DNA of 64,000 nucleotides from Acarospora socialis. Its lineage: Eukaryota > Ascomycota > Lecanoromycetes > Acarosporales > Acarosporaceae. The notes below the pieces were generated by a model, which had not been told where the DNA came from, made no database searches, and saw only the letters and a list, made by a program, of their open reading frames with translations. The stretch is from assembly GCA_025617375.2 (NCBI GenBank), contig JAMYGW020000009.1:1-64000 (forward strand), given 5' to 3'. Below are positions 1 to 64,000 of this stretch, in pieces. The number at the start of each line of letters is the position of its first letter. The first letter of the stretch is position 1. The position numbers were made by a program, and so were the translations under genes.

Positions 1-663
1 AAGTAACCATCACCCATTATTCAATGAGCTAAAGCAACAGGAGTAAATAACTCTTCTATCTTTAAAGGTAAAATTTTTAGAAATTTACCATCTATTTGTT
101 TATATCAAAGTTGATGTAAATTAGAAATAGCAGGTAAACGTTTAGTAGAAAATCAATATTGAGTAGGTTCTTTACCTGTTAACTTAGGATTTGGTCAAGG
201 TGTAGCTTCAGATTCACTAGAAATAAAAGCTAAAGCATAATATTTCAAGTATTTTACATAGTGTAAAACTTTAGCTGAAAATGTAAACTCTACTCTCCCG
301 TTAACAAGTGGAGCGTTAACAGGATCATATTTTATATAACCGTCTCCTAATAGTTCACCAGTTATTACTTCCCATACTTTTGATGGAACTACTCATTTAG
401 ATAAAACTTCTTTAGATAAAACAGTAGAACTAAATATTCATTTATTGTTAAATAGTTTGCCTGTATCTAAATAAACTGCAACAGTACTACGGTTAATTTG
501 TAGTACATTGGCACACTCCAATTTAGTTTTAAATGGAGCTCCTTTAACTAGCCCTTGTAGGCTTTCCGACAAATTATTTATATCATAAACTCAGATAAGA
601 AGTTTTTTAGACCCTTTACTAGTAGTATGAAGACTTATTTTTGATATATTTAGATTATTATTA
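1..663 (-). pseudogene. Mitochondrial-type LAGLIDADG homing endonuclease fragment (NUMOD-like region plus two LAGLIDADG motifs)
   Basis: Read on the minus strand with the mould mitochondrial code (TGA=Trp), this AT-rich stretch is open throughout; with the standard code it is broken by many TGA codons. It encodes a helix-turn-helix-like stretch (ECANVLQINRSTVAVYLDT) resembling the NUMOD1 modules of mitochondrial intron proteins. Then come GELLGDGYI and, about 115 codons later, HWIMGDGY, the two LAGLIDADG motifs of a single-chain homing endonuclease. Such proteins sit in group I introns of cox1, cob or nad genes and cut intronless alleles. The frame runs off the window at its 3' side and is cut at its 5' side by the telomere repeat. 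Nuclear ribosomes could not translate it. Either a mitochondrial segment was joined to the chromosome end, or the assembly is chimeric. Confidence 0.85.
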
Positions 664-795
664 CCCTAACCCTAACCCTAACCCTAACCCTAACCCTAAC
701 CCTAACCCTAACCCTAACCCTAACCCTAACCCTAACCCTAACCCTAACCCTAACCCTAACCCTAACCCTAACCCTAACCCTAACCCTAACCCTAA
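664..795. repeat. Telomeric repeat (CCCTAA)22
   Basis: Twenty-two uninterrupted CCCTAA units are present. The C-rich strand on + means the chromosome interior lies to the right, so this is a left chromosome end. The canonical fungal telomere sequence is TTAGGG. Confidence 0.98.
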
Positions 796-899
796 CCCTG
801 ACTTTGACCCTGACTTTGACTTTGACTTTGACTTTGACTTTGACTTTGACTTTGACTTTGACTTTGACTTTGACTTTGACTTTGACTTTGACTTTGACT
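796..899. repeat. Variant telomere-like hexamers CCCTGA / CTTTGA
   Basis: The perfect array passes in phase into CCCTGA, CTTTGA, CCCTGA and then a run of about 14 CTTTGA units, keeping the 6-base period. Two or three substitutions convert CCCTAA to CTTTGA. A short block of the same hexamer returns at about 1083-1108. Confidence 0.9.
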
Positions 900-1190
900 T
901 AATGCGCAAAGCTCTTACGATTGCGGCTCCACCGCAGCGAAAACTGCGATGAGCTTGGCGAAGACAGCAGCGAAAACGGCGACAAAGGCAGCGGCATGAA
1001 GACAGCATGCACCCAGGTTTGGCATTGATCAGTATTGTACAGTAAGCTATAGCTAGAATATTTTGAGTCTTTTTCGAAGGGAGCTTTGACTTTGACTTTG
1101 ACTTTGACAATCTCAAACACTGACTTCTATGTACTCTAGCTTCAACAGCTTCGACAGGCTTCGACGGCTTTCGACGGCTTCGACATCAAG
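900..1190. repeat. Subtelomeric unit with CTTTGA/CTTCGA hexamers
   Basis: This holds a unit beginning cttaatgcgcaaagctcttac and running to about 1027, which recurs in diverged form at about 4549-4632. It is followed by a CTTTGA block and CTTCGA-type hexamers (about 1135-1185). No gene is seen. Confidence 0.7.
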
Positions 1191-2125
1191 GCTTGCAAGG
1201 TGTGTGCGAGGTGTGCGAGGCGTGCGAGGTGCGTGCGAGGTGTGTGCGAGGTGTGTGCGAGGTATGTGCGAGCCTTGCGATTCTTGCGAGTCTTCCTTGT
1301 AAGTGCGTGCGATTCTTGTGAGTCTTCCTTGCAAGTGCGTGCAAGCCTTGCGAGGAGCGTTGCGAGGCTTGCGAGTTGCTTACGAGTGCTTGCGAGTCTT
1401 GCTTGCGAGTGCTTGCGAGTCTTGCTTGCGAGTGCTTGCGAGTCTTGCTTGCGAGTGCTTGCGAGTCTTGCTTGCGAGTGCTTGCGAGTCTTGCTTGCGA
1501 GTCTTACTTGTGAGCTTGAGAATTGCTTGTGAGCTTGCAAGTCTGTCTTGCTTCTCAAGCCTGCAGTTCTTCTTTCTGAGTTCATGCATGTCTTGTGAGT
1601 CCTGCACCTCTGCTCTATGCTTTGCAGTCTTTATCTAAGGCTTGTGCCTTTGCGACTTTGCGACTCTGGTTCCGAGTTCGTGCGAGTTGCTTGCGAGTCT
1701 TGCTTGCGAGAGTGTGCGATTTGCTTGCGAGTCTTGCTTTACAAATCTTGCAAGTGCGTGCAAGCGAGTCCGTGTGAGCGCAGGCTTGCGTGTGAGTGCG
1801 AGCTGCTTGCGAGAGCTTGGGAGTGTGCAAGGCTTGTGAGTCTTGCAAGAGCTTGTGAGTTTTGCAAGTTTTGCGAGGGCTTGCAAGAGCTTGCGAGTGC
1901 GTGCGAGGCTTGTGAGTGCGTGCGAGTCTTGCGAGTCTTGCGAGGCTTGCGAGGCTTGCGAGTCTTGCGAGGCTTGCGAGGCTTGCGAGTCTTGCGATGC
2001 TTGCGAGTGCGTGCGAGGCTTGCGAGTCTTGTGAGGCTTGCGAGTGCGTGCGAGGCTTGCGAGTCTTGCGAGTGCGTGCGAGTCTTGCGAGTCTTGCGAG
2101 TCTTGCGAGAGGTTGCTTGCGAGTA
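1190..2125. repeat. Subtelomeric minisatellite array 1 (TTGCGAGTC / TTGCGAGGC / TTGCGAGTGC)
   Basis: Imperfect 9-10 base units built on TTGCGAG fill this stretch. They are most regular at about 1385-1505 (a composite unit cttgcgagtgcttgcgagt) and 1920-2110. Open frames exist on both strands only because the repeat lacks stops; their Cys/Leu/Ser- or Lys/Thr/Ala-rich translations are not credible proteins. Confidence 0.85.
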
Positions 2126-2139
2126 CATACCAACAAAGA

Positions 2140-2640
2140 CCAGCGGAGACAAATGCACCGCAGCGAAAGCAGCGACGAGGTTAGTGAAGGCAGCGAGGCA
2201 CTGCATCTGTAACCCCAAAGACAACGGTGAGGTTAGCAAAGGCAGCGGTGAAGGCTGCGAAGACGAGCGAAGACAGCGAAGACAGCAAAAGCCAGCAGCA
2301 ATGCATCAATGCAGCCGCACTGCAGCGAAGGCAGCGGCATTAGCGGTATGGCACCGAAGGCGACAGCGAGGGTAAGCAAGAGGCAGCAAAAGACATCGGC
2401 ACTGCAGTGAAGTAGCGGCGAAGGAACGGCACCATCAATAGCATAGCAGTGAAGACAATGGCAAAGTCAGCAACGAAACTTATGGCACTGCAGCGACATA
2501 GTGGCGGAGACAGCAACATATTTGCAAATGCTGCAGCAAAGGCAGCGGCAGCAGCAGCATAACAGCGAAAGACAGCGGTGAAGGCAAAAGACAAAGTCAG
2601 TGGCAGATAGCGGAATCTAACGGGGATCAGCAAGCAGTGA
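2140..2640. repeat. GCAGCGAA/GACAGCGA purine-rich subtelomeric tract
   Basis: Degenerate short units such as gcagcgaagacagcg and gcaaaggcagcgg are dispersed through this stretch. The shorter element at 930-1000 has the same composition. No coding signal is seen. Confidence 0.6.
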
Positions 2641-3040
2641 CAGTGTGCAGATCTTGCTTGCAGGTCTTGCTTGCAGAAGCATGCAACTCTAGAGTGACAA
2701 AGATAGAGAGACTTCAACAGCTTTGATGAGCTTCAATGGGCTTGAACTGCAAGGCTTTGACTTTGAGTTCAAGAGCTTCAACCTGCTTTGAGAGCCTTGA
2801 CGGCCTCGAAGCCTCAATCGCCTCAATTGTCTCAACAACTTCGACAGCCTCGACACGGCTTCGACGGCTTCAACTTCAACAACAGCTTTAACTGCAAGAC
2901 TTTGTTCTCTGTGCTTTATCCTTTGTTCTTTGTTTTCTGTTCTTTGTGTTTTACTCTTTACTTCTTGCTTTACTCTTTGCTTTGCTTTACTCTTTAATAT
3001 TTGCTTCTTGCTTCTTGTTCTCTGTTTTTTGATCTATGCG
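2641..3040. other. Subtelomeric non-coding spacer
   Basis: CTTCGA/CTTTGA-like hexamers (about 2710-2890) are followed by a T-rich stretch (about 2900-3035) with repeated ctttgttctttg/tttactcttt. No gene or RNA is recognised. Confidence 0.5.
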
Positions 3041-3044
3041 GGTC

Positions 3045-4390
3045 TTGTGCTAAGTCTTCGAGTCTTGCTTTGCGAGTTTGCGACTTGCTTGCGAGAGCTT
3101 GCGAATTGCTTGCAAGTCTTGCGAGCGAGTCCGAGCTGCTTGCGAGAGCTTGCGAGTCTTGCTTGCGAGCTTACAAATGGCTTGCGAGTACTTGCGAGTC
3201 TTGGTTGCGAACTTGCGAGAGCTTGCGAGAGCTTGCGAGTCTTGCGTTTGAGGCTTGTGTGTGAGTCTTGCAAGTGCCGGTGAGTCTTGCTTTGTGAGTT
3301 TGCAAATCTGCTTTGCAAGTCTCTATCTAAGTCTTGTGAGTTTGCAAAGTGTGCTCGTGAGTCTTGTGCGCAAGCCCGAACTAGGGCTTTGCGAGTCTCT
3401 ATGTAAGTCTTGTGACCCCTGCAAGTTTGCAAGTCTACTCTGCTCTATGCTCTGTGAGTCTCTTTAAGTCTTTTTGAGCTTGCAAGTCTGCTTGCAAGTG
3501 CATACAAGTTTTGCAAGTCTGCTTTGCGAGCTTTGCGGCTTTGCGAGTCTTGCGGCTTTGCGAGACTGCTTGCGAGTGCGTGCGAGTACTTGCGAGTCTA
3601 AGTGTTGCGAGTCCTGTGTGCGACCCTGTTCTATGCTCTGTGAGTCTTTTGAGTCTGCAAGTCTTGTGAGCCTCGCAAACTTGCGACTTTACTTGCGAGT
3701 GCGTGCGAGTCCTGCATGCAACCCTGCCCTATGCATTGCAAGTCTCTATGTGAATCTTCCGGCTCTGCGAGAGTCCATTTGAGACTTGCGAATCTGCTTT
3801 GCCAGTTTGCGAGTCTGCTTTGCGAGTTTGCGAGTTGCTTGCGAGTGTGTGCAAGTATGCTTCCGAGTCCATGCGAGACTTGCAAATTTGCTTTGTGAGC
3901 TTGCGAGTGTGTGCAAGTCCTGTGTGCGACCCTGCCCTATGCTCTGCAAGTCCCTTGAGTTTGCAAATCTTGTGAGCCTTGCGACTTTGCAAATTTACTT
4001 GCGACTTTGCGAGTTTACTTGCAAGTGCGTGCGAGTCCTGCGTGCAACCCTGCCCTATGCATTGCGACTCTGCGAGTTTGCTTAAGAGTTCATGCGAGAC
4101 TTGCGAGTCTGGTTTGCGAGTTTGCGAGTTTGCTTTATGAGTTTACGAGTTGTTTGCGAGTGTGTGCGAATTGCTTGCGACTGCGTGCGAGTCCTGCGTG
4201 CAACTCTGCCCTATGCATTGCGACTCTGCAAGTTTGCTTACAAGACTTGCGACTCTGCTTTGCGAGTTTGCGAGTCTTCTCTGTGAGTTTGCGAGTGCGT
4301 GCGAGTTTGCTTCCAAGTCCGTGAGAGGCTTGCGAGTTGCTTGCGAGTGTGTGCCAGTTGCTTGCGAGTGCTTGCGTGTGAGATTTGCGG
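3045..4390. repeat. Subtelomeric minisatellite array 2 (TTGCGAGT-based, with a longer composite repeat)
   Basis: TTGCGAG units return, here also organised in a longer repeat. The phrase ccctatgc(a/t)(t/c)tgc preceded by a gtgcgtgcgagtcctg-like string recurs at about 3620, 3720, 3925, 4045 and 4205. This implies a higher-order unit of roughly 100-160 bases. Confidence 0.8.
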
Positions 4391-4540
4391 TTTGCGGAGA
4401 AGCTTTATGAGCTTTGTGGAGCTTCGTGGTTGTTGGGATCGCAAGTTTTCAATTTGTGTCTTCGAGTCTTCGAAACGGCTTCGAGACTGTGACTTAAGAC
4501 TCCGACTTCTACGATCACGACTCTGCACCTATGGCTCTGG

Positions 4541-4900
4541 GACTTTGACTTAACGCGCAAAATTCTTACGATTGCAAAGATAGCGGCGGCATAGCGGTGA
4601 AGGCAGCATGCACACGGGTTTGGCATTGACTTTTATGAACTTTGACTTTGAGTTCAACAGCTTTGACTGCAAGACTCTGTCGCTTCGATGACTTTGACGA
4701 CTTTGACGGCTTCGACTTTGACTACGATGTTTAGACAGATTTGACCATTTCGACAGCTTTGTTTCGAGATTCTGATTTCAAGGCAACCGAGTGTAATACT
4801 TTGACCTCCGACTTCGACGGCTTCGAATCTGAGACCGAGGCTTCAAGGCTTCGAGACCTTGACTTCAAGAAGACTGCGACTTCAAACTCAACTTCTCTGC
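4541..4900. repeat. Second copy of the telomere-proximal unit plus degenerate CTTTGA/CTTCGA hexamers
   Basis: gactttgacttaacgcgcaaa at about 4543 matches 892-911 with few changes, and the similarity continues to the string gggtttggcattga at about 4616 (compare about 1015). Hexamers of CTTTGA/CTTCGA type fill 4635-4870. Confidence 0.7.
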
Positions 4901-5770
4901 CCACAAGCCTGTGACAGGAGCAACAATTACAAAGTGCATCTCTTACAGTCACGTCTCTGCGTTCGGGCCGCACACACCTGCAACTATACAATGGCGAAGC
5001 GTAAGACTACCTGCAACTCTACAAAGGCACAAGCTAACAATGCAACTTCGGAACCATATTGCCCAACCCTGTGACGCTATCACTACAATGTCTACGTGCA
5101 GTCTTCCAGCCGCAACCCCACGAACTGGCCACAGCGCACACGCCAAAGAAAACGGAGCACACGGACAAAGAAGCCGCAAAGAGATGAAGCCAACCTCAAC
5201 TACAATGCTTCCATGCCGTGCAACTTGGAACGAGACGCGCAAGTCAAACGCCTCGAAGCCAACCACAGCAACGATGCTTCCATGCCCACTGCACTGCAGA
5301 GAGGCAAAATGGCACAAGCATCGGTGTGCTGGGTCACGCTGGAGCACCACCGTTGTGTCAATGGCACAGGCAGTGGTAGGCTGACTGGCGTAACCTGCAT
5401 CAGAAACGGCCGCAGCCTCGACAATGCAGCCCAAGCTAGGTATGAGTTTAGTGGGCAGAAGCTCCCGCAGGAGATACGCCATATCTCATGTGCTCAGACT
5501 TCGGTCCACTGACTTCTTACACTCGTGATGCTACAGGCATCAGTACACCATCCTTGCGCTGGATCTCCGTTCTCGTCCAGACTTGGCTGTGCTGGGACAC
5601 CCCACACTGCATTGGCAGCAATAATCGCCACCGAGCGGCAAGGTCGGCAGCGAGACGGCGAAAGGCAGCAAAGGAAAACTTGGGCCAGTGGAAAGATACT
5701 GCGGAGCTGGGTTTTAAAACACCATCTAACGGAATGGGGATGGCATGCATACGGCAGCTAGAGTAATAGC
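4900..5770. other. Region without a convincing gene
   Basis: Base composition changes here from satellite to complex sequence. Overlapping open frames exist on both strands (for example + 5096-5512), but none has a recognisable motif, codon periodicity or splice structure. I call no gene. Confidence 0.4.
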
Positions 5771-6024
5771 ATTGATCGTTCTATAATCGTCTAAGATATA
5801 CCTAAAGTAACTGTAACACCGGGATGCAGAGCTAGAGTTCGCTGTAGATTCCATCCTTTCTTCCTCGATTGCGCGTTATAACCATTGCCGGCAGTGACTT
5901 CCGTAGGTGCAACTGATTTCGGCACTGCTTCACACATCTGCTGTAGGTAGAGCGACCGCCAGTAGTCCTTTCGAGCGCTCGCCCTCGTTGGTTGTAGCTT
6001 TGGCGCGTTGCAGTGACCATCGAG

Positions 6025-6168
6025 GAAGTGACTTTGTGGGCAGTTGGCCACCGATCTCGTCAGCGACCTCATGCATCTAAAAGAGACTGGCGTTAATTCG
6101 TTGCGACACGGAGTAACCTTGCGTATTAGAGGACAACCATATGGATCCGGATGCGTCACGCTTTGACC
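6025..6168 (+). pseudogene. Possible relic of the C-terminus of the 678-aa coiled-coil protein
   Basis: A short + frame ending in a stop at 6166-6168 contains VTLRIRGQPYGSGCVTL. This resembles the last residues of the intact protein encoded at 10162-12247 (TLRLGGQPNVSGWVTLNLT). Both end within a few codons of the motif. The frame is blocked upstream by a TGA, so only about 43 codons remain. The similarity is short and was judged by eye. Confidence 0.35.
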
Positions 6169-6239
6169 TGCTCTAGAGAAGCACAAGATGGCGAGTGCGG
6201 AGCTTGAAGCTGGCTTTGGAGAGGGCTCTAAAAGCAACC

Positions 6240-7010
6240 TTTGCAGCGCTGCTGTCTTTCTTTCTTTGCGGGAAGATCGTTATGGCTAGCCACCGGTGGG
6301 ATACTTGCAAATGATGCGATACTGTGTCTGGTTGTCTGTTCTGGGTGTCGCCCAGATTAGCCGACGGTTTGATATAGAGTGACGTAGCAAGTCCTTCGAG
6401 CTTCAGCCTGTTCGTCGTGCATGCTGTATCTTGTAGCTAGTGGTAGTCCACGCGGCGTTCTATGCGTCGCTCCAATCCCTCTTGCAATCAGTAGCCGTAC
6501 CCTATCGCCCCGACGCGGCATCAGCTCGCTGAACCCGTGTTCGCCGCCGATTGTTACGTCCTAAGCCTTGGAATGGTGAGCTTTGTCTCAATGCGACAGA
6601 GATCCTCCGAGCCTGGGACGTTGCCACTGTCTTCTATGTTCGATGCGCCTTTAGAGCTTGAGTAGAGGTACCGAGTTCCTAACCTTGATCGCGATATCGC
6701 AGGCAAGTACTGCGTCTACTAGAAACTTGTATGTTAGTTAACTTATCTGCAGATATTAAAGGTACCTAATGCTGGTGCCACAGGTTCCTTCACAATGTTA
6801 GACCTGCAAAGGTTTGTCGAGGTTGTTGATATAGATGGCGAGGAGAGGCTCAAAGATTCCATAACCACGGTCCAGGACTACAAGACTAAAGTATATTCTT
6901 ACTCATCACGGGGAGGACAAAGACATAGTTTGGAATGGAAGTAATCAAATGTATTTCTATAGAAGTCATCTAGTAACAAAGACAACTACTGCAAAGCTCA
7001 ACTTGCTATC
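6240..7010. other. 770-bp stretch with no gene seen
   Basis: No reading frame of about 60 codons exists on either strand and no RNA gene is recognised. It reads as decayed sequence. Confidence 0.5.
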
Positions 7011-7292
7011 TCTTACTTGGTCTATTCGTCGGATGCACGCCGGTACAGACCAAGGCATCGAGTAGCTCAATTTGCTGCTCTTACCTGGTCTGTTCATCGG
7101 AGGCAACCCGGTACAGACCGAAGCATCGAGTAGTGCAAAGAGCTATCTCTTACCTGGTCTGTTCTCAGAGGCAACCGGTACAGAGGCAACCGGTACAGAA
7201 CCAAACCATCGAGTAGCTCAATTCGCTAACTCTAACCTGGTCTGTTCGTCGGAGGCAATCCGGTACAGACCAAAGCATCGAGCACTGCGAAG
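7010..7292. repeat. Four imperfect tandem repeats of about 70-80 bp
   Basis: A unit with the order ctcttacctggtctgttc, gtcggaggcaa, ccggtacagacc, aagcatcgag starts at about 7010, 7078, 7150 and 7232. The third copy carries an internal duplication of gaggcaaccggtacag. The array lies just beyond the 3' end of the 844-aa gene. Confidence 0.8.
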
Positions 7293-7345
7293 AGTCATTA
7301 CCTTTTGACTGGCAACACAAGCATATCCTTCTCTTTCTACCAGTC

Positions 7346-9880
7346 TTAGGCGGTGCGAAGAAGCAACTTCCATCTCTTTCCTTGCCTGTCGGTGGGGTTT
7401 GCAGCAGACACCCCATCGCAATGCAAGAAATAAACACATGCCGGCTGCTTGCGGTTGCGACAAGTATCGCACCGGTCGGTTTGCGGCGACGACGTCTTCC
7501 AAACGGGCTTTCTCCTACCCACAAGCCACGAGCGAAAGCAGGTTGAGATCCGGTCCGTGGGGTTGAACGTTGCCCACTCAATAATCGTCTCATTAAAACC
7601 GTTCCTCTGCAGTAGATTTGTGAACCAGGATTCGAGGTCCTCGGTCCAAGACCCATCCGTCGGGAATCGGATCTTGTCGTATGCACGCCGCGCAACCCCG
7701 GTAAGCGAGTCAGCTCCGACGAGAGTTTCAGGCTCTTCTTCGTCCCCTTCCTCCCTCTCTTCTTCTTCTTCCTCCATACCTAGATTTGCTCCTTCGTCCG
7801 CAGCGACCGTGCTTTGACGCGCATCGCCGGGGTTACGCCAGTTCGACAGGGACATGGGATCCACAGAGTCGCGTACAACACGTTGCTGCCTGTGGAAGGT
7901 TCCCCTAGGGGAGCCGAGCTCGAAGGAGGGAAGTCTCGCTCGCGGATGGCGCTCATGGCTGAGGTTGGGTGGCGATCGTAGAGGATGCGGGGTTCTCAAT
8001 GCCGACCTTGGCTTCTTGAGTGGAGCACGACCGCCAGACAGTTCGGGCGAGGCTTCCGCGAAACGCTTAGGTTCGGCCGGCATCGACGCCGTCGGAGTAT
8101 CGAAGGTCATACGGCGGGGAGCGCGGCGAAGATCGCTTTCTCGGTCGACGAAGGGATCGGAAGGGGTGGGGGAGCGGCGGCGTCGAGAGAGTGCAAGGCT
8201 ATCGAGCTTGTCGATGGCCGCCAGAAGTCTATCGCCGACAAGCTCGCCTTTTGCCGGTGAGGAGAGGGTTCGCTCCAGTTGCTGCAGATTTTCGGTAGCC
8301 GCCACAAGTCTATCGACGACGGCATTGCTCGGAGTGGTCGAGAGAGTTGCCGAGATGGTTTCCTCCATTTGCTGCAGCTTCTCCGTGGCCCCTACGAGTC
8401 TGTCGACAACGTCACTGCTCGGAGGTTGCTCGAGTTTTTGCAAGGCGTCGTGCAGGTTGGCGTTCATCTTATCGAGAGTCTCTTCCTTGTCGTCGAGCGA
8501 CTCCGCCTGCTCTTGCACAAGAAGCTGCCGGGCCCGTAGGGTCCACTCCTTTTCTTCGTGCCGCCCAACCTCCGCCGCAAAGTCCGCAATTCTGCCGTCC
8601 ATCCGCTCGGTGTGAGCTCGCAAGGTCGCTGTCGTCTCATCGCGCGCCGTCTTTGCACGTTCGTCGGCACGGCGGGCATTGGCTTCGTGCTGTAGAGCTT
8701 CCTTCTTGAAAGTCTTGGACCGTGTGATCAAGCCCTCAAGCGTGGTCTTGGACGCGGCGAGTTCTTGGCGATGCAGCTCAAATGCTTGCATGTCCTCCGT
8801 GACAAACTTTTCGTGAGCTTTGATCAGATCTTGCTGGTCCTGCTCTTGCGTCGCCAAGCTTGTCTTGAGCATCTCTTTGAACTCGCGGATTCGGCGAGTT
8901 GCTGTAACTTGCGCCCGTTCTAGCTTGCCCTCCCTTGTGGCAAGCGCTGCGCTGTCGGCGGTGTATTTCTCCTGCTGCTCGGTAAGATTGGTGCGCGAGG
9001 TTTCGAGCGCAGTCTGCAAGGCCGAGAGTTCTTCCTCTCGAGCGGCCAGTCGGACCTTCTCAGAGTTGACCAGTTCGAGTCGACGAGCTTTCGTGGCGTC
9101 CATATCGGCTTGCCGTTGCCGATATTTCTCCGCGAGCTTCGCCTCAAGGTCGCGTTGCTTTTGTTCGAAAGCGCGCTCCGACTCCGAGACTTTCGTCTGG
9201 TAGGTCTGGTTGAGGTCGTGCTCCTGCGCGATATATGCTTCGAGCTTCGACTCCAGCTCCGAAATCTTCACCTGAGAGGCCTTGAGCTTCGATTCCAGGT
9301 CCGAAACCTTCACCTGAGAGGCCTCGAGCTCCGATTCCAGGTCCGAAACCTTCATCGTCCGCTCGTTCGCCTCCGTAACCAGCGCAAGGTTTTTCTCCTT
9401 TAACGCGGTCAGCTCGGACTCTCGCTCTCGGTCGCGTCCGACAAAGCCAGCCTCGAGCTCCTCTCGTTTGCTGGTCAAGGTCGCTTCGTGGTTGCTGACC
9501 ATGTGTCGCTCCGCCAAGTCGAAGACCGCCTGAAGCTCCTGGCGGACCTCGGCGACATTGGCGGACTGCTGCTTCTGTTGCTCGATGGTCCGGCGAGCCT
9601 CGTCGAGCTGAGCTTGGAGAGCCTCCTCACGGATGGCGGTCTGCTGATGCTCGTGGCATTGCTTGTGCATCGTCTCGACTTCGATGAGAAGACGTAGCGA
9701 CCGAGCAAAAACGTCCTCCCAGGTCATCTGGCGGAAGCGTGCCAGTTGTTCTGCTGTGGCGCCTCGTATGGGCTGCACAGCTTCCTTGGCCTCATCTCCA
9801 ATACTCTTGAATGTGTCTACAGCCCTCTCAAGTGCAACAAGGTCAAGAGACGGAAAAGCCGAACACTGATTATCAGACAT
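7346..9880 (-). CDS. Long coiled-coil protein, 844 aa, with Cys-rich tail (orphan family)
   Basis: This is an intact single-exon frame starting at ATG 9880. Residues about 1-60 form a helical head and about 75-560 are almost continuous heptad-like Glu/Lys/Arg/Gln/Ala/Leu sequence. Inside it lies a near-exact tandem repeat around residues 170-205 (KVSDLESELEASQ, KVSDLESKLKASQ, KISELESKLEA). Then follow short repeats around VVDRLVGATEKLQQ, a disordered Pro/Ser/Arg linker, an acidic patch of about 14 Glu/Asp, a globular stretch and a Cys tail (C-x2-C-x7-C-x5-C near residue 810). I recognise no family. It is divergent from the 678-aa gene and shares its promoter. A diverged relative of its middle section (DPFVDR, SMPAE, EASPELSGGRA) lies at 22.6 kb. 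A structural or scaffold role is only inferred. Confidence 0.8.
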   Translation of the reverse strand: MSDNQCSAFPSLDLVALERAVDTFKSIGDEAKEAVQPIRGATAEQLARFRQMTWEDVFARSLRLLIEVETMHKQCHEHQQTAIREEALQAQLDEARRTIEQQKQQSANVAEVRQELQAVFDLAERHMVSNHEATLTSKREELEAGFVGRDRERESELTALKEKNLALVTEANERTMKVSDLESELEASQVKVSDLESKLKASQVKISELESKLEAYIAQEHDLNQTYQTKVSESERAFEQKQRDLEAKLAEKYRQRQADMDATKARRLELVNSEKVRLAAREEELSALQTALETSRTNLTEQQEKYTADSAALATREGKLERAQVTATRRIREFKEMLKTSLATQEQDQQDLIKAHEKFVTEDMQAFELHRQELAASKTTLEGLITRSKTFKKEALQHEANARRADERAKTARDETTATLRAHTERMDGRIADFAAEVGRHEEKEWTLRARQLLVQEQAESLDDKEETLDKMNANLHDALQKLEQPPSSDVVDRLVGATEKLQQMEETISATLSTTPSNAVVDRLVAATENLQQLERTLSSPAKGELVGDRLLAAIDKLDSLALSRRRRSPTPSDPFVDRESDLRRAPRRMTFDTPTASMPAEPKRFAEASPELSGGRAPLKKPRSALRTPHPLRSPPNLSHERHPRARLPSFELGSPRGTFHRQQRVVRDSVDPMSLSNWRNPGDARQSTVAADEGANLGMEEEEEEREEGDEEEPETLVGADSLTGVARRAYDKIRFPTDGSWTEDLESWFTNLLQRNGFNETIIEWATFNPTDRISTCFRSWLVGRRKPVWKTSSPQTDRCDTCRNRKQPACVYFLHCDGVSAANPTDRQGKRWKLLLRTA

Positions 9881-10161
9881 TTTGAGATTACGAGTTATGT
9901 TTGGCTGTGTTCGTTGCTGTGGAGAGATGTGTGTGGAGAGAGATGTGTGTGAAGAGACGCGTTTGCAAAAGACTTGAGATCAAGGAGTGTGTGCCCTAAA
10001 ACCTTACCAATTTCGGCTTCTGCCGTGGAGCGAGTCAACGTAGGCAATGATCACGAACATGTTCTATAGAGCACTCCAGATAGATAGAATATACAAATAC
10101 CATTCTCATTCTTCTATAGAGCACTCCAGAAAGATATAATACTATTCTCGTTCTTCTATAC
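9881..10161. promoter_or_regulatory. Bidirectional promoter between the two coiled-coil genes
   Basis: This 281-bp spacer separates two divergent start codons. It contains a direct repeat ttctatagagcactccagaa/t followed by agata (about 10060 and 10114) and the string cattctc(a/g)ttcttctata twice (about 10101 and 10143). Near 9925-9960 it has gtgtggagagagatgtgtgt-like repeats. The paired repeats could be binding sites or simple duplication. Confidence 0.45.
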
Positions 10162-12247
10162 ATGCCTTCAAGAAGACCTCCAGCACCATACCACGCAAAG
10201 CAGGACGAGGCCCGTAATGATACCAAAGCCGCGGTGATTGTCTATAAAGACATCAGGCGGTTGGTGCCGGGGAGTACGCTTGCTGAAGCGGGCCGAGAGC
10301 TGGATGATCAGATGGAGCACTCTCGAGTGCAAGACGAGCACTTGTTGCATCGGGCAGATATCGCCCAGATCAACAAAAGCAAGGCGGCAGACATCATCAA
10401 GGACGCCAAGGCGGTCCGAGACCAAGTCCGCCTCGAGCTCGCAGATATGAGGGAGATCGCCGCGAATGCCCAGAAGGCGGCATCGAAGCCTGACAATACG
10501 GCGGTCGACGAAGAGTTGAAGGAGAGCTTGGAGATCGTGAGGTCCCTCATGGATGCCCAGCCTGACCTCTCTGGCGCCCTTCAGCCTTCCCTCCCAGCCG
10601 TTGACCGACAAGTGGCGGAACAGTTGGAGCCGCTCCTCGAACGTCTGGAGGCCGCCGAGCACAGGTTGGATGCTTCGGAGCAGGACCTGGCTCGGGCCGC
10701 TGAGCTTTACTCGGCGGACAAGGCCGAACATGAAACCCTGGCGGCGATATACCAGAACGACAGGGAAGTCTGGCTGAGGGACCGGGCCACGCTCATGGCG
10801 GAGGTGGAAGAGCGTAAACTGGAGATTGAGCGGAACGGAGATGAAATCGACGCCATGGGGCTAAGGTTGAACGTAGCCGAACACAACCGCGAAGCGTCTC
10901 TAAAGGCACAAGAGGAGTCGGAGCGGCAAAAAGACGAAGAGCACAGGGCACAAATGTCCACACTCAACGACGAGCTTACAGCGACAAGGCAACAGTTGTC
11001 GGATGATGCCAACCTTCGAACCCGTCAGGCGGCACGAATCCGAGAGCTTGAGGAGGCTTTCCTGAATGATATGGCCGCTCTCGATAACGAACTGACGAAC
11101 GCCAAGCACGCACTCGAGAATAGCGAAATCGAGAGAGGCGACTTGCAAGGCAAGCGTGACGAGCTGGAAGGCAACATCGAGAAGCTGGAGGACGACAAAG
11201 ACGACCTCCACCTCCGAAACGTCGAGCTTAGCCGGAGAGTTGCGGGGCGCGATGAACAGCTGACGCAAGCGAACATGAGCCTTGCGACACTCCAGGTTTT
11301 TCGGGACACTGTTCTTTCCTGGTACGGTGTCAACGGCGATGTAAATACCGACGGCCTCGGATTGGAGTTTGTCGAGGTCGTCAACATCACATACCGGATG
11401 GAAGACGGGCCCGTGATGCCGCATAGTCTCGACGGCCTCCAACTGACTTACGCGGGTGACCACGCGACGAGTTACGACCTTCGCGAGCAGATGATACGCT
11501 TCTGGTGCCAATGCCGTGCTGGGCAGGTTGACTATGTTGCTGCGAACGACATGCTGAACAAGCGACTGGTCGACACGGCGGGATGGTTCGCGGTACCATT
11601 CTTGTACAAGGCGTTTGCGCTTCTGCTTGGGCGCTGGACCCAGGTCAGCTTGTCCTCTCTGGATGAAGTGCCCGGTATGTTTTGTACCTGCTACACGTTG
11701 TTGACAATGCTGATGTCTCATAGAGCGCCATGTCAACTTGCTGCTAAGAGGTCTGCTCTCCATGACGACCCTGGGTGCCGCATTTCCGGCGGCCGTTCCT
11801 GCAGATGTCATTTTCCAGGAGCTGCTCACTCCGGTCGAATTACACGTCCGGTCCTGGTTGTACACAAATCCTTCCAGCCTAACGTCAGCTCTCCTGTCTG
11901 CAGTACGGCAATCTTCTACCGAGGAACTTGACCCTTCTATGCATCATGCATTCGTCCTTGATGCGGTCAAATCTTGTAAGGATTACCTTGATTCGTCGAA
12001 CAGTGATCTCCAAGCTGGAATCACCCTCGCGGTCGATTGCTCGCGCAAAACCACGCTCCTCTTCGTCGAAAATCCTACTGCAGTTGTTTGTTTCGCCAAG
12101 CAGCATGTGAAGCATCTATACCGCGAGGACCTCACGTTTAGCATGGAACTGGACCCAACGAGCATAAAGCTGTCCGAAAGTACGCAGACCCTGCGTCTTG
12201 GAGGACAGCCGAACGTGTCTGGATGGGTCACGCTGAACTTGACCTAG
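10162..12247 (+). CDS. Coiled-coil protein with C-terminal globular domain, 678 aa (orphan)
   Basis: There are two exons, 10162-11674 and 11724-12247, joined across a 49-bp intron (GTATGT...CATAG). The join keeps frame (GAG-CGC-CAT) and removes the stop that would otherwise end the protein. Residues about 1-110 are helical and charged. About 120-390 are coiled coil, including a long acidic/basic run with RDELEGNIEKLEDDKDDL. About 390-678 is a mixed, probably globular domain with aromatic and Cys residues (MIRFWCQCRAG). It ends TLRLGGQPNVSGWVTLNLT, and copies of this tail occur at 12.36 kb and 6.1 kb. No known domain is recognised. The divergent 844-aa partner suggests co-expression and perhaps hetero-oligomer formation through the coils, which is inference. 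Confidence 0.75.
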
Positions 12248-12530
12248 ACCCTTGTGCATCTGAATGTTGCGATGACTCGTGGCAACACGAGGCCGCCTCA
12301 GATAGTCGCAAGGGCTGGGCGAGGTGGAAGCTGAAAACCCAGATACGTTCGATGAGGGGGACTGGTGTTGGAGAACAGTCGAACATGTTAGGATGGGTCA
12401 TGCGTAACTTACTCTAGATCCTTGTGCATCTGAAAGATGCGATGACTCGTGGCAACACGGCAGAGCCTCAGAAAGTCACAAGGGTCAGGGTAGGTAGGAG
12501 CTGGCAACCCAGATATGTTCGAAAGAGGAG
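12195..12530. repeat. Tandem duplication of about 170 bp at the 3' end of the 678-aa gene
   Basis: About 12207-12357 and about 12376-12526 match with scattered changes. Shared strings include gaac(a/g)tgt, ggatgggtca, gatgactcgtggcaacac, cacaagggt/cgcaagggc and cccagata(c/t)gttcga. The second copy starts inside the coding tail (VGEQSNMLGWVMRNLL then stop), so it duplicates the C-terminal codons as well as the 3' flank. Confidence 0.75.
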
Positions 12531-12833
12531 GCTTAGTCGAAGGGTTAAGAAGCAGAAACAGGGCCTTGTGCATGATCACAGGGAAGATGTTGCTGTTGCT
12601 TTTGCTTTCATCAATCATTCGTTATACACAAATGGTTGAAGAAGGTTGGCGAAAGTGGATCACTCAGCTTACTGGTTGATACTTCTACCTAGGATCTGCA
12701 TTACCATAACGCGAACATATAGAGTCCCTCGATCGTTCCCACTGTCCCCATCTAACTTGTGGTCGATCTTCCCCCTCTTATCATACAAATCTGTCTCCGT
12801 ATCGCATCAGTCAGTGCCCGAAGCCGAGCTTAT

Positions 12834-15024
12834 TCAGCTGTCGGCCTCTCGAAAGATCAAGGGCTGACCAGCGTGCCAATCGTTAGGATCGGACGTGGAA
12901 CCAGCGCCTCTCTTTTGACTGGAGATCGGTATCAGATCGGATGGATCCACACTTGTGGACAGTTCGTCCGGCCTAGCGCCGTGTCGAGCCCTGTACCGTC
13001 GAACGCACTCGAGCCCCCCATAATCGACTGGGTTCGGCACATTTAACGAACGTCTCCCTGGCGGTGATTTCAGCGATTCGGAGTAGGTCTTATGTACACC
13101 ATGCTCCTTTTCGCGCGGAGGTGCCCGAGGTTTGTTTGCAGCACGGAACGGATTCTCGTCCACGTCGACTACGGCCGCGATCTCCTTGCCCGCAATCGAC
13201 GTATTCGCGGTCTGACTGCGTGAGCGAGTTCTCGAGACGATTGGGAATGCCGGATTCCCTCTCCAAAACCTGGTCGGTTTGTGCTGCGAAGAACCAAGGT
13301 CTGCTCGCTCCACCGAAATCCCCGCCGAGTTTGGGGATGGGCTTGCCACCGCTATCGTGCCGCCAGGATTGAGAGGATCGACTGCGGTGGCGGTATCTAT
13401 GGATTCGCGCTGCAGTGTTCTGCTGACTGCTCGCTCTGAAGGTTGATGTGCAACGATTATCGTGTCAGCGGAACCGAGAGTATCGACTTCAGATTCGTGT
13501 TGCAGAATACCGCTGGTTGCTCGCTTTGGCGAAGTCGCTGAAGTTTGGCTTGCAACGACTATCGTGTCACCGAAGTCGAGTGTGATGTCCTCCTCGGGTT
13601 CCCGCATGTCCGTATCTTCGTCTCTCGGCCGCGTCCGAGAGTCGACTTCGACCTCGTCGACCGGGAAAGCGGACCTAGCGACACCCGTTTCCACAGTGTT
13701 ACCGGAGCCTGTGCAGGGGCCTGCATCGTTGGAATCGTACAGCTCGTGTTGTCTAACCCCAGGATCCAGCCCCTTGCGTAGTTCTTCGAGAATCTTTGAT
13801 CGTGTCTCACCACGGTCATATATCCTCTCCAGAAATACCAGAGCGCCTTCAAGCCACCAGTCACTCGGAATCATGTCGTTTGGATTGTCAGACACCGCCA
13901 GTAGCTCCACCATGCACTGCTCCGTACTCGAGTCATACTCCAACAGCGCAGTTTCGCCATCCCCTTCTTGACCACGCCAGAACACCTTGTATCGCTGGTT
14001 GGAGGCATTATAGTATATCCCGCCCAGCCATCGGTACTTGGCGTCCACGACCCTGCAGTCCGTACACTCATATCGGAAGCAAAGCTATTGCGGAGTAGAA
14101 TCGCCAGTGTGCCGCCAGTGGTTCGAGGTCAAGGCCAGTACGTCTGGCAGGTCCGGTTCGACGTGCAGATGCAGCTGCTCGATCGGATGCGGATCCACGT
14201 TGTTGCACCGAAACCCTTCCACACCTCCCTTGCTGTAGTCTTGCGGTCTGAACGTATCCCTGAGGAGCGTGGCTATCGAGGATTTGTGTTCGACGTCGGG
14301 ATGGGGTAGAAAGTGGGCGGGTATAGGATCGACAAGTTTGTACTGACATCGACAAGTGTGACACCGGCCGTAGTTGGCAACGTGAAACGGCAACGTGAAA
14401 CCGAAAAGGCGACGGCGTACCGAGATATATTTTCGACCAAAGCTGCGCGACGTTCTGAGGTCGGACGAAAGAGGTTCTCGATCCTTGCTTCCTTAACGTG
14501 GAAAGGCAGAGCTCAAAGAAGTGCATCTTCTCCTCCAGCAAAGTCTCCACGTCGGAGCGCGTGAAATCGAACAGGGATAGCGTGTTCAAGGCCCGGCAAA
14601 GAGGGTCTAGTTGACTCTGCCATTCTGTTGTAGAAAGCCCGCCACGGTCTGTGCCGAAGTAACCAACCTCCAGCAGCTTGGTTACCATTACCAAGCAGTC
14701 GATTGCGGAGGAGTTGTAATCCAAATCCGACTTGCTGAGCGGAGCTCCCTGAGGTAGGCCCACAATACGACCCTCGACATTTCGAAGAGGCCGCACTTTC
14801 TGTCCTTGGAAGTTCGAAAGCCAGGGAGGTGCAACGTTATCGTGTGGAATGACCTCTGGATGTTGCCGAATATATCGAAGCGTTCTCGCCACGTCGATCG
14901 GCGCGACTTCGCGCTGTTCCAACACAAAATGTAGTCTTTTCCGAGCCTTGACTGGGTCAGGCTCGTGTTCTCTTGGACCGTACAGGCGCAATAAACCCCG
15001 TACTTCATCGTTTGAAAGCACCAT
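12834..15024 (-). pseudogene. Ubiquitin-specific-protease-like protein, broken by a 13-bp duplication and an in-frame TAG
   Basis: From ATG 15024 one frame runs to a 13-bp tandem duplication (ggcaacgtgaaac twice, 14376-14401). The duplication shifts the frame by one base. If it is ignored, the protein continues in the next frame to a TAG at 14085-14087 and then, in the same frame, to the end at 12834. The order of elements suits a C19 (USP) fold: a helical N-terminus; a DYNSSAIDCLVMV segment where the Cys box would lie, with Ser instead of Cys; a CHTC pair; LPDVLALTSNHW (compare LPEVLVIHLKRF); FRYECTDC; then KYRWLGGIYYN and RYKVFWRG, where USPs have the Gly-His-Tyr catalytic His. The catalytic residues therefore look lost. 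The C-terminal 300 residues are low-complexity with repeats. A 57-nt intron could alternatively remove the TAG. The USP assignment is from motif layout only. Confidence 0.45.
13380..13640. repeat. Degenerate coding repeats in the tail of the USP-like gene
   Basis: Three to four imperfect repeats of roughly 35 codons lie on the minus strand. Each carries a DTI(V/I)VA core (DTIVVASQ, DTIIVAHQ, GTIAVASP) followed by an RA...QHES/QRES segment. They look like an expanding disordered region. Confidence 0.55.
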
Positions 15025-16350
15025 TGTTATTGCTCGTAGCTGGTATGTGGTCGCGCGAAGGATTTTCTTGCGATGGTTTTCTTGGTGGGTAGAAAGTTCA
15101 CGGATTAGCAAAACTAAGAACCACAGTTCAAGTTTGGCAGAACGCATCACTTCGGGCAGAACATTCTTTCCGGATGCTAGACAGTAAATCTATCCAAACA
15201 GACCGAAGCATTATGTACATGCACCAAGGGAAATCAAGTCCACAGAGAGAGGAAGAAGCCAGACGTAGATGGCCTGTTGCTGAGACCATGCCTTCAACGG
15301 CATTCCTGTCAGCCATATCATACTATAAAGTAGAAAGATCCAAAGATCTTACAAGTCTTCACCTTCGCTGCTTGACCCATCCATGTCGTGCATGACCAAA
15401 CCCATTTGTAGAGCCAGTTTCCCAGACCCTTTCACACTTGATTAGACAACCACTGGATATAAGCTTGATTTGCTGGAGATTCTCTTTATCTGAAGCTACC
15501 ACGAGAATCTTTCGGCACAGGTTGTTGCCAAAGAGTATATCCGAATCTCTAAAGGCGTGGTGGTTGCCTCGATCTCGCCTAGCATGTGGCCATAGACAAT
15601 CTCGAAATCTAAGGCCATGGATCAGTAGTGGACAGTAGATTTCCTATGGCCGTGAGAAAGAAACCACCACCAACCAGCACGACGACTACAAAATAATTGG
15701 GCGTGCCCTCATGGAAACAAAATTCCGGTTAAGAGAGAACCACAAATTTATATCACGATCAAACTCCGAGAATCAAGAAGGGCTGTTAAAGAAACTACGA
15801 ACTACCTGAGCAAGACATCCTGAGCAAGACATCTGCCCCTATGAGGTGTGCCTCTCATCTACCTATGTCGCCCATACGCCCCTGACGCCAGGAAGGCTGC
15901 AAAGTGACATGGTGGAACATGTCCGAAAACCAAGGCCAAGACAGCATGCCAACCTCTTTTCATGAGTCTGCGGCCGCGTCCAAGAAAGCTGACAACCTCG
16001 TCAGGGCAAGTCATCTTTCACAGCAGCACCATGATGGTAGCAAGATGGTGCAGCCTCCTGTTTCTTAGCCTGGTCAGGTCATTAGTACTGTTGGAGGAGT
16101 TGGATTGTTCTGGAGTAGAGTCTTAGGCTAGGTTACTGACAAAGTTGCTGATGGAATCGCTGACAGAGTTGCTGACATAGGACACGTTCTATGAGACAAC
16201 CTTGGTGTTGTTCAAGGGTTACAAGCTAGCTAGTATGGTCACACAATTCTAGTACATTGGAAGCACACAACTAATTGCATTCTATAGGAAAAGAAAGGTA
16301 ATGATCTTGTGTCTATCACCCAAAGTGCTATTCTCAGTAAATCCTTGCCA
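15025..16350. other. Intergenic stretch without a recognised gene
   Basis: No credible frame was found. At about 16090-16180 a short repeat with the core ttgctgaca/ttgctgatgg occurs three times (acaaagttgctgatgg, acagagttgctgacat). At 15808-15836 the string gagcaagacatc is directly repeated. Confidence 0.4.
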
Positions 16351-16520
16351 GAGTGACTAGTCTCCTCTTACATTGGATGACTGCCCAGTCTCTTGTGAGA
16401 CTGTCTAGTTCCTCTCAATGTAGATCAACTGTCTTGCCGGGGCGACTTGTTTCCTCTTGCAATGAGTGACTGCACAGCCTCGCAAGAGGCTGTCTAGTTC
16501 CGTTTATTGTAGATCAACTT
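16350..16520. repeat. Two tandem copies of a unit of about 80 bp
   Basis: About 16354-16432 and about 16440-16516 share the order (t/g)gcgact(a/t)gt(c/t)tcctctt, tgactgc(c/a)cag, gaggctgtctagttcc (gagactgtctagttcc in copy 1) and tgtagatcaact. Each copy contains a small inverted repeat around the agtctcttgtgagact-type string. Confidence 0.7.
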
Positions 16521-16635
16521 GCTGCCTGTCTCTACCGGTCTTTCTTCGCCAGATTTTGCAGTCACTTTTCTTTGGGGTGAAGGATGTACTTGCCTTCTTG
16601 CAGTGGTATTGACGGCGCCCTCCATGCATATCAAG

Positions 16636-18210
16636 TCAAAATGGTTCTTCTTTTATGAAAGGAGCACCTGATGAGGCTGCGGCGAACTCCATCTCATCAC
16701 TATTGTCTGGCTCACTCTTGATAGGCTGCTTGACTGGCCTATCACCGCTATTCTCTGACTGACTCCCCAGAAGCTGCTGAGGGACTTTGGTGACCAGAGA
16801 TGGCTGTGATAGCTGTAGTGGCGGCGGTGTCTCAATGGAAGGAAGAACAGTTGATGCAGCCCTTGCAGCAGCCTTCTCCTCAGCTAATCTACGTCTTCTT
16901 TTTGCTCCCCTGGACATACTGAGGGGTTGAGCTTCAGTCTGGAGTGAGCTGGGTGCGCTTCGTTCGCGCTTGAGAGGCCGTGAAGGGCTCATCGGTGGTG
17001 GCGCTGGCGTCGCGGAGCCACGCGTCAAATATGACTCAAGAGGTGCGCTCGGTGGTTGATATGGAGCGTTGTTGTGGAAGGTCAGGTGCACGGACGGCGC
17101 CAGTGAGCTTGAATACTGAGGAGAACTTCCATAAGCTCCAAGACGCCAGCTGGCATTTGGGAGATGGGGTGAGGTGTCCCATCGTCCCTCGTATGGTGCT
17201 CCATACGTTCCATGATCTTGAGATTCCTGCCGTGAAGCCCCGCATAGAGGACAGAAGCGAACACCGGGTCCGAAACTACCCGGGCAGAACGGCATATGGC
17301 ACGGTTGCTCTCGAGATGGCGAGGCGGCTGGGACTGGAGGTTCTTGCCGTGGAGCACCGCATTGAGGGCAGAAGCGAACACCGGGTCCGAAACTACCCCG
17401 ACAGTGCGGCATATGACACGGTTGCTGTCGAGGAGGCGAGGCGGCTGGGACCGAAGTCCGAAGAGGTGGCAGCCTTGAAGGTGGCAGCATGCCAGATTGG
17501 CCTCTCTGAGATGTTCCACGGATCTGAATTCTCCGCATCTCACCCTCTTCCTTCTTGATAGCTGCACCGCCCCGAACCTGGCCACCTCTGCCACCACGGT
17601 TCCCACATCCGCGTGGCTTGAGAGTCTGACGGGGAGCAGTGTTGCCTGGCGCGTGTTTACTATCAGCAAGTCCTCCCTCCTCTCCGATCGTAACCTTATA
17701 CCCTCCCGGGTTCGCGGGCCGTTCTGTCTTTGGGACCTGTTGTTGCTTCGCTTTCCCCAAAGGCCCTTGGGCACGTCCCTGGGTACTTGGCTTCTTTGGT
17801 TGCGCAGGAGAAACCTGCTTTTGCTTCTCCTCCCCAGAAGGTCCTTCGATGCGTTCCTGGGTACTTGTCTTCTTTGGTTGTGGTGGACGAGGAGCTGGCT
17901 TAGGCAACCTCTGCTGTTGCTGCGGAGGATGTAGCTTTGCGTCTGCAGTTGGCCAGTTGCCAGACTCAAAATAGTCGCTCTCGTTTACTTCTGAACCGCT
18001 AGTGGCAAGAGTTGAGCTCGAAGCAGGCCCTGAAGCAGGCTTCGCAGGAGGTTTCGCAACAATCTCAGCTTGCCCTTGACCGAGGTTACCTCAGTTCTAA
18101 CACGGTTTTGGGTAAAATCACTCACCTCGAGTCTCAGCCCCTGGTGGGGCAGCTTCCTGCTTGTCTTTCCTGTCGGTGTTGGTGTTTTGAGTCATGTTTG
18201 GTGAGGACAT
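16636..18210 (-). CDS. Protein with two tandem zinc-ribbon repeats and disordered flanks, about 507 aa
   Basis: Exon 1 (18210-18126) starts at ATG 18210 and ends at a GTGAGT donor. Exon 2 runs to 16636; its acceptor is uncertain, and a 51-nt intron ending CAAG (exon from 18074) or a 36-nt one ending CTGAG both keep frame. The protein is Pro/Gln/Lys-rich and has two N-terminal repeats of about 26 residues around QPKKxSTQ. It has an Arg/Gly patch (RGCGNRGGRGG) and two nearly identical copies of about 39 residues, each with C-x4-C-x10-C-x2-C (HMPHC...VRFCPQC) near residues 248-267 and 287-306, resembling zinc ribbons. The tail is Lys/Arg-rich and then acidic, with a possible nuclear localisation string (RGAKRRRRLAEEK). 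Nucleic-acid or protein binding is inferred. The duplicated ribbons look recent. Confidence 0.65.
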
Positions 18211-18505
18211 GATCCTGGTTGGTTGGTGTGAGAAAGGTGTACGATGTGCTGTGACTTTGTTGTGTTGTTGTTGTTGTCGTTGTTGGTGTATGTGGTGAGG
18301 TTGTTGGTGTAATGGTGAGTTTGTGTTGAAGAGTGTTATGGAAGAAAAAAGAGAAATGTGGGTGGTTGGAAAGTCTTAACGCGTCATCTGATCAGTTTTC
18401 AATTCTAGGGTTAAAGTGCGTTGCTGCACAGCAACCTTAGCAACCTTACGACCTCAGCATTCAACACCACCAATTTTGGCAAAACATCATTCCCAAACAT
18501 TCAAA

Positions 18506-19210
18506 ATGCTTAATCCAAAGGTAGAACGAGAATACGATCACTTGATCAATGATATTGACATGCAATGGCAAATCAGTCTACACACCGACCATCAACCGAG
18601 TGTTGATATCCTTCGACCGTCCAGACGCCAATCTTTCCACATGGACACGCTGAGGCTGCTTTCGACTGTGTCACACCAATTCCCAACGCACAGAGACACA
18701 ACCCTGCTTCTGCTCCAGCAGAATATGCAATGGTGTGCGGTGAATTCAAGAAAGGGCGTTCGTACCGAACAACGACTCTTTCCTGGCGATATCAAGGCTG
18801 CCCGTCCGCAGCTGCAAGCTATCATGGGCGGTGCTCCGATAGCTACAATGGCACCAGCTTCACCACCTGCTCCGTCTGCTCCGCCTGCTCCACAAGCCGC
18901 TTTACCAGCTCAAGCAGTTTCCGTAATGGTACAACCCTCGATCGCGCCTCCCACCGCGTCATTGCAGGCTAGTCTTGGCTCTCTCCAGATCGATCCGGCT
19001 CTTCTTTCGCTAACTCAGCCAGAAGTTACGACCAGCGAGTCTAATGTGACGTCTCAGAGGTCTCCACACACCTCCCTTGACGATGCAACCTCTAGCTTTG
19101 AGCCTTCCGTCAGAGAGGCTTGTGCTTCCACACTTCGACGCTTTCAAGGCCAGGAGGGCCTTCAGACACGCCTGGAACCGCACATTAAGACGATCCCACT
19201 CGGTTGTTAG
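18506..19210 (+). CDS. Orphan protein, 234 aa, with Ala/Pro-rich middle
   Basis: ATG 18506 (MLNPKVEREYDHLINDIDMQW) is a more likely start than the in-frame one further upstream. Residues 1-110 look folded (charged N-terminus, LLLLQQNMQWCAV). About 110-165 is an Ala/Pro/Ser linker, and the tail is Ser/Thr-rich. Its last few codons overlap, on the other strand, the truncated end of the helicase relic at 19205. I recognise no family. An undetected intron near the end is possible. Confidence 0.4.
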   Translation: MLNPKVEREYDHLINDIDMQWQISLHTDHQPSVDILRPSRRQSFHMDTLRLLSTVSHQFPTHRDTTLLLLQQNMQWCAVNSRKGVRTEQRLFPGDIKAARPQLQAIMGGAPIATMAPASPPAPSAPPAPQAALPAQAVSVMVQPSIAPPTASLQASLGSLQIDPALLSLTQPEVTTSESNVTSQRSPHTSLDDATSSFEPSVREACASTLRRFQGQEGLQTRLEPHIKTIPLGC

Positions 19211-19985
19211 GGCGGTGGTTAATGATCAGCTTGAGGTTCGGTACGGCAGGCAGCTGCTCCTTGAGGATTGACAGGAGCACGTCCCTATCCGCATTGCGTT
19301 CGTGAGCCTCCTCGATGATGATGACGTCGTATTGGCGCAAGCTGCGTTGATCCGTGAGAGAGCCGTAAATCTCCGCCACAACATACCATCGGTCATGTAT
19401 TGGATCGAAGTGTCGTCCGACACTTTCCTCACTCCCCTAAGCCTGTACCCTACTAGTTGGCGTCGAGCGCTTCGGCCACCCTTTTGGCGCTTTCAACGGC
19501 AGCTACCACTCGAGGTTGCGTACATGCGATGCGGCAGTCGCTTTCCCGTACGCGTGGGGCCTGGTCGTAGAGCAGATATTTGGAATCTGCGTCGTCTTTC
19601 CACTTCCGGTGCTGCTGGTGACCACGAGGACGTTGGACTGCTTCAACGCCTCGATGATGCGGACTCGCGCCCCAAACTGCCGGACAGACAACTTCTCCAC
19701 GGAATCCAGAAGCTGGCGGTAGTGGAGACCATATGGCCTCGCAGTCAACGGATTCAATCGCTGCTTCTCCAAATCCTGAGCTCTTTCCACCAAGATCTCG
19801 CTGCTCGTTCCATCCGCACTCGTTGCGGCCGAGGGACTGGACTGTCTGGTCCGCTTGCGAGGTGAGAGTTCATTTTCGAATGATGACAATATGCGTTTGG
19901 CGGGAATTCTGTCGGCCATTTCTAAAGCGTGTGTGGATAAGTTCACGATGTCTAAGGTCAAAATTTCCGCACAGGAGGCGGGCAT
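19205..19985 (-). pseudogene. Truncated DEAH-box RNA helicase relic (Prp43/DHX15-like N-terminal RecA domain)
   Basis: On the minus strand the N-terminal region leads into a Walker A segment VVTSSTGSGKTTQIP (canonical GETGSGKTTQIPQ). Then, in successively different frames, come a motif Ia-like VAAVESAKRVAEALDAN, TSIQYMTDGML, and the motif II segment DVIIIEEAHERNADRDVL (DEAH replaced by EEAH). At least two frameshifts and tandem stop codons (TAG TAG after LDAN) separate the parts. Homology stops at LKLII, just before where the SAT motif should be, so RecA2 and the C-terminal domains are missing. DEAH helicases of this type act in spliceosome disassembly and ribosome biogenesis. This copy cannot, and an intact gene should exist elsewhere. 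Confidence 0.8.
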
Positions 19986-20095
19986 CGATGCGGGGTTAAA
20001 GACAGGAGGCTTGTGGTTTGGATTCACGCATTGCACAGGGAGCAAAAGTAGGTAAGTGGAGTGAATAAGTGTAGCTTTGCAACCTCTAGAGTTAT

Positions 20096-21286
20096 CTAGA
20101 GTACCTTGCCATCTCTTATGCGTAGCTCTACCTCATCCTGCGACTCAAGCATTAGAGGAGGAGTGATGATCCCACATAAATGCGCTGGTAGCCTCCCATC
20201 CTCGCCTTCCTCCTTTCCAACCTCCCCATGCCACCACCGGCAACCCCTTGATTGCATCCGAATTTTGTACTGCCTGTCCACCAACCCATCCACCAGCGCT
20301 CCGATATCAATTTTCCTGACAACCGGCGCTCCAGGTTTCAACGTCACCACATCCTCCGCCTTTGGTCGTTGGTCAGCGTTAGAATCTGTCAACGGGCCTG
20401 TGCCGCGCTGTTCGTTTCCCCGGACCACTTCCCCTGTTGCAGAACTGACAACCTGCAGACTGGACGTCGGCGGTTTATGGGGCGTGGCGTGGATAATTCT
20501 CATGCGATCGTCGTCAGCGTCAGGTTCGGGTTGGAAGGGACCCCAGGGAATCAGGAAACGCTGGTGTCCCTGCGTCTGCACAGTGACGGAGTCGGAACCA
20601 GTGTTGATGACAGAGACTTCCAAGGCAGTGCTACTGCTTAGCTTGGCGTTGGCAAGTGCGGAATCAGAAAATGGGGAAGAATAAAGACGCAGCTTTGTCT
20701 CCATTCTTGGTGGCCAGGACAAGCTCTTTACGACCGTGAATGTTGCGTTACCGGCAGTGGGTTTGCTGTTGACCAACTTTACTCCTTCAGAATCATGGCT
20801 TGGCTTCCCATCATTGTCGACGATTTGCTTTCGATCACTATACGCCCACCGTTTCACGCCGAGATCTTCGCTCGCCAGTCGTATGATATACTTCTTTCCT
20901 GGCTCCAGAATCGATGCCAACTCACCATTAACATCAACATGACACTGATACATCGTGAAAGCGTTTCTCCAGTGCCCCGTCCTCTTGACCGGGGATGGCA
21001 GGGAAAGGCACTCTGCCTCTTTCGAGGTGACTTTGTTCAGTCGGCTAAGATCTACTTCAACCCACTGCTTAGCGTCTTGTTTGTGTAGGGTAAGCAAGTC
21101 ATGTGCCAGCGCATATGGGACATCCAGTACCGAGCCTGCAATCTCGAGGAGTAATGGTCGAGGGTCAGTATCAGCTGGTGACTGACGATAGAGGCCGAAG
21201 ACTATGCCGAATGGCAGCTGGCCTGAGGCGTCAAAGACTTGGTAGCGGCTGTGGATTTGTGTGTGGATTCGCAACTCGTTCATCAT
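20096..21286 (-). CDS. Orphan protein, about 396 aa, probably beta-rich
   Basis: The first credible start is a double ATG (MMNELRIHTQIHSRYQVF). The long open frame upstream translates a small tandem repeat instead and is less likely to be protein. The sequence alternates hydrophobic and polar residues as in beta sandwiches (FGIVFGLYRQSPADTDPRPL, ALEVSVINTGSDSVTVQTQ). It has two similar-looking segments, about residues 5-150 and 190-300, and a C-terminal WWHGE stretch. There is no signal peptide and no catalytic motif that I recognise. The family is unknown to me, but the frame is intact and well balanced in composition. Confidence 0.6.
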   Translation of the reverse strand: MMNELRIHTQIHSRYQVFDASGQLPFGIVFGLYRQSPADTDPRPLLLEIAGSVLDVPYALAHDLLTLHKQDAKQWVEVDLSRLNKVTSKEAECLSLPSPVKRTGHWRNAFTMYQCHVDVNGELASILEPGKKYIIRLASEDLGVKRWAYSDRKQIVDNDGKPSHDSEGVKLVNSKPTAGNATFTVVKSLSWPPRMETKLRLYSSPFSDSALANAKLSSSTALEVSVINTGSDSVTVQTQGHQRFLIPWGPFQPEPDADDDRMRIIHATPHKPPTSSLQVVSSATGEVVRGNEQRGTGPLTDSNADQRPKAEDVVTLKPGAPVVRKIDIGALVDGLVDRQYKIRMQSRGCRWWHGEVGKEEGEDGRLPAHLCGIITPPLMLESQDEVELRIRDGKVL

Positions 21287-21289
21287 GTT

Positions 21290-21370
21290 GTAGTGTGCTG
21301 ATAAATTGGATGAGGGTCTCCAACGACAGTGTGTTGACAAATTCGATGTGGACCTCCAGTGCCGCAACCC
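21290..21370. repeat. Short tandem repeat upstream of the 396-aa gene
   Basis: Three imperfect units of 26-39 bp with the order tgtg(c/t)tgaca/taaattc/ggatg...gacctcca occur directly 5' of the start codon. Confidence 0.5.
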
Positions 21371-21744
21371 GATTCTAGCCAGAGCTTCTCAATTCGATCT
21401 TGTCGTATGGCAAGGCTTTTTAGGAACCTTGAAACCGCAGCTATGCCTTGAGATGGTGCACATGTACTATAGTACTCCGTAGCTGAAGCACTTCGCGTTG
21501 TTCTGGTGTGTTTTTTTGCTAGATGCGACGACGGCGAGTCGACGAGATGCGCAAACGCGGGCAGATCCATTAATGACCGTGGAAATTTCTGGTTGTTACG
21601 AAGCTCCGTTTGACTCATGTCTGAGAAGAAGTGCGGCAGCAAGACTTGGCATCTTATGGTGTTCCTTGGGGCCTCCCAAACCTTGGAGTGCTTCACTCGC
21701 CCTCTTTCCAAGTCAAGCCAACATGAGACCCTCCTCGAGTGAAC

Positions 21745-22760
21745 TCCTCTTGCCAGACTGAACTTTCGAGGTATTCGGGCGTCCTTAAGCCTGGCGATTT
21801 CGGCTTGAAAAGTGGACTTCTGTTCTTCAAGACGCCGTGATGCTTCGCTCTGCTCATCGCGCAGTTTGGTAAGCTGGGAGTTCGTAGAGGAAAGCTCAGA
21901 AGAGACGTCCTCCAGTTGAGACTCCCTCCAAGGTCTTGCCCCGCAACAAGTGGCAAATTCGGAGGCAAAAGAGGCAGGACTTCTATCCAGGAGAGTGTTG
22001 AGAGAGTCAAACAACTCATCGACTCCTAGCCGCACCTCGGTGAAGTGCTCCAAAATCCCGTCTCAGAAATCGGCCGACAGCTCTGGGAACAGCGAGAGAT
22101 GCTCCGTGAGGGTCTGGAGGCCACTGAACGGAAGGTCGAGGCTCAGGAGAAGAATGTTACAGATTCTTTGAATTTCTGCAATCAACAGCGATCAGAGGAA
22201 GATGCTCGGCATCAAGAGGTGGACAAAGAATGGGAGAGCCTCAAAGAGGAATGTGCAAAGGCCAAAGAGGCAGTGGATCGAATCAGCCTCTGGGGAGTTC
22301 CTCGAAGCTCAGGGCCTTGTGAATAATGCAGAACAGGAAAATGCAGACTATACTACGGGCCGTTGACTGCGCGAAAACACCCCCAAACCGGAAAAACTTG
22401 AAGCGCTCGAGGAACGATATCGAGCGAAGGAGGCGAAGCACGAGGAGGACTTCAGGCGTCGAGACGAGGCGAGAGATCAGCAAATGACCGCAATGAGGCA
22501 GCAATACCTCGCTCGCCTGGCAACTCCGAATGATAGACGTCTGGCGTCCCTCAACAAATTGGAACACCTTGCGCTCTCTCCTGGACGCTTATCAGTCACG
22601 GATCCCTTCGTCGATCGGAGACCTTCTGAACCCCGCCGCCACATCTTCTTTGGAGCAACTTCAACGTCGATGCCGGCAGAGTACAAGCGGGTTGCTGAAG
22701 CTTCGCCTGAATTGTCCGGTGGTCGTGCCTCACTTAAGAAATCAAGGCCGGTGACGAAAA
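21745..22760. pseudogene. Rearranged relic related to the 844-aa coiled-coil gene
   Basis: Two coiled-coil pieces meet head to head. On the minus strand (about 21745-21935) there is a coil with ELSSTNSQLTKLRDEQSEASR. On the plus strand (about 21970-22760) there is a coil (REGLEATERKVEAQEKN...) leading into DPFVDR, SMPAEYKR and EASPELSGGRASLKK. These match the order DPFVDR, SMPAEPKR, EASPELSGGRAPLKK in the intact 844-aa protein. The plus piece is broken by a TAG before PHLGEVLQN, a frameshift near 22280 and a TGA at about 22372. Similarity ends just after KKSRP. The Cys tail is absent. Confidence 0.7.
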
Positions 22761-23269
22761 CTACCGTCCCCCTACAATTAAGATCAATAGATGTGTACAT
22801 AGGCCAAGGAGCCAGTGGGTCGAGCCAGCCTGGGGAGCTCTCCGTGCCACAGATTGTGCGATGGTTGGTAGGGTCGACTGTGCGGGTGTCTCCGGGTTTG
22901 ATGGCCATGGACAATCAAATTCTCCATGATGCCCTAAGTACCCATAAGCTAAAATTATCTATGGCCACCACACTTTCTGACTTCTCTCCGAAGCCTCACA
23001 AAAGTCTACACCACCATCTTAATCAAGACATAGCGACATGGAGCGACCTCCATACTGCAGATTCTGCCTTATCCTCAAACTTCAGAGTCTTTCTTCTCTA
23101 CTCAAGTTTCAAAGTAGTTGCTCACTCATAAATCTGCACTTTCTTGCTTCAACCTCGAAAACACTTGAAACTGTTATGGGGAACCGTTCTATTCAGCAGA
23201 CTTGTCGAGAACAAGAACAGCTGGGGTCTGCCAGACCTTAACAAATCCTACGAAGAGCTTGAGCAAGAG

Positions 23270-23720
23270 AGTATATCTTTGTTATCTGGAAACCTCTTGT
23301 CCATCCTCGCAGGCCCAGACTCTACCGTCGAGGGCATCGCCGACTCCACGTCATGGCATCTGCATAGAGCGCTCCTCAGTCCGCAGAGCACTCCTCATCT
23401 CCTCCGTGTTCTGACAAGCTCTGATCATTTGAAAATGGAAACTTATTCTTTAAATCTTCGTTTTCGCCCTAATACCACTAATCCACACCATTCGTGCAGT
23501 GGCTCTACACATCCACCCATTTTGGACGCTCCTTCATCTCCACGGAGCGCTCCTCATCTTTCACTCTTTAGTGTTCCGAGGAGCTCTGTCTGATCGTTTA
23601 AGGGGGGATTATTCCACCAGACTTACTTTCTTAACTAATACCACCGAATCCACACTGTTCGTGCAGTGGCTATACACATCCACGCTTCTTCAACGCTCTC
23701 TGCCATCGATGGAGCGCCCC
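23270..23720 (+). pseudogene. Two tandem decayed BTB/POZ-like segments
   Basis: The best-preserved copy (about 23545-23720) reads ALLIFHSLVFRGALSDRL, then LTFLTNTTESTLFVQWLYTS. This is the pattern of fungal BTB domains (vHraLL..S..F..al, then lpe....fe.fvqWLYtg). A second copy just upstream (about 23360-23540) shares WHLHRALLS and, in shifted frames, CAGTGGCTCTACACATCCAC. Both are interrupted by stops or frame changes. BTB proteins are often adaptors for Cullin3; no function is expected here. Confidence 0.45.
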
Positions 23721-23779
23721 TAGTCATTGTCTCAACCTACGTAACGTCTTTACCTCCCTGAGAGATTACTTTAGCGCAC

Positions 23780-24260
23780 CAACATTGGCACCCTTCCGAG
23801 TCGTGGTCATCACCGACTTCGTTCAGACCTATGGCACGTCTGATTCTTGTTGTGAGAGAGCGCTCCAAACAACTTCTACATCAAGGCAGACTCTTCGCAG
23901 GCACGATTCCAGCAAGGGAGTAGCAGCAGGTCAGTACTATTGTAATACCTTGCACTGTTGCTCTCGAGTAATAATTAGCTCCTAGATGTCGGCGAATGGT
24001 GTTTGGAGTACTGACCTTGTCAGTAGCAGTTTGCGTCGAAGAGCCCCACCATCGCGTGGAAATCCTCTTCCTTTGGTCACCCCATGCTTGCACAGTATGC
24101 GATGGCGTGCTCGAAGACTTCGGACTTGGCATTCAATTGGATCCAGAGTTAGATTTGTATTGGGAGAGAGTATTGAAATCAATGACCGTCCAGGAACATA
24201 GTCCGGTCACTTCACATGTCAAGAGCACAAGCAGAAGGACAAAGCCATTGCGGCAGTGTC
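23780..24260 (+). other. Unassigned open stretch, possible exon remnant
   Basis: A + frame (about 23996-24200) reads plausibly protein-like (C-x2-C in HACTVCDG, then LDPELDLYWERVLKSM). It has no clear start, splice sites or family, and may be the 3' part of a lost gene. Confidence 0.2.
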
Positions 24261-24266
24261 GATATT

Positions 24267-25337
24267 CTAAGATATCTTGCCTATCCTCTTCTTCGCAACA
24301 TCTACCTTGCCCTGCACCCTCGTAACATCCTCATCGACCATCTTCAACATCTCATTCTGCACCTCCAACTCATTGTTGATCGCAACGCCCAGCTCCCTCT
24401 GCCTCGCCACAATCTTCCTCAATTCCTCCACATCCATATCTTGATCCTGCATCATCTGCTTCTGCAACTGCAGCACGCCCTGATTGTCCAACTCCCTCGT
24501 CCTGGCCGTCTCCTTCCCCAACACCCTTCCCTGCTTCGGCTGCGTCCCGACCAAGGCCTGCTTTTGCTGGACGGTCGCGACCGTGCTGTCGAGCTTGCTT
24601 TTGGCCGCCATGGCGTTCAGCAGATCCTCTAGCCCGTCCTTCTCTTTCCGAGCACTCTGCACAAGATCCCTCCGCCTTCGTAATTCGCCTTCTCCCAGCT
24701 TCTCACCCCCTCCACCGATCGCGTTCTTCAAGCCTTGGTCCAGTGCACTGATCATCGTGCCAGCCTTGACGAGACACCGCTTCGCCTGGGCGGAGCTGTC
24801 GTGCTGCTCTTGCGCCTTGGTCGCCTGGTCCCGGCGCGTCAGGTGTAGCCTCGCGTCATGTAGTTGTGCCTTGAGATCGCGGTGGCAGTCTAACCATATT
24901 GTCGGGTCTGATATCGGTGCTCCGCCACCCCCGGGCCCGGTAAGCGCGCCGTGTAGACCAGCTGCGGTGCTCGAGTTTGCAGAGGGGGTGGTGCTAGGTA
25001 GGTTAAGGAAGGTTCGCCAGGCGCTGGTGTTGCGCCATCTGGGGTCGCTCGCTTCGTTGATGGTTCGAAGGTAGTGTTCTAAGCCTTTTCTTCGCTCTTC
25101 GGTCAGCTGCGGATTGGAGGTGGTACGGGAGAACCATGATTTCCGGGGCAGCGAGGCTGGTGGGATGGCGTCGGCTTGGGATGTGAGAGCCTCGTGCAGG
25201 GTGATGAAGTCTGAATATCTCTTCTGGACGGTGAAGGATCGAAGAGGTAGCCTTAAGGTGATGTTGTAGAGGGTGTACGGTTTGGCGGTGGTGGAAATGT
25301 GCGTGTCTGGTATTGCGATTTCTACGGAGGGAGCCAT
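24267..25337 (-). CDS. VAM7: Vam7-like PX-domain t-SNARE (Qc/SNAP-25 type), 356 aa
   Basis: The protein begins MAPSVEIAIPDT at 25337, which puts the PX domain at its usual N-terminal position; the frame stays open further upstream. Residues about 5-115 form the PX domain (PYTLYNITLRLP, VQKRYSDFITLHEAL, with the RYS phosphoinositide-contact motif). A helical linker follows. Residues about 285-350 form a SNARE motif with a central Gln layer (LQLQKQMMQDQDMDVEELRK, then ELGVAINNELEVQNEML). There is no transmembrane segment, as expected. The family acts at the vacuole, binding PI3P and pairing with Vam3, Vti1 and Nyv1 during HOPS-dependent fusion. It is the first clearly conserved core gene from the telomere. 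Confidence 0.92.
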   Translation of the reverse strand: MAPSVEIAIPDTHISTTAKPYTLYNITLRLPLRSFTVQKRYSDFITLHEALTSQADAIPPASLPRKSWFSRTTSNPQLTEERRKGLEHYLRTINEASDPRWRNTSAWRTFLNLPSTTPSANSSTAAGLHGALTGPGGGGAPISDPTIWLDCHRDLKAQLHDARLHLTRRDQATKAQEQHDSSAQAKRCLVKAGTMISALDQGLKNAIGGGGEKLGEGELRRRRDLVQSARKEKDGLEDLLNAMAAKSKLDSTVATVQQKQALVGTQPKQGRVLGKETARTRELDNQGVLQLQKQMMQDQDMDVEELRKIVARQRELGVAINNELEVQNEMLKMVDEDVTRVQGKVDVAKKRIGKIS

Positions 25338-25796
25338 GGGATTTGCCCCGACAAGGCTACGGTTGGATGGAGGTGATGGTTGTACTGTACAAGAGTGATG
25401 TGCTAGGCAGGTGCGTTTGCGTGCTTTACAGCCTTGAGATATTGATAGGTGTGATAGGCACATGCCACGAACTTCACAAGCAGTAGGTAATCTTATCGGG
25501 GGGCCCAGCGGTTGGGTAAACACTCGCCTGACCTGGTCCGGTCATAGATAAAGACAAATAGTTTCACTTGAAGCTTTCAGGCAACAAGGCTAGGATTGTT
25601 TGCCTGCTGCGTCTTCCATCCAGACCGTTGCGCTAATACATTCCGAAGAAACCTCAATGCCTGGAAAGGGCTTAAAGCCACGCAATGAGACATTTGAACC
25701 GCCGCATGGAATATCGTATTCTATGCAACCCAGCCATAACACCCAGGACGGCGAAACGTATCTTCGTAACATTCCTGGCAAAAGATCACAGTCCCT

Positions 25797-26934
25797 TCAG
25801 AACGTTTCCAGGTCCTCTTGCGGTCCACCTTCCACTTCTGCTGGTATTTCAAATCCCTCCTAGATCGTCAAATGATTAGCAGCCGTCACGGTAAAAAGGT
25901 GATCCACAAGTACGCACCTCCGTTGAGTACAGCACAGCTTGAACATGCTTTATCAACCCATCATTGTCCTTCTCAATCTCCGGATCCGCCTCGACCGCCT
26001 GTTGCAACAGTAGCTCGATATCTCGCAATTTGCTAAAGTAAAAGTCTCTTTCCCTCTCCAATCCAACGATAGTCTCCTTCAACTGATTGTTCTCCGCGAT
26101 CAATGCTGCGGAATTACCCCCAGCCTGTGGCGTTCTTATCCTACCCGCTGCTAATGTTGTTGGGGTTGTGCCTCTCCGAGCCGCACCGGCCCCGGCACCA
26201 GCACCGGACGTACGATGAGCGGGAGCAGATGGTGCTGCTGCCGGAGGAGGACCGGAACCCTTTCGTCGTCCCACCGCATCGTAGTCTCCACCAGGATAGT
26301 ATTGGTCCCAGAATCTCTTCGTCCATTGCAGGAATTCCAGGTTATCTTGCATCTTGCATTTAATTAGTGATTCCACGCCTATGGGTCGGTCGATTTGGTG
26401 TTTTGTAAAGCAGTCTATTGGAGTATTGTCAGTATTGCTCGTTCTGTCGTTTCGCGGCGAACACTGATCGTAGATTGATCCAATCTCTGTAAACATACTC
26501 TGGAGTATCTTAAAGTTCTGAAGGAAGCCATATTCGGTATTGACGTTGAATTTCACCCTCGCCATGGGCACATCCACTTCAGGACAGGTCTGGTCAGTTA
26601 CCGCTTCGCAAGCCGCTCTCAAGGAACGCTGGCTCACTGTATATGCTGTCGAAGATCTGGCATAACGCTGCTCTACCGTACAAAAAGACCCATTAGCATC
26701 GTCATCAAAGTGAACCGCTTTCGCCGCAGCTTAAGCTCTACTTGTCCGCTCCAATTCGTTTAGATTGGGGCAGTCGGTGGGGGAAGTGTACCCTGTCCCG
26801 CATTGCTCGACTTTTGTGATATTAAGCTGTAGAAGATCGTTCATCCATGCCAGCAGTTCTGACCTAGTCGTTTAACCCACGGTCAGAAGAGTCCCTGTAT
26901 GGGGTACGAAACAGCCATGCCTTGATTCACCCAT
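25797..26934 (-). CDS. BIM1: EB1-family microtubule plus-end tracking protein (Bim1/Mal3), 252 aa, six exons
   Basis: Exons (5' to 3') are 26934-26921, 26863-26792, 26672-26638, 26576-26499, 26414-25918 and 25859-25797; lengths add to a whole frame. The joined protein starts MGESRSELLAWMNDLLQLN, and its calponin-homology domain includes VEQCGTG, ALCQIFDSIY, RVKFNVNTEYGFLQNFKILQ, KHQIDRPIGVESLIKCKMQD and LQWTKRFWDQYYPGGDY. After an Ala/Gly/Pro linker comes the EB homology coil (ETIVGLERERDFYFSKLRDIELL) and an acidic tail ending in ETF, like the EEY/F motif that binds CAP-Gly proteins. Intron 1 starts with GC, not GT. EB1 recruits +TIP partners such as dynactin; a dynactin subunit gene lies at 58 kb but is unlinked functionally. 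Confidence 0.95.
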
Positions 26935-27547
26935 CTTGGGCCACGCCTTCAGAGTGGTTGAAGAGCGTCAGAGTGCGATAGACTAGAAATCCGATAATGC
27001 CAAAGACTGGAGAAGCAGGTCCTCGACCGGCCAGTGCCTGAAACTATGCTGTGATGTTCCGGCTGTGACTTTTCGCGAGCTGGCCGAGATTTGTTGTTAC
27101 ATACACTGCATGGCAAAGACGCGCTTCTACGCTTAAAGTGGCAGCCAATAACGACGCGATCTGGCAATTCTCGCACCCACGTCCAAAGGGATACACTCCT
27201 CTGATTTTTTTACGTCTACAAAGTCTCAAACACCTACCTAGGGGAGGGCAATGGTCCATCTTATCATCAACTGACCTGTCGGGAGAGACCATATCCCTGA
27301 AACTACGGAGGTACCTTGCTGCTGAGCCACCAAGCCTGTGATGTACTCATTCACACCATTGATGAGTCAGCCTACGGCCTTCACCTTGGTCACTTTACTA
27401 ACCAATCTCGCCGCAACGAAGGCACAACACCGCACAGAAAGTCGACGGGAGAAATCCCCCAATACAGGCAGATGGAAAGCGAGACTGAGTGAGTGAGTAC
27501 CTGTGTGCGTGTGCGGAAGAGCGGCATAGAGAACAGAAACCCTACCT
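26935..27547. other. Divergent intergenic region EB1 / arginyl-tRNA synthetase
   Basis: This 613-bp region separates two divergent starts. No gene is recognised; it presumably holds both promoters. Confidence 0.4.
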
Positions 27548-29736
27548 ATGTTTCCGACTCGAAGCACCGCCCTTAGCACCGCCAAAACTCGCCATTCGAT
27601 ATTTGCTGCCCAGGCTTCGCGGCTTTCCTCCCCTTCGACAATACACCCACGCCTGTTGGTAGCGAAGATGACGCAACCAGAACCCCAACCCCAACCGCTG
27701 CAGCCCCCTTTCTCTGCCTCAGACGCGAATGCTACTAATCCTTTCGACTTCTATCGAGCCCACATCTCCGACATCCTCGCCAGCATCACTGGCTTGAATG
27801 CTTCGGATGTTTTTTGCACAGTGCAGCGCCCGCAGAGGCTCGATAAGGGCGATTGCATCCTCGCCACGCCGGCGCTGAGAATCAAGGGCAAGAAACCGGA
27901 CGAGGTAGCCAAGACGATAAGCAATGAGGTGTGTGTTGCCTTCCTCGCCATAGACATCCCAGCTGACGTGTCTTGTAGTTCCCCCAGACGCCGTATGTCG
28001 AGAAGCCCATCGTAGCGGGCACCTTCATCCAGTTCTTCTTCAAGACGCCAGCTCTTGCCAAACTCGTCCTGCCGACCATCCTGCGCCTCGGACCAAAGTA
28101 CGGCCGCAACAACAGCAATGGCCTCAAGGATCCTACCGATTCGTCTAAAGGCCGCAAGAAAGTTGTGATTGACTTTGGTTCTCCTAACATCGCAAAGCCG
28201 TTCCACGCCGGCCACCTTCGAAGTACCATCATCGGTGGTTTCATTGCAAACATATACGAGCAGTCTGGATGGGACGTCGTCCGTCTCAACTACCTCGGCG
28301 ACTGGGGCAAACAGTATGGCGTCTTGGCGGTTGGGTTCAAGGAGTTTGGTAGCGACGAAGCTCTCAATGTGAACCCCATTAGTCATCTCTTCGACGTCTA
28401 CGTCAAAATCAGCGCCATCGGAAGGGCGGAGCAGGCTACCATCAAAGAAAAGCAGGCTCAGATCGCAGAGCTGAAGCAGGCCAACCTACCCACCGAAGCG
28501 CTCGAGGCTGAAATCAAAAGCCTTCAAGCTGAATGCGTCGACGAGCGAGCTAGGCTATATTTCAAGCGCATGTGCGACGGCGAGCCCGAGGCTCTACAGC
28601 TATGGAAGAAATTCAGGGATCTCAGCATTGTCAAGTACAAAGAGACCTTTGCCAGGCTGAACATCCGTTTTGATGAATATTGGGGAGAGTCGCAGGTTCA
28701 GGATGCAAGCATGGAGCGAGCCGAGAAGATCCTGAAGGAGAAAGGTGTTACCGAAGAGTCGCAAGGTGCCAGCATCGTAGACCTGACAAAGTACTCCAAG
28801 TCTCTTGGCAAAGCTATCGTCCGTAAGAGAGATGGGACTAGCATCTACCTTACCCGCGACATCGGAGGCGTATTCGAAAGAGCCGAAAAGTACAACTACG
28901 ACAAGATGATCTACGTCATAGCTAACCAGCAGGATCTGCATATGGCCCAACTCATCAAGATCATCGAACTCATGGGTAGGAAAGACCTAGCGGACAAGCT
29001 TCAACACATCAATTTTGGATTAGTTCACGGAATGAGCACGAGAAAGGGTACTGTCAAATTCCTCGACGACATCCTTCAGGACGCCGCGGAGAAGATGCAT
29101 GAAGTGATGAAAACGAACCAGGCAAAGTACTTGCAAGTCGAGGACCCTGAGAAGACGGCGGATACACTCAGTATCTCAGCTGTTTTGGTGCAAGACATGA
29201 GCGGAAAGAGGCAAGTTAATCCATACCGTCCCTTGGCTAATCTGGAGCTAATCGGTATCAAGGATCAATGGGTACACCTTCGACATGGACAGGATGACGT
29301 CCTTTGAAGGTGACACTGGCCCATATCTCCAGTACGCACACGCCAGACTGTGCTCCATCATTCGGAAAGCAGAGGTTAGTCAGGAGGAACTTGAGCGAGC
29401 GGATCTCTCTCTTCTCAAGGAGAGCCACGCTACGGAGCTTCTCCGGGTCTTGTCGCAGTGGCCCGACGTTCTGCAGCAATCCTTCAAGACACAAGAGCCG
29501 GTCACGGTCCTCACGTATCTATTCAAGATGACCCATGTGCTTAGCTCCAGCTATGACCATCTCAATGTTATCAAGAGCGGGCCAAAACTAAAGGTGGCAA
29601 GGCTGACGCTATACACCTGCGCAAGGCAGGTTCTACACAACGGTATGAGGATATTAGGTCTCACTCCAGTGGAAAGGTACGTAAAACTTCCTCCTGGCTG
29701 CCAATCAAAGCCAACTAACTCGCAAATAGGATGTAG
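27548..29736 (+). CDS. Arginyl-tRNA synthetase, cytosolic and probably mitochondrial, 677 aa
   Basis: Exons are 27548-27928, 27979-29210, 29263-29676 and 29730-29736; the last carries only the end of an Arg codon, Met and the stop (VERM). This class I enzyme charges tRNA-Arg. The HIGH-type motif is HAGHLRSTIIG and the KMSKS-equivalent loop is MSTRKGTVKFLDD. The anticodon-binding end includes TSFEGDTGPYLQYAHARL and SSYDHLNVI. The first 40 codons (MFPTRSTALSTAKTRHSIF...) are rich in Arg, Ser, Thr and Ala without acids, like a mitochondrial presequence. A second ATG at 27668 would give a 637-aa cytosolic form, as is known for fungal dual-localised synthetases. Intron 2 (29211-29262) is a GC-AG intron with donor AG|GCAAGT. 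Confidence 0.95.
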
Positions 29737-30070
29737 TCAGCGTCACAACCAAAATCAAGTCAAAAAGATGGAGTAACACGTTTATGGAGTAGTTGATAGA
29801 AATGGAACAATTCGAGAGTGTCGGTTAGGACTCACTGTGGCTATCAGTTCCATCCTTTTCCATAGACAAACAAAGCTTTTGCTGAGCCTGAGTGCGACCA
29901 ATCAAGGTATCTTTGAGCGGCACACGCCAGCGAATGGTAAAGACCGGAAGTCCCCTTCCCCTCTTGATATAGCCCCCGTCCCCCTCCTCCTGGGACCGAC
30001 TTTGCACGCATTTCACCCGCTTACTCAATTCTTTCCATGCTGTCGCACTCAGACAACAATCTGTCTTAAG

Positions 30071-30772
30071 ATGGAACACATAAACAACACGCCTTCATCG
30101 GTTGACATTGTCACCCTATATGACCCGACAAATCAAAAGCAGTTGTGCACCGTAGAACTTGTCACCCGGATTGCCACTAAAACATTTGATGCTATTCACC
30201 GGTCCCATGTTTTCGAGGCACGATGGAAAGACCAGCGAGTTATTCTGAAGGCATGGGAGGTCGGCGAAGGTCACGCTGGGGTAGAGATGCTCGAAATGTA
30301 TGCAGAATCCTTTGGTCTGCGTAACCGAGACATTAATATGGCGCCTAGGTATCGCAATGAAAAAGAGGCATTCAATCTGATGACCGATTCAGGTTTGGTT
30401 CCCAAGATTCTGTTCGACGGGTTCTGTCCAAAGAATGGCCTGCAACAGGAAGCCAGAGTCCTGGTAGTGGAATGGCGCAAAGGGGAGCGCATCAGGTCCT
30501 GCTGGAACCGCCTTTCTGCCTTCGAAAAGTCGAAAGTACATGAATCCCTTCTACGCTTCTTTAGGATGTCCCTCACGAAAGGCATCTATCACGATGATTT
30601 GCGACAGCTGAGAAACATTCTTTGGGTGGCTGTAAGCCACACTCTGACCGTTCTGGACTTTGAGCTGGTTGGTGTGAAATGGGGGGGCCCTTTCACGGAG
30701 GACGCGATTGAAAGCCTTGCCACCAAAGAAGTAGGCTTGATCCTGGAAGCTGCGGAGAACTTGGGATCTTGA
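30071..30772 (+). CDS. Protein-kinase-like orphan, 233 aa, degenerate
   Basis: The frame starts at ATG 30071. Several landmarks of the kinase/aminoglycoside-phosphotransferase fold are in order: VILKAW (Lys60), Glu99 in NEKEAF, VVEWRKGERI as the hinge, GIYHDDLRQLRNILW at 172-185 (catalytic-loop HxD...N pattern), and VLDFELV at 194-200 (DFG-like Asp). It lacks a glycine-rich loop and has DFE in place of DFG, so catalysis is doubtful. Short fungal proteins of this kind are common and uncharacterised. It follows the synthetase on the same strand 335 bp downstream and precedes a gene-poor stretch. Confidence 0.6.
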   Translation: MEHINNTPSSVDIVTLYDPTNQKQLCTVELVTRIATKTFDAIHRSHVFEARWKDQRVILKAWEVGEGHAGVEMLEMYAESFGLRNRDINMAPRYRNEKEAFNLMTDSGLVPKILFDGFCPKNGLQQEARVLVVEWRKGERIRSCWNRLSAFEKSKVHESLLRFFRMSLTKGIYHDDLRQLRNILWVAVSHTLTVLDFELVGVKWGGPFTEDAIESLATKEVGLILEAAENLGS

Positions 30773-31174
30773 GGCTTTTTTGGGTGCAATCGGCGCCACC
30801 GCCATATCTTGTTTCGTTTCCCAATACAGCAGAGTAGTCGTTCAATAGTCCTCGTTGTCTTTCGGCATTTATCGCATCGAATGATTACTCGAGTCCATAA
30901 AGTGAAGATGATAACCAACGCTAATGCACGGGTGCGACGAATCCCTAATGGAGACTTTGTAGTTGCTAATGGCATTATATTCACTCCAAGCTATCTTAGC
31001 CTAAAAAGAGACCGTTTTTATCATTTCGAACTGCTGGTGAACAGCTGACACGAACAACACAACATATGGAAACCTTCACGGCGGTTACTTCCGCCAATCC
31101 TTGCCTGGAGCACAACCTGTTCACTTTGACTCGCCCTCATTCAATTCTGATTGCAAGTTAGCATCGAATGTGGG

Positions 31175-31500
31175 TCAGAAAGTCTCCGGAAGAGAGCTGG
31201 ACATACTGAAAAAATAGCAAGCTGCGTTGTGAGGACGGTCATCACGCAAGCCGGCGGACTCTCCAACAGCGCCAGAGTTCCAAATCAGCCACGGCTTCTC
31301 TCCAGGGTTGTCTGGGTTCGGCTTCCAGGCCTGCCATGGTTTCTTGGATTCGCCTTCGACGGTTTGACCCATCTCAGACGCAAGCCTGCCTAGCGGTCAC
31401 TCACGCTATTCAGTGCGCGTTTAGGGTGTCTGGCTTACCATTTCTTCCATGGTTGCTCCTTCTGAGTTCGCGCCGGGGCTGGGGCAGAGTTTTCAGTCAT
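31175..31500 (-). CDS. Small two-exon protein with three PW-x2-W motifs, about 90 aa
   Basis: ATG 31500 opens exon 1 (31500-31439). It is joined across a 53-bp intron (GTAAGC...GGCAG) to exon 2 (31385-31175). The product carries QPWKKW, KPWQAW and KPWLIW spaced about 20 residues apart, within a Pro/Lys/Glu-rich chain. There is no signal peptide. The intron size and splice signals match neighbouring genes. A polypyrimidine-AG near the end (ctattttttcag, about 31215) may mark another intron, so the C-terminus is uncertain. I recognise no family. Confidence 0.4.
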
Positions 31501-32629
31501 TTTTTTGTTGAGACTGAGGGAATCGGTACAAGTTTATTGCAAGTCAATACGATTGTGGTCGATTTTGAAAATTGTCTGATGAAGAGGTATGCTCTGATGT
31601 TTGTTTGGGTGGTTCAACTCAATATATAAATATCGCAAGTCTGAGCAAGATGGGTACTGCCTACTTACCTAACAGTTACATGATGTTCTATCGCCCTACC
31701 ATAGTCTCACTGCTTCTGGTTCAAATCAGATGTCCCTGCAGATCCTTCACGCAGTTCAATGCAGATCCAGCCTAGCTCCCTCAACTGCAACAATACCCGC
31801 TCAGTCTTATCGATATCATTGAACCTTAAGGTTGGACTTTCACGCCCGAGGTGTGTATTCCTCAGACACCATTGACAATAGATAGACACCTTCTTCCAGG
31901 TTCCCCGCTTCTGTGCTTTCCTCAGCTGCATTCCAGCGTCCATCTTGCCTGAGCTATGGGTAGTCTACATGCATGACCTGGCGCCTATGAGGTCCAGACA
32001 CGTCAAATTTGCTCATTCATAGTAAACCTGTGGTACTCCATCTCTACAGCGGATTTAACAGTCTATTTCTCCTTGCCATTTTACTGGTCATTTATGGTGT
32101 CCTTGAAGCTCTGTGGGCGGTCAGATTATCATCAAATCCATTTTGAATTTACTGGCGGTTGCCACCATGACCTTGCGTGTGCCAGGTTGTCAATCTTATA
32201 ATGCCCATGTAATATCTGTACTACTCATTCCACTGCCGATATGTGGTATTGTTTGATTGGCTCTTGATGGTATCATTGAGGCTCTGCGAAATCCGCTTTC
32301 CGCATTTATACATATCGTATGATTTTTATTGCATTGACAAGGCTCTGCAGCTCTCTATGTGACATCTCAAGGCCGCTACCCAACGACAGCGTCCTGTCTA
32401 AGGCAATCTTTTCTCATTCTTCTAAGCATTTGTCTCATGAGGTACGTATTGTTTTATTTCTTACAGAAACTAGCATTGAGAATCTTCTATAGGTTACCTA
32501 GAGCATATGTACCATATACTTGACTGATTTTCATATCAAAGAGCAGGGTTAGCCACAAAGTTCCATCATCAGTTTTGCTTCCATTTGCACATTACTCATT
32601 CAGCATCACTATGACCTGAAGTGCGCATA
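31501..32629. other. 1.1-kb intergenic stretch
   Basis: It is AT-richer than its surroundings. A minus-strand frame at 31943-31707 (TWKKVSIYCQWCLRNTHL) is the only faintly protein-like part, and I do not call it. Nothing else is recognised. Confidence 0.35.
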
Positions 32630-33730
32630 ATGGAAAGTTTAAGTGGAACTGAGCTCAACAGCTGGCCAACAAGTATGCTCTTCTTTGAGCCGCTGGAAGA
32701 GCATAAGGATGAAAAGCCTTATTATTCAACCATTCCATTCAGTGCCCCCGGGGCCAAGCAGACTAACTACTCGTCCATTGAAAAGGACATCAAAGTCCAC
32801 GACATCCGGGGACATGAAGATCGCTTCAAATTGCACGAATGTGGCTTTGAGCTGGCACATCACGACACTTTGTTCACCGACTGGCGCGACGGGGCCAAGG
32901 TCAAGCAGGAGCACTACGCCGAAATCAAAGAATTCTTGAAGGAAAAGCTCCAGGCTGACAGAGTCATTATATTTGACCACTCAGTAAGACCTCCATGCTG
33001 GGCAATTTTCGAAGATCAATAGTTGATCGCCCACAGCTTCGTAGAACGGCCATTACAAACGCCAATGCCGAAAAGGGAGAGGAGTATTCTGCTCCTCCGA
33101 GCACACGTCCTCATATTGGTAGGTTAATGCAGCTCATGTCCTTCACTTTACCTCTTCTCAGACATAATCTTAGATCATACTCTTCTGTCAGCGGTCAACC
33201 AAATCCGACTGGAGTTCGGAGAAGAGGCTGAGTGGCTTCTTAAAGGCAGATGTCAGCAGGTAAAGTACGTTTCTACAACCCTTATCTAGAAGCACCGAAA
33301 GTGTCACTGGGCTTACTTTCTTCCTTTCCCCACAGTTTATGGCGTCCCTTGTTCGGCCCGGTCGAGGACCATCCTCTTGCCATGTGCGATGCTCGCAGCG
33401 TTGACAGTAGCGACCTTGTCGCCGTAGACCTTGTCTTTCCACACTACGTCAGCGAACTCTTCAAAATGTACCACAATCCCAATCAAAAGTGGTTTTATCT
33501 AGACAAACAAATGCCAAACGAGACATGGATTATCAAGATGTGCGACTCTCACGGGTCCAAGGAAAACGGAATTTCCGAGGGTAATGTCTATCACTGCCTG
33601 CCAGCATGGCCTGTCAGTAACCTCAAAAACAGGGTGTCCTCACTCTTCCTTCATTCACCCGGAAGCACCAGGCGATGCTCGGCTGAGAGAGAGTATTGAG
33701 ATGCGTGCCTTGGTCTTTCATTATCTGTAA
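32630..33730 (+). CDS. asaB/CmcJ-like hydroxylase-desaturase family oxidoreductase, 293 aa, five exons
   Basis: Exons 32630-32983, 33037-33118, 33162-33264, 33336-33580 and 33633-33730 join to one frame. Family landmarks appear in order: IKVHDIRGHEDRFKL, then RVIIFDHS-LRR across intron 1, then HIDIILDHT, GRCQQ-VNLWRPLFGPVEDHPLAMCDARSVD, KWFYLDKQMPNETWIIKMCDS, and at the end PHSSFIHPEAPGDARLRESIEMRALVF. The family occurs in fungal secondary-metabolite loci (for example asperfuranone-type and aspergillic-acid-type clusters) and in stand-alone genes; substrates are mostly unknown. Here no synthase or transporter is adjacent. All splice sites are GT-AG and the gene looks intact. Confidence 0.85.
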
Positions 33731-34183
33731 GCAGGCTGAAGATGTTCAATGTTGTAATGGGGTAGTAAGAAAAAGTTCTGTTAATTGGAAATTTTGCTGT
33801 ATCCTGAGGAAGACAGTTCAGATATTTGTGCAATCTTAGTCAGCAGTTAGCGTGTGGGGCATTACTAGTGGGCTACGCCTCGGTACACTTCATCGACTTC
33901 ATGATCAGCTATCTAAAGCCTCCTATCTCCAACTAATGTACAGACACTGGAATAGACTCTCAAGGGTCAGACACAGAGTAGCATATCAACCTGAAACGCT
34001 ATCGGTTTTCTCGACTGTGACAGAGCGTCCGAGCAGCTTCGCCCTAAACGCGCCGAAAATGCAGACACTTGCAACCACCGCGTTCGAATGTCCGAATCTA
34101 TCAAGTTGAACGCCATGATGGAAGAGAGACCTCGAGATAGTCTGCACCAAGCATCCCTGCCTTCTCCGCGAATATAGACAACC
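33731..34183. other. Intergenic, convergent 3' ends
   Basis: This 453-bp region lies between the stop codons of two convergent genes. No gene or RNA is recognised. Confidence 0.4.
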
Positions 34184-36371
34184 CTAGCCTTCAAGCATTT
34201 CAATACCCGGCAATCCGTAACCAAAATCCATAATGACCGCCCGACTGTCTTGACTCGTTGCGACGATACGGCGGTAATCCGCTTTTGCGCTTAGCATCCA
34301 GCTTGTCGTCCATCCCGGAAAATCGATTATTAGGTTCCCAGTCTCAAAGTCGAAGACCTTCACACTCATGTCATAGCTGCCACTTATGATCCTCCCGTTG
34401 GCGGAGTCCAAGTGCAGGGAGCGGACCAGCCCTTTGTGGCCCTTGAGCTCGTTGATAAGTTCTCCGCTATTGGCGTCAAACCGATAGATGACCTGATCGT
34501 TGCCGCCGGCGAAGATATACCGGGCATCTTCGCTGAATTCGATGCAGGCCAGACCACGGTCTTTGCTGGGAAATTCTTTGATGCACAAGCCAGAAGTCAA
34601 ATTCCATAGCTTCGCGATACCGTCACCACTTGCCGACACAGCGAGATTCCCTCGAAGTTGGACAGCATTGACCGGGCCCCGGTGTCCCACCAGTCGCTTG
34701 AGCAGTTCGCCCGTCCGCCTATCCCACAAGCAAAGTGTTGTATCCTTGGAGCAGGATACGATGTGTTTGTCGTCGAAGCACACATCCAGGACGCCAGCAG
34801 TATGGCACCGAAGCCTATAAATAGGTTTGTACCTATTGCGGATATCCCAGACGATACAAGTACAGTCCGATGAGCCCGTGACTAGTATGTCGTCGTCGAA
34901 TTGCAGGGATAAGATAGAGGCTCGGTGATACTCCGATGTTGCAATATGAATTGCCGAGTCGTCATCATAACTGTCGTCATCTGGAGCGATAAATTTATGA
35001 GTAGGATGTGGCTTCGGAAGTGCTCCAATGATGCCAATGCACTGGAATGTGTGCATATCCCAGATCCGAATCGTTTGGTCCCGGGAGCCAGTGATGATTT
35101 TATGTCTGCGATCCATGGGTCAATCAAGCACCTCAAGTTGGGACCGGATTAAAATACTCATCGAATTGAACACAGTACACACTATCCTTGTGTCCTTCCA
35201 AGTAGATTGCCGTTGCCTCCCCCTTCATCCAATGCCGTTCCAGCACCTTGCGAAGGTGAAACATTTTCTTCCAGTCTTGGTCCGGCCGCATCTTGCCCAA
35301 TCCCGCACCTCCAACATTTGCAGCCGCGGACGGGACTTGACCTGGTAGGGATGGGGTGCCATATACTCCGTGAAATATGTGCTTCCAGACATGATGGCTA
35401 ATGGCCGAGTTGTGAAACTTTCGGGAGACCAGCTCTGTATTTAACAAGGAAGTAGAGTCAAGGTAAGATAGGATTTGAGTGATAAGTTCTGCCGGCAGAT
35501 AGTGAGTGGGATCTGCGGAAGACGGCCTATCAGCATATTCTGTGCGGACAAGTTAAAGTTCTATGATGGGTACTGTACCTTTCCGCACGATTGGTATTTC
35601 AATTTCTGGACTTTCATCCGTCCGGTCGCGAAGATCTATTCCGATGCCACTCTCGGAATCTCTAGCAAGTTTTGACTCGCTCAAACGAGCGTCATCTCTT
35701 AGCACCAATACCCTCCCAACTCCTAACATCTCATTCTGTGCCGCTGCGGCCGCCCTTGCAGCTGCGCCCCGTGCGGGGTCGTAAGGGAGAATAGGTGGCT
35801 CTGAACCACTACCGGGGACCGGAGATGTAATGCTGTGGGCGTAGGGAGGGCGGTCGGGGCTGGGAGCCGGGGTGGCGGACGAGTCCTTGTTTTTGCGGAA
35901 GCCTGAGCTGGCAACTCGTCGTAGCCACCCAGAAGTCTTCGAATGATTCGATGGCTCCGAGAGCATGTTGTGGCTCGTGCTTGGTCTCTCGCCCTCAGCC
36001 GAAAGGTCCTTTTCCCATGGTACATTCCCAGGTCGTGGGCCAAGAGCGTTTCTCCGGCGAATTGACAGTGAAGCACGCCGCGAGACCGAACGAAGCTCGC
36101 TGAGAGCATGACTGAGTGATGAGAAGCTCTTGGTGGACTGGTGACGAGTCAATGGTTTCTCCATGCTCACAGATCGTTGTAATCCCTCCGGCCCATCGTC
36201 TGCAACGGGAGCCCAATTCTCGGCGGAGATATTGCAGTCCATTGACCCCCCTTCGAGAGAAGAAACACTGTTGTCCGGTGCTTCTGGCAGTGTCGTCATA
36301 TGAAGCATATGCCAGGAGGATGTCGAAGGTCGACGCCTCTCCCTAAAGGAGAAGATTGAGCGTTTATCCAT
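34184..36371 (-). CDS. F-box and WD40-repeat protein (SCF substrate receptor), 689 aa
   Basis: Exons are 36371-35579, 35512-35158 and 35105-34184. The first 265 residues are Ser/Arg-rich and likely disordered (MDKRSIFSFRERRRPSTSSW). Exon 2 opens the F-box (HYLPAELITQILSYLDS, LLNTELVSRKFHN), which would bind Skp1. A linker leads to seven WD blades (DEHKIITGSRDQTIRIWD; DILVTGSSDCTCIVWD; KHIVSCSKDTTLCLWD; LAVSASGDGIAKLWN; IFAGGNDQVIYRFD; RIISGSYDMSVKVFD; last around IVATSQDSRAVIMD). The layout matches Cdc4/Met30/Pof1-type receptors, but the N-terminus and blades do not let me assign one of them. The Ala-rich run (ARGAAARAAAAAQ) is simple-sequence-like. Confidence 0.9.
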
Positions 36372-36894
36372 TACGAGAGACCTGAGGGTTCGAGACGGTC
36401 TGAAGATTCAATGTGATGAATGAATGAGTGGCGGGTGCAACAAGGTATGCCGATAGTGATTGAACAGCCCCTTAAATAAATACTCAGTGAAAGCGCGAGC
36501 GTTGCCTCGGCTTGAGGATGGGTTGGAAATGTGAACAGTGCAGTGGCATTGACCTGCAATTTGTGGCTGGTGAGTTAAGGACAGTAATTGGCAGAGCGGA
36601 TGGAGGCCAAGCGCAAATGCCACGATGACGATAAGTTGTAAACCGGCTGGTCGGAAAGGAATGTGTTGTTGTTTGTTGAGTAAAGGTAAGTAAAAACATT
36701 GAAGATTTTCCTTCCGATCGTCTGTGTTGCTGGGAAACGGACTTTGCCGTCTTGGGCAATCTGAGTCTGGACCTGCATGCGCTGGGCCCGGGAAGTAAGG
36801 TAGGGCACGGGCCACAGACGCCCCTGGCGGTTGTGAAGATATCTTATAGCATGAACAGACTTCGACATTGAAGTCGTGTTCAAAGACAGTAAAA
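36372..36894. promoter_or_regulatory. Divergent intergenic region F-box gene / DUF7704-like gene
   Basis: A 523-bp spacer lies between two divergent starts and presumably holds both promoters. No specific site is claimed. Confidence 0.35.
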
Positions 36895-37368
36895 ATGTCT
36901 GCTCGTCATCTGCCAATATACTATCGTCTTTTCTTTCTCTATATCGAACCCATGTCTGCCCTTGTCGGCTCTTTCTACGCATTCTTCAAGCCTGACACAT
37001 ATCTACAATTTACTCATGCACCATCGGCGCCGTCGACGGGAATCCCGTTGTCAGTCGGCATCGTACTCACTCAACTTTCAAATCTCCATTTCCTGTTTGC
37101 TTTGAACGAAGCAATGGTCCTTCGGTCTACTCAAAATCTACGTGTCTGGAAAACTCTCTTGGCCGGTTTGCTTGTCGCAGACTTTGGACATCTATACAGC
37201 GTCAGTCCTCTTGGACCCGACGTTTATTGGAAAGTCCACAACTGGAACGCAATGGATTGGGGGAATGTCGGCTTTGTCTATCTGGGCGCTGCCACGAGGA
37301 TCGCATTCTTACTCGGCTTGGGGCTTCCTACCTCAGCTGCTTTTAAGGGCAAGAAGGCCATCAGATAG
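36895..37368 (+). CDS. Small integral membrane protein, DUF7704-like, 157 aa
   Basis: ATG 36895 starts MSARHLPIYYRLFFLYIEP. The YRLFFLYIEP start, a FYAFFKPDTYL stretch and four hydrophobic segments (about 10-30, 55-80, 90-110 and 130-150) agree with the fungal DUF7704 group of short four-helix membrane proteins of unknown function. It ends in a basic tail (KGKKAIR). It is single-exon and looks complete. Confidence 0.75.
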   Translation: MSARHLPIYYRLFFLYIEPMSALVGSFYAFFKPDTYLQFTHAPSAPSTGIPLSVGIVLTQLSNLHFLFALNEAMVLRSTQNLRVWKTLLAGLLVADFGHLYSVSPLGPDVYWKVHNWNAMDWGNVGFVYLGAATRIAFLLGLGLPTSAAFKGKKAIR

Positions 37369-37786
37369 CGAGGCGCATGCCCCGGCTCAGCTGTGCTCAT
37401 GAAAGTCAGCATGCCCTAACGAGCCTATCTCAATTGGACCGGGCGTGCGAAGAAGGAACCGACTATGTAGCATCTAAAGGCTCGAGGGAATCTATGCCGA
37501 AATCGTGGTTAGTGCGGGGTGGATTTATCTCGGAGGATCAACCGACGAGCTCAACATCTAGTTGTACGAGACCGAACAAAGTCATGAGCAAGAGCGTTTC
37601 GAATACGGATCAAGACGAGAGACTTTTAATCTATTTCAATTGCTATATTCTCGGTCTCCTCGTACTCCGCCTCTGCAAGCGTTACTCACTGCGTCATTGC
37701 ACCCATTTCCAGTCTACCAAACAGGAGACGAGCATACAGACACACAAGACCCGTCGGTTGTGGACGGTATCATCACCTATCGCGAC
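37369..37786. other. Intergenic, no gene seen
   Basis: A 418-bp region between two genes on the + strand; it presumably holds the 3' flank of the first and the promoter of the oxidoreductase. The open frames here lack motifs. Confidence 0.35.
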
Positions 37787-39230
37787 ATGGCTCCCCTAAA
37801 TGTTCTCATGGTATGATCCTCCATGTCTGAACAAGAGTCTTGCTAAGCATCAATAGGTGGGTACCGGGGAGTACACCACAGGCTTTGTGGGCGGCGGCAT
37901 GTCGGGCTCGGACAAGAAGGTGGGCGTGGTAGGGCTGACTTTATTTGACTTGCGGCGAAGGGGTAAAGTTGGGAGATTGAGCATGGTCGGGACCTCGGGG
38001 AACAAGTTCCCTGCAATCAGTATGACTCCCATGCTTGTGTCCTCTGCGTATTGTTGACGTGAAACATATAGGGCAGCATTTGAAGGAAAACATCTCGGAT
38101 GCCTACAATGGCATGGACATCTCATTCGACTCATTTCCCGCAGACGACAAGGTGGATCCCGATGCGTACAAAACGGCCATCGATGCTCTATCAGCTGGAG
38201 ATGCAATAACAATTTTCACTCCTGATAGCACCCATTACCCAATCGCTCTATATGCCATTGAGCGTAAGATCCACGTCCTCATTACCAAGCCAGCGGTCAA
38301 GCATCTTGAGCAACATCAGAAACTATTGGAAGCATCGAAGAAACACGGCGTTTTCGTGTTTGTGGAACATCACAAACGCTTCGATCCCGCATACTCGGAC
38401 GCAAAGGCCAAGGCGAAGAACCTCGGAGACTTCAACTACTACTATAGCTACATGAGTCAGCCCAAGTCGCAACTGGAAACGTTCAAGGCGTGGGCGGGAA
38501 AGGACAGTGACATTTCTTACTACCTGAATTCGCATCACATCGACATCAACGTATCGATGGTCCCAGACTACAAACCAGTCAGAGTGACTGCATCCGGATC
38601 GAAGGGTACGGCAGTCGATCTGGGATGTGTGCCTGAAACAGAAGACACCATATCGCTGCTCGTGCAGTGGCAGAAGAAAGGTGACTCGAGCAAGATTGCG
38701 ACGGCCGTTTACACCGCTAGCTGGACGGCACCGCAGAAAGCAGGCGTGCATTCAAATCAATACTTCCACTGTATGTGAAGGACCCAGACCCACGTTGTGC
38801 TGTAGACTGATCTGTCGCAGACCTTGCCTCAAAAGGGGAGATCCGCATCGACCAAGCGAAACGAGGTTACAACGTGGCCGAAGACAGCCAAGGACAACTG
38901 ATGTGGTATAACCCGTAGGTGACCCACAGTCGGCGGGACTGGTACTCCGCTCATACAAGGCTCAGGTTTTATATGAAGTACTCTCCGGACGAGGAAGGAA
39001 ATTTCAACGGTCAGACAGGTTATGGGTATATCAGCTTTGAGAAATTCGTCGATGCCGTTACAGCATTGAAGGAGGACAGGGTGAGCTTGGATGATTTAGA
39101 CCGTCGAGGTCTGCCAACTCTTCGAAACACCATGGCTACAATCGCTATCCTGGAGGCTGGCCGAATATCGTTGGACGAGAAACGGAGCGTCGACATAAAA
39201 GTAACTGAACAGTCATGGTCTCTAAGATAA
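37787..39230 (+). CDS. Gfo/Idh/MocA-family NAD(P)-dependent oxidoreductase, 414 aa, five exons
   Basis: Exons 37787-37810, 37857-38019, 38072-38770, 38821-38914 and 38966-39230 join in frame. The N-terminus is a Rossmann fold ([17 protein letters not shown], with glycines in place of the strict GxGxxG). Then come [17 protein letters not shown], the family's EKP-like motif as ITKPAVKH, and [13 protein letters not shown], in which the conserved catalytic-region residues lie. The C-terminal alpha/beta domain includes [11 protein letters not shown]. Members oxidise or reduce sugars and related alcohols in the cytosol; the substrate cannot be read from sequence. The first exon is only 24 nt. Confidence 0.85.
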
Positions 39231-41006
39231 GGGCTTCTGGTCGGTCTTCACGGAAGAAGCCAGGTTCCATCGCGGGCCTTGTGATAGTCAGACGGCAGTG
39301 GTGCGTCTCCATTTCAGGCTGCGTTTGGGACGGTGTAAGAAAGATAGGGCATCATTCGAGGCGGCATCGAGCCTCGTCATGGCTGGGCGAAGTAAGGCAG
39401 TGTTCGTAAGGTAGTCTCAAGACGAAGCCAGGACTTATTCACCGTGCGGACCCATCTGACCGCAAAGATCTCCCTCTTGTGATAGTTTACCAGCTGTAAG
39501 CATCCGCTAGGCATACGTCGTGGCCTTCCAAGCAGTTCGGTCAGCCAAGGAAGGCGGAGTAGATCTTATCCGATGATGAGATTGCGCAACTCCGTGACTT
39601 TCGGAAGATGACCCTGAATCGTAAGCTGTACGGATCAGTTGACCAGATAGAGCTGCTCTGATGACGACTGAACATGATACTAGACATATTTAATTCAAAT
39701 AGTCTTGAGTCAGGTAGAATCGCCATGATGGTTGCAAGCGTTGTGGCAACAAATGTGGCGCAGTGGCTTGTGTACGCTGAGCCGAGGCGCTCATTGGTCA
39801 GACCAGTCTTCGCCAGTCTTTCAACGCAGTGCCCTCCTCGCGTGCGTGTATAGAGTAGATCCGTTCAGCAAGTACGAGAGCCACAGCTGGGAAGCAACAT
39901 CGTTATCATGATCTCCGCTCATGCTTTTTGCTTTTGCCCAAACTCCCTTCGCCCGCGTCTTCAACTTGGCGATTGCGCGGCAAGCTTGCGATGACGCTGC
40001 CCAGATGCTGGGCAAACGTAAACTGCCCATCGACTGAGCTTGGCTGCAGTGAAGATGCTGGAGGCGACTTTACCAAGTGCTTGTGACTCCACCTTGGGCC
40101 GGTATCGCTGTTGGTCACTAATTTTGGTGGGAGGAATGTTGGTGAGCGAGAGCCAACAAAGGTGAGAGAGCTCAGGAAGGATCAAACTCGTAACCAGATA
40201 TCAGGGGGAATGGTATCAATATACATAGCACGTATACTGGAGAGTAGACTACGAAGTCTCAAGGTCTGGATCTGGTCGTTTTAGGCTCTGTAGATAATGT
40301 GCATGACTTTAGACGCCCATCTAATGCCTGAAGTTAGCGAACATGGGTCGCTGTCGTCCCGCTGGCTGCCAAGGCCCTCCCCAAGAAACTCGTCTTCCTT
40401 CTGTCGCCTTGTCGCCTTGGGATCCTAAGACAGGCCACAACCTATAGCATAACAAACAAGACATCCGAGCCTTGAACGAGAAGCGCATCAGAATCTCCGG
40501 TGAAACTTTGAGTAATCAGTCTTCTTGTTTCCCTTGAGTATACTTTTCAGGCAGCCGCAGCAGCATTGGCATTTGTGCTGAGAATGGAACATACGGAACC
40601 TTCGGAGCAAAGCGCTTGGTCGGGGCAGTGCAAAATATTGCCATTTATCACTTCAAAGACCCAGTCTGACCGCCTTGTTCTTTAATCGTGTCTACATCTA
40701 CGAAATTCATATCTGATCTTTGATCTTCGGATTTCTGGTGTTGTTCTTCCTTATCCTTTTCCAGGTTCACGACTCACGAGTCACGATCGAGTCTTCAGCA
40801 AGTCCAGCATTTCAGGGCGCATGAAGGGTTCTTTTACGGGCGCAAACATGGGGAACAATAGATTACTGACACCACCTATTACACTTAATACAGAAGTATG
40901 TGATATGACATCTGTTAACATGTTGCGATGTAAAGATGTTGACATGACCTAGTTTTCTCAACCAGACTTGGGGAGCCCTAATCCAGATTTGAGCACCACG
41001 TCACGA
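39231..41006. other. 1.8-kb intergenic stretch upstream of the Ca2+-ATPase gene
   Basis: No convincing gene on either strand. The ATPase frame remains open for some codons upstream of the chosen ATG, to an AG at about 40964, so a short 5' exon carrying an earlier start may lie here. Confidence 0.4.
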
Positions 41007-44000
41007 ATGGCTCCGCACGATAATTCTTTCCTTTCAGTCAATTCACCACCCTCACCAGCAGCAACGTCATTAGACGGCGATACATTACGTTCGAGATCAA
41101 ATTCTTTCCTTTCCAACGCTGAAACAGAGAGATCACGAGCTGGCTCAGATGCTGCAATGCTAAACATGAAGAATCAGCACGAGAGCGAGACATTCACAGA
41201 CCCTACCGCTTTACGACCGGTGAAGGGTACGGAGAAAGACTTCATCGTCGAAGACAATCCGTTCGCATTTTCGCCAGGTCAACTGAATAAGCTGCTGAAT
41301 CCCAAGTCTCTTCCGGCCTATAAAGCGTTAGGTGGCATCCGAGGCTTGGAACGAGGGTTACGAACTGACTTGGTTGCTGGTCTGAGTATTGACGAAAGTT
41401 CACTTCAAAGCAAGGTCGCGTTCGAAGAGGCGGTAAACCTCAAAGACACAACTCAGCACGCATCTTTCAAGCCAGAACCGAATGCCGGGACTGTTCTTTC
41501 TGATCATCCGGTAGAAGACCAATACCGTGATCGAGTACGCGTTTTCAGGGATAACCGGCTACCCAGCAAAAAATCGACCGGCATTCTCAAGTTGCTATGG
41601 AAAGCCTACAACGACAAAATCCTCTTGCTGCTTACAGCAGCCGCCGTCATCTCACTCGCCCTAGGACTCTATACGACATTCGGTCAACCTCGACCTCCGG
41701 GGGCACCTACACCATTAGACTGGGTGGAAGGGGTGGCTATTTGCGTGGCAATCTTGATTGTGGTAATCGTTACAGCGATTAACGACTTCCAGAAGGAAAG
41801 AAAGTTCGCCAATCTAAACAAAAAGAAAGATGATCGCCAAGTCAAGGCCACTCGATCCGGCAAGTCGGTCATGATCTCGGTTTTTGACATCACTGTTGGC
41901 GACGTACTTCACCTCGAACCAGGCGATGCCGTGCCTGCTGATGGGATTTTTATCGGTGGGCATGGCGTGAAGTGCGACGAATCCACAGCGACTGGCGAAT
42001 CAGACCTGATGCGGAAAACAGCCGGTCTCGATGTCTGGAACCATCTTGAGCAAGGTACCGCGACTTCGAAAATGGATCCCTTTCTTATTTCGGGAAGTAA
42101 GGTTCTTGAAGGAGTTGGGACATATCTGGTGACGAGCGTTGGGGTCAATAGCAGCTATGGAAGGACGATGATGTCATTACAAACCGAGAGTGAGGATACT
42201 CCGTTACAAGTCAAGCTTTCAGGGTTGGCAGACTGGATTGGCTCCCTCGGGATGGCTGCGGCTGGGCTTCTGTTCTTTATCCTCTTGGTTCGATTCCTTG
42301 CCTCACTGCCAGGCGATACTTCCTCGGCCGCCACGAAGGGCGCCGCCTTTGTCGCCATCTTCATCGTGGCCGTCACCATCATCGTCGTTGCCGTTCCCGA
42401 AGGTCTCCCGCTAGCAGTCACACTTGCACTCGCCTTTGCGAGTAGTCGAATGTACAAGGAGCAGAACTTTGTCCGCCAGCTGCGCGCATGCGAAACTATG
42501 GGCAACGCGACGACAATCTGTTCGGACAAAACAGGGACCCTCACGCAGAACAAGATGACAGTGGTCGCTGGAATGGTAGGAACCGAATTGAGCTTTTCGC
42601 GAACCCCACCCACGGACTCTCGAACGGAGGGCCAGATATTCACCATGTCAGCCGCATTTGAGACCCTTTCTCCAAAGGTCAAAGCTCTTCTTTTACAGTC
42701 TATTGCTATCAACTCAACAGCGTTTGAAGGCGAAGAAAAAGGCGAAGTGACACTCATTGGCTCGAAAACCGAAACAGCCTTGCTCCAGGTCGCAAGAGAA
42801 AATCTCGGAATGGATTCAGTCTCAGAAGAACGATCAGCACTTGAGGTTGCGCAGCTTATTCCGTTCGCTTCTACCCGGAAATGTATGGGTGTGGTCGTCC
42901 GTCTTCCTTCAGGTTCCTATCGACTTCTCATCAAAGGTGCAGCTGAGATTCTTCTTGCGAAATCGACCAAGGAGCTATCAAATGTATCTTCCCAGTCGTT
43001 GGAGCAACAACAACTTTCAGATGAAGCAAGAGCCAGGGCGTCCGCCGCAATCAGCTCCTACGCGGAGAAATCCCTCCGCACTATTGCTCTGCTTTACAAA
43101 GACTTCGAATCCTGGCCTCCTAGCAATGCCCGCGTTCTTGAAGACGATCCAAAACAGGCAAACTTTGACGACATTTTTCACGACATGACGCTTGTTGGGA
43201 TTGTGGGCATACAAGATCCTCTTCGTCCAGGTGTTTCGCATGCAGTCAAACGTTGTCAAGACGCAGGAATCGTAGTCCGAATGGTTACGGGAGATAATGC
43301 CGTCACGGCTCAGGCTATCGCCACAGAATGCGGGATCAAAACGGAAGATGGTATCGTCATGGAAGGACCGGAATTTCGAGAACTGTCAAACTCAGACATG
43401 GACGATGTGCTGCCGAAGCTGCAAGTGCTGGCTCGATCGTCTCCAGAAGATAAGCGGATCTTGGTCCAGAGACTCAAACATCTCGGTGAAACTGTGGCTG
43501 TAACCGGGGACGGTACCAACGACGGGCCTGCCTTGAAGACCGCAGACGTTGGCTTTTCGATGGGTATCGCCGGTACGGAAGTAGCGAAGGAGGCCAGCGC
43601 TATAGTCCTGTTGGATGACAATTTCTCGAGCATCATCACAGCCATCAAATGGGGCCGAGCCGTGAACGACGCCGTCTCCAAGTTCCTTCAATTCCAGATC
43701 ACAGTCAACATCACAGCGGTACTGCTCGCGTTTATCTCCTCCGTCTCTAACCCGGAGTCACACTCAGTTCTTACAGCAGTTCAACTCCTTTGGGTCAATT
43801 TGATTATGGACACGTTCGCCGCGTTAGCTCTCGCCACCGATGCACCAACTGAAGAAATTCTCGACCGCAAACCGACACCAAAACGAGCACCGCTCATCAC
43901 TACGAACATGTGGAAGATGATCATCGGTCAAGCAATCTATCAACTAGTTGTGACCTTGATCCTTTACTTCGCTGGTGCCTCGATACTGAAGTACGACGTC

Positions 44001-44585
44001 GTTGCGGATCCCAACCTTCAAACCGAGCTCAACACCATGGTCTTCAACACCTTCGTCTGGATGCAAATTTTCAACGAATTCAACAACCGCCGTCTTGATA
44101 ACAAGTTCAACATCTTCGAAGGCGTCTACCGAAACTGGCTCTTCATGATAATCAACGCACTGATGGTTGGAGGCCAGATCATGATTATCTTCGTGGGCGG
44201 CGCCGCGTTCCAGATCGTCCGTCTCAACGGAACACAATGGGCGATTTGCATCCTCTGCGCCATCTTTTGCTTACCGTGGGCCGTTGTTATCCGCTGCGTA
44301 CCGGACAAGTATGCTGCGAAGGTCTTCGGTTTCGTCGGGAAGGTCGCCATGACTATCATATCGCCAGTAATCAAGGTTTGGCGAGTGGTATTTCGACCAG
44401 TCGCCATGGCGTGGCGGGCAGTTTCAGCTCCGATGAAGCGATTCTGCAGGCGGATGATGTGGTGGAAGAAGGACGACGGGGGGACCGTCAAGGCTGACGA
44501 GGAAGCGGCCACTGAGAGCTTAGTGGCCGTACCGAGGACCCCCCCGTCCAGCGTGCCGCCCATCACTTTGACGACCACCGAGTAG
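41007..44585 (+). CDS. PMC1: PMC1-type calcium-transporting P-type ATPase (P2B), about 1192 aa
   Basis: This is a single long frame. The first in-frame ATG is 41007, though an earlier exon is possible. All P-type signatures are present: PADGIFIGGHGVKCDESTAT-GES (actuator TGES), PEGLP in M4 near residue 464, CSDKTGTLTQN with the phosphorylated Asp near 507, KGAAE as the nucleotide-binding Lys segment, TGDN near 761 and GDGTNDGPAL near 835 (Gly where most have Ala). About ten membrane segments lie in the usual pattern. The long N-terminus with ENPFAFSPGQLNKLLNPKSL-like sequence (here EDNPFAF) is typical of fungal vacuolar/plasma-membrane calmodulin-type pumps. They clear cytosolic Ca2+ under calcineurin control. 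The short basic C-tail lacks an obvious calmodulin site. Confidence 0.95.
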   Translation: MAPHDNSFLSVNSPPSPAATSLDGDTLRSRSNSFLSNAETERSRAGSDAAMLNMKNQHESETFTDPTALRPVKGTEKDFIVEDNPFAFSPGQLNKLLNPKSLPAYKALGGIRGLERGLRTDLVAGLSIDESSLQSKVAFEEAVNLKDTTQHASFKPEPNAGTVLSDHPVEDQYRDRVRVFRDNRLPSKKSTGILKLLWKAYNDKILLLLTAAAVISLALGLYTTFGQPRPPGAPTPLDWVEGVAICVAILIVVIVTAINDFQKERKFANLNKKKDDRQVKATRSGKSVMISVFDITVGDVLHLEPGDAVPADGIFIGGHGVKCDESTATGESDLMRKTAGLDVWNHLEQGTATSKMDPFLISGSKVLEGVGTYLVTSVGVNSSYGRTMMSLQTESEDTPLQVKLSGLADWIGSLGMAAAGLLFFILLVRFLASLPGDTSSAATKGAAFVAIFIVAVTIIVVAVPEGLPLAVTLALAFASSRMYKEQNFVRQLRACETMGNATTICSDKTGTLTQNKMTVVAGMVGTELSFSRTPPTDSRTEGQIFTMSAAFETLSPKVKALLLQSIAINSTAFEGEEKGEVTLIGSKTETALLQVARENLGMDSVSEERSALEVAQLIPFASTRKCMGVVVRLPSGSYRLLIKGAAEILLAKSTKELSNVSSQSLEQQQLSDEARARASAAISSYAEKSLRTIALLYKDFESWPPSNARVLEDDPKQANFDDIFHDMTLVGIVGIQDPLRPGVSHAVKRCQDAGIVVRMVTGDNAVTAQAIATECGIKTEDGIVMEGPEFRELSNSDMDDVLPKLQVLARSSPEDKRILVQRLKHLGETVAVTGDGTNDGPALKTADVGFSMGIAGTEVAKEASAIVLLDDNFSSIITAIKWGRAVNDAVSKFLQFQITVNITAVLLAFISSVSNPESHSVLTAVQLLWVNLIMDTFAALALATDAPTEEILDRKPTPKRAPLITTNMWKMIIGQAIYQLVVTLILYFAGASILKYDVVADPNLQTELNTMVFNTFVWMQIFNEFNNRRLDNKFNIFEGVYRNWLFMIINALMVGGQIMIIFVGGAAFQIVRLNGTQWAICILCAIFCLPWAVVIRCVPDKYAAKVFGFVGKVAMTIISPVIKVWRVVFRPVAMAWRAVSAPMKRFCRRMMWWKKDDGGTVKADEEAATESLVAVPRTPPSSVPPITLTTTE

Positions 44586-45396
44586 TGGCGTGTGTTTGTT
44601 TTGTTTTGTTGTTTTATTAGCGAGGGAGGAAGCGCTCAAAAACCTGTACTTATAGAATAAAGTAATGTCAATGCTATGACGGGCTATATGAAGTACTCCA
44701 GTCGTCAGTTTCAGGCCATAGAGCAGTGTCGATACCATCCATCTGAGAGGGCTCCTCAATAGTAGACTACACTTTAAGAGATGTACGATGAAGATCTTAC
44801 TATCCAACAATCTCCCACGCGAGGTTCCCCATGTAACATCAGAGCAAAACGTGTCCATTTATGTTTTGGTATCCTTCTCTATACAATGGAGTACTCCAAC
44901 TTGATGGAAGATGTCGTAAAACTATAGTTTCCCCAAGAGTGTCTAGAAACTCTAAAGACTCTGAAAGAAAGTAGAAACCATGGAAATCCTGACGTAGGCA
45001 AAGGGACGAAAACGTGAATAACTCCCTTATCCATCAAAAGACCAAGCAATCAGTAAGAGATATCTTAGACGAGGAAGTGGAGATCCAAAGAGGGCGTACT
45101 CAATGATCCAGCAGTTAGGATAAAAAACCGTGATCCCTTGACATAGAAGGTCAAGATATTTAGAGCGATTCTACCTAGGGCTAGAGGAATTCATAACACG
45201 TGCTCCTCGGTTTTGTTAGTGCGCCTCAACGGACGAGAGCCGACGTCATACTCCCTACTGTTTCCCAGCTACTTCCCACCAACGTTCACTTTCTTTCTGT
45301 CTACCTTGCTTAACTCAACCAAAACAACCCGCAACACCTGACCCGATATGCTGTTATAACGACACCGACTTCTTCAGCAGCTCCTTTTCATTCAAA
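44586..45396. other. Intergenic 0.8 kb
   Basis: No gene is recognised. Presumably this is the 3' flank of the ATPase gene and the promoter of the FIT2-like gene. Confidence 0.35.
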
Positions 45397-46527
45397 ATGT
45401 CGTCCCCTTCAATACCAACGCGCCGCAACGGCGCCTTCGCGTCCGGCAACCCCAAGGAGAAGCCTGACCTCACCACCGCCCAACCACGCTCCCACGCCCA
45501 AGCCAAAACCTCATCACGTACTCCCTTCCTCCCCACATCACTGGAAGCCATCCTCCTCTCCATCTATCCCGCGACCCTCCTCCTGGGCTCGCTCTTCTCC
45601 CTCCTCGACCCGTCCGCACGGTCCGCGCCCTACAACCCAACCACGCAATCGCACCCGCCCTCGTCGGCGCCCTCATACTTCGCGCAGAAACGCAACCTCT
45701 TCAACGTCTTCTTTGTCAAGATCGGCTGGTTCTGGACGACGCTGGCCTTCTTCATCTTCCTCTTCACGCACCCGTCGACGGGGCCGGGGCGGAGTCTGGT
45801 GTTGACGCCGCGAAGGGTGCAGGCGATGCTGCGGTGGGGCCTGCTGACGCTGTGGTGGACGGTCGTGACGCAGTGGTTCTTCGGCCCGCCGATTATCGAT
45901 CGCGGATTCCGCTTGACGGGGGGCCAGTGTGAGTTGCTGGCGGATCCCGAGGCGCGGGCGGACATGACGGATGCGAGGAAGTTGGTGACGCACGCGGCGT
46001 GTAAGGCTGTGGGTGGGCAGTGGGCGGGAGGGCACGATATTAGCGGGCATGTGTTTTTGCTCGTGCTGGGGAGTGGGTTCTTGTGGATGGAGATTCTGCC
46101 GGTGATCTTGAGACATGCTGGGTTGAGGGAGGAGAGGCTTGTCGCGGGAAGGACGAGCGGAGTTACCAGTGCGGTAGTGGAGATGCAGACGGTCGGTGAT
46201 GTTGGAGATGTCGGTGAGACGGAGGTAGAGAAGCAGGATAGTGGAAGTGGAGGAGTTAATGCGCCGCTGATCGTGGCGGGCTTGTCTTGGTGGATGTTAC
46301 TCATGACGGCGGCATACTTTCATACTTGGTTCGAAAAGGTAAGCACTTCAGTTCTCATTTTTTGAACTCGATGTCATCGCCAACACCATAACCTTTGCCT
46401 TCAAACGCTGACTTCTCGGAAACAGTTCACCGGCCTCCTTGTCGCCTTCTTCGCCATCTTCACCGTTTACTTCCTCCCGCGCGCCATTCCAAGCATGAGG
46501 TCCGTCATCGGCATGCCTGGCCTATAG
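45397..46527 (+). CDS. SCS3: FIT2/Scs3-family ER acyl-CoA diphosphatase, 347 aa
   Basis: Exons are 45397-46338 and 46426-46527. There is a disordered N-terminus of about 40 residues and then about six membrane segments. The two family-defining histidines are visible: GGHDISGHVFLLVLGSGFLW and, just before the intron, AYFHTWFEK. In the family these correspond to the catalytic His pair of lipid phosphatase-like FIT proteins. They act in the ER membrane, cleave acyl-CoA and support lipid-droplet budding and ER homeostasis. An insert of about 50 residues between the last helices is acidic/Gly-Val-rich. The second exon supplies the last helix and ends MPGL. Confidence 0.9.
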
Positions 46528-47721
46528 AAAGTCCAATCATGGTTTCTTCTACTCTCTTCCTCAGAGCTCATGTATACTACTGTCCGATTCATCCACCGCA
46601 AAGCAGAGGCTTTAGCACAAGCTTCTCTTCTAGTTCCACTAAACATAGACAGCATCTCAGAAAATGAATGATGCGATACATTTACAGCAATGTAAAGCAG
46701 TGGTTCCGTCGTGACTGGCAACGAGGGGGATTCTACCCATCGGGCCGTTTTAGCACTGTAATAATAAGGATCCCAAACTGACAAAGTTGCTTCTGCCCTA
46801 CCAACCTCCCTCCTCCTCATCCCCGCCAGCCAAGTCAAAAGCACCAGAAACCACAGCCCAACTCATGAGCGCCAATGCAGCAACCTAGAAATTCGAACCG
46901 ACTCGTTCACCAAACCTGTAAACTCAGGGACATAGATAGCCCTCCGTCAGACCCGGTCGAATCAATTTCACGCCCTAAAAGACAATGGAAGCGGTACGCA
47001 TACACGGCTCCAGGCACAGCCCTTGTCCGGGTTGGACGCGAATCAGTAGGCCTTCAACTACGGGTGAACGGGATGAGCGCGGAGATCAATCGCGCAGAAA
47101 GGAAGAGAGTGAGGGAAGGGAAGACAGGGTTCAGGTTTGCGGTAAGGTGGTATAGGCTGTGTGAAGCAGATGGCGAACAGCAGTTCCTACGGGTGGTCGG
47201 TTTGGAAGTCGGGTTGGGGGCTTGGGGGCTTCGGATCGTCACTTCGGGTTGTATTGGATGTGAGAAAGGTGGTGGATGGGTGAGTCGATATGTAGCGAGA
47301 GATGTGGTTGTGCTTAGGAGCAGGTTGTGGCGAGTAAGATGGATAGGGGTTTGCACTTTGTCGCAGAGGGTGGATGGAACGGTAAGGGTTCGCAGAGGGT
47401 TCTTCGGCGTGTCTCTGTCTCTGTCTCTCGCTCTCGTTTCGCTTTCTTGCATCACCTTCGTTCTCACTTGTTCTTCCCAGAATTCGGAGGGATTCTTCCG
47501 TCTTGTATCCTGTTCGACGTGTTTGGTTGCAATGTTGGTTGCAGAAAAGAAAAGAAAACAAGAGGAACAAGATAGTCCATGTAATTACTAAATAAAAGAG
47601 ATGTACTATTAGAAAACCATACTCCATATCGTCATGACAGTTGATCTCAAAGAACATGTCTCCACCCCCATAAAAAGAAAAAAAAAAGGGCCCCGAGTCC
47701 TTCTAACAACAACCTCAATTC
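46528..47721. other. Intergenic 1.2 kb
   Basis: Long overlapping frames exist on both strands, but they are compositionally odd (Ser/Leu runs from a tctctgtctctg microsatellite at about 47411) and have no motif. An A-rich run sits at about 47668-47685. Confidence 0.35.
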
Positions 47722-48694
47722 TTAGCAGGCACACCCCTCCTTCGGTCCTACATCTCCTCTCGGCCCCGTCAGATTCACCCTCGACGATGGATCCGACTCA
47801 CCCCTTCCCGCCCCCAGTGCCGTCTGTCCACCACCACCCGCACCGCCGACCCCTCTCGCGCTCTTCAACGACGTTTCCGGAATCGCATTCGCAATGGCCG
47901 TAAAGACCTCCGACACATTGACGCCCGTCTTGGCGCTCGTCTCGAAGAACAAGAGGCCTTCTTCCTCCGCGTAATCCTTGGCTTCCTTCGTGCTCACTTT
48001 CCTCGCATCCCCTCCGTCGCCGTCCTCTTCGCTACCGCCCAGCGGCCCCGTCTCACCGTCGCTGGCGCCATCTTCTTCGTTCCGCCCAGCCATCCCGTGG
48101 CTGTCGGGGCTACCGTCGTTTGTCAGATCCAGCTTGTTGCCCACCAGCGCGATCACGATACCGGGGCTCGCCTGCCGCTGGAGTTCTGCCACCCAGTGTT
48201 TCGCTTTCGTCAGGGATGTCGGCTTCGTCAGGTCGTAGACGACTAGCGCCGACTGCGCGTTGCGGTAGTACATGGGCGCCAGGGATGCGAACCGTTCTTG
48301 CCCGGCCGTGTCCCAGATTTCAAACTTGATCGTCCGTGACGGGAGATTGCATTTCTGGGTCAGGAAGGCGGCTTATCGGATCGGGTTTCAGCTCTCTCCG
48401 TTTTGGCCTGTCTTGGGGGCGGAGGGAGATGGGGGAGGGAAGATGCGCAGTGATAGGGTGAAAAGGAAACACACCTCCTATCGTCGGCTCCTTGTTCTCT
48501 TGAAAATCATTGTTGACAAATCGTAAGACGAGCGATGACTGTTGCGCTCAGGCTTAGTTACGCCTTCCATGTGAAAGGGGGGGAATCTTCCACGTGGGCC
48601 GAGAGCGTCGTACCTTTCCAACGGCAGCCTCGCCGAGCAACACGAGCTTGACGCTACTACTCGGTTTCGGAGCGGCCGCTGCCGAGTCCGCCAT
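47722..48694 (-). CDS. VPS21: Rab5-family small GTPase (Vps21/Ypt5), 264 aa, three exons
   Basis: Exons are 48694-48614, 48538-48475 and 48371-47722. Exon 1 ends inside the P-loop ([12 protein letters not shown]), and exon 2 continues [21 protein letters not shown]. Exon 3 gives AAFLTQKC, then [23 protein letters not shown] (G3 and switch II), VGNKLDL (G4) and ETSAKTG (G5), and ends in the prenylation motif CAC. Rab5 proteins control early endosome fusion. Between NKLDL and the next helix there is an insert of about 38 acidic/Gly/Ser residues ([20 protein letters not shown]...), giving a protein longer than the usual 200-220 aa. Confidence 0.95.
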
Positions 48695-49787
48695 GGGTCA
48701 AGTGCCGGAAGCAGGTTCAGGGTAGTCTTTTCCTCTGTGTTACGGCGGCTTTTGGATTTGTCGTCGCGTGCACCAGGCAGACCGGGAGGCGGTGGTGCTA
48801 CGGTGATACGAGGCTCAAAATGCGCGTGGTAGGCCGGGATGTTTCTCGGATTTCAGTGGATTTCCGGGGGGTATTCTTATGAGTTTGTAAGGTCGTAGGG
48901 TTGGATCTGATGTTACGTTCACCGTACGAGAGAGGATGCAGTCGCCAAGACGATCCGGTGCCGATGACGACGGGCGGCTGCTTTCGGACTAGCTCGATTC
49001 GTCTCAACATCCGCAAGCTAACGTTACCGAGTCAAATCTGGAAAAGTGCGAATCATCAAAACTCCAAGCATCCCATTGATTTGTTTGGGCATCTCCATAA
49101 GCTCCGGGCATTAGTTACGTGGGGTTCCATTATCGTCAGAAGGCAGATGCGTTGGCCGGGTGGGTCAGAGTAGGCGAATGGATACTGGGATCAAAGTTCA
49201 CTCCCAAGCCACCGAGTCTGCATTGTTCATAATCGGATTACCGAACCCGTAAAGAGATGATGACAGCGAAAAGTGAGTGAGTGATATTAATAGCTGGCTG
49301 ACAAAATTCTCAAGAAAGTCCTGCGTAACACGAACCTCCGACCAGACCATAGCCCCACCACACCGCGAAAGTAAAAAGCTGACACCTCTCTGCCTATAGC
49401 TCCGTCCGGGACCAATCGCTAGAACCCTGGATGATGCCTTGCACGCAGATTCGCACAGAGGCTCTTGATCGCAAAGCCATGAATGCGGTCCAGAAGCGAA
49501 GACTGGGTCTGGTCCTTGCAGCTAATCGTACAGATTCCAACACCCCCATGCAGAAAGATAGCGAGCGTGAGCAAAGTCGAATAAGATGATCTATAGGTGG
49601 TATCCCCCCGGTTGCCCGTCTGCCTGATTCTATATGTTGAACGCCGAGTGTAACTTTTTGGTTGCCGATGCCGAATGTAAGGAAAATCGTCGCGAGCGAA
49701 AGGAAATCTCGATGCGGTGGAAAACAGGGATATCGCTCAGGTGGCAAGATAAATCGCTCCAAAGGGATTGGTGTTGGTACAGTCGAA
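48695..49787. other. Intergenic 1.1 kb
   Basis: No gene is recognised; the part next to 48694 should contain the Rab5 promoter. Confidence 0.35.
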
Positions 49788-50085
49788 TCAGACGCAGGTG
49801 GTATTACAATCTATAGGAGGATGTAATTCGAACCAAGGTCGCGGAAGTTGGGAGGTCGGTCGTGCAGGATCATGATCAGACTAATGCACGTTAGCCAGGG
49901 GGTCCAGATCTAATTATTGCCGAAATGACACTTACTTCTGCAAGAATCTGCTCATCACAGCCGACAGAAGGTGCGCCCAGCGTAATGGTGTGACCATGAA
50001 GCGTAAAGTGCGCCGCTCTGTCTGAAGTGGAAGGGTCTTGACATCCGCACGACTGTCCGCGACGTGTTTGAAGTTCTGGTGTCAT
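49788..50085 (-). CDS. Possible small two-exon protein, 80 aa, five Cys
   Basis: ATG 50085 (MTPELQTRRGQSCGCQDP) leads to a strong donor GAA|GTAAGT at 49935. A 55-bp intron ends CATTAG, and exon 2 (49880-49788) reads in frame to a stop after CNTTCV. Five cysteines are spread over both exons (CGC, VGCDEQ, DCNTTC). There is no signal peptide. The intron length fits the genome, but no family is recognised and this could be chance. An upstream exon may exist. Confidence 0.3.
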
Positions 50086-53000
50086 TGTTGCCCTCTCTTT
50101 GGTGGCGGCGGTTTTGGTTTGGGGACTCCGGTGGTATCGTATGCGCCTCGGCCCATGTTTGGTAGTGTGATATCTCTGGTGAGCATAAAATGGTGCTGTA
50201 GAAGTCTGGAAGGATGAGCGGGAGGTACTGATGAGAGAAGTGAAGCCCAAAGACGGCGTCTCTGGGTCGATATATATCCATCGACCACGAGGGCTGACTC
50301 ACACGGCTAGGGCTGTGCTTATGCCTAGAATAGCCTCTTCCCTCCCTTTCGTGTCAGAGCTGTGATTCACAAAGACCGGTACAGAGAGGCTGATGTGTGG
50401 TTGCTGAGAGCTGACTGCTTCTGACGTGTGCGTGGTGGAGGGCCCTTTTTAATCCCTGAGGAATGCGGCCAGGGCGATAAGGCAGCTTCGGGGAAATTTG
50501 ATTTCCAGGTTGACCGTGGTTCCAACCAGACGAGTCTCACGACAGGTCGCTTTCTGAGAGGATTAGGAAAGGTATGGTAGATTGTACCGAAAGGGATGGG
50601 TCCGACGTGTCGTCCAATGCAAGCCGAGGTCGACTCAGGTAGGTATGTTGGGTCGTAAGCTGTGTAAAGAGATGTATCGCAAGCAAAGGAAAAAGAAACA
50701 ACTCACACACAAGGGAAGATGAAAAGTGACTTAGGAAGCTCCCTGAATCAAAAAGAAAGTGAGTTGGGACCCGACGGGAGGATATAGGCATTGCCGGTAA
50801 AACCCCTGGATAGGATGAAATTGATTGATGCCCTGAATGTGTTAGGTGTAGGTATAGGTATAGGCAGTTACAAGAACAATGCCTGTAACGGAAGACTCCT
50901 TCCTTTACCTACCTTACCTTTTACCTACGGGAATCTCATACCTTAAGGTACCTTACAGTTGGATCCGATTTGATGGTTTGACATAGTGCGGATCACTACT
51001 AACCTCACTACTGCTCGTACTACCTTAGGAACAACTGATCCATACGATATCGAACCATGGTACTGTCCCTCTACATCCGAGAGACAGAGACAGAGCGAAA
51101 ATGAGGATGTGTATCTTTCATCCCTTTGGTCAGTTACGGAAGCTAGACGGTAATAATGCTTCACTCTCGTTGGTGTGGCAGAAAGCTACCTAGGTATGAC
51201 GCAGAAGTTTACGAAAGACGGACCATTTAGGTAAGGTAATTAGGGTAAGATACTTCGTACAGCAGAGGCTACTATCAAGCTTCAAATTTATTTTTTTCAT
51301 TCATTTTTTTTAAAGCCCCTACAACATTGTAGGTTCTGTGACAGGGGCCGGGGATGAGACAACAAGGTCCTCAGGCTTAGACCCAAGGCAGGGCAAGGAT
51401 AAGGTTACTGTGCCTTAGGGCATACAAGTGCCATGTGGTCAGGTTCTGGGGGGGGGCCAAGCGGAGCTAATGTTAGTTATTCCGTATCCTAAGTTGGGTA
51501 GGGTAGGTACCTTAAGGTACTAGTAGGTAAGGTACGTAGCTTAGGTGCGAAACCACAGCGCTCCAAAAGCTATAAGCGTCTCAACCACCTCACTGGTAAA
51601 GGTATCTGTACCTGATTCTTGCACTAAAACCGAGCTACCTACCTTACTCAAGACGGTATGGTCTTCACGCGGAGAGCGGAACGTTTTACCTCCCATCTCC
51701 CAAAGCTAGACATGTTGGACAAGTTTAGTAAAGCGAGAGGCAACACAACGATTGGAAACGAATCACACTATGGTTTGAGTTCTTGGGGTCCCTTTCTCTT
51801 TGATTTGGTATGTCTCTCGCCAGCGAGAAGAAAATCATAAGATTAAGTTACCCTGTCCCGGTCCGCCGCATGGTTCTTTGGGGGCGCGGCCGCAAAACGA
51901 GTTCTCGGGATTGCTGTGACCCTTGTCCATCTCCCTTGTTTGGTTCCTGCAGGCTGCAGCAGCAGCAGCGGCGCGTAGTTGTACTGTGTATTATTGCTTG
52001 ACAGATTTACCTACAAGGGTACTCACGGACTGTACATACATTACTCATACTTACATTTGTACTCGTATGTTAGGTACTGTCGGCCATCCCTTGCTTGCAC
52101 GCAGACCCCAAGGCAGCCAGGCAGGCAGACGTTATACTTGGGTCGTATCGCATGGGAACATGGTCTTCGGAAGGTAAAGCTCTTGTCGGATGTCTGGAGT
52201 CGCCGTCAATTTTCTGAGGTAAGTCGAGGTAGGCATGACAAAGGAGAGAAGGAAAAATCATTCACGAGGGTATGAGTAAGGCGCTACAAGGTTAGCACGG
52301 ATTGAGTATGTGTAAGGTAGGTAGGTATGGTAGGTCGATCCAACGGCGGCCAGGAGATTACATCTTCTCCTTGATCCATGGAAGTCTGACCTCACTGGAG
52401 CCGCGTCGAGGAACAAGTGTCACCATATTGTGGCCTGGTCTGCCATGCCCTACGAGTACACATACTTGCGCCACGCCTCACGTTCCCTTCCTCATCTTCA
52501 TCCTATTCTCATCATCAGTAATGCAGGTCTGCCTCATTGCTGCCCTGCGAGGCGTTTATCATCGTCATCATTTAGGCGCACTTCTTCGATTCAGCATTTC
52601 TCATTCGAGGTTGATTTACCATTACGGACACATGCTGGCGATGAGTCAGTTACATTTCTTACGTTACTCAAGTCAGGTACCATACCTACATTGTACAAGT
52701 GCAGAGTTCAGCACCTCCGAACACAGTAAGTACGAGCAACCTTAGGCCGGGTAATCAAAGGCTAGAAAGACACTAGAAGGAAGCGGCCTCGTGTCGGGAC
52801 GGCATCCGCGGTGAGCGACCTGCAAAGACCCTTGCTTCGACCCCTGGGTCCTGCTGCAGCTATCTCAACTCATCTCACATGTACCTGACGTACATTTTTC
52901 CCGGCAATGAGGCGGAGTGTGGATCTGGCGTGGTCATCTCACCCCATTCCGTGGTTCGGGCCCTGCTCTTTGTCTTCTGGGTTCCGGCCGATCGGTACGG

Positions 53001-55822
53001 TAAGGTAATGTATGGTATGGATTTGGGGCCGAGCGGGCTATGTATGCGTCGCTGAATAATATCGGACGTGAAAGTATCATATTTATAACTTTGGAGGACA
53101 TGGTGTGTGGCTTGATGGCTATAAGAGGCTGTCTCGATGGTGTTATGAATAGACTTTCCACTCTGTTGTCTGTTTCAAATGATGGGAGAGCTCGCCGAGA
53201 GCATCTCATCGTGAGTTTAGATCATCGCACACGAGGACTGCCTTTGTGGTTTCCGGGGTCGTACAGAAAGTGGAGTGACGGATGTACGATACAGCTCTTG
53301 CGAACAAAGTACGAGGCATCGTACAAAGGTATCTTCCACTCTTTTCGCGAGGGTCCAGCCTCCTTTGCTATATGCGACTTTTTATGCGCAGCGTCTTCAT
53401 CAAGACCGGGGGGATACTCCTACCAAGGCCCTCATAGCCGCGCATCCCACTCAAGCGCAAAGCTCTGATTGCTGGCCGCAAATGAGCACTGTGACACATC
53501 CATATTGTCCATTCGACTAGATTCAAAGTACGCCGACAAAGAGAGCAATCGGGCGTCCTGTCGTGGCTTGTCGAGGATCCTGTTATGCTTGAAGAGTCAA
53601 GTGATCTCCACGACGAAAAGCCATCACCATGCAGATCAAACGCATGCAGTCCAAACCTTGGCGAAGGATCCCGCCTGAAGGGCAATTGAACGAACGCTTG
53701 CAATAGTGAGAGTTCGAAGCATCCTTCAGGGATTTTGCGGTTACTCGTTCTCCTATACTAAACGGTATGAGAACCACACCATACGCTCCGTACAACACGA
53801 GAATATCTCTCGGCAGATACAGGAACCTCTCCGATTGCCATCTCGGAACTGGCAGGCCGTGTCCCAATTGGAATAGACTCAGCGTCATTTCTTCGCGGCT
53901 GGGAAGCCGGGAGATGTGGAGCTGGGAGCTGGGAGCTGGAGCTGGGATGATCGTCCGAACACCTGTCTTGGCACTCGATTCGACACTAATGTCACAACCC
54001 GCTGGGCCGGTACGAAGTACTGGAGACGATCCTTGGGTGATCTCATTTCTCACTTCCGTCTGTTACAGAATTTGACTATTTGGTACCAAACGATGCCTAC
54101 CCGAGACATGCCTCCTGAGACCATACTGCCGGTGGAATCGTACAGGACGATACGATAAGCGTACAGTAGGCGAAGTGCAAAGTGCCAAGTGCTGCGTGGT
54201 GGCTTGGAAAAGGAGGTTTTCACAAACTCGACCTCTCACCATGCTCGAAACGAGATGCGACGGGCTTAGGTACCATGTTGACGATATCTGGGGTAAGAGG
54301 GACGAACGGTTTGACAGGTCAAGGTCCTTCCTTGGCTTGCAGACGGCATGCATGCACCCGCATACGAACCCACCGTAACTCCCTTTGTGTTTTCTTCCAG
54401 CCGAGCGGAAACCAAACAGCTCGGGGATGCACCTGGTTCGATTGCCGGCTTTTTCGCACGTGGGCGGAAATCTGGCGTTGTCCTACAGAATATAGTGTGT
54501 ACAAATGAGCAGTTGTCTCTTACGCGATCACAGAGACAAGCGACGGGATGCATTATGAGTACGTAGTTGTACATACATCTTGGATACTCTGGCTGCTTGG
54601 TACCAGGTGGTGTAGCAGCGACCTACACGACCATCCCTACCAAGATGTTGTTTCCCCTTGTTCTACGGAGTGTAGTCTCACGATCTAGATTCGCCATTGA
54701 TTGGTACTCTTCAGTCTCCGAACTGATATACCAAGGACATGAACATTACTTAGACATGTTCGAGCCTGAAATACTCGTATGCGCTTTTCATCCAGAGCAT
54801 GGCTTGCCTCCTGTACGCTCACATTTGTAGAAGCTAAACTGGCGTAAACATTCGTGCTCACTAGGACTGTCATCGATAGGTCACCAGCCCTCGAATGACC
54901 ATTAGTATATATCAACAGCCACAGGAAACCAGGAGCAAGCCAACTTTCTTCCCAATCCACACGTAAAGCCTCAAACGCACTGAGAGCTGTTTTTGGAAAG
55001 GACTGCATGATGAATCCAGGCCCTCTCGCCCAGTCTAACCTTCATCCTATGCGATCTGTGTGGCCTTGATGGGTTCAAACGATACACATACAGCAGCCAC
55101 CATTTCAATAACCTCCAAGATAGACGGGCGATGTTGCTTACTTTCCAGGATCACAAGTTTTTGCGCCTTCGATCCTGCAGTCCGGTGTAGGCCACATCTA
55201 GCCGGCAAACCTATCAGTCTCGAGACAGCGGTGCCGCATATGTATGGGATATCTGTTAAACCGGCGGGACGGTTTACGATCCATCAAACAACGCCGCCAC
55301 CTGCATCGCCAGCTGTCTCGTGATGAATCATTATAGTCCAACTTTTATCTGTACCACCATGCCGTCGTAGACCACTAAGGTTATATGTTAGGTAAGTGAC
55401 GACCTCACCAAACCGAATTTGCGTTTATCTGCCTTAGTTGTGCAGGTGGCTTTGTGGGGTGAAGCCTCCGTTCGTACGCCATGGACTATTAGTTTGGGAC
55501 TACTAAGTATCTATCTCTGACATCAAACTGTGTAGCTGCGCTCTGCTTGGCCCGATGTAACTCAGGGTCAGGTAAAATTGACGGACAGTGCTGCGGTGTA
55601 GGCTTCATAGAGCTCATTTTCCAGTAGCTGAACATGCGCCAAGACCCGACGTCCACGCCTCAATGTGCACCACTCCCTTCACAGACGTAGCTCGCAACGT
55701 AAGCAACAATCAAGCATACAACCTCCCCGCCCCACCACTACCACCCACTAGCCACCAGAAGACCCGTTGCGACACGAACAGCCACCCGCCGCAGCCCGGA
55801 ACAACTCTCCTCACTCAAAACA
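50086..55822. other. 5.7-kb gene-poor stretch rich in TACCTTA/TAGGTA motifs
   Basis: No credible coding region on either strand. Motifs of the ACCTTAAGGT / GGTAGGTA family cluster at about 50850-50870, 50905-50955, 51225-51255, 51495-51540, 51635-51650 and 52310-52335, some as perfect palindromes (accttaaggt). T-rich runs occur at about 51290-51312 and a run of G at about 51449. The many short frames have no motifs. Confidence 0.5.
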
Positions 55823-56635
55823 ATGGCACCGGAAATAAATTGGCGGACCATCAACATCGACCTCCTCGACCCCGAATCCTCCGCGAACTTCGACATCTCC
55901 ACCCTCGCCCCGTCCGTCGCGCCCGTCTCCGCGGCCGACGTGCAGAGCCTCGCGGGGCAAATCCGTCAGTTACTCCGGGGAGGGGACGCGGAGGGTGCGT
56001 TGCGGGGGGCTTTGGAGAATGCGCCGTATGGGGGGGATGAGAGGACGAAGGTAGGGTGCTTGATGTTATGAGGCTGGCGAAGGCGAGCTTTGTTGGACCC
56101 GGAGACGGGTCCCCAGTTGGAGGAAGGCTAATATGGGTAGACGGATGTTGTGGGCTAACGTCCGTCTACGTAGGAAGTTCACTTGGCAACGGTCGTGGAA
56201 ATACTACAGTCGATCAAGCAGTCCGAGATGTCGCCGATGCTCGGTCGGATATACAAGTCGGAGGGGGGAATGGAGAGTCTAGATGTGTTGATGAAATACT
56301 TGTACGTCTCTGGTCCTCTATAGCACCGCAATCTCACTGTATCGGAGATGTTGCAGTCTGTTGTACCGCTCTTGGCAACTGCGGCGCATATAGATGTTAG
56401 AGCTGCTGTTAACAAACACAGATACAAGGGAATGTCCCATACTTCCCAACCCTCGAACGCATCGACCAAATCATTATCACCACAAACCACCGGCTTTTCA
56501 CAGATCCATTCACGAGGAGGCGGAGAAGGAGGTGGTCAATCGATGAGCGTCCTGTTGAGCTGGCATGAGAAATTGGTGGAGATCGCAGGACCTGGGAGCA
56601 TCGTGAGGGTTATGACGGATAGAAGGACGGTATAA
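55823..56635 (+). CDS. ARC15: Arp2/3 complex subunit 5 (ARPC5, p16-Arc), 189 aa
   Basis: Exons are 55823-56050, 56174-56301 and 56422-56635. The protein starts MAPEINWRTINIDLLDPE. It has ALRGALENAPYG, then VHLATVVEILQSIKQSEM across intron 1 and DVLMKYLYKGM across intron 2. It ends with the highly conserved LLSWHEKLVEIAGPGSIVR and VMTDRRTV. ARPC5 bridges Arp2 and ARPC1 and supports branched actin nucleation at endocytic sites. Fungal proteins carry the Gly/Ser insert seen here (QIHSRGGGEGGGQS). The gene is intact. Confidence 0.95.
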
Positions 56636-56875
56636 CTTGGTGTTTAGACATGGCAAGCCGATTTTCCTTGCTCTCCATGGCGTCTCATCCATTGGGCGTA
56701 CCATTGGGCGTATTGTGCGGGGAATTATACATCACGAAGTATTTACTTCGGAGATATACATTGCAGCATCAAGAAGATGCTTTCAGAACAAAACGCCTAA
56801 CCAGCTCAAGTCTTCTGACTGCAAGCAATTCCGCTGAGATGTTCCCTGAGCCGATCGATATTGCGGACCAAAGTA

Positions 56876-58022
56876 TCAGTCCGTTTTGATCCCACCTCCT
56901 TCAAGAATATCCTTTATATTCATCTGCCCGCTTCCTCTTGGGAGCGGCGTCGGTTGTCCCTGTCCTTCCTTCCAGCCAATCATATATATCATGCGAAACG
57001 TCGCTGGGATGGTGCCATCCTCGTTTCCATGCAGCTCTCGATATATTGCTTCGCTTGCCAGCAGCACATCCCTCTGTATTCCGCCCATCTCCCTCCCCAG
57101 TACTGCGTTTGACTCTCCCATCGCCTGCAGGTCGGTCATCAGGGCGAACGTCGAAGGGTAATCCACGATAATGTCGTCTACGTCTACGGTCAACATCTTG
57201 AATCCCGCCTTCCCAAGCAGACCACCCATGTCTCGGACATCTGCCAGAGGTGACACGCGTGGTGAAACGCCCCCTCTCCTTTCCAGTTCCGCCAACTGCA
57301 GCGACGTGCGAAGCTCGAAAAGAGTGTCTCCGCCGAACATGACGCCCATAAAGGGGCAATCGGGTTTGAGGATATGGTTTATTTGTGAGAGGACGGAAGG
57401 AAGGTTGTTGATCCAATGGAGGGAGAGGGAGGACAATACGGCGTCGAAAGTCTCGACGGGGAAAGGGAGGAACTCTTCGTCCTGTATGACATGCCGAGTG
57501 AGATTGATATCTTTGTTGAAAGGCAGATCTCCGTCTCGATGGAGAAGTGTCGATGACGAGTCGACGGCTGTAAGGTGGGTAATGCGGCTTGCTAATGGTG
57601 ACGGTTGGGGCTTATCGGGATCTGGATCCGGGTCCGGAAGAGTCAGGGCTCTTGCGATATTACAAGCGTTGGCTCCGAGGTCAAGGACATGTGGGAAGGT
57701 GCGTTTGATATCCTGACATACTGAAGTATAAGCGATTGTACTCTACAGCCCTATTCGAGCAAACGCCCGAGAGAGATCGAGGAAGCAGTCATACAAGTAG
57801 CCGTTCGCATAACCGTAAGGCTACTTCATCCTTCAGATAATCTAATTTCCTGCTCGTCTCAACGTCTGATGCTGCACGCTCCTTTTGTAAATATTTCGTT
57901 TGGCGGTTGAAGACTTGCAGACTGGGTGCTCCAGGTGCTTGTATGGCATAGCCTCGGATTGCGAACAATCGCCGCCGGATGGCCGGGTTTGGAAGAAAGG
58001 GGCGAAGAGATATCGGCTTCAT
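56876..58022 (-). CDS. NDUFAF5-like mitochondrial complex I assembly methyltransferase-fold protein, 354 aa
   Basis: Exons are 58022-57795 and 57712-56876. The N-terminus (MKPISLRPFLPNPAIRRRLF) is basic and fits a mitochondrial presequence. Then come FNRQTKYLQKERAA, the SAM-binding motif I as VLDLGANACNIARAL, AVDSSS, FDAVLSSLSLHWINNLPS, GVMFGGDTLFELRTSLQLAE, and a C-terminal FRMIYMIGWKEG. These are NDUFAF5/C20orf7 landmarks. In animals that protein hydroxylates an arginine of the NDUFS7 subunit during complex I assembly. The family is kept in fungi that have complex I. The start lies 158 bp from the divergent dynactin gene. Confidence 0.9.
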
Positions 58023-58180
58023 GAGTATAGACTCTGTGAGCCACAATGTTCGTTGATCAATTTGGGAACCCTACCTTATTACCGTTGCATGACGTTGTCA
58101 ACACGGAAGGTTCCGTCTTGCCCACCTTTTGGCGCGTCGACCCTACCTCGTGTTTCTACTCCATCCCCACCTTGGTGAAG
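58023..58180. promoter_or_regulatory. Short bidirectional promoter NDUFAF5-like / dynactin p62
   Basis: Only 158 bp separate two divergent ATGs, so the 5' UTRs must be short or overlapping. No specific site is claimed. Confidence 0.5.
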
Positions 58181-59954
58181 ATGTCACACAAATTCCCTCA
58201 CAACTACATCTCCTGTCCTTGTACTGGGACTTCCGTACCCACAGACAGCTCCCAGCGATTGTCTCGGCGACTTGAAAGTGGACCGCAAGATAGCAAGCTT
58301 AATGCTTGGGGAAACGATGAGGTGGAGGAGGAGGGAGAGGAGAAGACATTCGATCCGCGGTCACCACGCGCCAACTACTCCTTATACCCACTCGAACATT
58401 TACTCTATTGCGAAGACTGCCATGAGATTCGCTGTCCGAGATGTACCATAGAAGAAATCCTATGCTGGTTCTGTCCCAGTTGCCTTTTCGAAGTCCCCAG
58501 CAGTATGGTCAAGAGCGAAGGTAACAGGTAGGTAAGATTCGCGACGCAGGTCCATCCGATAAAGCGTAGCTTATTTGATTCGCAGATGCCAGCGTAACTG
58601 CTTCAATTGCCCCATCTGCACCGCGCTCCTATCCGTCAACAGTCTTGAAACAGACAGTGGAGGGGTCCTTCAGGGGCCTTGGGTACTCGCCTGTGCGTAC
58701 TGTAGCTGGAGCTCCGTCGAAATCGGGATGCAGTTCGACAAGCCCAACAACATCAGCGGACAGCTCGAGAAGCTCAAGAGCGGTCGTGCGTCACACACGT
58801 CACCCAGAACAATGAGGCACATCGATAACGGGAATGCCGGCACTAGAGGCGAAGACCAAGTTCCCGAAACCCCCAAAGCCATGAACCCAGACGAACGATT
58901 CTCTGTTCTCAAATCTTTCTACAGCTCGCAACTCAACGACCCCTCCACCAACCCGCTCATGTCCCCCTCCAGCGAGCACAGCTACAGTTCGCCCCACGCC
59001 CTCGCCCGTATTATGAGCATGTACACCGGTCTTGGCAACTACAACAAAACGGCCAAAGCTCGTCCCAAAACCATGCAAGAAGCCCACGGCCCGGAAGAAG
59101 GCGTAAAGATCTTCGACCCCGCCGAAGACGCCGACGCGATCCGGAAGATGCAACAATTAGGCTGGGACGGCACGACGGACATGGCGCAACGATCCGCGCA
59201 ACCGCATCCGGTGCGCTTCTTGGACGACGTGAAGCCGGTTGCAACGCTGCTCCGAACCAAGCGAAGTAAACGGTGTCGAACCTGTCGCCACATTCTCGTG
59301 AAGCCCGAGGCCAAAGTCCAGAGCACGCGGTTCCGGATCCGGCTCGTCGCGCTCAACTACGTACCTCGCATGACGCTCAAGCCGCTCCAGCCGGCGTCCA
59401 TCAGTTTCGATGCTCTGCCCCAGTCGCGCACAATGCAAGTCCTCCTCACGCTGACGAACCCGTTGTTCGACCCCGTCAAGATCACATTGGCCACGCCGAC
59501 TTACACGCCTGGAAGATTCCAGAGTAGAATTACCATCTTGTGCCCGCAGTTCGGAGTCGGCGCCAACATCGACGTCTGGGAGGATGCGTTGAGCGGCGGT
59601 GAGTCTGGATCCAAGGACGGAAGGGGCAAGAGAATGAACGGCGAGTCGGGCGACGGCGAGAAACAGGCAGAGGCGGGCAAGGTGTGGGAGAGGGGGAGGA
59701 ATTGGAGTACGGTGGTCGTTGAGATTACGACGCCGAGCCTTGATCCCGTACCTAAGGGATTTGGCAGTGGCGGGGCAATGGAGACTCGTGAGGCGATGGA
59801 AGACGACGAGGACGTCTTGGAGATTCCCATGTTCGTCCGCATCGAGTACGAGGCAGATGCTGCGGGTGACGAAGCGGGGACAGCGGACAAGGGGAAGAAG
59901 GAAAAACGAGAATTGGCTTATTGGAGCGTGATATGTGTCGGACGCATCGTTTAA
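58181..59954 (+). CDS. Dynactin subunit 4 (p62), 571 aa
   Basis: Exons are 58181-58527 and 58586-59954. The N-terminus carries the p62 zinc-binding Cys array: ISCPCTG, LLYCEDCHEIRCPRCTIEEILCWFCPSC, then across the intron CQRNCFNCPIC and ACAYCSW. Later landmarks are LKSFYSSQL, LLRTKRSKRCRTCRHILVKPE and LNYVPRMTLKPLQ, followed by a beta-rich C-terminus (LLTLTNPLFDPVKITLATP). p62 sits at the pointed end of the dynactin Arp1 filament and helps link dynein to cargo and nuclei; in Neurospora such genes are 'ropy'. The C-terminal third includes an acidic/Gly insert typical of fungi. It converges on the eS7 gene, with 226 bp between stops. Confidence 0.95.
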
Positions 59955-60180
59955 GTGCTGTATTATGATACCCCTAGTGCCACAGCGCTCAAATCGATAT
60001 GAGATTGAAAACCTCGTTGCATTTGATTGTGTCGTATGAGCTATTTGACTGCTTCGGTGCGAGGCATAGCTGGTAACTCGCCACAAGCTGCTTCCCGTAA
60101 AAACAGCCACATGCACACATGACAGCGTGGCCCCAGAACACATTCGTCGCCTCACTTCCCTTCAACAGCCAACCCACCAC

Positions 60181-60984
60181 CTAATACTCCGCCGGACCAC
60201 CCTGCGGAAACTCGAACCCAACACCTCTCCCCGTCAACTTCCGATAGACCTCCGAATACGTATCCAGCCGATAATCGACCCCACCCCTCTCTTTTTCGTC
60301 CAGCACGACCTTCAACACCTTCGAGCCATCCTCGCGAGTCCGAGTCCGCTTGCCCACAATCTCGACGGGGTACACCAGGTCGGTCAGGATGGCGTCGTGC
60401 ACGGCCGTCAGCGTGCGGGAGCGCGGACGCTTTTGGGTTTGCGAGGTGCGAGAGCGATTCGAGCGTTTGGGACGGGGAAGAATGCGGCGCGAGGCGAGGA
60501 TCAGGACGTGTCGGTCAGAGAACTTCTTTTCGAGCTCGCGGGTGAGACTGGTGGTTGGAGATGATTGAATCAGTGCTGGTTATGGGGAGATGGGGTGGAT
60601 GAGAAAAGAGGGGAGGTACTACCGTTGCTGCACTTTGTGGAAACCTTGGAGCAGGGGGACGGGAACGAAGATGACGATTGCTTTCTTGCCGTGGCCAACT
60701 TCGATCTGTATTGATAACGTCAGTACAGTGTCTAAGCGTATTGACGTTGAAACTCGCAGCCGGACGGGAAGTATAAGTCTCCTCGATAGGTCATATATCC
60801 GGTAACGTTAAATAGACGGCAGTCTCACCTCACGCGCAGAAACAAACTGCAATGGCCTCAGCGCGCCCCGCATATCGGGAATGTTGGTCTCGAGGTCGTA
60901 GAGCGCGTTGGCGATGCTAGTTTCCAGCTCAGACGGGTGTTGCCTCGACGGGCTGTTAGGCGCAATCTTGTTAAGAGCAGCCAT
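60181..60984 (-). CDS. RPS7: 40S ribosomal protein eS7 (RPS7), 201 aa
   Basis: Exons are 60984-60829, 60705-60623 and 60547-60181. It starts [20 protein letters not shown]. Landmarks are [81 protein letters not shown], and the end [17 protein letters not shown]. eS7 is a small-subunit protein needed for 18S rRNA maturation. Two introns early in the gene, of 123 and 75 bp, are longer than most in the window, as is common for ribosomal-protein genes. Confidence 0.96.
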
Positions 60985-63257
60985 GTTTGCGAGGTTATGG
61001 ACTGCTGCTCCTAACTCGAGGATGTGATTGAGATTCCGGAGTGGTTTGACGTTGCGGTCTGTGTTCGTGGCTACGGAGGTTGAGGCTCAAGCGATAAATT
61101 CGTTAAGCCGATGTGTGCGCCGTCTAAGCGAGGGTTAGCGAACCCTGGTTTGATATCTACCTACATCCGTACTGCATGGACGCCGAATTTTCGCAACACG
61201 GACAGCCGTTCGTTTGACTGATATCGATGAACTCCGGGCCATTATGTATCTCTAACCAGTCTCTTGGAATACCCTCTACATATCGCATCATGCCAATTTT
61301 TCCTTACAAGTTTAGACAATGAGGCGAAAACGTTTCTGAGATCCCAAGCTTCGTCGAGCCTCATTAACCCTCAGCATGCGGCCATAACTCTCCATAACCT
61401 TAATGATAACCCTACCAAAGGCTTATCTCTTACCTGTACCTTCCAATACTTTTGACATCATGCTCCGGGATCCCTCCCATGTCTGTGTCCCCAAGATATG
61501 TTATAATATTGTTATTTCGGCCAACCTTCACCAACAGCATACCACATTTGCACTCCAGTTGACTCCTACAATTATTGGAAAGTCGGTGAACATGCACTCA
61601 TTCTACGAACACCAACCTGACACGCCAGCTCAAGCCAGCTTAGGGCCTTCCACAATTCCCAGGTATCGATTCTTCCTATTGAAAAACTCTAATATCGACT
61701 CGGACATCAATGATATGCAAACCTCGAATTTACGCACCTCTCAATCAATACCAAACACAGCCCCTTTCCTTCCCTTTCGAACCTTCAACCCATTGAATTC
61801 TTCCCCGTTTCCCTTCTCTTTCTCCAATAGCAAAATCTTACATTCCGACTCGCGCTACCTCCCCCCCTCCTTCCACAACTCACCACTCACTATCCTCTGT
61901 TCTTATCTTCTTGGACTATCTTCGCTCTTCTCATAGTTTCCGTCCTCACATTCAGCCTCCAGCCTCCAGTCTCCTCGTCTTGGCACCAAAATCACAAATC
62001 TGAACGAACCACCGACTTGGAGGCCGAAGAAAGGAAGAAGGGAAACCAAGAACCCAGATGAACAGAACTCAACCAGGAAGAAATCCAAACAAAAGAGAAG
62101 CCTGAAAGAAGCAGTTCTACTCTCTGCACTCCGACCCCCTTCCCCTAAAACAGAAGCGACGAGCAACATCAACGCCTTCGAGCAGAGCTGAGATGAACTC
62201 GTAAGACTGAGCTGGACTCATAAGACACATAGCGTTTCCTTTCCCTTTTCCTTTCCCATCCTCTTTCTCTTTCCCCTTCCGTCCTTTCACCCTTCTCCCC
62301 CTCTCCCCCGATCTCTCACTCACGAACCCCACCTCTTCAATTGCCGTGGCATGGCCTGCAGTTCAGTCGGTCGCTGGAATCGGTAGCTATGTGACTAACC
62401 CTAAAATAGACATGTGAAAAGAAAGGAGAAGAAGAGAAATCCAGAGATCTAGGGAATCGTTCTTCAAGAAAAGCTCGGTAAGAAAATCCGAGAAAAGCCA
62501 GAAGTCAGGCAGTGAAAGGAGAGAGAAAGAGGGAAAGGGAGGGACGCAGCTATGGTTCGATGGATAGAAAGGGATCAGACATGTCTAGGACAGATCGTAG
62601 GCTGGGAATGGAGATCCTTATAGATATGCTATTCGTTGTACTCTTGACGATGTGTTGTTTCACGACATCGGGTTTGATCTTTTGTCTGGAACCGTCGGTG
62701 GCTTTGGTTGTGAGTTTCGGCTGCAGATAGGGTAGAGGAGGACGGAAAAGGGTGGATGTGTTTGGTACAGAGTTCCGTCTTCATTCATGTTTGTTGTGAG
62801 ATCAGAGGGAGGAGGGTGGTCAGGATTCTGGGCTAGGTTTATCTCGATTCGAACGGCTTCGTTATCATGGCTCAAGTACTCGATGTGTTCCAGGAGGAAT
62901 AAATTCTATTTCTCTTTTCTTCTCTTCTCTTCTAGCTATGCTACGCTATATACAATTGCCTCAATTTCGCTTTTGTAAAGATCGTGACATGTCCCATAGT
63001 CATCGCCATCAGTGATGACCGGAAGGGATCAAGACCCAGCGTGGTCTACCAAGTGACAGTTTATACTCCTGATGAGTTCAGTCCAGCTCTTTCGCTTGAC
63101 CTCGTCGGTGTCCATTAACAAAGAGCCTTCGTGTGCCGCTACTAAGCAATCGCGGCGCTCCCATCCCATATCGGATTAAATACGTCGTTCATATTACAGC
63201 CTTCCTTCCTCCGTCTGCCCTTTTGTACGTACAAGATTGCCTTGGCATTTCCGAAAC
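60985..63257. other. 2.3-kb intergenic stretch with a pyrimidine-rich tract
   Basis: It holds the eS7 promoter side and an AT-rich region (61264-61940) whose + frame is Ser/Pro/Phe-rich without motifs. A polypyrimidine stretch of nearly 90 bases lies at about 62226-62312 (ttcctttcccttttccttt and similar). No gene is called. Confidence 0.4.
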
Positions 63258-64000
63258 CTAAGACAGGGTCTGCGACAGAGGAAAGTTTCGCGACGAACTT
63301 CCCACGTATACGGTCTTCGGGTACGAGGAAACCACCCAGTTCTGTGCCGCCGTGTCCCAGTTGGAGATGTCCCGGCGGGTGATGTCGGCGTGGAAGGTGG
63401 TGGACCGACCGGGTTGGATGGATAGACGCTCGAAGCCTCGAAGAACGACCTTTGGATCGTTAGGTCCACCCAGGGAGACGTACTACGATAAATTAGCTCT
63501 TGTACGCGGACTTCGTTCTAACGTGGAAAAACCTTACCACTTGCGGAACTTCCTCCCCGGTAATGGAGCCGGTGTTTGTAATCGTGGCGCTGACTTGATA
63601 CAGGACGTCATACAGCTCGGCGTTCCCACCTGGTGCTCCACCCGCTGCCGGGATTGGCTGAGGAGAACCGTCTTGAGATTTCGGCGGTACAGATGCGGTA
63701 CCATAGTCTGATCCATTTGCGGATGCAGCCAAGTCGGTAGTGTTGATGTATGGGTAGATGAACAGTGGCAGGCGAGTCATGTTCGTTGGGAAAACGTAGT
63801 CGGCGGTATTGTTATCAATGCTGCCGAGTCTTGGCGCCGCTTGGGTCATGCCGCTGGATGGAGTGTACGGCCCAGCACTTGTCTTGCTGACTTGCAAGTT
63901 CGAGTAGCTGAAAGTGGTGTAACTCAGGCCGAACCCGAACTCGTAAACAGGCTGAATGCCCGAACGGTCGAAGGATCGGTAGTCGATGAAGACGCCTTCG
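63258..64000 (-). CDS. GH3 beta-glucosidase, C-terminal part (gene continues beyond the window)
   Basis: Visible exons are 64000-63538 and 63482-63258, separated by a 55-bp GT-AG intron. The fragment begins in EGVFIDYRSFDRSGIQPVYEFGFGLSYTTFSYSNL, the end of the GH3 second domain. It continues into the fibronectin-III-like domain (ATITNTGSITGEEVPQV, YVSLGGPNDPKVVLRGFERL, the WVVSSYPKTVYVGSSSR end). The family cleaves terminal beta-glucosyl residues from cello-oligosaccharides and is usually secreted. The nucleophile Asp and the signal peptide would lie outside the window. An insert with potential N-glycosylation sites (NNTADY, NMTRL, NTTDL) is visible. Confidence 0.93.

Follow-up and report, generated by a model that had tools for sequence, protein, structure and literature searches.

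Described systems and the left end of C9

The closest described parallel is the contig for maternal chromosome 11 of a giraffe assembly, where the telomere was described as lying about 18.8 kb inside the contig tip; a single ONT read supported that tip, which was trimmed off (PMC12621783). The two cases are alike in that a telomere array sits kilobases inside a contig end with non-telomeric DNA outside it. They differ in that the giraffe report (PMC12621783) describes inspected read support, amounting to that one ONT read, whereas the present case is known from the assembly alone and affects nine of 25 arrays. Chimeric reads have been described in their own right: 89 putative interspecies chimeric HiFi reads are said to lack homology at their breakpoints, eight of eight tested failed PCR, and random ligation is named as the primary source of HiFi chimeras in PCR-free preparations (PMC13288022). 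Among the matches listed from the open-licence literature, which is part of the whole, no title concerned mitochondrial DNA outside fungal telomeres, and term counts in the main text of two fungal telomere papers gave 0 occurrences of "mitochond" (PMC7367193, PMC8381367). A NUMT resembles our locus in that mitochondrial and nuclear DNA are joined in one contig, but it is flanked by nuclear DNA on either side or, when terminal, is followed by a telomere, whereas C9 simply begins in mitochondrial DNA.

The window analysed covers the opening 64 kb of C9, a contig of 1,669,080 bp in a 31.1-Mb assembly of 38 contigs. Its outermost features are as follows.

1-663, minus strand: mitochondrial DNA fragment carrying part of a LAGLIDADG_2 ORF read in code 4 (identity to C38; Pfam PF03161)
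663, no strand: junction of mitochondrial DNA and telomere, with a 1-bp overlap
663-799, plus strand: perfect (CCCTAA)n tract of 137 bp, likely the true C9 terminus (length similar to tracts at bare ends)
799-900, plus strand: (TGACTT)n array adjoining the telomere on its inner side, where the repetitive subtelomere starts

Positions 1-663 are an exact copy of C38:63522-64184, C38 being the mitochondrial contig of the assembly, and two places in contig C15 match them at 99% identity. The mitochondrial origin proposed in the first-pass annotation, which had called for a comparison with the strain's own mitogenome, was thereby confirmed. The same annotation had described the segment as open only when TGA is read as Trp and as encoding a LAGLIDADG endonuclease, and both descriptions hold: on the minus strand, positions 3-665 contain 221 open codons under code 4, including seven TGA codons that are stops under table 11, and Pfam LAGLIDADG_2 (PF03161) matches residues 97-220 of the ORF piece (E=8.3e-19; profile positions 1-113 of 168). 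By eye, two stretches resemble the motifs: GELLGDGY and HWIMGDGY, the second lying right at the edge. With this domain and the TGA=Trp reading, the piece has two features of a mitochondrial intron LAGLIDADG ORF. A NUMOD1-like stretch, also claimed earlier, proved weak (14 bits, the Pfam cut-off being 22.8; E=0.063); a precomputed NUMOD1 domain is present in nine of the 120 relatives listed, out of 155.

The contig start truncates the ORF, so that its C-terminal part is absent from the window, while the ORF in C38 runs for 321 codons from stop to stop and covers the full PF03161 profile. A neighbouring exon in C38 matches Proton_antipo_M, and exon and ORF are both read in code 4; we take this exon to be nad5 from its motifs, and the host intron is probably a nad5 intron. 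An Rfam intron search of the C38 region around the ORF gave no match at E<=0.1, no Rfam family reached its gathering score anywhere in the window, and the ORF piece found no solved structure at E<=0.001. In its PF03161 domain, its use of code 4 and its apparent intron setting in C38, the ORF is like the LAGLIDADG homing endonucleases of fungal mitochondrial introns, with records named for Peltigera, Dactylella and Arthrobotrys among the matches listed. Nothing unusual was seen relative to such endonucleases; the window copy is a cut piece of one.

Base 663 is the last to match C38, and uninterrupted CCCTAA repeats fill 663-799, so the earlier observation that mitochondrial sequence adjoins the repeats on their outer side stands. 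From 799 to 4400 the window consists of repetitive subtelomere, with the (TGACTT)n array first and many CTTGCGAGT-type tandem arrays after it; a (TGACTT)n array does not start any of the 19 other ends listed.

Telomere arrays and foreign tips across the assembly

The C9 end was placed in context by a census of all exact TTAGGGx4 matches in the 31.1-Mb assembly, in which stretches of N cannot be counted. There are 489 such matches (254 forward and 235 reverse). Twenty-two arrays account for 203 forward and 235 reverse matches, and the arrays at C3R, C10R and C34R (L and R denoting left and right contig ends) contribute 20, 16 and 15, bringing the forward total to 254; the 25 arrays thus hold every match. 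All but two (C18L and C34R) of the 25 are on contigs C1-C14, and each points outward, at most about 11 kb from a contig end. Certain ends of C1-C14 show no telomere.

Fifteen arrays reach the contig end or come within five bases of it: C2L, C3L (within 1), C5L, C7L, C8L, C11L, C18L (within 5), C2R, C4R, C6R, C9R, C11R, C12R, C14R and C34R. One, C13L, has a 55-base G-rich tip outside the telomere (bases 1-55; 51 G followed by AGAT), which looks like a read-end or tailing artefact. Outside the remaining nine lie 0.47-10.9 kb of foreign DNA, mitochondrial in four cases and nuclear in five.

C9L: 663 bp, mitochondrial; C38:63522-64184, exact
C12L: 472 bp, mitochondrial; C38:9868-10339, 100%
C1L: 3453 bp, mitochondrial; C38:24287-27737, 100% (rounded), with a 2-base length difference
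C8R: about 4.27 kb, mitochondrial; 94% to C15 over about 3.5 kb
C1R: about 6.4 kb, nuclear; 5078 bases queried, C4:1863577-1868654, 100%
C4L: 5.68 kb, nuclear; 5660 bases queried, C12:453531-459190, 100%
C13R: about 10.9 kb, nuclear; 6001 bases queried, C7:293667-299667, 100%
C3R: 5.0 kb, nuclear; 300 bases queried, C11:1080678-1080977, 100%
C10R: 4.4 kb, nuclear; 300 bases queried, C4:491567-491866, 100%

Eight of the nine tips are therefore, in whole or in part, 100% (rounded) identical to a donor in the same assembly, an identity that for C3R and C10R covers only 300 bases of each tip. The donors are varied (three places in C38, two in C4, and one each in C12, C7 and C11), and all five nuclear donors are still in place in the interior of other contigs. 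Mitochondrial DNA makes up four of nine partners (95% interval 14-79%), a share compatible with DNA rich in mitochondrial sequence. None of the nine tips contains a further TTAGGGx4 array, and the contigs stop inside donor-like sequence. Behind the tips the telomeres are of ordinary length: the longest perfect tract has a median of 138 bp at the 15 bare ends and 129 bp at the ten extended ones (Mann-Whitney p=0.38).

No exact copy of the C8R tip was found in the assembly. It contains two tRNA genes predicted by ARAGORN, one of which reaches the Rfam cut-off, and ORFs matching Oxidored_q4 (nad3-like) and Proton_antipo_M, the latter read as nad2-like. Its first ~640 bases have no match in C15. 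Within this telomere-adjoining part, bases 25-235 of the query are 91% identical to C20:5203-5410, possibly a NUMT or else an element common to the two.

Several other features of the assembly were observed along the way. The perfect tract at C1R (252 bp; 1501-1752 of the right-end extract) is about twice the 96-150 bp of the other 24 arrays. At the left end of C14, the first 3 kb have 13-17% G+C, and no run of at least three telomere repeats occurs within 7 kb. C15 and C38 are two distinct mitochondrial sequences, 87-99% identical where compared through the tips, and a second, related fungus may be present in the sample. C15 (247,525 bp) carries two copies of these stretches at a spacing of about 131.0 kb and looks like a doubled circular mitogenome. 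The small contigs C30 and C35 have G+C of 0.77 and 0.67 in their first 300 bases and of 0.36 and 0.37 in their last 300, C35:15330-15428 is 82% identical to a mitochondrial tRNA region, and both contigs may be joins of bacterial and other DNA.

Junctions and the origin of the tips

Junction overlap was compared at eight of the nine tips, all but C8R. The six junctions with a clean last repeat have overlaps of 1, 0, 1, 1, 0 and 2 bases; for C1L and C4L, where the last repeat units are imperfect, hand counts gave 1 and 2. The overlaps sum to 8 bp, where simulated blunt joins give 5.4 +/- 2.7 (P(>=8)=0.20), that is, homology at the breakpoints is at chance level, and capture driven by microhomology was rejected on this ground. 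The first-pass annotation had suggested that an overlap at the C9 junction, attattattaccct, could be microhomology. As mitochondrial DNA and telomere have only one base in common there, the overlap is not notable, and this suggestion fell away with the chance-level result at the eight junctions.

Since unrelated, copied DNA lies beyond the chromosome end at roughly one in three of the telomeres found, we favour a technical join: positions 1-663 are almost certainly not part of chromosome C9 and, like the eight other tips, were produced in sequencing or assembly, with the CCCTAA tract at 663-799 the likely true terminus. A natural chromosome end, once end-repaired, would offer a ready end for joining in a library, and library preparation or sequencing probably joined the C9 end to an unrelated fragment, here 663 bp of the organism's own mitochondrial DNA. 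Such a chimeric read would extend beyond every genuine read, so that an overlap assembler could place it outermost in the contig and leave its overhang in place; the same process, with other mitochondrial or nuclear fragments, would have acted at the eight other telomeres. We infer that single or few chimeric reads carry each tip, and that these reads arose by end ligation, not by some other read error. A chimera of this kind predicts (i) an intact telomere of normal length, (ii) a partner drawn at random from the DNA in the preparation, (iii) no homology, and (iv) a contig end within the partner, less than one read length from the join, and what could be seen fits these predictions.

Some points weigh against an artefact. 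The exact 663-bp identity to C38 needs accurate or polished reads, and four mitochondrial partners in nine need abundant mitochondrial DNA. Real attached copies longer than a read could also leave contigs stopping inside them. Finally, C8R is without an exact donor, and for C3R and C10R the comparison covered 300 bases each, out of about 5.0 and 4.4 kb.

The first-pass annotation had offered two readings of the C9 end, chimera or capture at a chromosome terminus; the former is strongly favoured by the nine affected arrays of 25 and the five nuclear tips, which disfavour the latter. Under capture, a mitochondrial fragment would have been joined in vivo to the natural telomere by end joining, with a new outer end lying beyond the contig. 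The exact match to the assembly's own mitochondrial contig is consistent with such an event, and the formation of NUMTs by end joining is a known process. C9L does join mitochondrial to nuclear chromosome sequence, as a terminal NUMT would; however, all four mitochondrial tips lack a TTAGGGx4 array on their outer side, the view of the far side ending where the contig begins, inside mitochondrial DNA. Nor is a further array present in any other tip, and the telomere behind the join is of normal length. Capture would also have to accommodate five nuclear pieces whose donors are still in place, as well as the recent alteration of nine telomeres in 25 with almost no divergence. We consider this reading very improbable, and give equally little credence to its general form, a frequent in vivo joining of intact telomeres to mitochondrial and interior nuclear fragments that would leave recently captured DNA outside the telomere tract at a third of ends. 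Capture at the C9 end alone, likewise improbable, would leave the eight other tips to a separate explanation or to the same unusual process.

Even less probable, to the point of being negligible, is break-induced or template-switch copying in vivo, in which telomeric 3' ends would have copied interior and mitochondrial DNA. It accounts for both nuclear and mitochondrial partners and for donors remaining in place. Such copying normally uses homology or microhomology, however, and the overlap is only at chance level; moreover, the copies should continue to a telomere-bearing chromosome end, and none is seen.

Three further candidates were rejected: a shared mitochondrial breakpoint, such as linear mitochondrial DNA with nuclear telomeres would give, as the three placed pieces come from separate places in C38 (9868-10339, 24287-27737 and 63522-64184) and from both strands; an involvement of the endonuclease ORF in the joining, as different mitochondrial or nuclear DNA is found at the other tips; and de novo telomere addition to a mitochondrial end, as the G-strand runs toward the mitochondrial DNA, the wrong way.

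Consequences for reading chromosome ends

Most likely, the mitochondrial tip of C9 has no biological significance, and the end of C9 should be placed at about base 663. Tips of this kind can be mistaken in annotation for NUMTs, translocations or duplicated subtelomeric genes, while telomere finders that scan only the last bases of a contig would overlook these ends. If in vivo joining were nonetheless true, it would represent a new form of telomere instability.
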